The notes under the pieces: generated by a model | The model's input: the letters and a program-made list of their open reading frames with translations, nothing else | The model's database searches: none | Told to the model about the DNA's origin: nothing | IMG/VR virus record: IMGVR_UViG_3300048032_000919 | Coordinates: 1 to 40,896 of that record | Origin: a virus | Length of the DNA: 40,896 nt | Reading direction: 5' to 3' (one strand) | Part shown: positions 1 through 40,896 of the stretch, piece after piece | Position numbering within the stretch: the first letter of the stretch is position 1 | Layout of the letters: each line of letters starts with the position of its first letter | Made by a program: the position numbers and the translations under genes

Positions 1-100
1 CAGGCTCTTCTTCTCTTTCTTGTGGAGGTTTGAAGTCATGCCACAAAATTGCGAGCAAATGATCTCTTTGTTTTTCTAATAAAGAATAGTCGATGTTCAT
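1..100 (-). CDS. Partial hypothetical protein (N-terminus only)
   Basis: Only the first 33 codons are in the window; the gene runs off the left edge. The protein begins MNIDYSLLEKQRDHLLAILW and becomes rich in Pro and Glu. Its ATG overlaps a TGA in an ATGA junction with the extended reading frame of the gene upstream, which supports this start. No family is recognisable from the fragment. Confidence 0.6.
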   Translation of the reverse strand, partial: MNIDYSLLEKQRDHLLAILWHDFKPPQEREEEP

Positions 101-162
101 CGTATTTGTTGTTCCATTTCCATGATTTGGTCTTGGGTGAGTTCTCCTTTGATTTTACTTCC

Positions 163-513
163 CTAATATAATGGCTCGTCATCATTTAAATCACAAGCAA
201 TTTCTATATTTGTAACATTGTGCCATGCTTCATCTGCATAGGTACTACCATCTTTATTCAAGCTTGGTCTTTTAAATCTTTTATTGCAATTATTTTTAAT
301 GTGCCTATCAATAATTTCAATGTCATCAGCAATACAAGACAAGCGATGTCTAAGCTCAAGATTTTCTTTCATTAATCTTTCAATGTTTTGCTTATTGATT
401 TCGCTCTCTACTTCTGTGAGATAAGTCAAAGCCTCAGCCTTTTGTTTTTCTGCAAGAGTAAGATTTACAGATTCTTCGTAAGTTGGATAATCGTCTCCTA
501 TAATTTTTTTCAT
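163..513 (-). CDS. Hypothetical charged protein, possible amber-readthrough extension
   Basis: A 116-residue hydrophilic protein with a helical, coiled-coil-like middle (about residues 20-70) and no recognised domain. I take the second ATG at 513 rather than 519, because a TTGACA-N17-TAAGGT promoter ends exactly 6 bases before it, the spacing repeated at other genes here. The gene stops at TAG (163-165), but the same frame stays open for 21 more codons to a TGA at 97-99 that overlaps the next gene's ATG. The amber codon may therefore be leaky or recent. Confidence 0.65.
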   Translation of the reverse strand: MKKIIGDDYPTYEESVNLTLAEKQKAEALTYLTEVESEINKQNIERLMKENLELRHRLSCIADDIEIIDRHIKNNCNKRFKRPSLNKDGSTYADEAWHNVTNIEIACDLNDDEPLY

Positions 514-519
514 GCTCAT

Positions 520-548
520 ACCTTATATCGTTTATTTATTATTGTCAA
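520..548 (-). promoter_or_regulatory. Sigma70-type leaderless promoter
   Basis: TTGACA (548-543), 17-base spacer, TAAGGT (525-520), then 6 bases to the ATG at 513. The predicted transcript would begin at or next to the start codon. Confidence 0.7.
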
Positions 549-552
549 GTAT

Positions 553-708
553 TTATTTTTCGGGCGGAAATCTTCCGTAGTTACCCATGCCATCGTAATC
601 CATAAAATCAGCATTAACTTCGCTCATTATTTTATCCATTTGCTTCTTGGATGAGCGAGCATTTTTCTTGCGATAAAAAAAACCAATTATTTTGCGAATT
701 ACTTTCAT
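553..708 (-). CDS. Small basic hypothetical protein, 51 aa
   Basis: The ATG overlaps the stop of the upstream gene (ATGA, 705-708), so the two are translationally coupled. The N-terminus MKVIRKIIGFFYRKK is a short amphipathic or membrane-touching basic helix; the rest is charged and ends GRFPPEK. The gene fills a gap that would otherwise look non-coding. Function unknown. Confidence 0.65.
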   Translation of the reverse strand: MKVIRKIIGFFYRKKNARSSKKQMDKIMSEVNADFMDYDGMGNYGRFPPEK

Positions 709-992
709 TTTAATTTATCTCCATGTTCATTTATTTCACCTCGAATAAAAGCGCCAAAATCGTCATTGTTTAAATGAGATGTATCCACGCCAACTGATCC
801 AAATCGTAAATTCATATTTAAAACATCTGATCTTTTATTCAATAAAGCATTTAACTCATCATTTAAATCAAATAATTTTTCAGCAATTTTTTTAGCAGGT
901 GGATATTCATAAATCTGACCTATTGTAGTGTTGAGGGAACTTTCTGCTTCATGTAATTCTCTTAGTTGCAATATTTCTGTATTTCTATTCAT
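705..992 (-). CDS. Hypothetical alpha-helical protein, 95 aa
   Basis: A mostly helical, Leu/Glu/Asn-rich protein with two probable coiled-coil stretches (about residues 5-30 and 35-60) and no family I recognise. The start is fixed by the promoter at 999-1027, which leaves exactly 6 bases between the -10 hexamer and the ATG. It overlaps the next gene by 4 bases, so both probably share one transcript. Confidence 0.7.
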   Translation of the reverse strand: MNRNTEILQLRELHEAESSLNTTIGQIYEYPPAKKIAEKLFDLNDELNALLNKRSDVLNMNLRFGSVGVDTSHLNNDDFGAFIRGEINEHGDKLK

Positions 993-998
993 ATCTTT

Positions 999-1027
999 AC
1001 CTTATAGGTCTTGGTTTAGTTTGTCAA
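999..1027 (-). promoter_or_regulatory. Sigma70-type leaderless promoter
   Basis: TTGACA (1027-1022), 17-base spacer, TAAGGT (1004-999), 6 bases, ATG at 992. It lies inside the 3' end of the upstream gene. Confidence 0.7.
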
Positions 1028-1211
1028 GCTCGGAATCTTCTTTTATCTCTTCGCAATAAGATAATTTCGCCTCTTCTTTCCATGCGGTACTAATCATGTG
1101 GTCTTCATCTAATTCACTAAAGACAATATCTTGGGCTTGTTCGGGAGATTCTGCTTCAACTTCATAGGTTCTATAAGTTGTTGCCATTAATTCTACTTCG
1201 TATGTTTTCAT
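1002..1211 (-). CDS. Small DpnD/PcfM-like protein
   Basis: A 69-residue acidic protein with the pattern TYEVEAESPEQAQDIV (about residues 14-30), resembling the short DpnD/PcfM-type module YxVxAxSxxEAxxxV common in phage and plasmid small proteins. The same pattern occurs in the gene at 5194-5400, so they may be paralogues. AGGA lies 7 bases before the ATG. Function unknown. Confidence 0.6.
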   Translation of the reverse strand: MKTYEVELMATTYRTYEVEAESPEQAQDIVFSELDEDHMISTAWKEEAKLSYCEEIKEDSELDKLNQDL

Positions 1212-1214
1212 TAT

Positions 1215-1499
1215 TTATTCCTCGTACATATAGATTGGGGTATACTCGCCAACATAGGCGCAACCAATGTTAAAATCAAAATATTCTACTGCCTCTTCAT
1301 GGGTCATGCTATCCATTAATCCCTCTATTATTTTATTATAAGAGTAGATCACTTTACCTTCTTGAGAGTAACCCAAGATTGCATGATCATGTCCATCAGC
1401 AAATAATGCTTCGGGGTAAGATTCAGCAATAGATTCTTTTAAATCTTTAATTCGAAACGCTTCTTGCGTTAATATTTCTTGTGATGTAATTTTGCTCAT
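1215..1499 (-). CDS. Hypothetical protein, 94 aa
   Basis: An acidic protein beginning MSKITSQEIL, with aromatic patches in the C-terminal half (EYFDFNIGCAYVGEYTPIYMYEE). No domain recognised. It heads a transcription unit: the promoter at 1506-1534 places its -10 exactly 6 bases before the ATG. It lies 3 bases from the next gene, so the two should be co-transcribed. Confidence 0.65.
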   Translation of the reverse strand: MSKITSQEILTQEAFRIKDLKESIAESYPEALFADGHDHAILGYSQEGKVIYSYNKIIEGLMDSMTHEEAVEYFDFNIGCAYVGEYTPIYMYEE

Positions 1500-1505
1500 A
1501 CCCTC

Positions 1506-1534
1506 AATCTAGTAAAAGTTCGGGGCATTGTCAA
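1506..1534 (-). promoter_or_regulatory. Sigma70-type leaderless promoter
   Basis: TTGACA (1534-1529), 17-base spacer, TAGATT (1511-1506), 6 bases, ATG at 1499. Confidence 0.7.
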
Positions 1535-1541
1535 CCCTTTT

Positions 1542-1766
1542 TTACGAAAAGTTTTTCAACATCCAATTTATATGGTCTTTTAAATCGTAAAAAAATCGCT
1601 CTTCGTTCTCTTCATCAACCCAAAAAGCTAACTGCAATGTAAGCAGGTACATTTTATCTCTTACTAGCTCTTTGTCTTCTTGCGTAAAAGATTCATTAGT
1701 AAGAACATCTTGTATCAGTATTTTATTTGCGCTTATTAGATTTTGAATTTTTTGATTTCTAGTCAT
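1542..1766 (-). CDS. Hypothetical helical protein, 74 aa
   Basis: Begins MTRNQKIQNLI and is predominantly helical with an aromatic C-terminus. A longer frame from 1799 exists, but the start at 1766 gives a compact 8-base overlap (ATGACTAG) with the upstream stop and has a purine-rich GGGGGTGG just before it. No family recognised. Confidence 0.65.
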   Translation of the reverse strand: MTRNQKIQNLISANKILIQDVLTNESFTQEDKELVRDKMYLLTLQLAFWVDEENEERFFYDLKDHINWMLKNFS

Positions 1767-1962
1767 GGCATCCACCCCCGCAACATTGATCTGATCCACC
1801 CATAACTGCGCACTCGACTATTTCCTGCATATATCTTTGTAATTCAGGCTCTAGCTTACTAGCAATCATTTCTTGCGCAGATTCTGATTGTAAATTTATT
1901 TGACAAGTACCTGTGTTTCCGCACGCAACTTCACTTAACACTTTTAATATTATTTCTTTCAT
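1759..1962 (-). CDS. Small cysteine-rich hypothetical protein, 67 aa
   Basis: Contains Cys-bearing patches ACGNTGTC near residues 14-21 and a tail CCGGGCHD, which could bind metal, although no known zinc-finger spacing is visible. AGGAAGAG upstream of the ATG is a good Shine-Dalgarno sequence. It follows the tiny membrane ORF at 1967-2071 and overlaps the next gene by 8 bases. Confidence 0.6.
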   Translation of the reverse strand: MKEIILKVLSEVACGNTGTCQINLQSESAQEMIASKLEPELQRYMQEIVECAVMGGSDQCCGGGCHD

Positions 1963-1966
1963 GTTT

Positions 1967-2071
1967 TTATTCTCTTCCTGTTAGTATATAGATTAATTGA
2001 AAGCACATTATCAGGCTAAACACTACAATGCAACCAAAAAATTCGTATATTAGCTTTAATTTATTTTTCAA
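1967..2071 (-). CDS. Tiny single-pass membrane protein (TTG start), 34 aa
   Basis: The frame encodes a basic head KNKLKL, a hydrophobic segment IVVFSLIMCFQLIYIL and a tail TGRE. The proposed TTG start overlaps the 3' end of the upstream gene, and the stop lies 4 bases from the next ATG, so it fits the overlapping operon. The non-ATG start is the weak point. One of seven comparable membrane microproteins in this window. Confidence 0.45.
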   Translation of the reverse strand: MKNKLKLIYEFFGCIVVFSLIMCFQLIYILTGRE

Positions 2072-2342
2072 TTTTTTTTCTGCACTCCCAATTTGATTTT
2101 GCCATTTCTCTTTGTCTTCTGAGTTCATTGCTTTGTTTTTGTAGAATAGCGATAGCTTTATCTTCGTTCATGTCAGCATAAAGAACTTTTTGAACACAAA
2201 CTTGCACTTCTCTTGCGGTAACCCGATAGGGAAAACTCCTATAAAGAAACTTATAAAACTTGCCACTTATTTTGCCGTGTTTTAATTTTTTATACAAGAA
2301 TCTTCTGTAATTGCAGTTTCTAGTATTATGTATTGGTTTCAC
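2061..2342 (-). CDS. Small basic hypothetical protein, 93 aa (GTG start)
   Basis: An Arg/Lys/Tyr-rich protein; the N-terminal 45 residues are strongly basic and the C-terminal half is helical with charged repeats. This suggests nucleic-acid binding, but no motif is recognised. The GTG start is supported because it forms a GTGA overlap with the stop of the gene at 2339-2515. Confidence 0.6.
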   Translation of the reverse strand: MKPIHNTRNCNYRRFLYKKLKHGKISGKFYKFLYRSFPYRVTAREVQVCVQKVLYADMNEDKAIAILQKQSNELRRQREMAKSNWECRKKIEK

Positions 2343-2515
2343 AATTTTATATATCTTTTATTTTCTCCATTTAATGTAAGTAACTTATTTAAATCATAAG
2401 CCTCATCTTTTGTCAAGAGAATTTTTTTATTTGTTGGTACTCTTTCGTGACCATGTGGGCGATTCCAATCAACTATAATATATTCTTTTTTTTCTTCTGT
2501 TGTTTTATTTGCCAT
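2339..2515 (-). CDS. Small hypothetical protein, 58 aa
   Basis: Reads MANKTTEEKK, then EYIIVDWNRPHGHERVP and a charged C-terminus ending RYIKL. Its ATG overlaps the 3' end of the upstream gene by 11 bases and its TGA overlaps the next GTG (GTGA). A TTGACA inside it (about 2415-2420) encodes part of LLTKDE and is probably not a promoter. No family recognised. Confidence 0.6.
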   Translation of the reverse strand: MANKTTEEKKEYIIVDWNRPHGHERVPTNKKILLTKDEAYDLNKLLTLNGENKRYIKL

Positions 2516-2747
2516 TTTCGCAATCTTTATGCCATTCCGCTACATATTTATTTGCGCCCCAAAATCCACACACGCAAGGTTTGTTATCTTTTTGATTTGC
2601 ACCATCTTCATAACCCTTGTCATAAGATTGATGTGAATTTTTTGATAATATTTTTTCAAACTTTTTAGCGAGATATTCTTGTGCATCCGCCCATCCTTTA
2701 TCGTAACCTCTACGATAATTAATCTCTTCTGTCATTTGTTCGTTCAT
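2505..2747 (-). CDS. Hypothetical protein with GYDKGW/GYEDG repeats
   Basis: An 80-residue protein with two copies of a GYxxG motif (RRGYDKGWADA near 12-22 and YDKGYEDGA near 42-50), then CVCGFWG and a His/Cys tail. Similar GxxxG-type phrases occur at 10139-10396 and 18273-18704. The Cys/His content could bind metal. Function unknown. Confidence 0.6.
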   Translation of the reverse strand: MNEQMTEEINYRRGYDKGWADAQEYLAKKFEKILSKNSHQSYDKGYEDGANQKDNKPCVCGFWGANKYVAEWHKDCENGK

Positions 2748-2931
2748 GTAATTTCCTTTTCTTTACTATCTTCCATATTTTTCCATCTTTGTCAAGATCA
2801 GAACTCAAAATCATCACCAAACTATAAACAGGATAAAGAAACCCCGATAAACATTTAAAGAATCTATAATAAAATAACTTACTTATGCAGTCACCAATAA
2901 AATATAATATTTTACTTAGAATCAGTTTCAT
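2719..2931 (-). CDS. Small membrane-associated hypothetical protein, 70 aa
   Basis: The N-terminal 45 residues are hydrophobic and aromatic (LILSKILYFIGDCISKLFYYRF, then FLYPVYSLVMIL), enough for one or two membrane helices; the tail is basic (VKKRKLHERTNDRRD). It overlaps its upstream neighbour by 20 bases and its downstream neighbour by 29. No family recognised. Confidence 0.55.
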   Translation of the reverse strand: MKLILSKILYFIGDCISKLFYYRFFKCLSGFLYPVYSLVMILSSDLDKDGKIWKIVKKRKLHERTNDRRD

Positions 2932-3202
2932 CTAACTTTGTCTTGATTGCTTCCTCGCAAAGTTCATTAAATGTGATTCCTTTTTCGTGTGCAAACTTCA
3001 TGTATTTGAGTAATTCTTCGTCATCAAATTCAAGTTCAACACTTTCATATTTGACTTTACGAATTAAAACTGAACCATTTCTGTCTTCAAATTTTAGATC
3101 ATCTCCTTCTTTCCACCCTAATCTTTCAAGCATTTCATCGGGTATCGTAAAAAACAAATCTCCCTCGGTAGTTTCTTTTAATATTATTTCTTTTTCAATC
3201 AT
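2912..3202 (-). CDS. SpoVT/AbrB-like (MazE-fold) DNA-binding protein
   Basis: From MIEKEIILKE the protein has the swapped-hairpin pattern of AbrB/MazE proteins: GDLFFTIPDEMLERLGWKEGDDLKFEDRN (about 13-41), then a strand VLIRK. The C-terminal 50 residues are acidic and helical and may bind a partner, as in antitoxins. No toxin gene is obvious beside it, so a phage transcription regulator is equally possible. Start at 3202 is preferred over 3247 because it gives an 8-base overlap with the tiny ORF upstream. Confidence 0.7.
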   Translation of the reverse strand: MIEKEIILKETTEGDLFFTIPDEMLERLGWKEGDDLKFEDRNGSVLIRKVKYESVELEFDDEELLKYMKFAHEKGITFNELCEEAIKTKLDETDSK

Positions 3203-3275
3203 TGTTATTCCATAAGTTATTAATTGAGATACATAATAGCACAACACCTACAACTATGGCAAGCAAAAAATCCAT
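3195..3275 (-). CDS. Tiny single-pass membrane protein, 26 aa
   Basis: Reads MDFLLAIVVGVVLLCISINN and ends LWNNND: one clear hydrophobic helix with a short polar tail. AGGGTATAATG gives a ribosome site and a TAATG overlap with the upstream stop; its own end overlaps the AbrB-like gene's ATG by 8 bases. Both junctions support a real coupled gene despite its size. Confidence 0.55.
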   Translation of the reverse strand: MDFLLAIVVGVVLLCISINNLWNNND

Positions 3276-3475
3276 TATACCCTGACTTTTACTTTGATAG
3301 AGTTAATTATAGATGTCACTCCTGCTTCGTTGCGAGTGTGTAATTGCTCGCCATTAACAAAAGTAATCTTCCACCATTTCTCCCCCTTCATTGGGTCAGT
3401 TCGTTCTTTAACATATACCACATTTTTGGGGTTAATGTGATAACTCTCATTGTTTGCATCTTCTATTTGTATCAT
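3275..3475 (-). CDS. Hypothetical protein, 66 aa
   Basis: A compact beta-rich protein (MIQIEDANNESYHINPKNVV, then KWWKITFVNGEQLHTRNEAG) with the look of a small SH3-like or LytTR-like strand meander. No specific family is supported. It overlaps the upstream lipoprotein gene by 4 bases and the next ORF through TAATG. Confidence 0.6.
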   Translation of the reverse strand: MIQIEDANNESYHINPKNVVYVKERTDPMKGEKWWKITFVNGEQLHTRNEAGVTSIINSIKVKVRV

Positions 3476-3735
3476 TTTAAAATTACTAAATTATTTTCTT
3501 GTTCAGTAGTTTGTATGTACATATCTGAATGAAATGGTTTGTAGTATTCATAGTATTCATGAGCATCTTTTAGCGAAGAAGTGCTGTACAATGGCTCTCT
3601 TGGATCATGCTCTAAATATATATGGTACATAGATGCCTTAGAACTGCAAGAAAAAAAGAAAATTAAAATCGCGCAAACTAATAAAAATAATAAAAATCGG
3701 TCTATCATTTTATCTAAGAATCTAAAATTTTTCAT
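3472..3735 (-). CDS. Small lipoprotein
   Basis: The N-terminus has a charged head (MKNFRFLDKMIDR), a hydrophobic core FLLFLLVCAILIFFF and a lipobox-like SCSS, so a lipid-modified Cys near residue 30 is predicted. The mature part is short, Tyr/His-rich and unrecognised. An ATGA overlap links it to the next gene. Confidence 0.6.
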   Translation of the reverse strand: MKNFRFLDKMIDRFLLFLLVCAILIFFFSCSSKASMYHIYLEHDPREPLYSTSSLKDAHEYYEYYKPFHSDMYIQTTEQENNLVILK

Positions 3736-3737
3736 AA

Positions 3738-4019
3738 TTAAAAAACATAATCGTTGTCTTCATCATCTTGTTTGAATAAATTATTTTGCCACTCTTCAAC
3801 TTCTTTTTTTGTATGACCTTGCATATTATCATTTCTTTCTTCTTCTGTGAACCATGTATATTCCGTATTAAACGCATCATCCACATTGCTAGGATGAAAT
3901 CCTGCACACACAAGTAAACCTTTGAACATTTCTACTGCTTCATCTATGCTTACGGAGTCAAATCCGTATTCATCTTCAACACTAAATACTTTGTTATTTG
4001 TTGTAATTGATATTTTCAT
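3738..4019 (-). CDS. Acidic hypothetical protein, 93 aa
   Basis: I start it at MKISITTNNKVF (4019), 2 bases after the upstream stop. The longer frame to 4088 would overlap the neighbour heavily. The protein is Asp/Glu-rich (NVDDAFNTEYTWFTEEERND, tail DDEDNDYVF). Such acidic small proteins are common in phage early regions. Function unknown. Confidence 0.6.
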   Translation of the reverse strand: MKISITTNNKVFSVEDEYGFDSVSIDEAVEMFKGLLVCAGFHPSNVDDAFNTEYTWFTEEERNDNMQGHTKKEVEEWQNNLFKQDDEDNDYVF

Positions 4020-4021
4020 GA

Positions 4022-4300
4022 TTAGTTCCATTCCATATCTATGTTGTAGCCAACCGCCCTTCTTTTGTTCCAACCTTTCGATGGACAAGTTACTTCAATG
4101 CAAATATCCCTACCTAAATGATCACCATCTATAATTGGCGCACCTTCTTTATCCATTTCTTCTACCCAATCAATATTCATATCATCTTCTTGCCAAAGAT
4201 CATCTTCGGACATATCATCTAACCACATAATTGGTGCAGACCAATCATCTGTATCATCTTCTTGTCTAATTGTTAACCAACTATCTACTTTCATTTCCAA
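4022..4300 (-). CDS. Highly acidic hypothetical protein, 92 aa
   Basis: Asp/Glu/Trp-rich, with stretches such as QEDDTDDWSAPIMWLDDMSE and DLWQEDDMNIDWVEEMDKEG. The composition recalls DNA-mimic or inhibitor proteins, but that is only a resemblance. It overlaps the upstream gene by 10 bases. Confidence 0.6.
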   Translation of the reverse strand: MEMKVDSWLTIRQEDDTDDWSAPIMWLDDMSEDDLWQEDDMNIDWVEEMDKEGAPIIDGDHLGRDICIEVTCPSKGWNKRRAVGYNIDMEWN

Positions 4301-4473
4301 TCCTTCTCTAATATATATTGTTTGTTTGCTCGATTCATTTTAAAAGCTAAATTTTTAGTTTGTGCTTCTTTATCTGTCAAATACGCAGATTGAATTTTAG
4401 CATAACTAGGCTTTAAGTTTTTGTCAAGTAAAATATAATTTTGTAATTTTTGATTATTTATTTCAATATTCAT
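4291..4473 (-). CDS. Small basic hypothetical protein, 60 aa
   Basis: Reads MNIEINNQKLQNYILLDKNL followed by a Lys/Asn/Ala-rich helical part. No domain recognised. It seems to be the first gene of the minus-strand unit running to 3738, but no clear -35/-10 pair lies upstream. Confidence 0.5.
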   Translation of the reverse strand: MNIEINNQKLQNYILLDKNLKPSYAKIQSAYLTDKEAQTKNLAFKMNRANKQYILEKDWK

Positions 4474-4517
4474 TTTATTATGATCTAGTTGTATTATTGA
4501 TTCGTTATTTGTTTGCT

Positions 4518-4619
4518 ATGTTAAATGATTATCAATGTTTTAAAATTTTAAAATTAATGCTTGGGGTTATCGTTACCGCTATAACAACAGGGATGAATTA
4601 CATACATTGGTTTATGTGA
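4518..4619 (+). CDS. Possible tiny membrane protein on plus strand, 33 aa
   Basis: The frame MLNDYQCFKILKLMLGVIVT continues with AITTGMNYIHWFM and holds one hydrophobic helix. It lies in the otherwise empty 4474-4597 gap and overlaps the 3' end of the convergent gene by 22 bases. No ribosome site or strong promoter supports it, so it may be a chance ORF. Confidence 0.25.
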   Translation: MLNDYQCFKILKLMLGVIVTAITTGMNYIHWFM

Positions 4620-5194
4620 TTATTTCCCATTAATCCTTTTATTTGATTAATGGCATTTTTCCAATAAAAACTTTTCATGTCATCAGTTTGACCATGTTGT
4701 TCTGCTTTAACCATGCTCATACCATAATCATGCCATATCTCGCATATCTTGTCAATGTTTTTATCATCGGGTTTTACATTGTAATGATTCCAACATTTTT
4801 CTCCATCAGTAGTTTCTGTCTCTATCCATTCAGCAGGAAAACCTTCGGAAAAATACATCAAGCAATTATCTACCGCAAACTTTCTAGCAAGAGAAACAAA
4901 ACTATCTTCTCTTTCATGTGACTCATATAAATCGGCATCTTCATACCAAGATTCGTAGACACTAATTTCAAATTTAAAACTATCTTTTATGGCAACACTT
5001 TCTTGCTCCCATTTTTGGCGATTATCGTCACCATGTTCTAATATGTCAACGCTATGATCTTTGCCGTACCATTTCATGTGCCTAGTAACAAGACTTGCAT
5101 ATACGATGCTTTGAAACTCTCTTAGAAGTTCTGCGTTTGACTTTTCAGTCATTGATGTTCTTCTAAAACTTACTGACAATCCTTCTCCGCTCAT
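4598..5194 (-). CDS. Hypothetical protein, 198 aa
   Basis: A soluble acidic protein rich in Trp and Tyr (HMKWYGKDHSVDILEHGDDN, SVYESWYEDADLYESHERED), with no motif I can assign. The start forms a TAATG junction with the upstream stop. A second Met at residue 15 (MTEKSNAELL) is a possible alternative. It is the largest orphan of the first 6 kb. Confidence 0.65.
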   Translation of the reverse strand: MSGEGLSVSFRRTSMTEKSNAELLREFQSIVYASLVTRHMKWYGKDHSVDILEHGDDNRQKWEQESVAIKDSFKFEISVYESWYEDADLYESHEREDSFVSLARKFAVDNCLMYFSEGFPAEWIETETTDGEKCWNHYNVKPDDKNIDKICEIWHDYGMSMVKAEQHGQTDDMKSFYWKNAINQIKGLMGNNHINQCM

Positions 5195-5400
5195 TATTCA
5201 CTCCCCCATGTTTCTTCAAGAATAGCATTTTGGTAATCCTTGCGAGTTATGTCGCAAAGTTCGCCCTCAATATCCATGCCCCCTTCTTCTTCTAGTAATT
5301 CTCTAGCCTCTTCCTCGCTATCAGCATCTACTTCGTAGACATAAGTAGCAGGAACGCTAAACAGGTAAGTATTCTTTTTCTTTGGATTGTATTTGCTCAT
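5194..5400 (-). CDS. Small DpnD/PcfM-like protein
   Basis: A 68-residue protein with TYVYEVDADSEEEARELLEE (about 19-38), the same YEVxAxSxEEA pattern as 1002-1211. The start is fixed by a promoter whose -10 ends exactly 6 bases upstream. The gene leads a two-gene unit with 4598-5194. Function unknown. Confidence 0.65.
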   Translation of the reverse strand: MSKYNPKKKNTYLFSVPATYVYEVDADSEEEARELLEEEGGMDIEGELCDITRKDYQNAILEETWGSE

Positions 5401-5406
5401 AATGAA

Positions 5407-5435
5407 ACACTAGCTGAAAGTAGCATTGCCGTCAA
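5407..5435 (-). promoter_or_regulatory. Sigma70-type leaderless promoter
   Basis: TTGACG (5435-5430), 17-base spacer, TAGTGT (5412-5407), 6 bases, ATG at 5400. Its -35 overlaps the stop codon of the tiny ORF upstream. Confidence 0.65.
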
Positions 5436-5503
5436 GAAAAAAATAACCAAAAGCTCAATGACAAGATAATCATTATAAGTAAAAAAGCCAACCAATCGTT
5501 CAC
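5432..5503 (-). CDS. Tiny single-pass membrane protein (GTG start), 23 aa
   Basis: Reads (M)NDWLAFLLIMIILSLSFWL ending FFS, almost entirely one membrane helix. The GTG overlaps the upstream lipoprotein's TGA in a GTGA junction, the same arrangement seen at 2339-2342. Its stop falls inside the -35 box of the next promoter. Confidence 0.5.
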   Translation of the reverse strand: MNDWLAFLLIMIILSLSFWLFFS

Positions 5504-5760
5504 TTGTCCAAGACAAAAGTCGTTTCAGTTTTTCTAGCATTAATTTGATGTAAGTAATCAACATATCTCATATTGAGCGCCTTTGCTTGCGCTCTTAGGG
5601 TTTCTTCATTGTTAACAGAAAACTCTTTCGGGCAATCCATCCCCTCAAAGTATGGGTAATTATGTAATGTAGACGCTTGCTGATTTTGCGCGCAACTCAT
5701 TAAAACCAATAGCCAAATTACTAAAGTTGTAATCAATAAATATTTAATAAAAAAGTTCAT
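5500..5760 (-). CDS. Small lipoprotein
   Basis: Signal peptide MNFFIKYLLITTLVIWLLVL followed by MSCAQ, a lipobox with Cys at about residue 23. The mature 63 residues are polar, without a recognised domain. The localisation implies an envelope role, for example superinfection exclusion or lysis control, but this is inference only. Confidence 0.65.
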   Translation of the reverse strand: MNFFIKYLLITTLVIWLLVLMSCAQNQQASTLHNYPYFEGMDCPKEFSVNNEETLRAQAKALNMRYVDYLHQINARKTETTFVLDK

Positions 5761-5765
5761 GTAAA

Positions 5766-6101
5766 TTAATCTCCATATTTGATTTTCCCATCCTTGTAAT
5801 AAAATAAATACTTTTCTACATCAGTATTGATTCGATGATGCCCCCCGCTTTCTTCAGGAGGATCGACTGCATAAACAGAGCAATGCCATTCGTATCCATC
5901 GAAGTCATCATATTCAGTGCCAAAATTTGACTCATGAATATTGTAATCAACAAAAACACCATCATCTACTTCGAATGAATTCCAATAGTCAAAGTTGTCT
6001 CCATCAGTTTCAAGTTCGGGGTTGAGTTCGACTTTTTTGATATGGGTTAATGCTAGATCAATAATCTTTAATTCTACTTCTTTATCTAGTTCTAATAACA
6101 T
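5766..6101 (-). CDS. Acidic hypothetical protein, 111 aa
   Basis: An Asp/Glu/Tyr-rich soluble protein (FVDYNIHESNFGTEYDDFDG, then YEWHCSVYAVDPPEESGGHH). A good AGGAG site precedes the ATG by about 13 bases across the upstream stop. No family recognised. Confidence 0.6.
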   Translation of the reverse strand: MLLELDKEVELKIIDLALTHIKKVELNPELETDGDNFDYWNSFEVDDGVFVDYNIHESNFGTEYDDFDGYEWHCSVYAVDPPEESGGHHRINTDVEKYLFYYKDGKIKYGD

Positions 6102-6105
6102 TATT

Positions 6106-6333
6106 TTATTTCTCCTTGTTTGATATGATTCCTTTTTTAACTAAACACTCAAATATATTCCACATTTTTTGATAGCGAGTTTCGTGCATTTGCTTCATCC
6201 CGATCAACATATTCAATAATTGATCTTCAGTATGCTTGACAGGAGAGTCTCCAATGGCATATATGATTGTTTCTATATCTTGACCTACTTGATGAAGGTC
6301 ACTCATTGCATCTTCTAATTCAAATCTATTCAT
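6106..6333 (-). CDS. Hypothetical helical protein, 75 aa
   Basis: A helical protein (DAMSDLHQVGQDIETIIYAI, LLNMLIGMKQMHETRYQKMW) of unknown function. It heads a unit with 5766-6101 and the lipoprotein. Its promoter is a near copy of the one inside the macro-domain gene. Confidence 0.65.
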   Translation of the reverse strand: MNRFELEDAMSDLHQVGQDIETIIYAIGDSPVKHTEDQLLNMLIGMKQMHETRYQKMWNIFECLVKKGIISNKEK

Positions 6334-6339
6334 GGTATC

Positions 6340-6369
6340 TAACTATATAGGTTTTTTATTTTGTGTCAA
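6340..6369 (-). promoter_or_regulatory. Sigma70-type leaderless promoter, copy A of a pair
   Basis: TTGACA (6369-6364), 18-base spacer, TAGTTA (6345-6340), 6 bases, ATG at 6333. The stretch AACCTATATAGTTAGATAC is repeated exactly at 7482-7500. Confidence 0.65.
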
Positions 6370-6392
6370 GAATTTTATTTGCCATTGAAATC

Positions 6393-7454
6393 TTAGCCGT
6401 CCAACTGAACAGGGATTGATCCATTGGTTGGTCTTTTGATTCTATAAGCTACTTTTGGTAATTTGCCGTGCTTGTCGGGAATTGGCACTCGAAATCCCCA
6501 AGTAAATCTCTTGTTTGTATATCTTTCGTGCTTGTAGTAAACAAGTCCACCTGCTCGACCATTATCTAAGTTTTTAGCTCCACCTTGTGAGGCAAATTGT
6601 TTTTTCTGTTGACAATAAATTTCATGCGGTAAATTTACAACACGAAAAATTCCGCCCGAAGAAGGAATTGGATTGCCCTGTCTTTTTAATTTGTTTAAAA
6701 GTTTTTTGTTTTTAGATATAGGTTGGGGGCGAAGCATTGGCACACTAGAAAATGCTAACACTTTGAACGCCATCTCTAAACAACCAACGGAATGTAATCT
6801 TTCTGTGTAGTCATCCTCAGAATCACCATCCACCCAAGTAAAATGAGTCTCGCAGTTGTCTTCGTTTGAACCAAGATAATCGCGTCTAATATCTGAAAAG
6901 CTTGCATTTCCCGAAAACCAACCAAACTTAGATTCCTTTAGTGTTTTTTGTTGACCATTAAATTTACCTTTAAAAATTTTCCAAACAATCAAATTATCAT
7001 GATCTCTTGCTTTGGGATTTTCTTGAAAAAATTTATGCAAACATATCAAGGAGTTTGTGTCTTTGCTTGTTAATGTGCATCGTTGCGCAAGCTTCATGTA
7101 TGTTTCTTTTGTTACTTTTTGCAACATAACTTGAGAGTCACCTGACTTTTCAAAATTAAAGAGGATACTTTTAGACATCCATTGAGTTTCGTCAAACCTA
7201 GCGTCAGTCACATCAATACCCATAATAGATTGTCGCACTTCTTTTTGAATCGAGTACAATACACCCACATCCGTATGCAAAGTAAAGCTAGCTTTGCTTA
7301 GAGCATTCCCTGCTTCATTTAATTGTTGAGCTGAAGAATAATTTTGATTAATATGTTCGTGGAAAAAGCCCAACGAACTTATGTCAGCATTTTTAAATGT
7401 CCCAACAATGCTGTCATCGCTAATAGCGTTTAAATTGATAATATTTCGCATCAT
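6393..7454 (-). CDS. Hypothetical protein, 353 aa, macro-domain neighbour
   Basis: A soluble protein with no family I can name. The N-terminal 150 residues are helical and polar; the C-terminal third is basic and aromatic (GGLVYYKHERYTNKRFTWGF, then RVPIPDKHGKLPKVAYRIKR), which could bind nucleic acid. Two adjacent ATGs start it. A 7-codon ORF lies immediately upstream, and the promoter sits inside the 3' end of the macro-domain gene. Confidence 0.7.
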   Translation of the reverse strand: MMRNIINLNAISDDSIVGTFKNADISSLGFFHEHINQNYSSAQQLNEAGNALSKASFTLHTDVGVLYSIQKEVRQSIMGIDVTDARFDETQWMSKSILFNFEKSGDSQVMLQKVTKETYMKLAQRCTLTSKDTNSLICLHKFFQENPKARDHDNLIVWKIFKGKFNGQQKTLKESKFGWFSGNASFSDIRRDYLGSNEDNCETHFTWVDGDSEDDYTERLHSVGCLEMAFKVLAFSSVPMLRPQPISKNKKLLNKLKRQGNPIPSSGGIFRVVNLPHEIYCQQKKQFASQGGAKNLDNGRAGGLVYYKHERYTNKRFTWGFRVPIPDKHGKLPKVAYRIKRPTNGSIPVQLDG

Positions 7455-7456
7455 GC

Positions 7457-7480
7457 TTAGTTGTATGAGTTTTTAGTCAT
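7457..7480 (-). CDS. Seven-codon upstream ORF
   Basis: ATG at 7480 encodes MTKNSYN and stops 2 bases before the ATG of the 353-aa gene. It is the first ATG after the promoter at 7487-7516 and sits exactly 6 bases after its -10, so it would be the leaderless entry codon. It overlaps the macro-domain stop. It may simply couple translation. Confidence 0.3.
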   Translation of the reverse strand: MTKNSYN

Positions 7481-7952
7481 CGTATCTAACTATATAGGTT
7501 TTAAAACTTCTGTCAACTAAAATATCATTTATCATAGAAAAAATAACATTCCAACTGCCCCCTGCGAGTCCACAAGAAATACCCCAAGGCAAGCCTAAAG
7601 TCTTTTCTACTTCTTCATGCTTGGATTGCCATTCGATATGACCCGCCACTTTATTCAATGCAATATAAAATGCTTCATAATTAACTGCTCTTTCGCCCCC
7701 AATTTTATCTTGGGTATACATATTGTAGATACCTTTGCTTTGAGTAGCATCAGTCACCGAAAAACTAAAACCGCCCAAAACATTATCACCATCCATCATT
7801 GCATGACAATCAGCAGAGTAAGCATTAGGGTAGCGATATTTAATTTGATGCGCAATACCTGCGCCCATTACATTATGGGTATTGCAAGAGTGAGCAATAA
7901 AATCTATATCGTTAGGAAAATCAAGAAGATTGCCATCTATTATTTTTACCAT
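7473..7952 (-). CDS. Macro-domain protein (ADP-ribose binding/hydrolase)
   Basis: A 159-residue stand-alone macro domain. Visible signatures are IAHSCNTHNVMGAGIA (about 19-34), the ADP-ribose-binding loop with the usual Asn, and GISCGLAGGSWNVI (about 124-137), the phosphate-binding loop. Family members bind or remove ADP-ribose from proteins, nucleic acids or small molecules. In a phage this could reverse host ADP-ribosylation defence or recycle ADP-ribose phosphate. The start is fixed by its leaderless promoter. Confidence 0.85.
   Translation of the reverse strand: MVKIIDGNLLDFPNDIDFIAHSCNTHNVMGAGIAHQIKYRYPNAYSADCHAMMDGDNVLGGFSFSVTDATQSKGIYNMYTQDKIGGERAVNYEAFYIALNKVAGHIEWQSKHEEVEKTLGLPWGISCGLAGGSWNVIFSMINDILVDRSFKTYIVRYDD
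7487..7516 (-). promoter_or_regulatory. Sigma70-type leaderless promoter, copy B of a pair
   Basis: TTGACA (7516-7511), 18-base spacer, TAGTTA (7492-7487), 6 bases, ATG of the 7-codon ORF. It is embedded in the last codons of the macro-domain gene. Confidence 0.65.
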
Positions 7953-7958
7953 GCCAAC

Positions 7959-7987
7959 ATCTTAATAAATTATTAATTAAGAGTCAA
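7959..7987 (-). promoter_or_regulatory. Sigma70-type leaderless promoter
   Basis: TTGACT (7987-7982), 17-base spacer, TAAGAT (7964-7959), 6 bases, ATG at 7952. Confidence 0.7.
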
Positions 7988-7990
7988 GTA

Positions 7991-8998
7991 TTAAATAGCT
8001 CCTGCCATTTGTTGTTGTAAGAGTTTGATAGCAAGGTCTTTTTTTTTGCATTCTAGCTCAAAAATTGCAGGATATTTAGGATCAATAGCAATATGTGGTG
8101 GAAAATTACCGAACGCAACATAATCTGCATGAGCGCGAGGTTTTTCGGGAGTACCTTCTGACCAATGAAAGACAGGTGCAATAAAATGATTGTCTCCTTC
8201 TCCATTATTAACCCATGTATATGCACAACGCTCTGCTTGCCAAGCGAAGTCTGAAACTTCTGATGGGTTGCATAGATGGTGAAGGTTGTCTGCGCAAACA
8301 GGAAGGTTATAATTATGCGTTTCAAATAAATATTCGCTAAATTTTATACAATCATCTATATTAAATAAAGATAGTTTATCCTCATTTTCTATTGTTAGTC
8401 TATTGTAAACACCTGCATTACATTTCATTAGATTGTTATAGAATATTTCCGCTATGTCTTCTAGTGTCTCGCCATCTTTGATTGAGCGATTGACATGAAT
8501 GTTCATTGGCGCAGTATGATCTTGAGGCAAGCCAATTTTGTCAAAAATACTCGCATGAAAGTTTAATTCATTTATTGAGTTTTTAACTGCGTTTTCATTC
8601 GCAGACGCTAAGACTACAAATTGATCGGGATGAGAACCAATTGATATATCAAACTTTTTAGCAATTAAACCTACTAACTTTAGCTCTTGTTCTATTCTTG
8701 CTTTGTGCGGTAAATCTTCAAGAGAAATATCCAAAGTTTGGTCGGTAAGGAGAGGAAAAAGAGCAGAACTAAGACGATAATGCCTAATATTTGAGGAATG
8801 ACAATGATTGACAATATATTGAGTAACAATAACATTGTGCAAAATTCTTTCAGATAATTGATTGACTGCTTCATCTCTACCTTCTTGGTTACACAAATCA
8901 TTAAAGCGTTTGCGAGTCATTGTGCGAAAAGAATATTTTGTTTTATCCTTTTCTTTTAGTATTTCACTTATGCAAGTTAGTCCTAGTATTTGTGTCAT
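7991..8998 (-). CDS. uvsE: UV damage endonuclease UvdE
   Basis: A 335-residue UVDE-family TIM-barrel nuclease that nicks DNA 5' to UV photoproducts and other lesions. The metal-site pattern is intact: H123 (GSHPDQF), H148, H168 (NIHVN), E204 (LTIENED), D237 and H240 (ADNLHH), H278 (PVFHW), H290 and E314. It opens GLTCISEIL and has the HYRLSS signature near 73. The start is set by a leaderless promoter. A second, ligand-poor paralogue lies at 38611-39735. Confidence 0.9.
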   Translation of the reverse strand: MTQILGLTCISEILKEKDKTKYSFRTMTRKRFNDLCNQEGRDEAVNQLSERILHNVIVTQYIVNHCHSSNIRHYRLSSALFPLLTDQTLDISLEDLPHKARIEQELKLVGLIAKKFDISIGSHPDQFVVLASANENAVKNSINELNFHASIFDKIGLPQDHTAPMNIHVNRSIKDGETLEDIAEIFYNNLMKCNAGVYNRLTIENEDKLSLFNIDDCIKFSEYLFETHNYNLPVCADNLHHLCNPSEVSDFAWQAERCAYTWVNNGEGDNHFIAPVFHWSEGTPEKPRAHADYVAFGNFPPHIAIDPKYPAIFELECKKKDLAIKLLQQQMAGAI

Positions 8999-9004
8999 GA
9001 TTGT

Positions 9005-9033
9005 ACTTTAGCCTATAAAGAAACTCTTGTCAA
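9005..9033 (-). promoter_or_regulatory. Sigma70-type leaderless promoter
   Basis: TTGACA (9033-9028), 17-base spacer, TAAAGT (9010-9005), 6 bases, ATG at 8998. Divergent from the plus-strand GTGTA element at 9042. Confidence 0.7.
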
Positions 9034-9041
9034 GCCTTTAT

Positions 9042-9046
9042 GTGTA
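9042..9046 (+). promoter_or_regulatory. GTGTA box, 9 bases before start codon
   Basis: GTGTA followed by exactly 9 bases and the ATG at 9056. One of six such sites in the window. No Shine-Dalgarno sequence lies between box and start. Confidence 0.45.
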
Positions 9047-9055
9047 TTTATGATT

Positions 9056-9289
9056 ATGGAGATAGAAAAAATTATTATATTAGGGATTGGAGCGATGGTA
9101 TCCATTATAGCTTTTTATTTAAAACGAGAAAGTATTAAAATAGAAAAAGTTTCTACAAAATTAAGAGAAATAGAGGTAAGTTTAGCAAAAAATGGCGCTA
9201 GAGATGCAGAACGATGGGATCAAACATCAAAACTATTAGAAGACAGAAGGCAAGACATCCATAAGATTTACGAAAAATTAAACAAATGA
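9056..9289 (+). CDS. Small membrane protein with coiled-coil tail, 77 aa
   Basis: N-terminal helix IIILGIGAMVSIIAFYL (about 5-21), then a long charged helix (KVSTKLREIEVSLAKNGARD, ERWDQTSKLLEDRRQDIHKI). This N-in, coiled-coil-out shape occurs in phage spanin-, holin-accessory- and XhlA-type proteins, but no family match is claimed. The ATG at 9056 is preferred over 9050 because it sits 9 bases after GTGTA. It leads a three-gene membrane cassette. Confidence 0.65.
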   Translation: MEIEKIIILGIGAMVSIIAFYLKRESIKIEKVSTKLREIEVSLAKNGARDAERWDQTSKLLEDRRQDIHKIYEKLNK

Positions 9290-9372
9290 GCTTGATAATG
9301 GAATTGTGGGATGTATTTCTGTGGCTATCTATTGTTTCAGCGATTGCAGTAATATGCTATCCTCATAAGTAG
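9286..9372 (+). CDS. Tiny single-pass membrane protein, 28 aa
   Basis: Reads MSLIMELWDVFLWLSIVSAI ending AVICYPHK: one hydrophobic helix with a basic C-terminal end. Its ATG overlaps the upstream TGA (ATGA), and its TAG overlaps the GTG of the next frame (TAGTG). The coupled junctions argue for a real gene. Confidence 0.5.
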   Translation: MSLIMELWDVFLWLSIVSAIAVICYPHK

Positions 9373-9485
9373 TGGACGCTGATTTTGAAAGAAGTTTGTA
9401 TATTATAGTATCTTTATCTTTATTTTTTTTAGAAAGAGATATTGTAGTAGATACAATGTTTTTACTTATGAGTTTATGTTTTTAA
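9372..9485 (+). CDS. Tiny membrane protein (GTG start), 37 aa
   Basis: A GTG at a TAGTG junction opens a frame with two hydrophobic stretches (YIIVSLSLFFL and MFLLMSLCF) separated by ERDIVVD. The 3' end overlaps the convergent minus-strand gene by 20 bases. It could be the third member of a lysis-type or membrane cassette. The start codon is a guess from context. Confidence 0.4.
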   Translation: MDADFERSLYIIVSLSLFFLERDIVVDTMFLLMSLCF

Positions 9486-9747
9486 ATTCTTCAATAGTCA
9501 TTGCTTCACTCATCTCACTTTCATCGTAAAGAGGGGCAAATTCTATTTCATCTGATTTTAAGATATTATTGTAAGATTTTTGCGCATCATCTAGCATGAG
9601 CCTAAGACTTAAAAGTAAATCTTCAGGACTTTCTGCTATAACTTCGGGGTTTTCTGTATAAGCAGAAATATCTCCATCGTCATTATAGATAACTTCATAT
9701 AACCCATATTCTTTAGGTTTAGTTTGTATTATTCGGTAGTTCCACAT
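9466..9747 (-). CDS. Hypothetical protein, 93 aa
   Basis: From MWNYRIIQTKPKEYGLYEVI the protein is an alpha/beta, acidic small protein with the phrase YNDDGDISAYTENPEVIAES. This layout (strand, turn, strand, then a helix with SPEDLLLSLRLMLDDA) is common among small phage proteins of unknown function. A longer start at 9762 exists. It overlaps the DUF2452 gene. Confidence 0.65.
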   Translation of the reverse strand: MWNYRIIQTKPKEYGLYEVIYNDDGDISAYTENPEVIAESPEDLLLSLRLMLDDAQKSYNNILKSDEIEFAPLYDESEMSEAMTIEEFKNINS

Positions 9748-10139
9748 TTTATTTGCTCCCATCTATTATCATAATTAAGTCTAAATTTACCTTGGTATCC
9801 TTCATTTCCACCTATCTTCTCATGAGGGGCAAATAAAGTCAAGTAAAAACTTCCATCACTCTTTTTATATAAAAAATATTCTTTACCAATAACAGGTTTA
9901 AAGCGCATCTCTGCGTTAAATATTATTTGATTCCACTTGTAATCTTCCGCTAACTCCTCAAACTCTTGTTTTAATTTATTAAATCGCTCTTCGTAGTGTT
10001 TATTTGCGGTATGTACTGCCCCGATTTTCCATCCACCAAGGCTATGATCGGGACGAATAACAGGCGCGCCTAAATCACTCGCGTAAGGTAATGAATGAGC
10101 GTTTGGCACATAATTGTCAGGTAAATCTTTCTTACTCAT
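9729..10139 (-). CDS. DUF2452 family protein
   Basis: A 136-residue protein matching DUF2452 by pattern: SLPYASDLGAPVIRPDH (about 16-32), a helix with HYEERFNKLKQEFEELAEDY (about 48-67), then FKPVIGKEYFLYKKSDGSFY and LFAPHEK. The role of the family is unknown. The start at 10139 forms a TAATG junction with the upstream stop and is preferred over 10145. Confidence 0.75.
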   Translation of the reverse strand: MSKKDLPDNYVPNAHSLPYASDLGAPVIRPDHSLGGWKIGAVHTANKHYEERFNKLKQEFEELAEDYKWNQIIFNAEMRFKPVIGKEYFLYKKSDGSFYLTLFAPHEKIGGNEGYQGKFRLNYDNRWEQIKCGTTE

Positions 10140-10396
10140 TACCAAGAATTAATATCAATATTTTCTTTATTTGAAGGATGGTTTTTTAATTTTTCTAGTA
10201 TAGATTCTAATGTCGAAATTTCTGTTAAATATTTTTTTTGTTTACTCTTTTTGTATCGAGTTTTCAATCTAAATATTTCGTCTTGTATTATTTGCCTATC
10301 AAATTTTCCTTTATAACTCCAACCAAGATCGAAACCTCTGCGTAAGCCCCGATTGTGAGCATATTCAAATTCATTATTTATTCCATTATCGTACAC
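10139..10396 (-). CDS. Hypothetical basic protein, 85 aa (GTG start)
   Basis: Begins with GTG one base after the upstream stop region. NRGLRRGFDLGWSYKGKF near residue 15 resembles the GYDKGW phrase at 2505-2747; the rest is a Lys/Arg-rich helix (RLKTRYKKSKQKKYLTEIST). Possibly a nucleic-acid binder, though unproven. Confidence 0.6.
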   Translation of the reverse strand: MYDNGINNEFEYAHNRGLRRGFDLGWSYKGKFDRQIIQDEIFRLKTRYKKSKQKKYLTEISTLESILEKLKNHPSNKENIDINSW

Positions 10397-10399
10397 AAT

Positions 10400-10759
10400 T
10401 TATTCTATTGGAAAAGGGGTTAGCCATCCTGCACCACCATGAAGTTCAGCGGTATCTTCAGGAGGACTAGTGGGTAAGTTTAGTAAACTAATCAACTCGT
10501 TCAATTTGTGCGTACCTATGGCAACTCTTTCTTTATTGATCCAAATTACATAAGGTTGACCTAGATTCAGAGGGCGCGGCACAGGATTGATTTGTATTTT
10601 GTAAACATCAAGTATATCAGGCGTAAAATTAGGAGGAGAAGTTGGGGGTAAAAAGTGCCGAGGCAATGGCGGAGGTGGAGGCAAATCAATTTCTTCTTCA
10701 ACCTTATTCGATTGACAACCAAGTAAAAACACAACACCGATCCACCATTTATTCTTCAT
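10400..10759 (-). CDS. Proline-rich lipoprotein
   Basis: A 119-residue protein with signal peptide MKNKWWIGVVFLLGCQSN (lipobox LLGC, Cys at about 15), then a Pro tract (DLPPPPPLPRHFLPPTSPPN) that probably forms a stiff linker. The C-terminal domain includes PYVIWINKERVAIGTHKLNE, a biopolymer-transport ExbD-like turn but too short to assign. It overlaps the upstream gene by 11 bases. Confidence 0.65.
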   Translation of the reverse strand: MKNKWWIGVVFLLGCQSNKVEEEIDLPPPPPLPRHFLPPTSPPNFTPDILDVYKIQINPVPRPLNLGQPYVIWINKERVAIGTHKLNELISLLNLPTSPPEDTAELHGGAGWLTPFPIE

Positions 10760-10898
10760 CTTCTTCTACATATTCTTTTATTATTTCTCTAGCTTTTTCA
10801 AAAATATCAGGACGATTTTGTTTGCACCATTCTAGCACCCATTGATTCGTATAACAATCAATTATTTCTTCATTCGTAATTTCTATTGTGTGCTTCAT
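10749..10898 (-). CDS. Small hypothetical protein, 49 aa
   Basis: Reads MKHTIEITNEEIIDCYTNQW followed by a charged helix ending KEYVEEDEE. It is the first gene of the unit that continues into the lipoprotein. Unlike the leaderless genes, it has a leader of about 12-16 bases after its promoter and GGGAAT upstream. Confidence 0.6.
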   Translation of the reverse strand: MKHTIEITNEEIIDCYTNQWVLEWCKQNRPDIFEKAREIIKEYVEEDEE

Positions 10899-10917
10899 CT
10901 ATTCCCATAAAATTATT

Positions 10918-10946
10918 ATAATAACTAATAAAATCAATAATGTCAA
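10918..10946 (-). promoter_or_regulatory. Sigma70-type promoter
   Basis: TTGACA (10946-10941), 17-base spacer, TATTAT (10923-10918). The ATG of the 49-aa gene lies 19 bases downstream, so this one has a leader. Confidence 0.65.
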
Positions 10947-10963
10947 GCCCCAATTTTGTTTTC

Positions 10964-11446
10964 TTAAATACCTAAACATAATCTTTCTCCGTAACCAAAG
11001 TCTTTTTTATACATATTGTTCAGAAAGTTGCTCTTGGATTTAACCCAATGGATTGTAAGCTTGGGCTCTTGGTAATGACAGAGAGCAAGATGAGTGGCAT
11101 CTTTTATTTCGTGTAAACCATTGAGTTTTAATATCGGGGGTGAATATTTTGTGGTTTTTACGGAAACTCTTAATTTTCCATCAATCCCTATGATTATGTC
11201 TGCGCTATGTTTGTCTCCTTTTGGTTTGGGCATCACATCAAAATAGCCATTCAAATGTCTAGCAACCGCAAACTCTCCTGCAATGCCCATATAGTGTCCC
11301 TCAAAGCTTTTATCGTAGTCTGAGCCATCTTTTCTACCCGAACACATTAAAGATTTTGTTTTAAGATGCGTCTTACCCCTGCACCGCCAAGTAGTTAATA
11401 TTTTCAAAGATTCTATTTCTGATTCATTGAATATAATTTCTTGCAT
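10964..11446 (-). CDS. Probable PD-(D/E)XK-type nuclease
   Basis: A 160-residue protein with a restriction-endonuclease-like core: GEFAVARHLN (E about 57), HSADIIIGIDGKL (D about 84) and RVSVKTTKY (K about 98), matching the E...D...xxK order of PD-(D/E)XK enzymes. It could be a recombination nuclease or a restriction-like enzyme. The start is set by a leaderless promoter, divergent from the virion-protein gene. Confidence 0.6.
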   Translation of the reverse strand: MQEIIFNESEIESLKILTTWRCRGKTHLKTKSLMCSGRKDGSDYDKSFEGHYMGIAGEFAVARHLNGYFDVMPKPKGDKHSADIIIGIDGKLRVSVKTTKYSPPILKLNGLHEIKDATHLALCHYQEPKLTIHWVKSKSNFLNNMYKKDFGYGERLCLGI

Positions 11447-11452
11447 AAAAAA

Positions 11453-11481
11453 AGTGTATATTATATTAAAGATTATGTCAA
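11453..11481 (-). promoter_or_regulatory. Sigma70-type leaderless promoter
   Basis: TTGACA (11481-11476), 17-base spacer, TACACT (11458-11453), 6 bases, ATG at 11446. Its -35 overlaps the start codon of the divergent gene. Confidence 0.7.
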
Positions 11482-12317
11482 ATAAAAACTATACAGATAC
11501 ATCACCATCTTTCGGGTTAAATAATTTAAAATCTGAAAACAATAAAAATATTAGCTTCAATTATATATGGGATGAAGATGAACAATATTGGACTCCTGAG
11601 ACTAAATCTAATTTGGCGGTTGATTATATCATAAACAACGCTAAAGCTACGATACATAAATTTGGAAGCAATCCTAATATTAGCCAAAGCGTTTCAGTCT
11701 CTAGCCCCGAAACTATTTGGGATGGATCAAGCGAATATGAATTTCCATTAGATTTAGGGGAAAGTATCCAAGTTAAATCAAGTAACACAGGAGACTCTCA
11801 AGAAATTATCGTACAAGGATTGGACGAAAACTTTTTGGAGCAATCGTGGACAGGTAACTTGAATGGCACAACCGCAGTAAATGTGCAAGGATTATGGTCT
11901 AGGGTATTTAGAGCTTTCAATAATGACTCTAGTGACATTTCGGGAGATATTAATATATTTAAGTCAGGCGATACATCAAAAAGCTACGCTCAAATCCTTA
12001 ATGGCAACAATCAAACCCTCATGTCTGTGTACACGATTCCTGCCAACTGCACAGGATATTTAATTAAATATCAAGCAACCGCCCATAACTCTCAAAGTTC
12101 TTCAGAAATTGGATATACCTTACAAATGAAAACAAGAGAAGAGGGTAAAGTATTTAGGGTCAAGTCTACAACTTCTGTGGGTACAAGCTTTGAAATAAGT
12201 AAAGATTATTTATTTCCATTAAAATTAGAACCAAAAACAGATATTATTTTTAATGCTGTGAGTGCAAATGGTAATAATGGCGCAATTAATGTGGATTTTG
12301 ATATAGCATTACTCTAA
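11475..12317 (+). CDS. Probable virion structural protein
   Basis: A 280-residue Ser/Asn/Gly-rich, beta-strand-rich protein without signal peptide. The stretches VQGLWSRVFRAFNNDSSDIS and SYAQILNGNNQTLMSVYTIP (about residues 140-200) resemble a virion protein type that I associate with marine myovirus-like genomes. The fold looks like a decoration or receptor-facing protein, but no catalytic motif is seen. It is an isolated plus-strand gene. The start at MSNKNYTD is chosen because the longer frame from 11427 runs through the divergent promoter. Confidence 0.6.
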   Translation: MSNKNYTDTSPSFGLNNLKSENNKNISFNYIWDEDEQYWTPETKSNLAVDYIINNAKATIHKFGSNPNISQSVSVSSPETIWDGSSEYEFPLDLGESIQVKSSNTGDSQEIIVQGLDENFLEQSWTGNLNGTTAVNVQGLWSRVFRAFNNDSSDISGDINIFKSGDTSKSYAQILNGNNQTLMSVYTIPANCTGYLIKYQATAHNSQSSSEIGYTLQMKTREEGKVFRVKSTTSVGTSFEISKDYLFPLKLEPKTDIIFNAVSANGNNGAINVDFDIALL

Positions 12318-12476
12318 AACTTTTTCAAGCATTTTTATCTGCTTTTTAACATCTTCTAGTTCTTGTTTTATTTGCTGAGTATAATCTTTATTTTTATTTA
12401 CTTGTTGCAATAATCTAGTAGCTAATTCATTTAGCTCTTCTGCGCATTTTAAATAAATTTTTTCTTGCTCCTTCAT
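12309..12476 (-). CDS. Small coiled-coil protein, 55 aa
   Basis: A single charged amphipathic helix (MKEQEKIYLKCAEELNELAT, then DYTQQIKQELEDVKKQIKML) with heptad Leu/Ile spacing. It is coupled to the upstream gene through ATGA and overlaps the convergent virion gene by 9 bases. Function unknown. Confidence 0.6.
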   Translation of the reverse strand: MKEQEKIYLKCAEELNELATRLLQQVNKNKDYTQQIKQELEDVKKQIKMLEKVLE

Positions 12477-12646
12477 AGCATTGATGAAAAGAGATTAGCG
12501 ACTGATTGCAATTTTTTAGTAGCTTCATTTGTAAAATCAATTAAATTAAGAACTTTTTGCAAGGTTTCTTTTTTAGCGCCATCATTTTCATGATACCAAA
12601 GGGTGTAAACCTCATGTCGTAGTTTATCTATTTCTAAATTATTCAT
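12473..12646 (-). CDS. Hypothetical helical protein, 57 aa
   Basis: I start it at MNNLEIDKLRHEVYTLWYHE (12646), which forms an ATGA junction with the RuvB-like gene's stop. An earlier ATG at 12658 overlaps more. The protein is helical and acidic. It could be a small partner of the upstream ATPase, but only position suggests that. Confidence 0.6.
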   Translation of the reverse strand: MNNLEIDKLRHEVYTLWYHENDGAKKETLQKVLNLIDFTNEATKKLQSVANLFSSML

Positions 12647-13569
12647 AGTAATTTGCATACTTGGCGACCATTATGAGTGATTTTACGCTTGCCATCTATT
12701 TCAATGAGATTTTTACTTAAAAGGTACAGCTCATGGTCTCTGCGCACAGCAGTTGAGCTTAGACCTAGTTTAGCCGACAAGCCTGTCAAGGTAACAGAGC
12801 CGCAATTATTTAATATTTCAAGCACTTGTTTTTCAGTATTAGTTAATCCGAATGGAAGTATTCCGATGGTATCGCATAACTCTTTAAAATTCTCGACCCC
12901 AAAATTGTTATCATCTTTTGCTCCGCAATACAAAGCAATCTCTTTCGCTCTTTTGACAGCGCTACGCGCATTGCTTCTAATTGTTCCTGAGACTTGGTTT
13001 AAGCACTCTTCGGTAAACACAATTTCAGGAGCGCAAAGTTCAACAATTCTACCGAGTTCCGATTTGCTATAAGGCTCAAAGTCAACATTTGTCAGCCGAT
13101 CTTTTAGTGGGGGAAATATTTTATCAGTCTCAGTTGTTGCGAAGATAAAAGTCTGTTGCCTGAAATTAAACTCAAAGCTCATGCCATTCCATTCAAATGT
13201 CTTGCGACTATTTGCTTCCGTATTAAAAATACTCAAGAAAGCCATTGTTAGGTCTTGAGGCAATTCATGGCATTCGTCAAACAATATTGTGATTTCGTTA
13301 TCGCATATTAATGGAATAAAAATCTGCTCAAAGAATTGCTCGTTATTTTTAATTGTCGAACAATTTAATTCAAGAAAAGCGCGCTTATCGCCATCTTGAT
13401 TATGTAAGTTTCTAGCAAAAGCTTTTGCGAACTCTGTTTTTCCGAGACCCTTAGCACCTGCCATCAATAAGAAGGGCGCTTGAGAAGTTTTATGAAAAGC
13501 GTCAAGATAAAAGCCAAGCTTCTTTTTAACTGCGTTTTGACCAATTAAGTCGGAGAAGTAGTTACTCAT
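12643..13569 (-). CDS. RuvB-like AAA+ Holliday junction helicase
   Basis: A 308-residue AAA+ ATPase of the RuvB type. It has DLIGQNAVKKKLGFYL at the N-terminus (FxxxIGQ-type box), Walker A GAKGLGKT (38-45), Walker B ILFDECHE (95-102), sensor-1 region FIFATTETDK and an arginine-finger segment PPLKDRL. The C-terminal winged helix contains LTGLSAKLGLSSTAVRRDHE. RuvB drives branch migration of Holliday junctions; no RuvA or RuvC was recognised here, but a resolvase-like nuclease lies at 34262. A zinc-ribbon gene precedes it. Confidence 0.8.
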   Translation of the reverse strand: MSNYFSDLIGQNAVKKKLGFYLDAFHKTSQAPFLLMAGAKGLGKTEFAKAFARNLHNQDGDKRAFLELNCSTIKNNEQFFEQIFIPLICDNEITILFDECHELPQDLTMAFLSIFNTEANSRKTFEWNGMSFEFNFRQQTFIFATTETDKIFPPLKDRLTNVDFEPYSKSELGRIVELCAPEIVFTEECLNQVSGTIRSNARSAVKRAKEIALYCGAKDDNNFGVENFKELCDTIGILPFGLTNTEKQVLEILNNCGSVTLTGLSAKLGLSSTAVRRDHELYLLSKNLIEIDGKRKITHNGRQVCKLL

Positions 13570-13571
13570 AA

Positions 13572-13910
13572 TTAGAAGTGTGTTATTTTGTATTCAATTT
13601 TAGATTCAATATCATTACTATAATCTTCTTTGGCAAAGTTGTCAAGCGCAACTTTAACATCTTGCGATGAAGAACTTTCTTTATAACAAGACTTGCATTG
13701 AGAACGCTTGCCAAACTGCCTTCTTTTGTCATTATTAAAAGAATCAAGAGGTAGCTCTTGTTCGCACTTTGAGCATTGCTTTGTTACTTGTGTGGCGCTT
13801 TTAATTGACTCAAGCCAATCTTGACTGACTAGCACAATAGTTTTTCTGCCGATATAATCACCTAACTCTTCGTAAGTGATTGGAATTACATTTTTAGATT
13901 TATTTTGCAT
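13572..13910 (-). CDS. Small zinc-finger protein
   Basis: A 112-residue protein with a C4 pattern: CSKCEQELPLDSF (about 45-57) and CKSCYKE (about 72-78), spaced as in the zinc ribbons often found beside HNH domains. No HNH motif follows, so it may be a stand-alone nucleic-acid-binding ribbon. It heads the unit with the RuvB-like gene. Its promoter leaves a leader of only about 4 bases. Confidence 0.65.
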   Translation of the reverse strand: MQNKSKNVIPITYEELGDYIGRKTIVLVSQDWLESIKSATQVTKQCSKCEQELPLDSFNNDKRRQFGKRSQCKSCYKESSSSQDVKVALDNFAKEDYSNDIESKIEYKITHF

Positions 13911-13921
13911 AACGAAATAAA

Positions 13922-13949
13922 ATTATATTATAAAAACAATCTGTGTCAA
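13922..13949 (-). promoter_or_regulatory. Sigma70-type promoter
   Basis: TTGACA (13949-13944), 16-base spacer, consensus TATAAT (13927-13922), 11 bases to the ATG at 13910. Confidence 0.7.
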
Positions 13950-13950
13950 C

Positions 13951-13989
13951 AAAAAAAGGAGAAAACGCTAAGACGCTTTCTCCTTTTTA
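13951..13989 (-). terminator. Rho-independent terminator
   Basis: A 12-bp stem (AAAAAGGAGAAA pairing with TTTCTCCTTTTT) around a 12-base loop, ending in T-runs on both strands. It follows the ParB-like gene and directly precedes the next promoter. Confidence 0.7.
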
Positions 13990-14008
13990 AAATGTATGAA
14001 TTAAATAC

Positions 14009-15208
14009 TTAAATCCTCAGGATGCTTTGTATGAAATCTTCATCTTCAATACACCCACCGAGATTAACATATTTAGCCTGATTGAGTTTTCTTGCTTCAC
14101 AACTCAATTCTCTGGAGCAAGTACTAGAAGTTTTTCGTTTATTTAAAAATTGCGTTACAAAGTAAAGCATATTTCCGTAATGAATTGGTTTAGCTGACCC
14201 GCCATTAGAGCCATTCAACTTTTTATTTTTAGCTAAAGTTTTTAAATAGTTCCTGCAAATCCTTACAGACGAGAATTCGTCGCTAGAGAAAGTTGTATCA
14301 ATACCTCTTTCCCTTAAAGATTCGAGAGCTTCAAGTTCAGCAGTAATGCACTCTATAAATAATTCTGTTCTCTCTCTGCTAAAAATATAAGCTTGAGTAA
14401 GGCAAATCTTATGCCCTGCAAAAAGTTCGTAGGCTGAATCCGAGCCGGTCATTTGAGCTACCCATCTACAAATATCCTCGTAAGTTTGTTCTGTATTTGG
14501 CTCTACTTCGTTCCAAGTTTCAAAAATATCTACCTCGTTAGCCAACGATCTATCAAAGCCATTTCCTTCCTGATTTTTATGAAGGATTCCTTCTAGGATT
14601 TTTAAAGCCGCAATTCCGTTTGTGTCGCGATCAGCGATTAAACCTTTGATTCTAGCAGTTTGAATAATTGTCCTAGAAGAGCCTTTGTCGATATAGTCCT
14701 GCATGGATTGCTCTGCGCCAAATGTAACATTAAAAGAAAGACTGAAGTCGGATAAATTATTTGGACAAACATCTTTAGCAACTAAAACTAAAGCTTCTAA
14801 TCTATTTTGACCATCAAGCAAAGCTCCTGTGCCTTCTTCAAATAAGATGGGCGCAGATACTCTCCAATTGCCTTCTTTCATTGACTTAGCATACCTTTTT
14901 ATATTTGAAATCATTTTTTTTCGATTTCGTCTACTTTTTGATGGATCAGCACTCTCAATATTATTAAAATGGTCTAAAATATGAGAAGCAACAGCCCCAT
15001 TGATAGAAAAAATACCCTGCTGAATTCCATGACCAAAACTTGTCATCCAAGGGTGAGAGCGTAATACTTCTCCTGTTTCAGATTTATAAAATAAGGGCGC
15101 GTCTTTTAATATTTCAGAAATGCTCAAATCTACTTTGTTTTTTTCAGTAAAATATTTTTTGCATTTTAATTGTTGCTTTTCAGCTAATCCTGTAATTTGT
15201 GAATTCAT
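14009..15208 (-). CDS. ParB/sulfiredoxin-fold protein
   Basis: A 399-residue protein whose central part carries the ParB-N signature as found in phage: NWRVSAPILFEEGTGALLDGQNRLEALVLV (about 111-140), with the DGQxRL core. The C-terminal 200 residues are helical and may be a specific DNA- or partner-binding module. Phage ParB-like proteins range from partition factors to nucleases; which applies cannot be read here. The start at MNSQITGLAE (15208) lies downstream of the -10 box; a frame to 15253 would run through the promoter. Confidence 0.65.
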   Translation of the reverse strand: MNSQITGLAEKQQLKCKKYFTEKNKVDLSISEILKDAPLFYKSETGEVLRSHPWMTSFGHGIQQGIFSINGAVASHILDHFNNIESADPSKSRRNRKKMISNIKRYAKSMKEGNWRVSAPILFEEGTGALLDGQNRLEALVLVAKDVCPNNLSDFSLSFNVTFGAEQSMQDYIDKGSSRTIIQTARIKGLIADRDTNGIAALKILEGILHKNQEGNGFDRSLANEVDIFETWNEVEPNTEQTYEDICRWVAQMTGSDSAYELFAGHKICLTQAYIFSRERTELFIECITAELEALESLRERGIDTTFSSDEFSSVRICRNYLKTLAKNKKLNGSNGGSAKPIHYGNMLYFVTQFLNKRKTSSTCSRELSCEARKLNQAKYVNLGGCIEDEDFIQSILRI

Positions 15209-15243
15209 AATATATTTATGTTTATTGAATAATAAAAAATAGT

Positions 15244-15272
15244 AGTATATCAAATAGTTAAACTAATGTCAA
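15244..15272 (-). promoter_or_regulatory. Sigma70-type promoter
   Basis: TTGACA (15272-15267), 17-base spacer, TATACT (15249-15244), with a leader of about 30 bases before the ATG at 15208. Confidence 0.7.
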
Positions 15273-15637
15273 CGCAAAACTTCATTTATTTCCCTTCTGT
15301 ATATCTTCATCTCTTCGGAAAGGGTAGCGGTAACATTTAAAAGACTATAAAGAGATCGCTTGTCTAATTTTCTTTCTTCAGGGATTTCTATGTCGCTATT
15401 ATATAAGTCGATTAAGTCATTTACCGCGTCCATTTGCTTTACATAGGTATTTAAAATTCTATTGAAAGATTTATTCAACCTATTTAATAACCATTTTTTT
15501 TGAGATTGACTAGGGTTTAAATTCTTGGAAACAAAATTACGATAGCGCTCAATCAAATCTGTATGCTTGTCTTCAAACTCAACTGCCATTTCGGTATGAA
15601 ATTCGTAAGTTTGCCAAGCTAATTCAAGACTATCCAT
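15269..15637 (-). CDS. Hypothetical coiled-coil protein, 122 aa
   Basis: An all-helical charged protein (EFHTEMAVEFEDKHTDLIER, NRLNKSFNRILNTYVKQMDA) of unknown function. It starts 1 base after the stop of the 57-aa gene. Its end overlaps the -35 of the ParB-like gene's promoter. Confidence 0.65.
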   Translation of the reverse strand: MDSLELAWQTYEFHTEMAVEFEDKHTDLIERYRNFVSKNLNPSQSQKKWLLNRLNKSFNRILNTYVKQMDAVNDLIDLYNSDIEIPEERKLDKRSLYSLLNVTATLSEEMKIYRREINEVLR

Positions 15638-15638
15638 A

Positions 15639-15812
15639 TTATAGAAACTTATAGAGAAGATTAAGATCGTTTACTCCGCAATATTTAGCGAAATAAGCGC
15701 AAAACTTGGCGATCTCACTAGCGCTCCATGATTCTTCTTTCATAATGTGTCCAATTTCAGCATATTCGCCATCGTTCCATAGATCAGTAAGTTTAATATA
15801 TTCAGTATTCAT
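15639..15812 (-). CDS. Small hypothetical protein, 57 aa
   Basis: Begins MNTEYIKLTDLWNDGEYAEI and ends LLYKFL. The phrase SWSASEIAKFCAYFAKYCG could be a helical hairpin. It starts a unit with the 122-aa gene. TTGACA (15880-15875) with a poor CAGACT lies upstream, giving a leader of some 35 bases. Confidence 0.6.
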   Translation of the reverse strand: MNTEYIKLTDLWNDGEYAEIGHIMKEESWSASEIAKFCAYFAKYCGVNDLNLLYKFL

Positions 15813-15891
15813 TTTTTTATTTTTGGGTTTGTATTAATAGTTAAGATTGTAGTCTGTCACAAAGCGTCAGGGATGTCAACTATTTTTTTAT

Positions 15892-15896
15892 GTGTA
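15892..15896 (+). promoter_or_regulatory. GTGTA box, 9 bases before start codon
   Basis: GTGTA, exactly 9 bases, ATG at 15906. It has no Shine-Dalgarno sequence. Confidence 0.45.
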
Positions 15897-15905
15897 CTCA
15901 TAAAT

Positions 15906-16103
15906 ATGGATGAAAGAATAATTAACTACTTAATAGTTAAGCACTTAGAGGATGTCGATTTCTCGGCTCACCCTCATTTACGGGTGCGAAGCGCATATAT
16001 TTTAGCCAAAAAACAATATTTTGATATGTCGGCGGCTGAAAAAACAGAAATATTAAACAAACTAGGAGGGGATGATGAAAGAAACAATAAAGAAGAATTA
16101 TAG
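15906..16103 (+). CDS. Hypothetical protein, 65 aa
   Basis: Starts MDERIINYLIVKHLEDVDFS; a helical acidic protein with DMSAAEKTEILNKLGGDDER near the end. The start at 15906 is preferred over 15873 because it lies 9 bases after a GTGTA box. Its last 32 bases overlap the lipoprotein gene and supply that gene's strong ribosome site. Confidence 0.6.
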   Translation: MDERIINYLIVKHLEDVDFSAHPHLRVRSAYILAKKQYFDMSAAEKTEILNKLGGDDERNNKEEL

Positions 16104-16704
16104 ATTATCTTGGGCGCTAAGTCTTATACTTGCCTCTGCTGTATCATTATTATTTGTCGCTTGCACTGACACAAATTTAGAAAATATCAAAGACATACCG
16201 ACTTTGGATGCAGATGCAAGCAAGGATATGATATATAAAAAAGATTTCGCATATCATTTTACAACACAAAGAGCATTTAACTCTGTACCAATGAAAGTGC
16301 CAACTGATATAAAAATATTACTATGGGATAGTAGTTACCAAAAGGTAGATTACTATTTTTTTAGGAAATTTAATAATTGGTTTCAGGATTTATTGTTTGA
16401 TAATGGATTGATGTCTTTGGGCGAAAATGGCGAAGCTTTGGATTGTGAAAACTATGCCATGCTATACAAATCAACTATGAGTATCGCAAACCTAAAAAGC
16501 GATCAAAAGAAAGAGATGGCAGTTGGGATTGTAGTTGTTAGGCAAGTCAACGAATTTGCAAGGATTCCTGCAACAGGAGGTCTTCATGCAGTAAATTTAG
16601 TTATGACAACAAGGGGATGGTATATATTTGAACCGCAAACAAATGAGTTTATTTTACTTGAAAATTACCCGAATCAAGAATACATTCAATATATAATATT
16701 TTAA
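16075..16704 (+). CDS. Transglutaminase-like (cysteine peptidase-type) lipoprotein
   Basis: A 209-residue exported protein: N-terminal segment WALSLILASAVSLLFVACTD with lipobox Cys at about 30, then a soluble domain. DCENYAMLY, GGLHAVNLVM and WYIFEPQTNEF give the Cys-His-acid order of bacterial transglutaminase-like cysteine peptidases. It could cut or cross-link envelope or peptidoglycan peptides. AGGAGGGG sits before two tandem ATGs (16072 and 16075); spacing favours the second. Confidence 0.65.
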   Translation: MKETIKKNYRLSWALSLILASAVSLLFVACTDTNLENIKDIPTLDADASKDMIYKKDFAYHFTTQRAFNSVPMKVPTDIKILLWDSSYQKVDYYFFRKFNNWFQDLLFDNGLMSLGENGEALDCENYAMLYKSTMSIANLKSDQKKEMAVGIVVVRQVNEFARIPATGGLHAVNLVMTTRGWYIFEPQTNEFILLENYPNQEYIQYIIF

Positions 16705-17273
16705 GCCTTTGATTTCCAAAGTAATATTTGCTCGCACAAATCGTAAAGTTCCTGAATCAATAGATCGCCTTTAGCCTGATTAGCTTCTTTGATACAAAGA
16801 CCTAGGTTATCCAAATCATTTGTACCTCCTCTTGACGCAGGAATTATATGATCTAAATTATAAGTCTCAGGCTTATCTAAATCTATAGGTTTACCTGTTA
16901 AATAACAAATTGGTTTATTTCCGAATTTCTCAATCACATCCTGGCAGGTATAGTTTCTTGATATACTATTAACTATAGTATTTGTCTTGTTGCCTTTTGA
17001 GCCCGAGCGCCTTTTGAATGTTTTTACTTTAGCTCGAAGTAATTTATAATTTGCGCGGGAACATCGCGTTTTAAAACTAGAGACTTTTTTGCAGATCGGT
17101 TTTCTTTTTTTTAAATCTTTCTTGACTCTATTTTTTTCATTACCATTTCCGCAATGATAAGAGATTGTCGATTTCGAGCAACCAATAATAGATTGTATTT
17201 CTCGATAGCTTTTACCCTCTGATCGAAGTTTTAAGATCTTATCCTTTCGAGCCGTATTATTTAGCTTGCGCAC
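16701..17273 (-). CDS. HNH endonuclease with N-terminal helix-turn-helix
   Basis: A 190-residue protein. Residues 8-40 form a homeodomain-like HTH (ILKLRSEGKSYREIQSIIGC, SKSTISYH), followed by a basic linker and a C-terminal HNH motif with NLDHIIPASRGGTNDLDNLG and KEANQAKGDL. Free-standing HNH enzymes of this kind are usually homing or mobility endonucleases. No intron or split gene is evident beside it. It overlaps the sigma-like gene by 17 bases and converges on the lipoprotein gene. Confidence 0.8.
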   Translation of the reverse strand: MRKLNNTARKDKILKLRSEGKSYREIQSIIGCSKSTISYHCGNGNEKNRVKKDLKKRKPICKKVSSFKTRCSRANYKLLRAKVKTFKRRSGSKGNKTNTIVNSISRNYTCQDVIEKFGNKPICYLTGKPIDLDKPETYNLDHIIPASRGGTNDLDNLGLCIKEANQAKGDLLIQELYDLCEQILLWKSKA

Positions 17274-17802
17274 TTTCGTTTTTTAAGATTTTTTTACAAC
17301 TTTGTATTGCTCGATAATAAGTAAGGTTGAAGTGCTTTTGATTAAGATTCATTAATTTGCGCGCTTTTTGTCTAGAAACCCCTGTTATTATATAATTGAA
17401 TACTTTTAGTTGTTGAGGTGGAAGCTTTGACTTTAAATATTTGACCGCTTCAAGTTTGCTTTTTAAATTTTCTTTTTGAATTATTTGATTAACACAAGAC
17501 TCTGAAGTGCCATTCGGTAAGTCTTCAAGGGACTCCATGCAATGCTCTTTATTTCTGAATTTTTGAGTTATAAATTTTTTGATTTGGAAGTTACATATCT
17601 TGAAAGCCCAACCATGAAAACTTTTATTTGTATCGAATTCATCCATTTTTTGACAAAGTATTAGTATTGTATTTTGAACAATATCTTCAGCATTCTGCGC
17701 GCCATATATTTTTGACCTCGCATAATTTAGAAGTGGGCGGCGGATTAATTCTACTTTTTTATAGTAGTCATTCGATTTATCTATTATTTGGCGGTCAGTC
17801 AT
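17257..17802 (-). CDS. ECF-type RNA polymerase sigma factor
   Basis: A 181-residue sigma70-family protein of ECF layout. Region 2: LLNYARSKIYGAQNAEDIVQ (about 26-45), then FDTNKSFHGWAFKICNFQIK. Region 4: LPPQQLKVFNYIITGVSRQK with an HTH-like continuation ARKLMNLNQKHFNLTYYRAI. A phage sigma factor would redirect host RNA polymerase to phage promoters. It is coupled through ATGA to the upstream gene. Confidence 0.8.
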   Translation of the reverse strand: MTDRQIIDKSNDYYKKVELIRRPLLNYARSKIYGAQNAEDIVQNTILILCQKMDEFDTNKSFHGWAFKICNFQIKKFITQKFRNKEHCMESLEDLPNGTSESCVNQIIQKENLKSKLEAVKYLKSKLPPQQLKVFNYIITGVSRQKARKLMNLNQKHFNLTYYRAIQSCKKILKNESAQAK

Positions 17803-18056
17803 TCAATTTTGTCAATGGTCATATCAAGACTATTATTTGGATTTTTATCAATTATAATATGAACTGATTCGTTGTTTTGATTAAACAGAATTTGAAAAAT
17901 AGCATCGGTAACTTCCGCTAAATCTGTTTCTGGGTGAAATGATCCGGGGTAATATTCTGAGTCTTCATTATAAACTAAATCTAAAATCTTTTGTAATTTT
18001 TTCACTAGATCATTTTTTGAATTATTTGGCTCGTACCCTTTCCTAAAGTTTATCAT
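17799..18056 (-). CDS. Hypothetical acidic protein, 85 aa
   Basis: Begins MINFRKGYEPNNSKNDLVKK and continues as a helical acidic protein. It sits between two ATGA junctions, directly upstream of the sigma-like gene. Its location invites an anti-sigma or co-factor idea, but nothing in the sequence shows that. Confidence 0.6.
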   Translation of the reverse strand: MINFRKGYEPNNSKNDLVKKLQKILDLVYNEDSEYYPGSFHPETDLAEVTDAIFQILFNQNNESVHIIIDKNPNNSLDMTIDKIE

Positions 18057-18283
18057 GGTATTATTACTCTTTCTATATCATGTTCAAGCTCAATATTGTC
18101 CCAATAGTCATGGCTATATTCGCTATATTTAATATCTTCAAATAGGATAAGTTTGGCGCAAGAATCATCAGACTCATATCCAATCGCATTCCCATCAGGA
18201 ACTCTTCCACCCCCATCTTTGTATTCAAAACATTCGTCATAACCATGTTCGGAGTAAACAATTTGAGATGATTTAATTTCCAT
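18053..18283 (-). CDS. Hypothetical acidic protein, 76 aa
   Basis: An acidic protein with a Gly-rich centre (FEYKDGGGRVPDGNAIGYES) and a Tyr/Asp-rich tail. It overlaps both neighbours (11 and 4 bases). No family recognised. Confidence 0.6.
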   Translation of the reverse strand: MEIKSSQIVYSEHGYDECFEYKDGGGRVPDGNAIGYESDDSCAKLILFEDIKYSEYSHDYWDNIELEHDIERVIIP

Positions 18284-18704
18284 CCTTAACCGAACCTACA
18301 GAATTAAGTAAATCATTATAACCATCTTCTAAGTCAGATATTTGGTCTAGCGCATCCGTAAATAATTTATAAATTTCATCGTCTTTATTTCCGAGTTTTT
18401 GATTCATATCGAATTGCGATAATGCAGCATGATATCCGTCAGAATAATCATAAAGATGTTCTCCTTTAACCGCTGAAATCATTGCGTGACTTTTGCCGTC
18501 TTCGAAACCTTGTTGATAATATCCATCCCTCGCATTGGTTACCTCATGCATTAAATCCAATATTTGGTCAGATTTGATTGAAGAATTGAGCCTATATTGC
18601 GCCTCGATCATTTCAAAATCATTAAGTTTAATGCTCTGCACGTTATAGAAAAACCCACCAAGTATCGCGGCTAAAAGCCAAATTAAGCGTTCTTTATTGT
18701 TCAT
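18273..18704 (-). CDS. Membrane-anchored hypothetical protein, 143 aa
   Basis: Short N-terminal hydrophobic segment RLIWLLAAILGGFFYNVQSI acts as a signal or anchor. The rest is acidic and helical, with GYYQQGFEDGKSHAM and YSDGYHAALSQF, the GxxxG phrase seen in other small proteins here. It heads the unit leading to the sigma-like gene. TACACT lies 6 bases before the ATG, as at 11446, though no TTGACA precedes it. Confidence 0.65.
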   Translation of the reverse strand: MNNKERLIWLLAAILGGFFYNVQSIKLNDFEMIEAQYRLNSSIKSDQILDLMHEVTNARDGYYQQGFEDGKSHAMISAVKGEHLYDYSDGYHAALSQFDMNQKLGNKDDEIYKLFTDALDQISDLEDGYNDLLNSVGSVKDGN

Positions 18705-18727
18705 TATTTGAGTGTATTATATTTATT

Positions 18728-18892
18728 ATGAAAAAAGGAGAGATAAAACAAAAAATTAGCCATGATTATATTTTATACTTGTATGATAAGGCTAAAAAAT
18801 TAAAAAGTAAAGAGAAAAAGGCGGCTTTATTAAAGCAAATTAGAATATTAAGTCAACATATCGGGGAATATATAGTTAAGCCTCTTGATTAA
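18728..18892 (+). CDS. Small basic hypothetical protein, 54 aa
   Basis: Reads MKKGEIKQKISHDYILYLYD followed by a Lys-rich helix and ending YIVKPLD. A lone plus-strand gene between divergent and convergent neighbours. A TATTATATT stretch ends just before the ATG, and no ribosome site is visible. Its 3' end overlaps the convergent gene by 17 bases. Confidence 0.5.
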   Translation: MKKGEIKQKISHDYILYLYDKAKKLKSKEKKAALLKQIRILSQHIGEYIVKPLD

Positions 18893-19124
18893 GGACATAG
18901 CTTTCATCTTCCCACTTATCAGAATAAGGGTTGTATTTCTCTACAGCAAGTGTTTGCACTATCAAGTTATGTTTTTCTATCATCGATAAGTGAAATTCTA
19001 AGGCTGATTCCGCACATTCTGCATTGTAGTAGTGATAATTATCCTGCATGGAGTGATAAGCTCCGGCATTGTATTTAATTCTGTACTCGAATAGTTTTGA
19101 TTTGTCAATATTCTCCTTCTTCAT
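18876..19124 (-). CDS. Hypothetical protein, 82 aa
   Basis: From MKKENIDKSKLFEYRIKYNA the protein has YRIKYNAGAYHSMQDNYHYY followed by NAECAESALEFHLS, a strand-then-helix layout close to the DpnD/PcfM-like small proteins at 1002 and 5194. Starts at 19151 or 19136 are also open; I choose 19124 to limit overlap with the 59-aa gene. Confidence 0.55.
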   Translation of the reverse strand: MKKENIDKSKLFEYRIKYNAGAYHSMQDNYHYYNAECAESALEFHLSMIEKHNLIVQTLAVEKYNPYSDKWEDESYVLNQEA

Positions 19125-19284
19125 ATTTGAACTCATGGTAAATGTTATCAAATAAATAAAGATCGACTACATTGTTATGCGTCCAATCCACTCCTACAGG
19201 TTCGCCTTCGGGGACGACTTCATCTGAGTCTGTATAAAAAAACTCGGCGTGATCACTAGCTAATACTACTTCTAACTGATTCAT
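19105..19284 (-). CDS. Small acidic hypothetical protein, 59 aa
   Basis: Reads MNQLEVVLASDHAEFFYTDS, continues DEVVPEGEPVGVDWTHNNVV and ends YHEFKYEEGEY. It fills a 130-base gap and overlaps the next gene. The ATG lies 3 bases from the upstream stop. No family recognised. Confidence 0.6.
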   Translation of the reverse strand: MNQLEVVLASDHAEFFYTDSDEVVPEGEPVGVDWTHNNVVDLYLFDNIYHEFKYEEGEY

Positions 19285-19286
19285 AA

Positions 19287-19535
19287 TTATTCAAAAATTT
19301 TCATTTGATCGGGATGATCAACATGTTCTGATTCTACTGCATCTTCCACTACTTTGTCAACGCTTTTTTTTGTGCGTAGCCAATTTCTTTGCGCCATGCG
19401 AACAACAAAACGCATGAAAGCAAATGAATAAACTTTATTTAACTCAATGGTAGTATCCTTATTGGATAACGTAAAGGACTTGGTCTCTTCATTATACTCA
19501 AAGGTTGCATTCTTTAATTCTTTTTTGATTATCAT
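19287..19535 (-). CDS. Hypothetical protein, 82 aa
   Basis: From MIIKKELKNATFEYNEETKS the protein is a strand-rich N-terminus followed by helices (YSFAFMRFVVRMAQRNWLRT). The longer frame from 19568 uses a TTG-type start overlapping cysQ; 19535 gives a normal ATG. A TTGACT box is present upstream (19568-19563). Confidence 0.55.
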   Translation of the reverse strand: MIIKKELKNATFEYNEETKSFTLSNKDTTIELNKVYSFAFMRFVVRMAQRNWLRTKKSVDKVVEDAVESEHVDHPDQMKIFE

Positions 19536-19564
19536 TTGCCATACAATATAGCAAAAATAAATAG

Positions 19565-20365
19565 TCAAGTCAAGAAATATTTTAAAATTTTACAAGAAAC
19601 AATAAAAAAAGGGTTAAGAAGGTTTTCTTTGTTGTAGTTCAAGCACTGATTTGTACCTTCAGTGAGGACTATAGCCCCACTTTCTTCGGCTATTATTTGT
19701 GGCGCGCAAGTATCCCATTCCATTGTTGGGCCAAACCTTGGATAAATGTCAGCTTTACCTTCAGCAACTAAACAGAATTTTAATGAACTACCGATATTTA
19801 AGGTCTCAATCTCATAATCCTTTTTTAAATTATTAATAAATTCCTTCGTCTCTTCGTTCAAATGGGATTTACTTGCAACTACTTTAATTGGTTCGCCTTG
19901 CGGGTTATAAGAATATTTGGCATAAATTGGTTTGCCGTTTTTAAAAGCACCCCGATCTTTTATAGCGAAGTATTGGTCTTGCTTCTTGGGGCAAGCTACA
20001 TAGCCGAATACAGGCTCTGACCCTTTACATAGGGCGATATTGATACAGAAGTCATCCCCACCCTTTACGAACTCTTTTGTGCCGTCTATGGGGTCTATAA
20101 GCCAATAATAATCCCATTTAGCGCGGTCTTTATATTTAATCTCTTTATTTTCTTCAGATATAATATTTGAAACATCCGTGTTCGCCGCCAAAAATTCGCA
20201 AATTCTTTTGTTTGAATGAAGGTCAGCTTCTGTTAATGGGCTCTTGTCATCTTTTTGTAAAGTTTCAAAGCCGCGCTCTTGTATTTCGCAAACTTCTTTA
20301 GAAAGTTCGGCGCCAAAAATTAATAGCTTATCAATAAATTCTTTATTTATATTTGGATAATGCAT
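19565..20365 (-). CDS. cysQ: CysQ-like 3'(2'),5'-bisphosphate nucleotidase
   Basis: A 266-residue member of the Li-sensitive inositol-monophosphatase superfamily. SPLTEAD (42-48), SEEN (70-73), the CysQ-type DPIDGTKEF (91-99) and EWDTCAPQIIAEESGA near the C-terminus give the complete Mg-binding site. CysQ hydrolyses PAP, the inhibitory by-product of PAPS-dependent sulfotransfer, to AMP. It is the last gene of the glycan operon, which also encodes sulfotransferases. The start overlaps the reductase gene by 23 bases. Confidence 0.85.
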   Translation of the reverse strand: MHYPNINKEFIDKLLIFGAELSKEVCEIQERGFETLQKDDKSPLTEADLHSNKRICEFLAANTDVSNIISEENKEIKYKDRAKWDYYWLIDPIDGTKEFVKGGDDFCINIALCKGSEPVFGYVACPKKQDQYFAIKDRGAFKNGKPIYAKYSYNPQGEPIKVVASKSHLNEETKEFINNLKKDYEIETLNIGSSLKFCLVAEGKADIYPRFGPTMEWDTCAPQIIAEESGAIVLTEGTNQCLNYNKENLLNPFFIVSCKILKYFLT

Positions 20366-21191
20366 CTTCTAGCGCTTCTTGCGCAGTTCTTATTTTTATA
20401 TATTGTTCTGTCTTGGCCGTATCCAGCACACAATTTGATCGTGGGGCGACTGTCTCTTTGCTAAGAGATTCTAAATCATCAAAAAACTTAAAATCTTTAT
20501 CTGATAAATTATATTTTTTTATTAATTCAACCACGTCTTCTGTAGTAACACTTCCTTTATTTGTGATATTATAAATTCCATGTGGTACTTTTTGCTCAAT
20601 TAACTCCATTACATATTTAGCAAAATCTGCGCGATGAGATAAAGAATTTTCAGCATCCAACAAAGTGTCATAAGATAATAATTTAGTTAAGTAATTTCTT
20701 GGAGATGCATATTCATCGAATGGAATACGTAATCTAAAGATATAACTATTTGGATGATTTTGCAATACAACTTTCTCTGCAAGAGCTTTTGTTCCGCTAT
20801 AAAAACTACCATTTTGGAAATCAAAATTGGGGGCATCTTTTTCAGTAAAATGTTTTTCGTACCCTCCATAAATACAACCCGAAGATATTTGAGTGAATTC
20901 GTATTTCTTTTCACAACATAGTTGAGCAAGCATTAGAGGCAACAAAACATTACCTTCTATGCAATCAGCTTTCGCTAATTCACAAGCGTCAACATTTGGC
21001 TTGCCGATATACCCTGCACAATTTATAATATGCAAGTCATCACCTAAAATATAAAGATTATACTTTAATTCTTTAAGATCTGTATAATCAACATCAGATC
21101 TACTCCAAGCGACATGAGGTAAATCGCGTGACTTTAATTCTTTTATTATAGCTTCTGCTATGTATCCGTTTTTTCCTAATATAATGTACAT
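20343..21191 (-). CDS. RmlD-like NAD(P)-dependent sugar-nucleotide reductase
   Basis: A 282-residue short-chain dehydrogenase. LGKNGYIAEAI (5-15) is a Rossmann dinucleotide loop, ISSGCIYGG holds the active-site Ser/Thr region and FYSGTKALAEK gives YxxxK. It most resembles dTDP-4-dehydrorhamnose reductase or the epimerase/reductase enzymes of viral rhamnose pathways. With RmlB in the same operon it could make a dTDP- or UDP-6-deoxyhexose. It lies 3 bases downstream of the sulfotransferase gene. Confidence 0.75.
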   Translation of the reverse strand: MYIILGKNGYIAEAIIKELKSRDLPHVAWSRSDVDYTDLKELKYNLYILGDDLHIINCAGYIGKPNVDACELAKADCIEGNVLLPLMLAQLCCEKKYEFTQISSGCIYGGYEKHFTEKDAPNFDFQNGSFYSGTKALAEKVVLQNHPNSYIFRLRIPFDEYASPRNYLTKLLSYDTLLDAENSLSHRADFAKYVMELIEQKVPHGIYNITNKGSVTTEDVVELIKKYNLSDKDFKFFDDLESLSKETVAPRSNCVLDTAKTEQYIKIRTAQEALEDALSKYK

Positions 21192-21194
21192 AAA

Positions 21195-21806
21195 TTATGT
21201 TCCAAATTCGTATCCGAAATACTCGATGTCCTGCTCATACTTTTTCTCAACAATCTCGCGGATCTCATCCTCGTAGTATTCAGTATAATGTTTATGTTTT
21301 GACTTGTTTTTGTGTGGAAGTTGTTGCCGAGGTACCCCGATTTTGTCGCAGATAAGATCGAAGTCTTCTTGAAGTTTTTCGAATCTGCCTATGAAATCAA
21401 CCAAGCAATTATCTGATGCGTCATATATGAATTTATATTGTTCTAAGTTATGTTTTTGCCTCAGAGTTGTAGTGTTATTTTCTGATTGATTAATTAAATC
21501 GCCTAATTTAAGTTTTACCCAGTCGTTGAAATTTAAAGATTCATTCAAATATGTTTTTTCCCAAAAATATTCTGATAAACATTTTGAAAAAGGATTTCGT
21601 ACAAATGTAAATTTAAAATAATCATTAAAAACTTGATCGCCTATTTTTTCTTGTAATTCACAAGCTTTTAAATGTTGCAGCACAACACCCTTCTCGATAC
21701 CCCATAATTTTTTTTTATCTCCATATCCACCTAAACATTTTTCGATTGATTCCCCTGCATTTTTAGGAATATGAACAAAAATCATTTTTTTTGTATGATC
21801 AATCAT
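21195..21806 (-). CDS. Carbohydrate sulfotransferase (Sulfotransfer_2-like)
   Basis: A 203-residue apparently intact sulfotransferase. FVHIPKNAGESI (10-21) is the 5'-phosphosulfate-binding loop; FTFVRNPFSKCLSEYF (about 67-82) is the 3'-phosphate-binding motif. It ends with DIEYFGYEFGT, a tail also found in the remnant at 24933-25028. Such enzymes move sulfate from PAPS to a sugar hydroxyl. The start overlaps the cytidylyltransferase gene by 8 bases. Confidence 0.85.
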   Translation of the reverse strand: MIDHTKKMIFVHIPKNAGESIEKCLGGYGDKKKLWGIEKGVVLQHLKACELQEKIGDQVFNDYFKFTFVRNPFSKCLSEYFWEKTYLNESLNFNDWVKLKLGDLINQSENNTTTLRQKHNLEQYKFIYDASDNCLVDFIGRFEKLQEDFDLICDKIGVPRQQLPHKNKSKHKHYTEYYEDEIREIVEKKYEQDIEYFGYEFGT

Positions 21807-22248
21807 TTATAACATCTGGATTTTGTTTTATTGTTTGTTTAGTTATTAAGTCTTTCAGTCGAGTGGTTGACCACTCATGTGATCTTGTAGTATATATTAC
21901 ACGGGGAGGAAGATCATCTCCTGTAAAACTTTTGCCAATATAATCTTCTCCAAGTATGCGAATGTCGGGTTTCCAGAATTTAATTAAATCCACAAGCTCT
22001 TCTTCGGTTTGATACATATATACTTCGTCTATGTATTTTATAGCCATTAATGCTTTGTAGCGTTCGTAGTATGGTATAACGGGTTTATATTTTGTAAACC
22101 TTGTGGCACTTGGATCTAGCTGCAAAAAAATCAAAAAACGATCACAATGCCTTTTCGCCTCCTCAAAGGTATAGATGTACCCTGGATGCAAAAGATCAAA
22201 GTTACCTGCCGTAAAACCTACTATTTCTTTGTTTCTTGAATTTTCCAT
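21799..22248 (-). CDS. Cytidylyltransferase-like nucleotidyltransferase
   Basis: A 149-residue HxGH nucleotidyltransferase: GFTAGNFDLLHPGYIYTF (11-28) matches the GxFDxxHxGH loop with the last His replaced by Tyr, and RSHEWSTTRLKDLI is the C-terminal loop. Family members make CDP-glycerol, CDP-ethanolamine or ADP/CDP-sugars. The His-to-Tyr change at the second His may affect catalysis or specificity. It overlaps the glycosyltransferase gene by 28 bases. Confidence 0.75.
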   Translation of the reverse strand: MENSRNKEIVGFTAGNFDLLHPGYIYTFEEAKRHCDRFLIFLQLDPSATRFTKYKPVIPYYERYKALMAIKYIDEVYMYQTEEELVDLIKFWKPDIRILGEDYIGKSFTGDDLPPRVIYTTRSHEWSTTRLKDLITKQTIKQNPDVIND

Positions 22249-22961
22249 ATTGTATAATTTTCTATGATTTTATTTTGTATTCTGTTCGTTTTTACAAACA
22301 TAACCTCTAAGGGATTTAACGTAGCACCGTAATATCTTTCATTGAAACATATATCTCCATGTTTTTCTGAATTATATTGAGATAACTGCAATGGTTTTAT
22401 TTTAAATCCGACTGCCAAAAGCACCCTGCTCATTCTGATCTCGTGTTGAATGATAACTTCAGACTTGTCTTTGCCTATAGAGTCAAAAATACCTTTATTA
22501 AGAAGAACCTCTAAACCAGAGAAATCTGTAGCAAAACAATAACTTTGAATATGCAAGTTTGGCTGAGAGCAAAGCCCTCGAAAATTCCAAGTTGAGCCAA
22601 CCAGTTTGACTTTATCATTAATACATGAATTCAATAAATCAACCCAATTCAAAGAGTTTGGAATATAATCGGGAAGAAAAGGTCCGCGACATGTATCGTT
22701 TATGAAAATAAAACGATCAAATTGATCCAGTTTGACACTTTCTAAAGATTGCTGGTATCCCCCAAAATCGTAACCCTTATTGTGCCCCTTGATAATAGAT
22801 ATGTTTGATTGACAAGGAATTTGCGTACCTCCTGTAGAGCTATTAATTACAAAATTGAATTGGTGGTCAGAAGAGTTTGTTAACCCTAATTGTAAAAAAA
22901 AATCTAGATTACGCTTAGAAGACTCGGTCTCAAAGTGAACAAATGTAATTAATGTTTTCAA
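22221..22961 (-). CDS. Glycosyltransferase related to rhamnan synthesis protein RgpF
   Basis: A 246-residue protein with a GT-A-like layout: MKTLITFVHFETESSKRNLD at the start, NKGYDFGGY (about 81-89), then FIFINDTCRGPFLP (about 104-117). The GYDxGxY and INDxxxGP phrases are typical of RgpF-like rhamnosyltransferases. A rhamnose acceptor would fit the RmlB and RmlD-like genes nearby. It overlaps rmlB by 4 bases. Confidence 0.7.
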   Translation of the reverse strand: MKTLITFVHFETESSKRNLDFFLQLGLTNSSDHQFNFVINSSTGGTQIPCQSNISIIKGHNKGYDFGGYQQSLESVKLDQFDRFIFINDTCRGPFLPDYIPNSLNWVDLLNSCINDKVKLVGSTWNFRGLCSQPNLHIQSYCFATDFSGLEVLLNKGIFDSIGKDKSEVIIQHEIRMSRVLLAVGFKIKPLQLSQYNSEKHGDICFNERYYGATLNPLEVMFVKTNRIQNKIIENYTIWKIQETKK

Positions 22962-23890
22962 ATTAACTCTTTCAATCCTTCCTTAAAATTTATGCTGGGA
23001 AACCAATTTAATTCCCTTTGAATTTTAGTATTATCAATTGCATAACGCCAATCGTGACCTAATCGGTCTTTGACGAATTCTATTTGACTTTCATCTTTAT
23101 CTAGAAGTTTTAAGATTGTTTTAACAATATCAATGTTACGAACTTCATTTTTGCCACCAATATTATAAACTTCGCCAATTTTTCCACCATGCAATACCGC
23201 ATCGATGCCAGAGCAATGATCTGAGACATGAATCCAGTCACGAATATTTCTGCCATCACCATAAACAGGAAGTTTTTTGTCTGCCTTGGCATTTTTAATC
23301 ATTGATGGAATTAATTTTTCTTCGTGTTGATTTGGGCCATAATTGTTTGAGCAACGAGTGATCAAAATAGGGTAATTGAAAGTTTCATAAAAACTACGAC
23401 ACAATAAATCCGCACTTGCTTTACTTGCGGAATAGGGGCTGTTAGCTTGTATCGGAGTATCTTCAGTAAAAGGATCGTCTTCTTCTGTTAAGCTACCGTA
23501 TACCTCATCTGTAGAGACTTGAAGGTATCTCTCGATGCTTGGACAATCATGTAGCAATGTCAATAATGAATGCGTTCCATTGATGTTGGTTTTAATAAAA
23601 GGATTTGAATTGTTTATGCTATTATCTACATGACTTTCAGCGGCAAAATTAACAATATAATTTATATTATTTTTTTGAACTAATCTTTTTATGCTTTTTG
23701 TACTGTTGATATCATATAATGATAAATAGTATCTGCCTGATCGATTTATATCTTTGCTAATGTTATCATAATTAGCCGCATAAGTTTTTACGTCAACATT
23801 GAAGATTTTATAATCATACTTATCAAATATATACTTGATAAAATTACTTCCAATGAAGCCTAGCCCGCCTGTGACTAATATGCTTTTCAT
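22958..23890 (-). CDS. rmlB: dTDP-glucose 4,6-dehydratase
   Basis: A 310-residue extended SDR. VTGGLGFIGSNF (6-17) is the NAD loop; FAAESHVDNSI and QVSTDEVYGSL carry the substrate and catalytic Thr-Asp-Glu residues; YSASKASADLL contains YxxxK; RCSNNYGPNQHEEKLIP is characteristic of RmlB. It converts dTDP-glucose to the 4-keto-6-deoxy intermediate. It stops at KEGLKELI, somewhat short of typical RmlB, where the 4-base overlap with the next gene falls. Confidence 0.9.
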   Translation of the reverse strand: MKSILVTGGLGFIGSNFIKYIFDKYDYKIFNVDVKTYAANYDNISKDINRSGRYYLSLYDINSTKSIKRLVQKNNINYIVNFAAESHVDNSINNSNPFIKTNINGTHSLLTLLHDCPSIERYLQVSTDEVYGSLTEEDDPFTEDTPIQANSPYSASKASADLLCRSFYETFNYPILITRCSNNYGPNQHEEKLIPSMIKNAKADKKLPVYGDGRNIRDWIHVSDHCSGIDAVLHGGKIGEVYNIGGKNEVRNIDIVKTILKLLDKDESQIEFVKDRLGHDWRYAIDNTKIQRELNWFPSINFKEGLKELI

Positions 23891-23892
23891 CT

Positions 23893-24096
23893 TTAAGAAC
23901 CTTGACGATCATATGGGTTGCGAACAAATGAAAATACATAATAATCTAAGTGATCATTTAAGAAATGAGAGAAGCCACGCTTTCTTAAAACTTTTGCTGG
24001 TATATCTGGATCAGCATCTCGCAAAAACCTTTCGACAGATGTGCCTGCAGCTTTAGGTATATGCAGGAATATGCATTTATGTTTATGGCTGATCAT
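23893..24096 (-). pseudogene. Truncated sulfotransferase (N-terminal third)
   Basis: A 67-codon frame with both PAPS-contact motifs, FLHIPKAAGTSVERFL and FSFVRNPYDR, that ends right after the second motif, 2 bases before rmlB. Its start MISHKHK matches that of the remnant at 24933-25028. It lacks the substrate-binding C-terminal two thirds, so it is most likely a decayed paralogue of the 21195 gene. A functional mini-protein is not excluded. Confidence 0.7.
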
Positions 24097-24116
24097 TATT
24101 CATTTCTCCATTTTCT

Positions 24117-24929
24117 TTAGTAAAAATAATCATCTAGAATTTTGGCGGGATGAAAGATATTACAGTCTTCATTTTGTATAAAATTTAAAGAATAACCAAG
24201 TTTATCTTGACCTATTCCGTTGAACATAGAATGCCTGCAGTCTTCTTCGTTAAGTTCAATAAGAGAATAATCAAAATTCTTGCAAATATATGGCAACCAT
24301 AATTCATGATGACTAGTTTTATCCTCTTCTATTATAGATTGTATAACTTGAGTTGCTAATTTTTTACTAGATCTATGTAAATATAAGTGACAAATCGCAT
24401 TATGAATAACATGACTTAAATGTCCGATTCTCCAGCCAATATTACCTTCTATATCGGAATCATGATTGAAGCACCAAAAAGGAAGCTCAGAAATTGATGG
24501 AAATACAGGGTCTCTAACTCCGCGTTTACTAATTAAATCTACATTTAGATTTTTGTATTTTTCAAAAAATTTATTCCAATCTTTGGCATAAACATCATCC
24601 TCCATATACCACATATATTCAAATGAACTATTCGCAAACCAATCATATGCAGAGAGCTTCGCGCAATTATCAGGCCATCGCCCATTAAAATTTTTTATTT
24701 TTTGACCATATTTATCAAAATAAACTCGATTATCAACCAGTTTTACGTCGACTTGATTTATGATGTTTTTGAGTAAGTCTAAAGAACTCTCATATCTAGT
24801 ATCAATCCCCAAAGTAATTTTATACCCAACTGAATCAATCAAAGACTTTATAATCCTTTTCTTTGTTGGGTTAACATTTGATACAGACATATAAATAGCT
24901 GTATTTTGGGTATTAGAGTGATCGTTCAT
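24117..24929 (-). CDS. Putative glycosyltransferase (GT-A fold)
   Basis: A 270-residue protein with an N-terminal nucleotide-sugar-type fold (TAIYMSVSNVNPTKKRIIKS) and FEYMWYMEDDVYAKDW near residue 105, whose EDDVY fits the DxD metal motif. GNIGWRIGHLSHVIHNAICH follows in the acceptor half. No CAZy family can be given from reading alone. It is in the operon between two sulfotransferase remnants. Confidence 0.6.
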   Translation of the reverse strand: MNDHSNTQNTAIYMSVSNVNPTKKRIIKSLIDSVGYKITLGIDTRYESSLDLLKNIINQVDVKLVDNRVYFDKYGQKIKNFNGRWPDNCAKLSAYDWFANSSFEYMWYMEDDVYAKDWNKFFEKYKNLNVDLISKRGVRDPVFPSISELPFWCFNHDSDIEGNIGWRIGHLSHVIHNAICHLYLHRSSKKLATQVIQSIIEEDKTSHHELWLPYICKNFDYSLIELNEEDCRHSMFNGIGQDKLGYSLNFIQNEDCNIFHPAKILDDYFY

Positions 24930-24932
24930 TTA

Positions 24933-25028
24933 TTATTCTCCAAATTTATATCCGAAATGGTCAATGTCCTTTGCGCCACCGGTTCTTGGTATATGTATAA
25001 AAATAAATTTATGTTTATGACTGATCAT
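24933..25028 (-). pseudogene. Internally deleted sulfotransferase remnant
   Basis: A 31-codon frame joins a sulfotransferase N-terminus (MISHKHKFIFIHIPRTGG) directly to the family's last residues (DIDHFGYKFGE, compare DIEYFGYEFGT at 21195). The central 170 or so residues are gone and the frame is kept. This is the footprint of an in-frame deletion between paralogues, or possibly of selection for a mini-protein. It overlaps the end of the upstream gene. Confidence 0.7.
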
Positions 25029-25788
25029 CGATATTTGGGATGCCGGTGAATCTAAACATGTTATTGGATTTGCAAAACCATCTGACGCATGCTTCTTGAT
25101 GTTTGGTTCTAAAGTTTGAATCAACCCATTTGGGTAAAATTTCATCAAGTTCGGAATGAAAACTTTCAATTAGCCATTTGATGCTATCAACTGACCCAGC
25201 AATAAAATTATCGCAACCCACAATATTGTATATCGAATAAATATATTTTAATTGATTAAACCTGCTTAAAACTATAATTTGTTTTATGAAATCTAAATGA
25301 GTGCGCGGAGTAAAGTTTTCTGTATGAACAGGGTTTCTGCAAAAACTATCTAGACCTTCAGTTAAAATGTCGAACCTAGTATTTATAGCAAATTTATAAT
25401 TATGATCTTCTGGAATTTGACAAATGTTTTGGTGCATTCCGCTCCACATGTATTTCCAGCCAATTGTTGGACACATGGTATTACCTATTTTTCCATCGAT
25501 ATTACCGATCAAATCAACCGAAGATTCATCTAGTATTAACAAGCTTTTTATGCGAGAACGGAGGGATTCGTCAAAATAATCATAAATATCAGATTCCTTG
25601 ATTTTATCAAACTCAAAACCAGATGTATCGCGCCAAGACTTATTAGCTTCAGAAACATTCCATGTTTGTATATACAAATCAAAGTCAATCATAGTTGAAC
25701 ACGCCATTAGGAAGTGGTTTAGGTTGCCGCTATTCAGGCTCGCCCTTGTGTGGCCACGGATTAAAAATGCTACTTTAGGTTTGGTCAT
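25015..25788 (-). CDS. Putative glycosyltransferase-like protein
   Basis: A 257-residue protein with VAFLIRGHTRASLNSGNLNH at the N-terminus, FDLYIQTWNVSEANKSWRD (about 36-54) and KFAINTRFDILTEGL (about 131-145). The pattern RGHxR...DxYIxTW...TRxD is typical of poorly described glycan-synthesis proteins in bacteria and large viruses. A role in glycan transfer is inferred mainly from the operon. It is coupled to the upstream sulfotransferase by ATGA. Confidence 0.55.
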   Translation of the reverse strand: MTKPKVAFLIRGHTRASLNSGNLNHFLMACSTMIDFDLYIQTWNVSEANKSWRDTSGFEFDKIKESDIYDYFDESLRSRIKSLLILDESSVDLIGNIDGKIGNTMCPTIGWKYMWSGMHQNICQIPEDHNYKFAINTRFDILTEGLDSFCRNPVHTENFTPRTHLDFIKQIIVLSRFNQLKYIYSIYNIVGCDNFIAGSVDSIKWLIESFHSELDEILPKWVDSNFRTKHQEACVRWFCKSNNMFRFTGIPNIDDQS

Positions 25789-26411
25789 ATTACCTTTTTG
25801 AAAACTTCTGGGGTTAATTTAATTTTTTGCTGTATTTCAAGATCCTCCTTGAAATATTCATGAAACCAATCCAATGATTCCTGATTCAGATCTTCGAAAT
25901 AATTTCGCCGTTTTTTACTGGCATTAACTTTTTTAAGTTGAACCCCTTTATCTGGAATTTGCAAAAAGTCTAAAAGACTAACAAGTGAAGATTGTAAGTC
26001 ATTTTGATAGTTAATGATAATAATGTTTTGATGATCACCAGTAAACCATCGAGATTGTGGTAAATAATGAACATCCCATGTCATATATGTATGTAGTATA
26101 TCAGTACGATTATCGCGTATCAAAGAAACAAAATCATTGACAGTTAATTCTTGGTATTTTTTTAAAAAAGAAGGCGAACGCGGCCATTTTAAAGAACCAT
26201 TTTTCCAGTATGCAAACATTGAATTAAATCTGTCTGTCGGATCTCGAAAAATAATTATAGGATTTTCTGCATCCCCACATAAAAAAGAATGTTCTTTTTT
26301 TGGTTTTATATCTTTTTCCTGTAAAGAAAAATATCCAGAATAATTGTTAAGTAAACATGCAAAAAAAGCAGTTCCACCAGTTTTTGTTGTATGTATTAAA
26401 TCATATTTCAT
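25785..26411 (-). CDS. Divergent sulfotransferase
   Basis: A 208-residue protein with LIHTTKTGGTAFFACLL (5-21) as 5'-phosphosulfate loop and IIIFRDPTDRFNSMFAYW (about 52-69) as 3'-phosphate motif, the R-D-P-x-x-R form. The C-terminus holds LSSLLDFLQIPDKGVQLKKV followed by NASKKRR, as in sulfotransferase tails. It is a second intact sulfotransferase, only distantly similar to the 21195 gene, suggesting a different acceptor. Confidence 0.75.
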   Translation of the reverse strand: MKYDLIHTTKTGGTAFFACLLNNYSGYFSLQEKDIKPKKEHSFLCGDAENPIIIFRDPTDRFNSMFAYWKNGSLKWPRSPSFLKKYQELTVNDFVSLIRDNRTDILHTYMTWDVHYLPQSRWFTGDHQNIIIINYQNDLQSSLVSLLDFLQIPDKGVQLKKVNASKKRRNYFEDLNQESLDWFHEYFKEDLEIQQKIKLTPEVFKKVI

Positions 26412-26420
26412 TTCCCTGCT

Positions 26421-27413
26421 TTATTTTAATTTAGTTATTACTTGTTTAATTGCCATCCACATATCTAAATACTTATAACTCGCCAGTCTACCAAGGAAAA
26501 CAACATTATTTTCTGATAGAATTGCTTGTTTGTATTTGTCATATGTAGCCCGTCCTTCACCAAAGTTCTTGGGATATATTGGATCATTAGTTTCATCGTG
26601 TTCTTCTGGGTAATCGCGCGTATATATTGTATGATCTAAGTCAGTTTCATTCAAGAAAACTGCATTATCTCCTGTGCGATTAAATTTCTTATCATTGCAT
26701 TCGTTTATAACACTGCCTTTTTCAAAAGAAAAATCATCATTTCTTGCGCCCCGAAAGTGTTCGAATCGTAAAGATCTATAGGGTAATTTACCAAAAGAAA
26801 AATCGAAAAACTCATCAGGCTTACCAGTATAAATCATTTTGTCACATTTAAGCTTTTTGTACTCTTCTTTAGACGCTCCAAGATTTACTTTGATGCCATC
26901 AAGCATACTATTAAACATTTCAGTATAACCATTTACTGGTATCCCTTGGTAATCTTCAGCAAAATAACGCTCGTCATAATTATCCCTTTTATTGGGAACT
27001 CTTCCTGATATAGATTTTGGAAGCTCTTCCCATGGTATTCCCCAATGCCTTTCAGAATACTGTTTAAAGATAAGGTCTTGAATTTCTTTAGGGTTTAAAT
27101 CTCTACCTATTTGTTCGGAGGTTTTTTTGTTGTAAGGAATTGATATTAATCCATACTTTGTATTTGCGCGAACTTTATGTTTATAATTATTGAATTTAGA
27201 GTATCTATTTACAAAATCCCACACCTCTTTATCTGGCGTGTGAAAAATGTGAGCACCGTACATATGGACAGTAACTCCATCTTGCTTTTTGTCAAAACAG
27301 TTACCTGCGATATGATCGCGCATTTCAAAAATTTCTACATCATGCCCTTGTTCTTTAAGCAAGATTGCAGAAGTGACTCCAGCTAAACCGCATCCTATGA
27401 TATTAATTTTCAT
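26421..27413 (-). CDS. glf: UDP-galactopyranose mutase
   Basis: A 330-residue flavoenzyme: IIGCGLAGVTSAILLKEQG (4-22) binds FAD, then GNCFDKKQDGVTVHMYGAHI with the His loop, ERHWGIPWEELPKSISGRVP (about 130-149) and YTGKPDEFFDF. It converts UDP-galactopyranose to UDP-galactofuranose, the donor for Galf residues absent from animals. It is slightly shorter than many bacterial homologues. It indicates that the phage-directed glycan contains Galf. Confidence 0.92.
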   Translation of the reverse strand: MKINIIGCGLAGVTSAILLKEQGHDVEIFEMRDHIAGNCFDKKQDGVTVHMYGAHIFHTPDKEVWDFVNRYSKFNNYKHKVRANTKYGLISIPYNKKTSEQIGRDLNPKEIQDLIFKQYSERHWGIPWEELPKSISGRVPNKRDNYDERYFAEDYQGIPVNGYTEMFNSMLDGIKVNLGASKEEYKKLKCDKMIYTGKPDEFFDFSFGKLPYRSLRFEHFRGARNDDFSFEKGSVINECNDKKFNRTGDNAVFLNETDLDHTIYTRDYPEEHDETNDPIYPKNFGEGRATYDKYKQAILSENNVVFLGRLASYKYLDMWMAIKQVITKLK

Positions 27414-27416
27414 TAT

Positions 27417-28196
27417 TTATTTTTCCTTCCAAATTTGATTGATAAAATAGCCATTATTAATTTCGCGAAGCGCAAGTTCATTAATTGAAGAATACTTGAG
27501 GTTAAAGAAGTCTCTATTTTTCCTTATGAAGGCAGTCTCACTTCGGGAAAAAAATTTTCTAGAACCCGCTCCATGATGATAGACAATGTCACCATAAGAT
27601 GAGAAAAAAACAGGGTGAACATCAATGCTAGACTTTTTAGTCTTATAAATTTTAAAACATTTGATATTTTTTTTACTAATATCTTGGTATAAAAGCCCAC
27701 CAGTATCATTTATAGGATTAACGATTGGAAAATTCATATCAACGCCATGCCAAGTTAGATTTTTTTTCTTCCAAAAACCTACTGTAGAAAAAGTAAAACA
27801 CGGATGAATACAACAGTGTCCATTATCATTTTCAGGACGGCTAACTCCAGCCAAATCATAACATTTAAGTTTGGGTTCTATATACTCATTGACATTGCCT
27901 ATTGGAAAGGCATCGCTGTCAAGAAATATTACCACATCATCATCTTTAGTGTTCTTATCTTCCGCAACAATTTTAAATAAATTATCTAGTTTCGTAGCGT
28001 GATCGTATGAACCACTAATACCTTCGATGTTGTCATGATTTTTCAAAAAATTAAATTTGTGTTTATGAGGTGAGGTATCCATATACTCACTAAAAAAACA
28101 CCAAACTTTATAGTCTGATGTGAATTTTTCAATATGTTTTAATTGAATATCCACCCATTTATCTGATGAGAAATGAACTGTTATGTAATGTATCAT
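27417..28196 (-). CDS. Putative glycosyltransferase with DSD motif
   Basis: A 259-residue GT-A-like protein with MIHYITVHFSSDKWVDIQLK at the start and DDVVIFLDSDAFPIGNVNEY (about 85-104), giving the DxD motif. Later Cys/His-rich HCCIHPCFTFSTVGFW and YHHGAGSRKF may form the acceptor side. No family assignment is safe. It overlaps the GT90 gene by 4 bases and lies 3 bases from glf. Confidence 0.65.
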   Translation of the reverse strand: MIHYITVHFSSDKWVDIQLKHIEKFTSDYKVWCFFSEYMDTSPHKHKFNFLKNHDNIEGISGSYDHATKLDNLFKIVAEDKNTKDDDVVIFLDSDAFPIGNVNEYIEPKLKCYDLAGVSRPENDNGHCCIHPCFTFSTVGFWKKKNLTWHGVDMNFPIVNPINDTGGLLYQDISKKNIKCFKIYKTKKSSIDVHPVFFSSYGDIVYHHGAGSRKFFSRSETAFIRKNRDFFNLKYSSINELALREINNGYFINQIWKEK

Positions 28197-29110
28197 GCAA
28201 TATTATTTAATAGATTTTTCCAGATTTTATTAATGTTTGGTATCGAAAAGGTTGAGCGAGAGAATTTGAGAGCATTCTCTATGATTTGTTTACACTCTTG
28301 TTCATTAGATTGTGCCCATTTTATTTTATGAATAATGTCAGAAAAATCATATGCTACTGGAACATAATGAACCCACGGTTTAAGGCTTTTTTCGAAAAAA
28401 CATTTATGATAATGGCACTGCAAGAATAATAGCCTGCCACTTAATAACAAATATTTTAATCTACCACTGAAACCAAAAGCTTGAGTATCAATTATATACT
28501 TATAGTTTTTAAAAGTATCAAATAGGCTCATTCTGTGATCTTGGTTTTCGCCGCCGACATGATATGCATCAATATGCTCTGGATATTTCTTAGTCAATTC
28601 ACAAAGATTTTTTCTACTATCTATTCTTGCCGCACCTCTCCAACAGATTTTAGGTATTGGGTTATCGCTTAATTCTAAATTCAAAAGATTTTCATACATT
28701 TCGGCATGATTAAAATCTAGCCAAGTAGAGAAATTAAAATCAGGACAGCAAATTAAATCTTTATGATGCTGTTTAACTTTAAATGTATCTGGATAGCACT
28801 CTGACCCTGGATCGATGTAGCATTGAGAAAAAACAGGCTCTGGGCTGGATTCAACCATAGCATGCCCAGGGTTATTGTCTGTTGTGTATAATCTTATATA
28901 ATCAAAATCATTAAATATAACATCTTGATCTGCCCGCTTAATTTGAGAAATAAAAGTACCAGGTCTGTGATCACCACCATAAGTGTGGAACTCAAGTTTA
29001 CCATCTTTTTTTCTAAAAACTAATCTAGTGTTTCTAAATTTTTGACCCCATGAAGTTTCGGGGCATTCTGAATCATTATCAAATATTTCTGGATTACCTA
29101 TCCTTTTCAT
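28193..29110 (-). CDS. GT90/CAP10-like glycosyltransferase
   Basis: A 305-residue protein whose C-terminal half matches the CAP10/GT90 domain: PKICWRGAARIDSRKNLCEL (about 152-171), YKYIIDTQAFGFSGRLKYLL (about 204-223), LLFLQCHYHKCFFEKSLKPW (about 227-246) and HYVPVAYDFSDI. GT90 enzymes transfer xylose or glucose and are best known from fungal capsule synthesis and eukaryotic POGLUTs. First full gene of the glycan operon. It follows a 12-codon leader ORF with an ATGA junction. Confidence 0.8.
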   Translation of the reverse strand: MKRIGNPEIFDNDSECPETSWGQKFRNTRLVFRKKDGKLEFHTYGGDHRPGTFISQIKRADQDVIFNDFDYIRLYTTDNNPGHAMVESSPEPVFSQCYIDPGSECYPDTFKVKQHHKDLICCPDFNFSTWLDFNHAEMYENLLNLELSDNPIPKICWRGAARIDSRKNLCELTKKYPEHIDAYHVGGENQDHRMSLFDTFKNYKYIIDTQAFGFSGRLKYLLLSGRLLFLQCHYHKCFFEKSLKPWVHYVPVAYDFSDIIHKIKWAQSNEQECKQIIENALKFSRSTFSIPNINKIWKNLLNNIA

Positions 29111-29145
29111 TTAATGAAAGTGTATTTTACATAATTAATTCCCAT
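29107..29145 (-). CDS. 12-codon leader ORF of the glycan operon
   Basis: Reads MGINYVKYTFIK and stops in an ATGA junction with the GT90 gene. Its ATG lies 9 bases after a GTGTA box, the spacing seen at five other starts. It may be a translational entry point rather than a functional peptide. Confidence 0.35.
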   Translation of the reverse strand: MGINYVKYTFIK

Positions 29146-29154
29146 CCTTAATTA

Positions 29155-29159
29155 TACAC
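29155..29159 (-). promoter_or_regulatory. GTGTA box, 9 bases before leader ORF
   Basis: GTGTATAAT on the minus strand, with GTGTA at 29159-29155 and the leader ATG at 29145. It is the only promoter-like element seen upstream of the glycan operon. The surrounding 29111-29232 gap is otherwise AT-rich and shows no gene. Confidence 0.45.
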
Positions 29160-29232
29160 TACAGGGTAGTTATTTTTTACATAAAAATATATTATTGACG
29201 TATATTTATTTATTTATTATTTTTGTCTATTT

Positions 29233-29433
29233 TCATTCGTATCCGCTAAGCTTGGCTCTCTCAAGCAAGTATTCTCTCCAGAAGAAACTCCAAGCTTCAC
29301 GATCATTATTTTCTCTTGCAATTTGCAGCTCTTTTTCATAAATTTTGAGCCAATTTTTTTCTTCGGGTGGCGCTTTTTTGACCATACAACTGCTACATAA
29401 AATAACAATTAATAATACAAAAGCTCCTCTCAC
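29233..29433 (-). CDS. Small lipoprotein (GTG start), 66 aa
   Basis: Signal peptide RGAFVLLIVILCSSC with lipobox Cys near 16, then a charged helix (KNWLKIYEKELQIARENNDR) ending AKLSGYE. The size recalls entericidin-like or spanin-type outer-membrane lipoproteins, but no match is claimed. GTG lies 9 bases after a GTGTA box; an ATG one base upstream reads into a stop. Confidence 0.6.
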   Translation of the reverse strand: MRGAFVLLIVILCSSCMVKKAPPEEKNWLKIYEKELQIARENNDREAWSFFWREYLLERAKLSGYE

Positions 29434-29442
29434 ATAGAGAGT

Positions 29443-29447
29443 TACAC
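29443..29447 (-). promoter_or_regulatory. GTGTA box, 9 bases before start codon
   Basis: GTGTA (29447-29443), exactly 9 bases, GTG start at 29433. Confidence 0.45.
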
Positions 29448-29452
29448 ATTAT

Positions 29453-29527
29453 TTACCATTTATATGCTTCTTTGGCGCAAGCCCCGTAAAGGATTGCTAG
29501 TACCCCAATTACAATTAATGTTTCCAT
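29453..29527 (-). CDS. Tiny membrane protein, 24 aa
   Basis: Reads METLIVIGVLAILYGACAKE and ends AYKW: a single short hydrophobic helix with a Cys that could be a lipobox. It starts 1 base after the pyrophosphatase stop (TAATATG), like the tiny ORF at 40015-40101. Confidence 0.5.
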   Translation of the reverse strand: METLIVIGVLAILYGACAKEAYKW

Positions 29528-29528
29528 A

Positions 29529-30038
29529 TTATTTATTAGTAAGCCTATTATCGATGATATCATAGGCATATTGTTTATGATGCCACTCAAATACTTTAAC
29601 CCGATCCCCACTCATACTCAAATCTTTATAGTGAGCAAAAAAATTCTTTGCAATTTTAAGAAAACTATCTTCTACATCTTTGATATTGCTATATTTTCTG
29701 CTATAAAAATTTGGCACAGCTATAACTTTGTAATCTTTTTCTCCTTCGTCCTCCATATCAAGAACTCCTAAAACTTTTGCCTCAAGAACTGTTGCCCTTT
29801 TGATAGGTTCGGGGCTGATCACCATTATATCTAAAGGATCGCCATCTTCGCATAAAGTCCCAGGAATGAAACCATAACTTGCGGGATAAACCATAGCAGA
29901 ATTGAGACATCTATCATACATGAATACCCCCAAATCTCCATCATATTCATATTTGTTTTTTGAACCCTCTTCAATTTCAATGACTGCGTTAACGATTCGA
30001 GGACTTTTAGCATGAGTAGGTAGATTGTATAAATTCAT
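29529..30038 (-). CDS. ppa: Inorganic pyrophosphatase, family I
   Basis: A 169-residue soluble pyrophosphatase with the signature DGDPLDI (65-71), YPASYGFIPGTL (51-62) and a C-terminal HYKDLSMSGDRVKVFEW segment. It hydrolyses PPi, pulling forward nucleotidyl-transfer reactions. It overlaps the upstream nucleotidyltransferase by 4 bases, so removal of that enzyme's PPi is the obvious partner reaction; sugar-nucleotide and PAPS synthesis would also benefit. Confidence 0.9.
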   Translation of the reverse strand: MNLYNLPTHAKSPRIVNAVIEIEEGSKNKYEYDGDLGVFMYDRCLNSAMVYPASYGFIPGTLCEDGDPLDIMVISPEPIKRATVLEAKVLGVLDMEDEGEKDYKVIAVPNFYSRKYSNIKDVEDSFLKIAKNFFAHYKDLSMSGDRVKVFEWHHKQYAYDIIDNRLTNK

Positions 30039-30433
30039 TTGATGCCCGTAAGTTCTGAGGATGATCGGATCTTGTTACCTAATCCATCCACGACTTGAGT
30101 GCCATTTTCTTTGCATATTTTAAATTCTGGAATTTCTGAATTACTGCGATCTCCGCCGTTAGCAAAAATGTCGGGCTTGATTAAATCAAGTGTCTTGCAT
30201 ACAGTTTTATCATCATCAATAGACATAACTGCTTCGTCCACTCCTTTGATTTGAGCGACTATCGCCAGACGATCATCTTCACACATAAAAGACTTGCCCT
30301 TCTTAAGGACTGCTTGTTTGTCATTATTCACAATTACAACTAAATAATCTCCAAGCTCACGAGCAAGCCTGATATATTCTAAATGCCCAATGTGAATTGG
30401 ATCAAAATAACCACTAATTGCTACTTTTTTCAT
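30035..30433 (-). CDS. HldE/TagD-like nucleotidyltransferase
   Basis: A 132-residue HxGH nucleotidyltransferase: ISGYFDPIHIGHLEYI (5-20) is the intact GxFDxxHxGH loop, LVVIVNNDKQAVLKKGK follows, and NKIRSSSELTGI is the C-terminal SSSxL loop. DIFANGGDRSNSEIPE is shared with heptose-phosphate adenylyltransferases and related enzymes. The substrate is probably a sugar or polyol phosphate. It is coupled to the pyrophosphatase gene. Confidence 0.8.
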   Translation of the reverse strand: MKKVAISGYFDPIHIGHLEYIRLARELGDYLVVIVNNDKQAVLKKGKSFMCEDDRLAIVAQIKGVDEAVMSIDDDKTVCKTLDLIKPDIFANGGDRSNSEIPEFKICKENGTQVVDGLGNKIRSSSELTGIK

Positions 30434-30807
30434 GTAATATCTTCTAAACTATTTAAATAATATAATATATGCGCCAAAGTTTCGTAATCATTAATATTCA
30501 ATGCTTTATAAACCTCTGTATCTATTATATCTTGAGAGCCTAGAAAATCAAGAGGTAAAATTTCATCTTTTATTTCATCAAATAAACAAACATCTATAAA
30601 ACCGTCTTCGCCTGGAGTTTTAGTTATGTAAATTTTTATTAAATCTTGATTTGATTTTTTAAGCTTTTTCAGATCAGACCATAATTTATAAAATTTTAAA
30701 TCTAATTCTATTACTATGCTGCTTTTTTTACCTTTAAAATAAGTTTGATAGAGGTAATTGAAGACTTTTTTGTAATTGTTGGACTCTATCAGCTCTCTTA
30801 AGGTCAT
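30430..30807 (-). CDS. Hypothetical protein, 125 aa
   Basis: A soluble Lys/Leu/Ile-rich protein beginning MTLRELIESNNYKKVFNYLY, with VCLFDEIKDEILPLDFLGSQ near residue 73. The opening resembles a bacterial DUF6557-type protein, but I cannot confirm it. ATGA junctions on both sides place it in one transcript with the nucleotidyltransferase. Confidence 0.65.
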   Translation of the reverse strand: MTLRELIESNNYKKVFNYLYQTYFKGKKSSIVIELDLKFYKLWSDLKKLKKSNQDLIKIYITKTPGEDGFIDVCLFDEIKDEILPLDFLGSQDIIDTEVYKALNINDYETLAHILYYLNSLEDIT

Positions 30808-31034
30808 GATGGGCCTCTATAGATAGGGTTTTGGCGTGAATTGACAGCCTGAGACTCCATTATTCCAATATATCTTATCTGATGGTTGATCAGCTCTTGC
30901 TGCTTATTGATAGCCTCATGTTGAGTCTGTATTGTATCTTTTGCGTATTCAAGCTGATTATGTTGATTGTATGCGGTGATAGCTAGTAGAGCTAGCCCGA
31001 TTAACATTACAACTTCACCAAAAGAAAACTTCAC
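30804..31034 (-). CDS. Membrane-anchored coiled-coil protein (GTG start), 76 aa
   Basis: N-terminal helix FGEVVMLIGLALLAITAYNQ, then a Gln-rich coiled coil (LEYAKDTIQTQHEAINKQQE). The shape recalls Rz-like spanins or other phage envelope proteins; no Pro-rich C-terminus is present. GTG lies 9 bases after a GTGTA box; the ATG one base upstream reads ATGTGA. Confidence 0.6.
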   Translation of the reverse strand: MKFSFGEVVMLIGLALLAITAYNQHNQLEYAKDTIQTQHEAINKQQELINHQIRYIGIMESQAVNSRQNPIYRGPS

Positions 31035-31043
31035 ATAATGATA

Positions 31044-31048
31044 TACAC
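31044..31048 (-). promoter_or_regulatory. GTGTA box, 9 bases before start codon
   Basis: GTGTA (31048-31044), exactly 9 bases, GTG at 31034. It lies between the sigma-like gene and the pyrophosphatase unit. Confidence 0.45.
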
Positions 31049-31058
31049 AATTTATTAT

Positions 31059-31736
31059 CTATCCAAACAAATGATTTATTGATTCGTAGCCTTTTTTAAT
31101 TCTAGCCGCCGAATTATCTTGATTAATGTTTACTTTAATATGAGATCTAATCTTTTCTGCTACAGTTTTTTGTATAATTGCGACTGATTGTCTAGTTTCT
31201 TTTATAGTGAGTGCAGTTTCTCTTTGAGGCTTCCCTGAAACATAGTCGTTAAAAACAATCATTTCCTTGTCGCTTAGGAAATCACTATAATCCCTGATCC
31301 ATTTTAAAATAACCTCGACGTTATTAGGTTCGTCTATTTGCTGTAGAAAACTATCTTCTTTGGCTAAAAGCATAACTTTAAAAGTCCATTCAGATCCAGA
31401 TTGGTCAGATTCATCAGGGGTCATAAAGCTGCAAGTAGTAAAAGTGTTTCTATAGCGTTCGTCTTTGCCGGTGGTTCCTCTCATCGTCCAAAAAACGGCA
31501 TTTCTGGCACAAGCATAAGCAAACCGACTGAAACCTTCTTTGGTCAGGCAAGCTCTATCATTCTGGATATATTTTGATTTATACATAGAAAGCCTTTTAT
31601 TAACTTCTGAAGCGACTTCTTCTTCTGAAAGTATATGAAAATTTCTTCTGAATTTTCTGATTATGTATCTGATATCAGGCTGGAAATTAGCAAGTAATTT
31701 ATCATACTTAGCTATATCTTGTTTAGTAACACTCAT
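31059..31736 (-). CDS. Sigma70-family-like transcription factor
   Basis: A 225-residue protein with a sigma-like arrangement. The N-terminal helices (LLANFQPDIRYIIRKFRRNF, then SEEEVASEVNKRL) and FAYACARNAVFWTMRG resemble region 2. The C-terminal FLSDKEMIVFNDYVSGKPQR, then ETALTIKETRQSVAIIQKTV, resembles region 4 with its HTH. It is divergent enough that a late-type phage sigma factor seems likely. It is coupled by ATGA to the upstream gene. Confidence 0.65.
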   Translation of the reverse strand: MSVTKQDIAKYDKLLANFQPDIRYIIRKFRRNFHILSEEEVASEVNKRLSMYKSKYIQNDRACLTKEGFSRFAYACARNAVFWTMRGTTGKDERYRNTFTTCSFMTPDESDQSGSEWTFKVMLLAKEDSFLQQIDEPNNVEVILKWIRDYSDFLSDKEMIVFNDYVSGKPQRETALTIKETRQSVAIIQKTVAEKIRSHIKVNINQDNSAARIKKGYESINHLFG

Positions 31737-32047
31737 TTTTTAAATAAAATATTTACTTCATTAGGGAAAGATGCGTTCCTGACATGAAACCAATCATTCA
31801 CTGATAGTTTTTTGTTATTAAAACGAGAATGGACACCTATTCTTGATATTTCAACGCAAGAAACAATAGCGCCAGGATTATCTTCATTGGTTTTCTTTTT
31901 TAAGATATTTAAAGCAAAAGATTTTGATCTGCAATAAATAATAGTTTTGAAATTGAATTTTTCTCCGTTTGGTCTAGTTTCTTTATACTGCACTTTCCAG
32001 TAATGACCATAATCATAAGACTCAGGTTCTTTTTTAAAGATTTGCAT
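31733..32047 (-). CDS. Hypothetical protein, 104 aa
   Basis: A basic, beta-rich protein (YDYGHYWKVQYKETRPNGEK, FNFKTIIYCRSKSFALNILK). I start it at MQIFKKEPES (32047), which follows a promoter with a 7-base gap; the frame to 32083 would include that promoter. It is directly upstream of the sigma-like gene. Function unknown. Confidence 0.6.
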   Translation of the reverse strand: MQIFKKEPESYDYGHYWKVQYKETRPNGEKFNFKTIIYCRSKSFALNILKKKTNEDNPGAIVSCVEISRIGVHSRFNNKKLSVNDWFHVRNASFPNEVNILFKK

Positions 32048-32054
32048 GAATGAT

Positions 32055-32083
32055 ACTATACCACGCCGCAAACATTTGATCAA
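32055..32083 (-). promoter_or_regulatory. Sigma70-type near-leaderless promoter
   Basis: TTGATC (32083-32078), 17-base spacer, TATAGT (32060-32055), 7 bases, ATG at 32047. It would transcribe the sigma-like gene. Confidence 0.65.
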
Positions 32084-32092
32084 GCCTTAAAT

Positions 32093-32239
32093 TTACTTTT
32101 TTGTTTTTTTAGACCAATTGATTTTTTCGTAATTCGACTTAAACTTTTTTGAGTGATTGTTTCTCGGCGCATCACCTTTTCCATTACCAGAAGAGCGTGA
32201 GGTGCCGCAACTCTTTCCACATTTGTTTGACTTGCTCAT
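32093..32239 (-). CDS. Small basic hypothetical protein, 48 aa
   Basis: Reads MSKSNKCGKSCGTSRSSGNG, then a Lys/Asn-rich tail ending NWSKKTKK. Very basic, with two Cys, so nucleic-acid binding is plausible. It is coupled by ATGA to the upstream gene and ends just before the next promoter. Confidence 0.6.
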   Translation of the reverse strand: MSKSNKCGKSCGTSRSSGNGKGDAPRNNHSKKFKSNYEKINWSKKTKK

Positions 32240-32406
32240 TTCCATTTACAATAGTTTGGGTTTTCTGCTCGTTTTCTACGCATATATTCACGCTTTTGTT
32301 CGCGGCGCTTTTCAAGGTTTTCTTCGTCATACTTCTTTTGAGCCTTAGAAAGCGCTTCTTTTCCTTTTACGCTTTTTTGGTATTTTTTTTGTGATTTGTA
32401 TTTCAT
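32236..32406 (-). CDS. Small Lys/Arg-rich protein, 56 aa
   Basis: From MKYKSQKKYQKSVKGKEALS the protein is a single, extremely charged helix (EENLEKRREQKREYMRRKRA). Short basic helices of this type are frequent next to phage HNH or mobility genes and probably bind nucleic acid. The start at 32406 follows the dNMP kinase stop; 32430 is an alternative. Confidence 0.6.
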   Translation of the reverse strand: MKYKSQKKYQKSVKGKEALSKAQKKYDEENLEKRREQKREYMRRKRAENPNYCKWK

Positions 32407-32428
32407 ATATAGTCCACTAATATTCAAC
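32406..32428 (-). repeat. Regulatory repeat TAGTGGACTATATA, copy 1
   Basis: TTGAAT then TAGTGGACTATATA on the minus strand, matching 33204-33225 except for small differences in the short link. TAGT-GG-ACTA is a small inverted repeat, suggesting an operator. Confidence 0.5.
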
Positions 32429-32989
32429 ATAGTTGCGGAAATTTTTTTTCAAAACTGGTTTTAGCAATGTATGGGATTCTTTTATGTCCCCTGGCTTATA
32501 AGTGGGCCACATTATGTGAAGGTCTACATGTTTCTCAATTAGCGCCGATTGAACATGTTCATCTTGGTTGGCAGCCTTGATACCCTCTCGACTTACTTTA
32601 GTGATAATGCCTCCGATGGATTTAACCCATTGAGCTTCATTTTCAAACCTAACATCAGTTATGAAGATAAAATTATCCTTAGAGTCTTTATGGTTATCTT
32701 CAATAGCTTGCTCCACCTTCTTGATCCAGCAGTTCGGGTCAAGCTTGCGCCTCAAATGCGTACCATAGGTCACTAGGAATGGCCTAATTAATTCTTTATC
32801 TTCCGCTTCTTCTGTGAAGGCAGAAATTCCAACATGTTTTTTTAAGAAATCATCAGACTCCTCCTTTAATGCATCTGCAAAAGCATACCTGTGGCATTTT
32901 GCCTTAGATAATAATCTAGAGCTTTCTTGAAAAAAAGTATCTTTGCCAGATCTAGCAAAGCCTGTAACACCTATAATAATATTATTCAT
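32417..32989 (-). CDS. Deoxynucleoside monophosphate kinase (T4 gp1-like)
   Basis: A 190-residue P-loop kinase: GVTGFARSGKDTFF (8-21) contains the ARSGKDT loop typical of phage dNMP kinases, and FITDVRFENEAQW (about 119-131) is the second signature. These enzymes phosphorylate dNMPs and support DNA synthesis with the dUTPase nearby. It overlaps the upstream gene by 8 bases. Confidence 0.85.
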   Translation of the reverse strand: MNNIIIGVTGFARSGKDTFFQESSRLLSKAKCHRYAFADALKEESDDFLKKHVGISAFTEEAEDKELIRPFLVTYGTHLRRKLDPNCWIKKVEQAIEDNHKDSKDNFIFITDVRFENEAQWVKSIGGIITKVSREGIKAANQDEHVQSALIEKHVDLHIMWPTYKPGDIKESHTLLKPVLKKNFRNYVEY

Positions 32990-33188
32990 CTATTTCTATA
33001 TCAGATTCAAAGCTTCCATCATTTACTAATTCTTGAATTTTTTCTTGTAGCGCACCAATCATAGTGATTGTGTTTATGTCAAACTCATGCAAGTACCGCT
33101 CGACTAGATCATCTAATTCAAACCGAAATGCATCTGTCTGCTCGTCGTAGTCCCTTGGGCCTGTTGGTTCTTCAAATTCGTCGTCCAT
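32982..33188 (-). CDS. Acidic hypothetical protein, 68 aa
   Basis: An Asp/Glu-rich protein (MDDEFEEPTGPRDYDEQTDA) with a helix FELDDLVERYLHEFDINTIT. First gene of the dNMP kinase unit; the ATG lies 8 bases from a -10 box. No family recognised. Confidence 0.65.
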   Translation of the reverse strand: MDDEFEEPTGPRDYDEQTDAFRFELDDLVERYLHEFDINTITMIGALQEKIQELVNDGSFESDIEIDE

Positions 33189-33196
33189 CTAATTCT

Positions 33197-33225
33197 ATTG
33201 TAATATATAGTCCACTATAATTCAA
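33197..33225 (-). promoter_or_regulatory. Sigma70-type promoter with embedded operator-like repeat
   Basis: TTGAAT (33225-33220), 17-base spacer, TACAAT (33202-33197), 8 bases, ATG at 33188. The spacer is TAGTGGACTATATA-type repeat copy 2. Confidence 0.65.
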
Positions 33226-33253
33226 CTTGCGTTTCGAAAATTTTTTTAGCATC

Positions 33254-33284
33254 AAAAAAAAAAGGGCGCCCCGAAAGGCGCCCT
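33254..33284 (-). terminator. Rho-independent terminator
   Basis: A 7-bp GC-only stem GGGCGCC/GGCGCCC with a CCGAAA-type loop, followed on the minus strand by a run of ten T. It terminates transcription of the 33306 gene unit. Confidence 0.85.
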
Positions 33285-33305
33285 CAGTCAACCTATAACC
33301 GAAAG

Positions 33306-33563
33306 TTATTTAGACTTGCAGCTACCACTATCGCAACTTAGCTTACCGATAAGAGCAACAACCAAAACTAAAGTTACAAAGGAAGTAAAGTCGGCGCCTG
33401 TGCCTACAAAACCGCCAAGCAAACCTTCTAAATTGCCGATAACATTAACAGGAGCGGACTCGCCGAATACAGCTTGAACGATAATAAGTAGTCCAAGTAC
33501 GCTTAACAATGTGACAGCAATTCCTTTTACTGCACAAGTGATTTTTTCTAGTGTATCTTTCAT
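33306..33563 (-). CDS. Small membrane protein with two helices, 85 aa
   Basis: Helices at AVKGIAVTLLSVLGLLIIVQ and FTSFVTLVLVVALIGKL flank a Gly-rich loop (NLEGLLGGFVGTGADF); the tail SCDSGSCKSK carries two Cys. The hairpin shape and size fit a phage holin or minor coat-like protein, but no family is recognisable. A strong terminator follows directly. Confidence 0.65.
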   Translation of the reverse strand: MKDTLEKITCAVKGIAVTLLSVLGLLIIVQAVFGESAPVNVIGNLEGLLGGFVGTGADFTSFVTLVLVVALIGKLSCDSGSCKSK

Positions 33564-33582
33564 AATTTTTATTAGGGGTTAA

Positions 33583-34236
33583 TTAGAAATTGATGGAAAC
33601 AGCTCCGCCGAATACCCACTCATCTTCAGAAACGTCTGAATCAACGTAATCAGCGGACAAAATAACTTCAGCATTATCACTAATACCCTTTGAGAGATTA
33701 GCTCCTGCCGTAAAGTAATCTGAATCAAGAGTTTCTGTAAGCTCAGATTCTCCATACAATGCATGCAAGCAAAGGCCAGCTACACCTAAGTCAAACTTAT
33801 GATTAATGCCGACTTCCCATGTAAATAAATCATCTTTCAAAGAACGATAAAGATTTACAGTAGGAGAGAGTAACACATTTAAATCAGCAGAAAGAGCAAA
33901 CTCAAACAAAGAAGCTCCATCTACGTCTTCAAAATGATTGAGGCCGCCATATGCAGAGACCAAATCATCAGCAAAACTCTTAGATACTCCAGCAGTAAGA
34001 ATATAAACATCCGAGCCATTCTCTACAGCTTGATTAGTAAATGCTCCCGCAGATAGCGTAACAGATGAAAGTTCATAACTTGTACCAACCGAGCTTTGAA
34101 CCGACTCTTCAGCAATTGCAACGCCTCGATAAAAGTAATCAGAAGAGTAGCCAATTTTCGCTGAGTTCTGCTGTGCAGAAGCGACGTTAATAATAAACCC
34201 TAGAAGGGTTGTCACAATAATTTTAGTAGTATTCAT
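33583..34236 (-). CDS. Outer-membrane beta-barrel protein
   Basis: A 217-residue protein with signal peptide TKIIVTTLLGFIINVASAQQ (cleavage after ASA) and alternating strands. It opens KIGYSSDYFYRGVAIAEESV, the SDYxxRG phrase of the TorF/Gcw_chp porin-like family, and ends in an aromatic terminal residue (VSINF), as needed for BAM recognition. A phage might use it to change the surface, block receptors or alter permeability. Confidence 0.75.
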   Translation of the reverse strand: MNTTKIIVTTLLGFIINVASAQQNSAKIGYSSDYFYRGVAIAEESVQSSVGTSYELSSVTLSAGAFTNQAVENGSDVYILTAGVSKSFADDLVSAYGGLNHFEDVDGASLFEFALSADLNVLLSPTVNLYRSLKDDLFTWEVGINHKFDLGVAGLCLHALYGESELTETLDSDYFTAGANLSKGISDNAEVILSADYVDSDVSEDEWVFGGAVSINF

Positions 34237-34261
34237 AACTATGTTTGTGTTAATAAAAAAT

Positions 34262-34849
34262 TTATTTAATTCTTACTTCTTTCCAAGATACAAGTTTAGC
34301 TTTTACTTGATCTCTAATGTGGCGTTGCCTAGAATTAAGTTGGCTTTTGCCGCTTTTAACCTCGATAAGTGTGATTTCATCGTCTCCAAAAGATATGTAG
34401 TCTATAGGCTTACCTAGGAAGACGCACGTTTCAGGATCAAAATCGAATTGATCAAGAAAGGGCGCCAAAGTTTCGGCAATATGTCCAAGTCGTACTTCAC
34501 TACTTTTCTTTTGGGATGTTACTTTCTTTTTTTCTTCAGAAATCTCAAATATTTGATTTTCTAAGTCGTTTTTATTCTTTATATAGTCTTTTTGTAGATC
34601 GCTATATGCTTTTTGTAAATTATTATTTTGTATATTAAGCTCTGTTGATTTGTTTTTCAACAAGTTTATTTCATCATGTAGATTATTTAATTGTTGACTA
34701 TGTATTATATCTTTGTTTTTCTCTCTGTCAAGGAGTTTGTCTATTTCTGTTTGAGAAGTAGACTCCTGAGGTTTGGGGCTATAGAAGTATTGCGTGTAAA
34801 TCCATACGAATATAGCAAGAACAACACAAACAGATAGAAAAGTGTCCAA
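34262..34849 (-). CDS. Membrane-anchored Holliday-junction-resolvase-like nuclease (TTG start)
   Basis: A 195-residue protein: membrane helix FLSVCVVLAIFVWIYTQYF (4-22), coiled coil about 40-110, then a C-terminal nuclease domain. GKPIDYISFGDDEITLIEVK (about 147-166) gives the D...ExK core and QLNSRQRHIRDQV matches the family of predicted endonucleases distantly related to archaeal resolvases. No in-frame Met exists downstream before the domain, so the TTG at 34849 is chosen. Confidence 0.7.
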   Translation of the reverse strand: MDTFLSVCVVLAIFVWIYTQYFYSPKPQESTSQTEIDKLLDREKNKDIIHSQQLNNLHDEINLLKNKSTELNIQNNNLQKAYSDLQKDYIKNKNDLENQIFEISEEKKKVTSQKKSSEVRLGHIAETLAPFLDQFDFDPETCVFLGKPIDYISFGDDEITLIEVKSGKSQLNSRQRHIRDQVKAKLVSWKEVRIK

Positions 34850-34851
34850 AA

Positions 34852-35109
34852 TTACTTCTTTGTGAGAGATACAATGCGATCATGTCTGAATGATCTGATC
34901 TGTTTCCGCGCAAAACAATACGCACGAAAACCTGCATTGTCTCTTTGTTCCGATTTATTTCCAAAAGATTTGTACAAATTAATGTCTCCTATTAAATAGG
35001 TTTTAATTTTTTTATCCGCACATCGGTATACTAAATAGTATTTTTGGCCCGAAATGGCTCGTTTGATTTTATAAGAAAAAGAATTTAGTTTATTCAAGAT
35101 TTTATTCAT
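34852..35109 (-). CDS. Small WYL-like domain protein
   Basis: An 85-residue basic protein whose C-terminal half, FRAYCFARKQIRSFRHDRIV (about 61-80), matches the WYL-domain ending AYCxxRxxxRxFRxDRI. WYL domains bind nucleic acid or nucleotide ligands and occur in regulators of CRISPR and phage defence. Here the domain stands alone without an HTH. Confidence 0.6.
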   Translation of the reverse strand: MNKILNKLNSFSYKIKRAISGQKYYLVYRCADKKIKTYLIGDINLYKSFGNKSEQRDNAGFRAYCFARKQIRSFRHDRIVSLTKK

Positions 35110-35329
35110 CGTTAGGAGAAATGTCTATATTACGAGATTCACAGTAGGCGACACTGTAGCCAGCCTTGAACGCAAAGCGATCCAGAAAAAAACAAGCCAA
35201 GCATACAGCAATACCCTTCCATAAATCAAGACCTGAATTATAAAATAATAAGAATGAAATCAATAAGTAAGGGCAAAACTTATTGAGACAATAGTTGATG
35301 AAAAAATTATTAAGAGCCACTGCTACCAA
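35102..35329 (-). CDS. Small membrane protein, 75 aa
   Basis: Two or three hydrophobic segments (NKFCPYLLISFLLFYNSGLD, LWKGIAVCLACFFLDRFAF) and a polar Asn/Asp-rich tail. It overlaps dut by 20 bases and the WYL-like gene by 8. Several Cys. Function unknown. Confidence 0.6.
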   Translation of the reverse strand: MVAVALNNFFINYCLNKFCPYLLISFLLFYNSGLDLWKGIAVCLACFFLDRFAFKAGYSVAYCESRNIDISPNDE

Positions 35330-35738
35330 ATCCTCCTGTATTTCTTTGTGAATCAGACAAATCTGTCGATTCGGTTAATTCTATCTTAGGCAATCTGACA
35401 AATACTATTTGTCCAACCCTGTCTCCTACTTGATATGAAGTGTTTGTTTCATCAGTAGAAAAACGTAACTTGACTTCCCCTCTGTAACCGCTATCAATAA
35501 CACCTACAGAATTGCGCAGAAAATGCTTTGTTTTGCTGATGCTTGATCTTGGGAAAACTAAACCAACGTAACCTTTTGGTATCTCGAAAGCAAGACCTGT
35601 ACATATCTCTGTGTAAATTCCATCAGAAACACTCGGGTAAGTTACTGAAGTAGCTGTAAGATCATAACCTGCATCGCTTGAATTAGCTTGAGCAGGCTCA
35701 ACTGCGTGAGGTACTAATTTTTTAAACTTTACTTTCAT
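35310..35738 (-). CDS. dut: dUTP diphosphatase
   Basis: A 142-residue trimeric-type dUTPase with all five motifs: DAGYDL (22-27), PRSSISK (63-69), GVIDSGYRGEV (79-89), RVGQIVF (107-113) and NTGGFGSSG (133-141). It hydrolyses dUTP to dUMP and PPi, keeping uracil out of phage DNA. The ATG forms a TAATG junction with the upstream stop. Confidence 0.93.
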   Translation of the reverse strand: MKVKFKKLVPHAVEPAQANSSDAGYDLTATSVTYPSVSDGIYTEICTGLAFEIPKGYVGLVFPRSSISKTKHFLRNSVGVIDSGYRGEVKLRFSTDETNTSYQVGDRVGQIVFVRLPKIELTESTDLSDSQRNTGGFGSSGS

Positions 35739-35950
35739 TAATAAATTTTGTGAGGCCTTGAAGTATAAACAATATCAACTTTTCCGACTGAAGTATGATC
35801 ATACTGCTTGACCATCTCTTGTAGCTGAAAAGCGCGATACTCTGCTTCATGCTTTGCTTTATAGTTGACATCTTCAACCCTTCTGCCATGCCTAGTGACG
35901 ACATAAACGGCATCAGAGCCTTTAATTAGATTTTTCCTGATAATTTTCAT
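35738..35950 (-). CDS. Small basic hypothetical protein, 70 aa
   Basis: From MKIIRKNLIKGSDAVYVVTR the protein is a strand-rich basic N-terminus followed by helix KHEAEYRAFQLQEMVKQYDH and a tail VDIVYTSRPHKIY. The start at 35950 is preferred over 36007, since the frame above it runs through the promoter. First gene of the dut unit. Confidence 0.6.
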   Translation of the reverse strand: MKIIRKNLIKGSDAVYVVTRHGRRVEDVNYKAKHEAEYRAFQLQEMVKQYDHTSVGKVDIVYTSRPHKIY

Positions 35951-35963
35951 GATTGATAGAAGG

Positions 35964-35992
35964 AGTATACTAAATATTGAATTGAAAGTCAA
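35964..35992 (-). promoter_or_regulatory. Sigma70-type promoter
   Basis: TTGACT (35992-35987), 17-base spacer, TATACT (35969-35964), 13 bases, ATG at 35950. Confidence 0.65.
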
Positions 35993-36019
35993 GTTTTTTT
36001 TCTTCAAAAATGATTTTGG

Positions 36020-36024
36020 TTGTA
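36020..36024 (+). promoter_or_regulatory. TTGTA variant of the GTGTA box
   Basis: TTGTA, exactly 9 bases, ATG at 36034. One-base variant of the repeated element. Confidence 0.35.
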
Positions 36025-36033
36025 ATATATTTC

Positions 36034-36840
36034 ATGACTAAAAGAAAAATTCTTATTATGGGTCTTCCAGGTTCAGGCAAAACAACACTTGCTGAGATAC
36101 TGGTTAGTAAACTTAACGCCGCATGGTTTAATGCCGACGCAGTCAGGCAGGATATATATTCAGAATTAGGATTCTCGCCAGAAGACAGATTGGCGCATGC
36201 CACAAGAATGGGAAAACTTTGCGATTGGGCTAAGTTGGGTGGAGGATATGTTATCGCCGACTTCGTATGTCCAACGCAAGAGACAAGGCAAGCTTTTGGC
36301 GCTGACTTTGTAGTATGGGTAGATAGAATCATGGAGGGTAGATACGAAGATACCAATAAAATGTTTGAGCGCCCAATGAATTATGATGTTAGATTAACTA
36401 ACGGCACAGCAGATGAATGGGCAGAAAAAGTCTTAGAAAAATTAAACGAGACAGAAAAGTGGGACAATCAAGCTCCAACCGCGCTTCTTATAGGTAGATA
36501 TCAACCTTTTCATATTGGACATAAAACTTTAGTGGCAGAAGCAATCAAAAGAACTGGGCAATGCTGTATAGCGCTAAGAGATGTTGGTGGTATTGATGAA
36601 AAAAATCCATATGATTTCGAAAAAGTAAAAGCGGAGATCCATTCTGCATGCATCGAGTTTGGTAACAAGATTAAGGTTGTTGAGTTACCGAATATTATGG
36701 ATGTATTTTATGGCAGAGGAGTTGGCTATAATATTGAACAACTTGAGTTAAGTAAAGAACTACAAGAAGTATCCGCTACAAAAATTAGAGCTGGCGAAAT
36801 TGGCCAAGACGGAAAACCTTTAGGCAAGCGCCCTGAATAA
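36034..36840 (+). CDS. APS-kinase-like / HxGH nucleotidyltransferase fusion
   Basis: A 268-residue two-domain protein. Residues 1-140 resemble adenylylsulfate kinase: P-loop GLPGSGKTT (10-18), NADAVRQDI, GFSPEDRLAHATRMG (46-60) and VIADFVCPTQETR. Residues 148-268 form an HxGH nucleotidyltransferase: GRYQPFHIGHK (154-164) and SATKIRAGE. Similar fusions are common in marine phages with unproven function. A PAPS supply role fits the sulfotransferases, but NMN-type chemistry is equally possible for the C-domain. The start at MTKRKILIMG is chosen over 36010. Confidence 0.75.
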   Translation: MTKRKILIMGLPGSGKTTLAEILVSKLNAAWFNADAVRQDIYSELGFSPEDRLAHATRMGKLCDWAKLGGGYVIADFVCPTQETRQAFGADFVVWVDRIMEGRYEDTNKMFERPMNYDVRLTNGTADEWAEKVLEKLNETEKWDNQAPTALLIGRYQPFHIGHKTLVAEAIKRTGQCCIALRDVGGIDEKNPYDFEKVKAEIHSACIEFGNKIKVVELPNIMDVFYGRGVGYNIEQLELSKELQEVSATKIRAGEIGQDGKPLGKRPE

Positions 36841-36845
36841 TTGCC

Positions 36846-36861
36846 GTTAGCGAAAGCTAAC
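36846..36861 (+). other. Small GAAA-tetraloop hairpin
   Basis: GTTAGC-GAAA-GCTAAC, directly downstream of the kinase-fusion gene and ahead of the terminator. Confidence 0.5.
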
Positions 36862-36875
36862 TCTCCAAAAGTAAG

Positions 36876-36905
36876 GCCCCCTAGAAATAGGGGGCTTCTT
36901 TGTTT
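36876..36905 (+). terminator. Probable bidirectional terminator with GAAA loop
   Basis: GCCCCCTA-GAAA-TAGGGGGC followed by TTCTTTGTTT on the plus strand. On the minus strand it sits just past the DUF1501 stop. It serves two convergent genes. Confidence 0.75.
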
Positions 36906-38184
36906 AAGAGAGTATATCTAAGATTGGTTCACCTTTGTGGGCAATTTGAAATGGTCGCCCGGACGGAGAGTAATGAACATCATTAAGAGACAAACCAAGC
37001 GCGTATGCTATTGTTGCGTTCAAATCTTCAGGTTTAACTGGGTTTTGTTCGACCTCCATACCTTTATCATCGCTTTGGCCGTATATCGTTCCGCCTTTAA
37101 TGGCTCCTCCCGCAAAAAATGCCGAGAAAGCTTTTGGCCAATGATCTCTACCATCTCTTGGATTAATCTTTGGGGTTCTGCCGAATTCAGACGTTAAAAC
37201 AACAAGAGTTTCATCAAGCAAGCCGCGCATTTCTAAATCAAATAGTAATGCACCTAACGCTTTATCGATATCGGCGCAATTCTCGGCTACTCGCATAAAG
37301 TTATTGTCATGAGTATCCCATCCTCCACGAGTCACTTCAACATAGCGAACTTTATTCTCGATCAATCTTCTTGCAAGCAAGCATCCCTGACCAAAATTAC
37401 TACTACCATAAAGCTCATTCATCGCTTCTGGTTCAGCAGATATATCAAACGCTTTTAGGTCTTCACTCTGCATTAATTTAACTGCATCTTTATATAAATC
37501 AGTATAAGCACGAATTTGTTTTTGATTATATTGCTCACTAAATACTGCATTTAATTGTTCTGCAGCTTTTATTCTATCATTAAATTGTGCGCTGTCTAAA
37601 TAGTCAGCCATTGAACTGTTAGCTAATCCTGCTTTAGGATTTCTAAGAGGTAAAGCTCCGTAGCGAGATTCTAAGAAGCCCGCTCCGCCTCCTCCACCAC
37701 CGATCTTAACATTCGCAGGGATGGTTCTGTTGATCGAGCCTGAAAGCTTTGCAACCCAACTACCAAAAGTGGGGTGTACGATTGTGCCGCGCTTCTGGTA
37801 GCTTGTATGCATCAAATAACTCGCTTGTTCATGAGCGCCTTGATTACTGGTTACTGAACGAATAATGGCGGCATTATGCATATGTCTTGCGACTGTTGGT
37901 AAATTCTCGGAAAGAAATACATCATCAACGCTTGTTTGTATAGCTTCAACCGGACCTTGAACATCGGGGCTTTGAGGTTTGGGATCAAGAGTGTCTAGAT
38001 GCGACATTGCTCCAGCCATATTTAAATAAATAACATGCCGTGCTTTTGCGGGGCGAGTGCCTGGAGTGAGGGCATATGCATTATCATGGATGTAAGATCC
38101 AACTAGCGGCATCAAGCCTACCCCCAAGTAAGATTTGGCGGCTCTAGCAATAAATTCTCTTCTGTTTAATTCGTTTGTATTCAT
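36904..38184 (-). CDS. Tat-exported DUF1501 protein
   Basis: A 426-residue DUF1501 protein, a family in the alkaline-phosphatase/sulfatase-like clan. It has a twin-arginine leader NRREFIARAAKSYLGVGLMP (6-25), HVIYLNMAGAMSHLDTLDPK (50-69), GGWDTHDNNF (about 287-296), VLTSEFGRTPKINPRDGRDH (about 327-346) and FFAGGAIKGGTIYG. The metal-binding Asp/His residues look complete. The family is abundant in Planctomycetes and Verrucomicrobia, usually secreted, and of unclear substrate. Its ATG lies 10 bases after the tmRNA 3' end, so it was probably acquired with, or reads through from, that gene. Confidence 0.85.
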   Translation of the reverse strand: MNTNELNRREFIARAAKSYLGVGLMPLVGSYIHDNAYALTPGTRPAKARHVIYLNMAGAMSHLDTLDPKPQSPDVQGPVEAIQTSVDDVFLSENLPTVARHMHNAAIIRSVTSNQGAHEQASYLMHTSYQKRGTIVHPTFGSWVAKLSGSINRTIPANVKIGGGGGGAGFLESRYGALPLRNPKAGLANSSMADYLDSAQFNDRIKAAEQLNAVFSEQYNQKQIRAYTDLYKDAVKLMQSEDLKAFDISAEPEAMNELYGSSNFGQGCLLARRLIENKVRYVEVTRGGWDTHDNNFMRVAENCADIDKALGALLFDLEMRGLLDETLVVLTSEFGRTPKINPRDGRDHWPKAFSAFFAGGAIKGGTIYGQSDDKGMEVEQNPVKPEDLNATIAYALGLSLNDVHYSPSGRPFQIAHKGEPILDILS

Positions 38185-38194
38185 AATGAAATTT

Positions 38195-38558
38195 TGGACG
38201 TGAGCGGAGTCGAACCGCTGTGTTTAAACCTTCAAGAATATACATCTACAAGTTTAGTTAATTTTTTTTAAAGTTATGATATTAACATCCAACTTCTTGT
38301 TTCAATTATTTACAGTTTGTGGTACAAGAAAACTTTTTCTGTTTTGCAGATTGATGACCCCGTAATCTTTTTATCTGCGTCAAAAGTTACGAGGTGACAG
38401 ACTTTATGCTGCCATTGCGACTTTGGAAGTCTTGCGAAAACCAAAAGTCTTAACACGTGCTTTATTGCCATGTAAACTTTTGCACCTTTTTAAGGAGCCA
38501 GATGCAACTCCTACTTGCAGTATACTAATCCAATTTAAATCGAATCCAGTACACGCCC
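38195..38558 (-). ncRNA. ssrA: Transfer-messenger RNA (tmRNA)
   Basis: A complete one-piece tmRNA of 364 bases. The 5' end GGGCGTG pairs with CACGTCC at the 3' end; GGATTCGA (38546-38539 region) is the D-loop signature, and AGCGG-TTCGACT-CCGCT is the T arm. The tag frame runs from about 38469 to TAA at 38404-38406: it probably starts GNKARVK and ends KVAMAA, 21 residues and strongly basic. A pseudoknot CCTCGTAA/TTACGGGG follows the stop. CCA is not encoded. tmRNA rescues stalled ribosomes and tags products for proteolysis. Confidence 0.93.
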
Positions 38559-38610
38559 ATAAAATGTTAAAGAACTATAATTTATACCAAAAAATTAATA
38601 TATCTTACAC

Positions 38611-39735
38611 TTAATCTTGTCCACCTATAATTTCATCTTGATCATCTTGGGTAACTATCTTTGTTTGTCTAGCTGCCTCGTATAATGCATTGTAATTATT
38701 GGTGACTTTTTGGTATCTTCCGCGAGTGATCTTGCGAAGAGCTTCTTCAGAGATTCTGCTTGGACCATCATCGCTAAACAACTTCAATATAGCAATATCT
38801 TTATCGCTAACATCAACTTCCCATTTGATTTGGTAACCAAAATCAGGGATATGGGCCGAAAGTTCATTTGCAAGCGCTCTAGGTTGTTCGGGGCTCTTGG
38901 ACTCGGTCCAAGTAAAAACAGGCACAACTCCATGCCATGTCTCGTGGAATGCCCCGACATTTATCTGTTGCTCAACCACAGAATTATCTATTTTTGAGGG
39001 GTTTAAAACATCAAATAAATTATTATAAGCCAATGGAAAACCAAAATCATGCTCCTCATAGCAATAAACATGTAAGTATTTAAATAAATTAAACGCACTC
39101 CAAACTCCATGGTCTGCATTTTTGAGGACAAGCCTTTTTTGCGCCCCAGAATCTAACTCTTTGAAGTTTTCATAAAATCGGTCAGCAAAATCGCAATAAG
39201 AATCGTGATCTTGTTTGTCTGGCTGTGAATTTAAATGTAAATGTATAGGCGCCGAAATATTTTCCTGTGTGCCAATTTCATCAAGAAACCAAGAATAGAA
39301 ATTGATTTCTTTGATTGATTTTTCGACAACCCCCTCATCGTCGTCAATAAGTTTGCAGAATTTATCGGGCTGCAGAGAAAGGGAGACTCCTTTTGTGATA
39401 GAAGTTCTCCCAATCTCTTTGATAGCTTCAAAAATTTCACTTTTCTGAGGCAAATCATGCACCGACAAATCAAAAGAAGGATCAGATAGAATCCCGAAGA
39501 TCGAGGTATTTAACCTGTAATGATCAATGTTACTGTCACGGCAAAAGTCTATAATCTTAACGGTTAAATTAAGATTATGTAGTATTTCATCTTTTAGCTT
39601 TCTTCTAGCTTCTTGATCCCCCTTCTCGGAGGAAAGTTCAGCATAAGCTTTACGAGTAATCCCAACAAAAGAATTTGATTGATCCTCTTGCTGTAGGATT
39701 TTAGAAACGCAGACTAATCCGTACTTAGTATTCAT
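38611..39735 (-). CDS. UvdE paralogue without metal ligands (pseudoenzyme)
   Basis: A 374-residue protein colinear with the UvdE at 7991-8998 (GLVCVSKIL, SNIDHYRLNTSIFGILSD, APIHLHLN, PVFTWTES). Most metal-site residues differ: Q122 for H123, Y147 for H148, K205 for E204, N238 for D237, F241 for H240, T275 for H278, L288 for H290; only H167 and E306 remain. A 55-residue C-terminal extension, rich in charged residues, is new. Nuclease activity is unlikely; a damage-binding, regulatory or structural role is possible. Confidence 0.8.
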   Translation of the reverse strand: MNTKYGLVCVSKILQQEDQSNSFVGITRKAYAELSSEKGDQEARRKLKDEILHNLNLTVKIIDFCRDSNIDHYRLNTSIFGILSDPSFDLSVHDLPQKSEIFEAIKEIGRTSITKGVSLSLQPDKFCKLIDDDEGVVEKSIKEINFYSWFLDEIGTQENISAPIHLHLNSQPDKQDHDSYCDFADRFYENFKELDSGAQKRLVLKNADHGVWSAFNLFKYLHVYCYEEHDFGFPLAYNNLFDVLNPSKIDNSVVEQQINVGAFHETWHGVVPVFTWTESKSPEQPRALANELSAHIPDFGYQIKWEVDVSDKDIAILKLFSDDGPSRISEEALRKITRGRYQKVTNNYNALYEAARQTKIVTQDDQDEIIGGQD

Positions 39736-39986
39736 TAAATAAGATCTTCTTCAGGTTCTTCTTTTGGGGCCGCTTTGCTAGCGCCTTCTTCTTGATCTTT
39801 CTGCTTGTAAATGCGAAAGTCAGGAGCTTTAGGATTGTCATCCTTGTACTTATTCTTGAACATGATCACTTTTGCACCGTTGATCTGTCCTGTAAGGTAC
39901 TTTTCGCTGCTACCTTGCTTTGCATTAACCCATAATGCGCCGATTTCTCGGTCATTCCACTCTTTATTATCTTTATTATCTGACAT
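39735..39986 (-). CDS. DUF736-like protein
   Basis: An 83-residue protein with REIGALWVNAKQGSSEKYLT (13-32), GQINGAKVIMFKNKYKDDNP and APDFRIYK, the GALW...YLTG...FKNKxK...PDxRI pattern of DUF736, a small beta-barrel OB-like family common on plasmids and phages. The C-terminus is an acidic tail (EEPEEDLI), as in ssDNA-binding-type proteins. It overlaps the pseudo-UvdE start by 1 base. TAAAAT lies 6 bases before the ATG. Confidence 0.75.
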   Translation of the reverse strand: MSDNKDNKEWNDREIGALWVNAKQGSSEKYLTGQINGAKVIMFKNKYKDDNPKAPDFRIYKQKDQEEGASKAAPKEEPEEDLI

Positions 39987-40014
39987 AATTGTATTTTATA
40001 TGTTAACTTGAAAA

Positions 40015-40101
40015 CTAGAATTTTCTAATGTCTCCGCCTTTAAAGCAGAGTATTATTCCAAATATTATTATAAGTATAAATTTAATTGCCCAAATATCCA
40101 T
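40015..40101 (-). CDS. Tiny single-pass membrane protein, 28 aa
   Basis: Reads MDIWAIKFILIIIFGIILCF and ends KGGDIRKF: one strong hydrophobic helix with a basic tail. It starts 1 base after the deoxyribosyltransferase stop (TAATATG), as the tiny ORF at 29453 does. AAGGAAT upstream may be its ribosome site. Confidence 0.5.
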   Translation of the reverse strand: MDIWAIKFILIIIFGIILCFKGGDIRKF

Positions 40102-40102
40102 A

Positions 40103-40642
40103 TTATCTGTATTCCTTTCTTAATAATCTCCATCTGTCTGAATCGATTGGTTTGCTACCATTATCTATAGCATACAACATTTCTATGACTTCGTCAAGAT
40201 TATTATAAATAAATTTATGAGGCAACATTCCTAGCATCCAAAGGGGAGTCTTTGCTTTGCCGCCTTCCATACTTATAAATACAGGTTTTTTTTCTCTTAC
40301 CGCAGTAACAATTTCTTCGGCACTTCCCCAACTTGCAACATCAGGAACTAAATGCGCGACAATAAAATCACTACGATCCACAAGATTCAAATCATACGCC
40401 CGAACTGTTTTCATTTTTTCGGTTACTCGATCATATTGTTTTGTTTTCATCCATGTTTCCATTTCTTGGCGCGAAGCTTCATCTTCTTCAACATCCTTCA
40501 TGAATGGTTTTTCGTATGGATTAAAGCATAAAATATTTAGGGGTGCAAGTTTTTCAGTAACTTCTTTGCGCCAATCTCTGCCGCTAAGATACTGCATGTG
40601 CCCGACTAAATATGTTCTAGTCTTGTATAATAAATTTGACAT
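40103..40642 (-). CDS. Nucleoside 2-deoxyribosyltransferase-like protein
   Basis: A 179-residue protein with a flavodoxin-like nucleoside-deoxyribosyltransferase pattern: TYLVGHMQYLSGRDWRKEVT (10-29), ILCFNPYEKPFM, then DLNLVDRSDFIVAHLVPDVA followed by SWGSAEEIVTA, where the Asp and the GSAEEI Glu match the active-site layout. Such enzymes swap bases on deoxyribonucleosides or hydrolyse nucleotides. The start follows a strong promoter with a 7-base gap. Confidence 0.8.
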   Translation of the reverse strand: MSNLLYKTRTYLVGHMQYLSGRDWRKEVTEKLAPLNILCFNPYEKPFMKDVEEDEASRQEMETWMKTKQYDRVTEKMKTVRAYDLNLVDRSDFIVAHLVPDVASWGSAEEIVTAVREKKPVFISMEGGKAKTPLWMLGMLPHKFIYNNLDEVIEMLYAIDNGSKPIDSDRWRLLRKEYR

Positions 40643-40649
40643 GCCATAA

Positions 40650-40678
40650 AATATAGCATGAAAAAATTAGTTTGTCAA
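40650..40678 (-). promoter_or_regulatory. Sigma70-type near-leaderless promoter
   Basis: TTGACA (40678-40673), 17-base spacer, TATATT (40655-40650), 7 bases, ATG at 40642. Confidence 0.7.
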
Positions 40679-40687
40679 GAAATTTGT

Positions 40688-40896
40688 TTAATTTTCGCTT
40701 GATTCTTCAGCCCTTAAATCTTTGATTTCGTCAAGATTTGTGGTTGAGATACTTGAATTTGTGCCTAAGGAAACCGTTTCGTTTGGTTCTTCTGAAACCT
40801 CTTCCACGACAGGTTCTTCTGAAACCTCTTCCACGACAGGTTCTTCTGAAACCTCTTCCACGACAGGTTCTTCTGAAACCTCTTCCACGACAGGTT
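40688..40896 (-). CDS. Partial protein with 9-residue acidic repeats
   Basis: The C-terminal part of a gene entering from the right edge. It begins with tandem copies of VVEEVSEEP (nine residues, 27 bases), then a Ser/Thr-rich tail NETVSLGTNSSISTTNLDEI. The acidic repeat is probably an extended linker or tail; the N-terminal domain lies outside the window. Confidence 0.65.
   Translation of the reverse strand, partial: PVVEEVSEEPVVEEVSEEPVVEEVSEEPVVEEVSEEPNETVSLGTNSSISTTNLDEIKDLRAEESSEN
40788..40896 (+). repeat. 27-base tandem coding repeat
   Basis: About four copies of a 27-base unit (GTTCTTCTGAAACCTCTTCC plus 7 bases) with near-perfect identity, all in frame within the edge gene. The array continues beyond the window. 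Confidence 0.85.

Follow-up and report, generated by a model that had tools for sequence, protein, structure and literature searches.

The phage analysed here and relatives of it carry an intact and real tmRNA gene, the tag of which is long and, in most members of the group, basic. The window, meaning the whole stretch of DNA that was analysed, is an IMG/VR virus record of 40,896 bases, and the tmRNA is the single RNA that Rfam finds in it. The match to RF00023 lies on the minus strand and covers the full model (positions 1-374; 102.2 bits, E = 5.7e-39; gathering score = 47). A first-pass annotation, made from the letters alone, had placed a one-piece tmRNA at 38195-38558; the match recovers the same RNA together with the three positions at the site of the CCA, and adds the strand (Table 1).

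Table 1. Features in and around the window tmRNA gene, followed by tag sequences of phage relatives and hosts
Feature	Position in window	Strand	Evidence or remark
One-piece tmRNA (ssrA), full length	38192..38558	-	Rfam RF00023; covariation across 15 phage relatives
Tag frame, resume codon GGC, GNKARVKTFGFRKTSKVAMAA	38407..38469	-	Net +6; translation; frame kept in relatives; pN/pS <0.5 within groups; UA at -5/-4
Tag stop codon TAA	38404..38406	-	Sequence
Putative boxA-like leader GTTCTTTAACA	38565..38575	-	Conserved before phage tmRNA genes
Candidate -10 element TATAAATTAT	38577..38586	-	Predicted from upstream sequences
Tat-signal DUF1501 protein	36904..38184	-	Pfam PF07394, E 2e-111; 70-74% to marine Opitutales; host marker
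UvdE-like endonuclease gene, just upstream of tmRNA	38611..39735	-	Pfam PF03851, E 9e-20
Phage tag group AKNINSVEPFVSEELALAA			Net -2; plus two similar
Phage tag group GKNLSRVESFAPKSEVFALAA			Net +1
Phage tag group GNKSRIKAYSPKSESLALAA			Net +3
Phage tag group GNKNRVKAFGLKAKKLALAA			Net +6
Phage tag group GAKNRVRALGFKNRLAAKRFGFKSRKLALAA			31 residues, net +10
Phage tag group GKKNRVSRAIGFKNRLAAKRGGLRKTRRLALAA			33 residues, net +12
Phage tag sequence form AGNKARVKTFGFRKTSKVAMAA / host tag sequence form AGENNIVNFEPELEALAA			

The RNA begins with GGGCGTG and ends in CACGTCC-A-AAA, with the discriminator A at 38195. The order of the 5' and 3' ends in the gene is that of a one-piece tmRNA and not the circularly permuted order of the two-piece, Melnitz type. 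At 38192-38194 the window has AAA in place of CCA (CCAAAA), and hence the 3' CCA is not encoded, as had also been noted at first reading. All other rows of the 15-row phage alignment terminate in CCACCA, including the nearest relatives, which shows that the absence is peculiar to the window; it goes back either to a late change or to the assembly. The T-arm sequence of the window is also unlike that of its two nearest relatives, with the pairing preserved.

Pairing is found in 98% of the cells over P1, the T-stem and the two PK2 helices (15 rows). P1 and the T-stem are 100% paired and show compensatory changes, and the PK2 pseudoknot is formed by two crossing helices, of which helix 2 has four pairs changed on both sides while helix 3 is invariant. 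Two-sided changes affect 11 of the 27 pairs. As controls with slid partners give only 1-4, the RNA is under structural selection in the phage genomes. The acceptor stem of the window holds G3-U70, the alanine identity pair of alanine tRNAs, and this pair is invariant in all 15 aligned phage tmRNAs, where the T-arm is present as well. ARAGORN did not detect the tmRNA of the window. The program finds phage tmRNAs with acidic tags as well as those of the hosts, but it misses every basic-tag phage tmRNA tried, although Rfam finds them; the numbers of phage tmRNAs published so far are therefore probably underestimates and best read as lower bounds.

The frame of the tag follows the A86 rule for placing the resume codon (PMC2481249). 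The resume codon is GGC at 38469-38467, after UA-CAU, which puts the conserved U at -5 and the conserved A at -4. It opens a frame of 21 codons (GNKARVKTFGFRKTSKVAMAA) with six Lys/Arg and no Asp/Glu that ends VAMAA-TAA, so that the long basic tag of the first-pass annotation stands and a normal short one is not obtained; the added peptide has 22 residues once the tmRNA-borne alanine is counted. Opitutales tmRNAs parsed by ARAGORN unaided have the same first residue (Gly) and the same context (TTACATGGC / TTAAATGGC), and for the acidic-tag phage tmRNAs the ARAGORN parse agrees on both frame and context. An RNA hairpin lies within the tag frame in phages and Opitutales hosts alike, and the residues in its 3' half are therefore partly set by RNA folding.

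The sequences upstream of the gene suggest how it may be expressed. The leader GTTCTTTAACA-N6 precedes the RNA in phage tmRNA genes, and TTCTTTGAAA is found at the equivalent place in Opitutales tmRNA genes; these boxA-like sequences before both phage and host (L159-L166) 5' ends suggest an antitermination leader. TTGACA/TATACT-like boxes occur at promoter spacing upstream of the tmRNA in several related phages, consistent with a tmRNA that has its own promoter together with the boxA-like leader. The start codon of the DUF1501 gene lies 7 bases past the 3' end of the RNA. A second, different UvdE-like endonuclease gene is located at 7991-8998 and belongs to the same PHROG family as the one upstream of the tmRNA. 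Elsewhere in the window, a run of genes at 19565-29110 (minus strand) includes those for nucleotide-sugar epimerases, a member of glycosyltransferase family 90 and a protein that weakly matches sulfotransferases; it may be a cluster for surface glycans.

The window derives from a large virus of bacteria, the host of which is probably a marine Opitutales bacterium (Verrucomicrobiota), to judge by the similarity of the neighbouring DUF1501 gene. Proteins from 22 marine Opitutales/Opitutia genomes, all of 1.6-3.9 Mb, share 70-74% identity with the DUF1501 proteins of the phages, and identities of this level are found only there; the next matches are mostly to Planctomycetes at no more than 50% identity, and there is no match to DUF1501 in named phages. 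This agrees with, and narrows, the initial suggestion of a host somewhere among Verrucomicrobia, Planctomycetes and Lentisphaerae. No match to the strict tmRNA DNA pattern was found in the genome contigs, so that the host cannot be named in this way. The phage terminase, sought as a sign of infected cells, was found in none of 372 Opitutales genomes in a search run without a positive control. The window also encodes an RFC-like clamp loader (12643-13569, minus strand) with haloviruses (HVTV-1 and kin) as its sole named-phage matches; an archaeal host, which these matches might suggest, is rejected by the tmRNA and DUF1501, the clamp-loader identity being only 24%.

Acidic tags (GENNIVNFEPELEALAA, GKSNVVPFEPELEALAA and variants) were recovered from the Opitutales that share DUF1501; their resume context matches that of the phage tags, and ARAGORN parses them alike. 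Across the order, the tags of 103 genomes range from GEEYAIAA up to 30 residues, many of them with 17-30. They differ widely, for example between GEEQFALAA and GIRNRRNRKVMKLSFGNKAKLAA, and span 8 to 30 residues and charges of about -4 to +8; the known range of tag length is 8-35 residues (PMC8012679). Since Opitutales tags often have 17-30 residues, the long phage tag is partly a lineage trait. Basic tags occur in four or five small Opitutales genomes of 0.8-1 Mb (e.g. GKKNVIRGLKFGKSKSYAMAA). ARAGORN agrees on the basic-tag hosts L253 and L254, but it reads L234 and L250 differently, and the tags of these two, read in the UA-N3-GGC frame, are less certain than the others. More generally, small-genome Opitutales of 0.8-1 Mb (L234, L238, L250, L253, L254, L194, L207 and L209) have tags of 20-30 residues, some of them strongly basic.

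Our search with the adjoining DUF1501 protein recovered at least 34 viral loci, 12 of whose records contain the tmRNA, and a DNA pattern of the PK2 region retrieved 30 viral contigs, the longest of 206 kb; a DNA match to the tmRNA was absent from the phage collection. The same tmRNA is thus present in about 30 viral contigs, with tags of 19-33 residues, and one examined contig has genes for terminase, RIIA, DNA polymerase and RNR. Three basal phage tags are slightly acidic and the remainder are basic, up to +12. In the tags of 31-33 residues a KNRxxAxxF unit seems to be repeated internally, and this apparently lengthened them.

The tmRNA could have been derived from Opitutales and kept as a translation helper, with a tag whose sequence evolves almost neutrally save for its degron and a charge produced by A-rich composition, the hairpin and drift. 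This is a possible reading, although on balance we find it somewhat unlikely. It fits the wide variation in length and charge among Opitutales tags, the tag-frame hairpin shared by hosts and phages, and the report that trans-translation is vital for its rescue and not for the degradation (PMC8012679). In several intermediate tags (+1 to +4), moreover, the basicity does not exceed what is expected from base composition. However, the net +6 of the window tag compares with a mean of 0.86 when the tag body is base-shuffled (P = 0.002), and the tags of 31-33 residues also exceed their shuffled composition (P < 0.001); the charge of the window tag is not explained by base composition. The reading is also opposed by pN/pS values of 0.27-0.47 within tag groups, with differences concentrated at third codon positions, by the GNKxRV start that divergent phage tags have in common, and by Arg codons that are mostly CGT/CGC despite the AT-rich genomes.

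A different explanation, and the nearest lead to the extra function that the first-pass annotation allowed for the tag, is raised by a second gene. The relative of 206 kb (G004) has, directly upstream of its tmRNA, a gene for a ClpC-like protein of 821 residues. This protein combines Clp_N and two AAA modules with a [VILM]GF ClpP-docking loop, and its best match in the PDB is ClpC/MecB (3j3s), end to end (E = 8e-173). Members of this family are present in 19 of 27 phage records, all 19 with [VILM]GF at the ClpP-docking position, and they are 36-43% identical to Opitutales ClpC. Five contigs from two tag groups (G004, G014, G031, G160 and G163; e.g. L261:1656-4121) have the gene as the immediate upstream neighbour of the tmRNA, both on one strand, and two others have it at a distance of no more than about 1.5 kb. 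In the nearest relatives of the window (G001 and G002) about 19 kb separate it from the tmRNA, again upstream; it is not in the window, where a gene at that distance would fall beyond the end of the 40.9 kb record. SmpB was sought in 26 phage records and ClpP in the phage records, and neither was found; hence both would come from the host.

The phage tag may be coupled to the phage ClpC as a private pair, in which the basic tag would divert rescued chains from host ClpX and adaptors to the phage ClpC working on host ClpP. Besides the frequency of ClpC with its ClpP loop and its position next to the tmRNA, such a pair is suggested by the inverted charge of the tag body relative to that of the likely hosts, and it has a precedent in the dedicated long-tag and protease pair of Mesoplasma florum (PMC9097571). 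We nevertheless regard it as rather unlikely. ClpC is also encoded by the acidic-tag phages G015 and G166 and by G024 and G025, fragments without a detected tmRNA, and it is therefore not tied to basic tags. Charge complementarity between the tag and the ClpC N-domain is unsupported (N-domain of -15 with a +6 tag, and of +7 with a +10 tag), and the C-terminal xLAA/xMAA, readable by host ClpX, is retained. The adjacency of ClpC and tmRNA may also be ancestral, and it is lost in the group of the window itself.

The first-pass annotation had allowed that the tag reflects the host lineage, and this is partly borne out for its length; its charge is not explained by host lineage alone. A tree built from the tmRNA cores, with the tag left out, places every phage tmRNA in a single clade (100/100), from which the three phages with acidic tags diverge first, the other 21 being united (100/95). 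For the sister lineage among Opitutales, the AU test rejects none of three candidate groupings. The basic tag might have been inherited from a small-genome Opitutales host with a tag such as GKKNVIRGLKFGKSKSYAMAA. Such host tags do exist, two of them confirmed by ARAGORN, and the AU test does not reject a grouping of these hosts with the whole set of phage tmRNAs (p 0.25). However, a grouping of the basic-tag phages with the basic-tag hosts L253 and L254 that leaves out the acidic-tag phages is rejected (AU p = 0.002), and the 70-74% DUF1501 matches occur only in the larger Opitutales, whose recovered tags are acidic. Inheritance of the basic tag is accordingly quite improbable, and host lineage alone does not account for the charge. 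As the acidic-tag phages are basal and the grouping with basic-tag hosts is rejected, the simplest reading seems to be a change to a basic charge inside the clade of phages.

A cellular contaminant, or a decayed copy at an integration site instead of a phage gene, is hardly credible as an explanation of the tmRNA: tmRNA genes are common integration sites (PMC9004378) and the window copy lacks CCA, but full-length conserved copies in about 30 viral contigs of up to 206 kb form their own clade, and the phage terminase is absent from the Opitutales genomes searched; an integration-site remnant is rejected.

The explanation that we prefer, and hold to be probable as a whole, is that of a functional phage tmRNA that rescues ribosomes and adds a basic tag, with degradation through ClpP. 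The tmRNA would be transcribed from its own promoter and charged with alanine by the host synthetase, as the retained G3-U70 suggests; for the window copy, we assume that a host enzyme adds the CCA before charging. Host SmpB would then deliver it to stalled ribosomes, where it would rescue translation on broken messages during infection. The nascent chain would receive Ala and the 21-residue basic tag with its small-hydrophobic degron end (MAA; LAA in relatives), and the tagged fragments would most likely be unfolded by host ClpX/ClpC or by the phage ClpC-like unfoldase and fed to host ClpP. The body of the tag appears to have shifted from host-like acidic to basic in the phage clade under purifying selection, and this shift probably serves to change the adaptor or unfoldase that deals with tagged chains.

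Phage-encoded tmRNAs are known from mycobacteriophages (e.g. Bxz1) and Bacillus phage G (PMC4131195), from 402 of 18,146 phages in an ARAGORN survey that includes two-piece forms in marine phages such as Methylophilales phage Melnitz (PMC9004378), and from huge phages, some of which also carry SmpB (PMC7162821). Like these, the phages described here have a complete ssrA gene in the phage genome. The Melnitz-type marine phage tmRNAs are, however, two-piece and SAR11-related, whereas those reported here are one-piece with long basic tags; the present phages lack the SmpB that huge phages may carry; and their basic-tag tmRNAs are of a kind missed by ARAGORN, in contrast to those of the survey. 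A close resemblance is to the one-piece tmRNA of Opitutales (tags GENNIVNFEPELEALAA / GKSNVVPFEPELEALAA), with the full architecture, the TTACATGGC resume context with Gly first, a small hydrophobic tag end, the tag-frame hairpin and a similar 5' leader all being alike. The phage tag differs in its net charge of +6 versus about -2 to -4 and in having 21 versus 17 residues, and the window is without an encoded CCA. Mesoplasma florum, with a tag served by its own Lon (PMC9097571), sets a precedent for a private tag channel, but its tag and partner are unrelated and the candidate partner here is a ClpC-like unfoldase on host ClpP. Compared with ClpC/MecB (PDB 3j3s and kin), this unfoldase is similar in Clp_N, the two AAA modules and the ClpP loop, and differs in being phage-encoded. 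Phage tmRNAs and long tags were thus already known, while a clade with basic tags of up to 33 residues, set against acidic host tags and associated with ClpC, appears to be new, no earlier description being found in the literature searched.

For the question of why phages carry tmRNA, a clade of about 30 contigs now traces a tag from host-like acidic to strongly basic forms of up to 33 residues. A single bacterial order, Opitutales, spans an unusually wide range of tag length and charge. The presence of ClpC in most of the records checked makes the routing of the tag, either to the phage unfoldase or as an escape from host proteolysis, directly testable. It is doubtful, and distinctly unlikely on the present evidence, that this phage family runs its own trans-translation channel, with the tag recoded from acidic to basic and the phage ClpC taking tagged chains to host ClpP; if it does, the phage and not the host would decide the fate of the chains from stalled ribosomes.

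Follow-up and report, generated by a model that had tools for sequence, protein, structure and literature searches.

UV endonucleases of the UvdE/UvsE family (PF03851, TIGR00629) are known from solved Thermus and Sulfolobus structures (2j6v, 3tc3 and 4gle), and a phage-borne family of them is collected in PHROG 8420, with members in the Bacillus, Vibrio and Dickeya phages SP-15, R16F and JA29, respectively. We know of no description of a non-catalytic UvdE, and the literature that we searched held no pseudo-UvdE. The 40,896-base record of an uncultured virus studied here, the whole of which we refer to as the window, encodes two homologues of this family, named A and B (Table 1). By its sequence, B is an undescribed variant of the known UvdE family, and the comparisons below give good support to its being a conserved pseudonuclease, whose loss of catalytic residues has been maintained under purifying selection. 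A similar case is found in Sulfolobus, where TFS4 occurs beside TFS1 and where, likewise, a duplicate of an active factor has had its original activity changed or lost and has been retained alongside (PMC5715097).

BLASTP aligns residues 1-316 of B with residues 1-324 of A at 34% identity (E 1e-59), in agreement with the preliminary description, which had reported a continuous alignment of about 310 residues; over this length B is homologous to UvdE/UvsE in general, and it would have the same barrel. Scores of 71.4 bits for B and 121.9 bits for A against the Pfam UvdE model (cut-off 24) make B a member of the sequence family, both proteins match PHROG 8420 (B with 58 bits, A with 142 bits), and both match the solved UVDE structures alike. 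The equivalog cut-off of TIGR00629 (124 bits) is missed by B (70) but also by A (95), so that this score does not separate the two. The scaffold motifs that B has in common with UvdE/UvsE are HYRL, N176, TW and P228, and the phrases HYRL and PVFxW, previously said to be kept, are found at residues 72-75 and, as PVFTW, 272-276. On the other hand, B departs from UvdE/UvsE in the replacement of the metal ligands and of the glutamine probe, in its more acidic character and in about 50 extra residues at the C-terminus (residues 320-374, approximately), the new tail pointed out earlier, which A does not have. AlphaFold predicts B with no more than modest confidence (pLDDT 63), which is higher over the first 200 residues, and the C-terminal third of the model is not reliable; the best PDB matches of this model are nonetheless all UVDEs, led by SacUVDE with 6-4PP DNA (E 1.8e-7), and its best named viral matches are UV endonucleases as well.

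Table 1. Features of the window discussed in the text, with positions, strands and supporting evidence.
Feature	Position	Strand	Evidence and remarks
A, intact UvdE, 335 aa	7991-8998	-	ORF, Pfam UvdE, ligand table (8/8 invariant residues present)
Run of sugar-nucleotide/glycan genes	19565-29110	-	By eye
P-loop kinase (APS-kinase-like) fused to cytidylyltransferase-like domain	36010-36840	+	Strand opposite to neighbours
DUF1501 protein, full length	36904-38184	-	373 bits
tmRNA gene, directly downstream of B	38192-38558	-	Rfam RF00023, 102 bits; missed by ARAGORN
B, ligand-less UvdE paralogue (putative pseudonuclease), 374 aa	38611-39735	-	ORF, Pfam UvdE, ligand table, dN/dS, fold search
c0, small DUF736-like protein, 83 aa	39735-39986	-	Pfam DUF736, 22.4 bits, barely above cut-off; synteny; junction
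Deoxyribosyltransferase-like gene	40103-40642		

A scan of viral contigs places B on 19 contigs including the window, divided into subfamily B1, with the window and seven relatives at 71-89% identity, and subfamily B2, with eleven contigs at about 30% identity. We compared 13 of these proteins (eight B1 and five B2) with 25 genuine UvdEs (10 A-type, 8 from other phages and 7 from bacterial and archaeal plasmids, among them the enzyme of Thermus thermophilus, which provides the site numbering). Eight sites are invariant in all 25 (H101, H143, E175, D200, H203, H231, H244 and E269), and we take them to be the metal ligands of the UVDE structures. Every one of them is also retained in the seven annotated phage UvdEs that we examined. 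Seven are altered in the B protein of the window (H101Q, E175K, D200N, H203F, H231T, H244L and E269D) and H143 is retained; the earlier count of seven changed site residues out of nine was thus right in substance. The 13 aligned B proteins keep between none and two of the eight, as opposed to 8/8 in the genuine enzymes: H143 is present in all eight B1 and H244 in three of them as well, the five B2 have 0/8, and position 175 is K or T throughout. From this we infer that B has lost its nuclease activity. Cleavage of nucleic acid through a rearranged metal site or by some other mechanism could draw on the histidines still present in B1 and on further fixed H, D and E residues of B, but it strikes us as highly improbable given the loss of all eight residues in B2 and the fate of E175, a position whose E175A mutant is found, together with K229 mutants, among the Thermus entries of the PDB, a sign that these sites were picked for mechanistic study.

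Chance, sequencing error and a decaying pseudogene are ruled out by the ligand-less homologues on 18 other contigs, by their intact reading frames and by a dN/dS of B of about 0.03-0.1 (for pairs with unsaturated dS), which denotes strong purifying selection. The old active site itself is also constrained rather than drifting, in that 7/8 former ligand sites are invariant among the eight B1 sequences (six with an identical replacement, one, H143, retained), as opposed to 50% for the sites overall (Fisher p 0.035). Residues that are specific to B and fixed in both of its subfamilies include K125, G210, W212, L217-K219, H222, N238 and W305. Because B lacks the metal-binding residues needed for cutting and is nevertheless old and tightly conserved, this second UvdE copy almost certainly has another job. 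The preliminary description, which had taken the gene to be intact and its loss of catalytic residues to be maintained, therefore holds as regards the pseudoenzyme, while the particular jobs that it proposed (lesion sensing, dimer partner, inhibitor) fare worse, as set out below.

In the phylogenetic tree, A and B form separate clades within one phage group, set apart from other UvdEs at 100/100; support for the B clade is 98/96, and 97/88 once the ligand columns are removed. A rival topology that joins A with B1 survives testing (p-AU 0.127), so that the ligands may have been lost twice. A single duplication followed by a single loss appears favoured, with two losses as a possible course of events. 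The phages that carry A and B are uncultured and probably marine. A tblastn search with B against 50,697 phage records returned one match only, itself an intact UvdE, and a pattern-based search of GTDB genome contigs, which may miss distant relatives, found none.

The idea that B is a lesion-sensing UvdE without the ability to cut, which would bind UV photoproducts and mark or protect them, agrees with the intact scaffold and with the 6-4PP DNA in the top fold match. It bears, however, on a pair of positions, 104 and 105, of which we take Gln104 to be one of the two lesion-probing residues in UVDE. This glutamine is a lysine in 13/13 aligned B copies, and the pair as a whole reads K-F in B1, where an aromatic residue is still present (F126 at Thermus Y105), but K-Q or K-V in B2. 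B is moreover more acidic, with a net charge of -13 to -22 compared with -4 to -13 for A, a value that also exceeds in acidity nearly all other UvdEs, and its bound metals are presumably gone. DNA binding by B seems weakened as a proposition by these features, and we regard a role in sensing lesions as quite unlikely.

A and B are encoded together on seven contigs (the window, G001, G003, G007, G009, G011 and G014), as might be expected if B were devoted to A, either as its partner in a heterodimer or as an inhibitor or decoy. Wherever both occur, they are roughly 20 kb or more apart, and between B1 and B2 phages the A proteins are mostly 69-82% identical, whereas the B proteins share just 28-30%. 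A therefore does not track B, and the absence of joint divergence argues against an obligate complex of the two. Known UvdEs are, to our knowledge, monomers. We accordingly consider service to A very unlikely for B. A appears either to have been exchanged between lineages or to evolve far more slowly than B; for the window and the phage of L030, synonymous divergence is lower in A (pS 0.39) than in B (0.80) or in any of the nine shared genes that were compared, which suggests that A was swapped between lineages. Contig G008 carries A and c0, and no B was found within its 194.5 kb.

The most consistent association of B is with the adjacent gene for c0, a gene absent from the preliminary description, which immediately precedes B in the same orientation in 13/13 loci checked, B1 and B2 alike. 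The flanks beyond c0 and B differ between the two subfamilies, upstream as well as downstream, so that the link between c0 and B has outlasted rearrangement. In the window, the stop codon of c0 overlaps the start codon of B as TAATG, and the two genes are apparently translationally coupled. In the protein, a variable linker joins a conserved core of about 60 residues to an acidic tail with a hydrophobic end (EEDLI in the window); to the eye, this tail resembles SSB-type or clamp-binding tails, and a fold search with c0 gave no match. B is dispensable for c0: two members of this phage group have c0 but not B, and so do other phages, in which c0 stands behind a sigma factor gene that we labelled gp55-like by eye.

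Other genes around B are less constant. The tmRNA gene adjoins B in all B1 phages and was detected in 11 of the 12 related contigs searched; its tag in the window, by translation, is GNKARVKTFGFRKTSKVAMAA, which is unusually basic, and the tags vary among relatives (e.g., GNKNRVRALGFKNRLAAKRFGFKGRKLALAA and AESSQRVVDLDSIELGLEMAA). Since B2 phages have this gene a long way from B, and since it also occurs in members in which no B was found, we do not favour it as a functional partner. It is probably separate from B in function. The DUF1501 protein, which starts with an RREF motif like those of Tat signals, occurs only in the window and in two close relatives (the copies of the window and of G001 are 96% identical) and looks like host-derived cargo; being beside B in 3/13 loci only, it was rejected as a partner. 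A link to defence was likewise discarded, the lone PADLOC match, to UzuA, being weak (15.5 bits) and taken as chance. Farther away, the glycan gene run includes an NDP-sugar dehydratase, a UDP-galactopyranose mutase, a CysQ-like phosphatase and a sulfotransferase-like protein, and the fused kinase stands between this run and the DUF1501 gene.

Taken together, we propose that B goes back to an ancient duplication of UvdE within a single large-phage lineage, that the loss of its metal centre would have ended DNA cutting by the UvdE mechanism, and that B was then retained as a repurposed, non-catalytic TIM barrel. It may act with c0 in a binding or adaptor role, probably as part of the DNA or nucleotide metabolism of the phage, and its contact surfaces would be the altered pocket and the new extension at the C-terminus. 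That B is such a repurposed barrel working with c0 we hold to be about an even proposition; homology, conserved ligand loss, selection and synteny are observed directly, and a physical partnership of the two and a role in DNA metabolism are conjectured. The main rival to an adaptor acting with c0 is that B has become a different enzyme, in which the fixed polar residues Q122, K125, K128, H167, K205, N206, N238, D242 and D308 would form a new, metal-independent active site at the mouth of the barrel. TIM barrels often switch chemistry, the old active-site positions are fixed in B1 and mostly polar or charged, and there are neighbours with a bearing on nucleotide metabolism, namely the deoxyribosyltransferase-like gene, a dUTPase-like gene (c6, identified by eye) and a dCMP deaminase beside B2. 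Yet the pocket differs between B1 and B2, with K or T at 175, F or N at 203 and T or F/I at 231, respectively, and C or M at 269 in B2. One conserved new site is thus not evident, nor is a single ligand shared by B1 and B2 obvious, and no family model assigns B another activity. We therefore see a new enzyme as unlikely, although with a real chance of being correct.

Returning to the non-catalytic barrel associated with c0, its fullest form would be a novel role for the UvdE fold: a DNA-repair TIM barrel that, once duplicated, lost its metal centre and was remodelled into a non-nuclease, in which pocket and tail are both new and whose partner is a small, acidic-tailed protein widespread in phages. 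This we put forward tentatively, as somewhat doubtful in its entirety. A conserved pseudonuclease that shares its phage with an intact copy offers a clean natural comparison of the UvdE scaffold without metals, and B provides a first way of approaching c0, which several phage groups have. In addition, annotation pipelines would label B a UV endonuclease, and the repair capacity of these phages would thereby be overstated.
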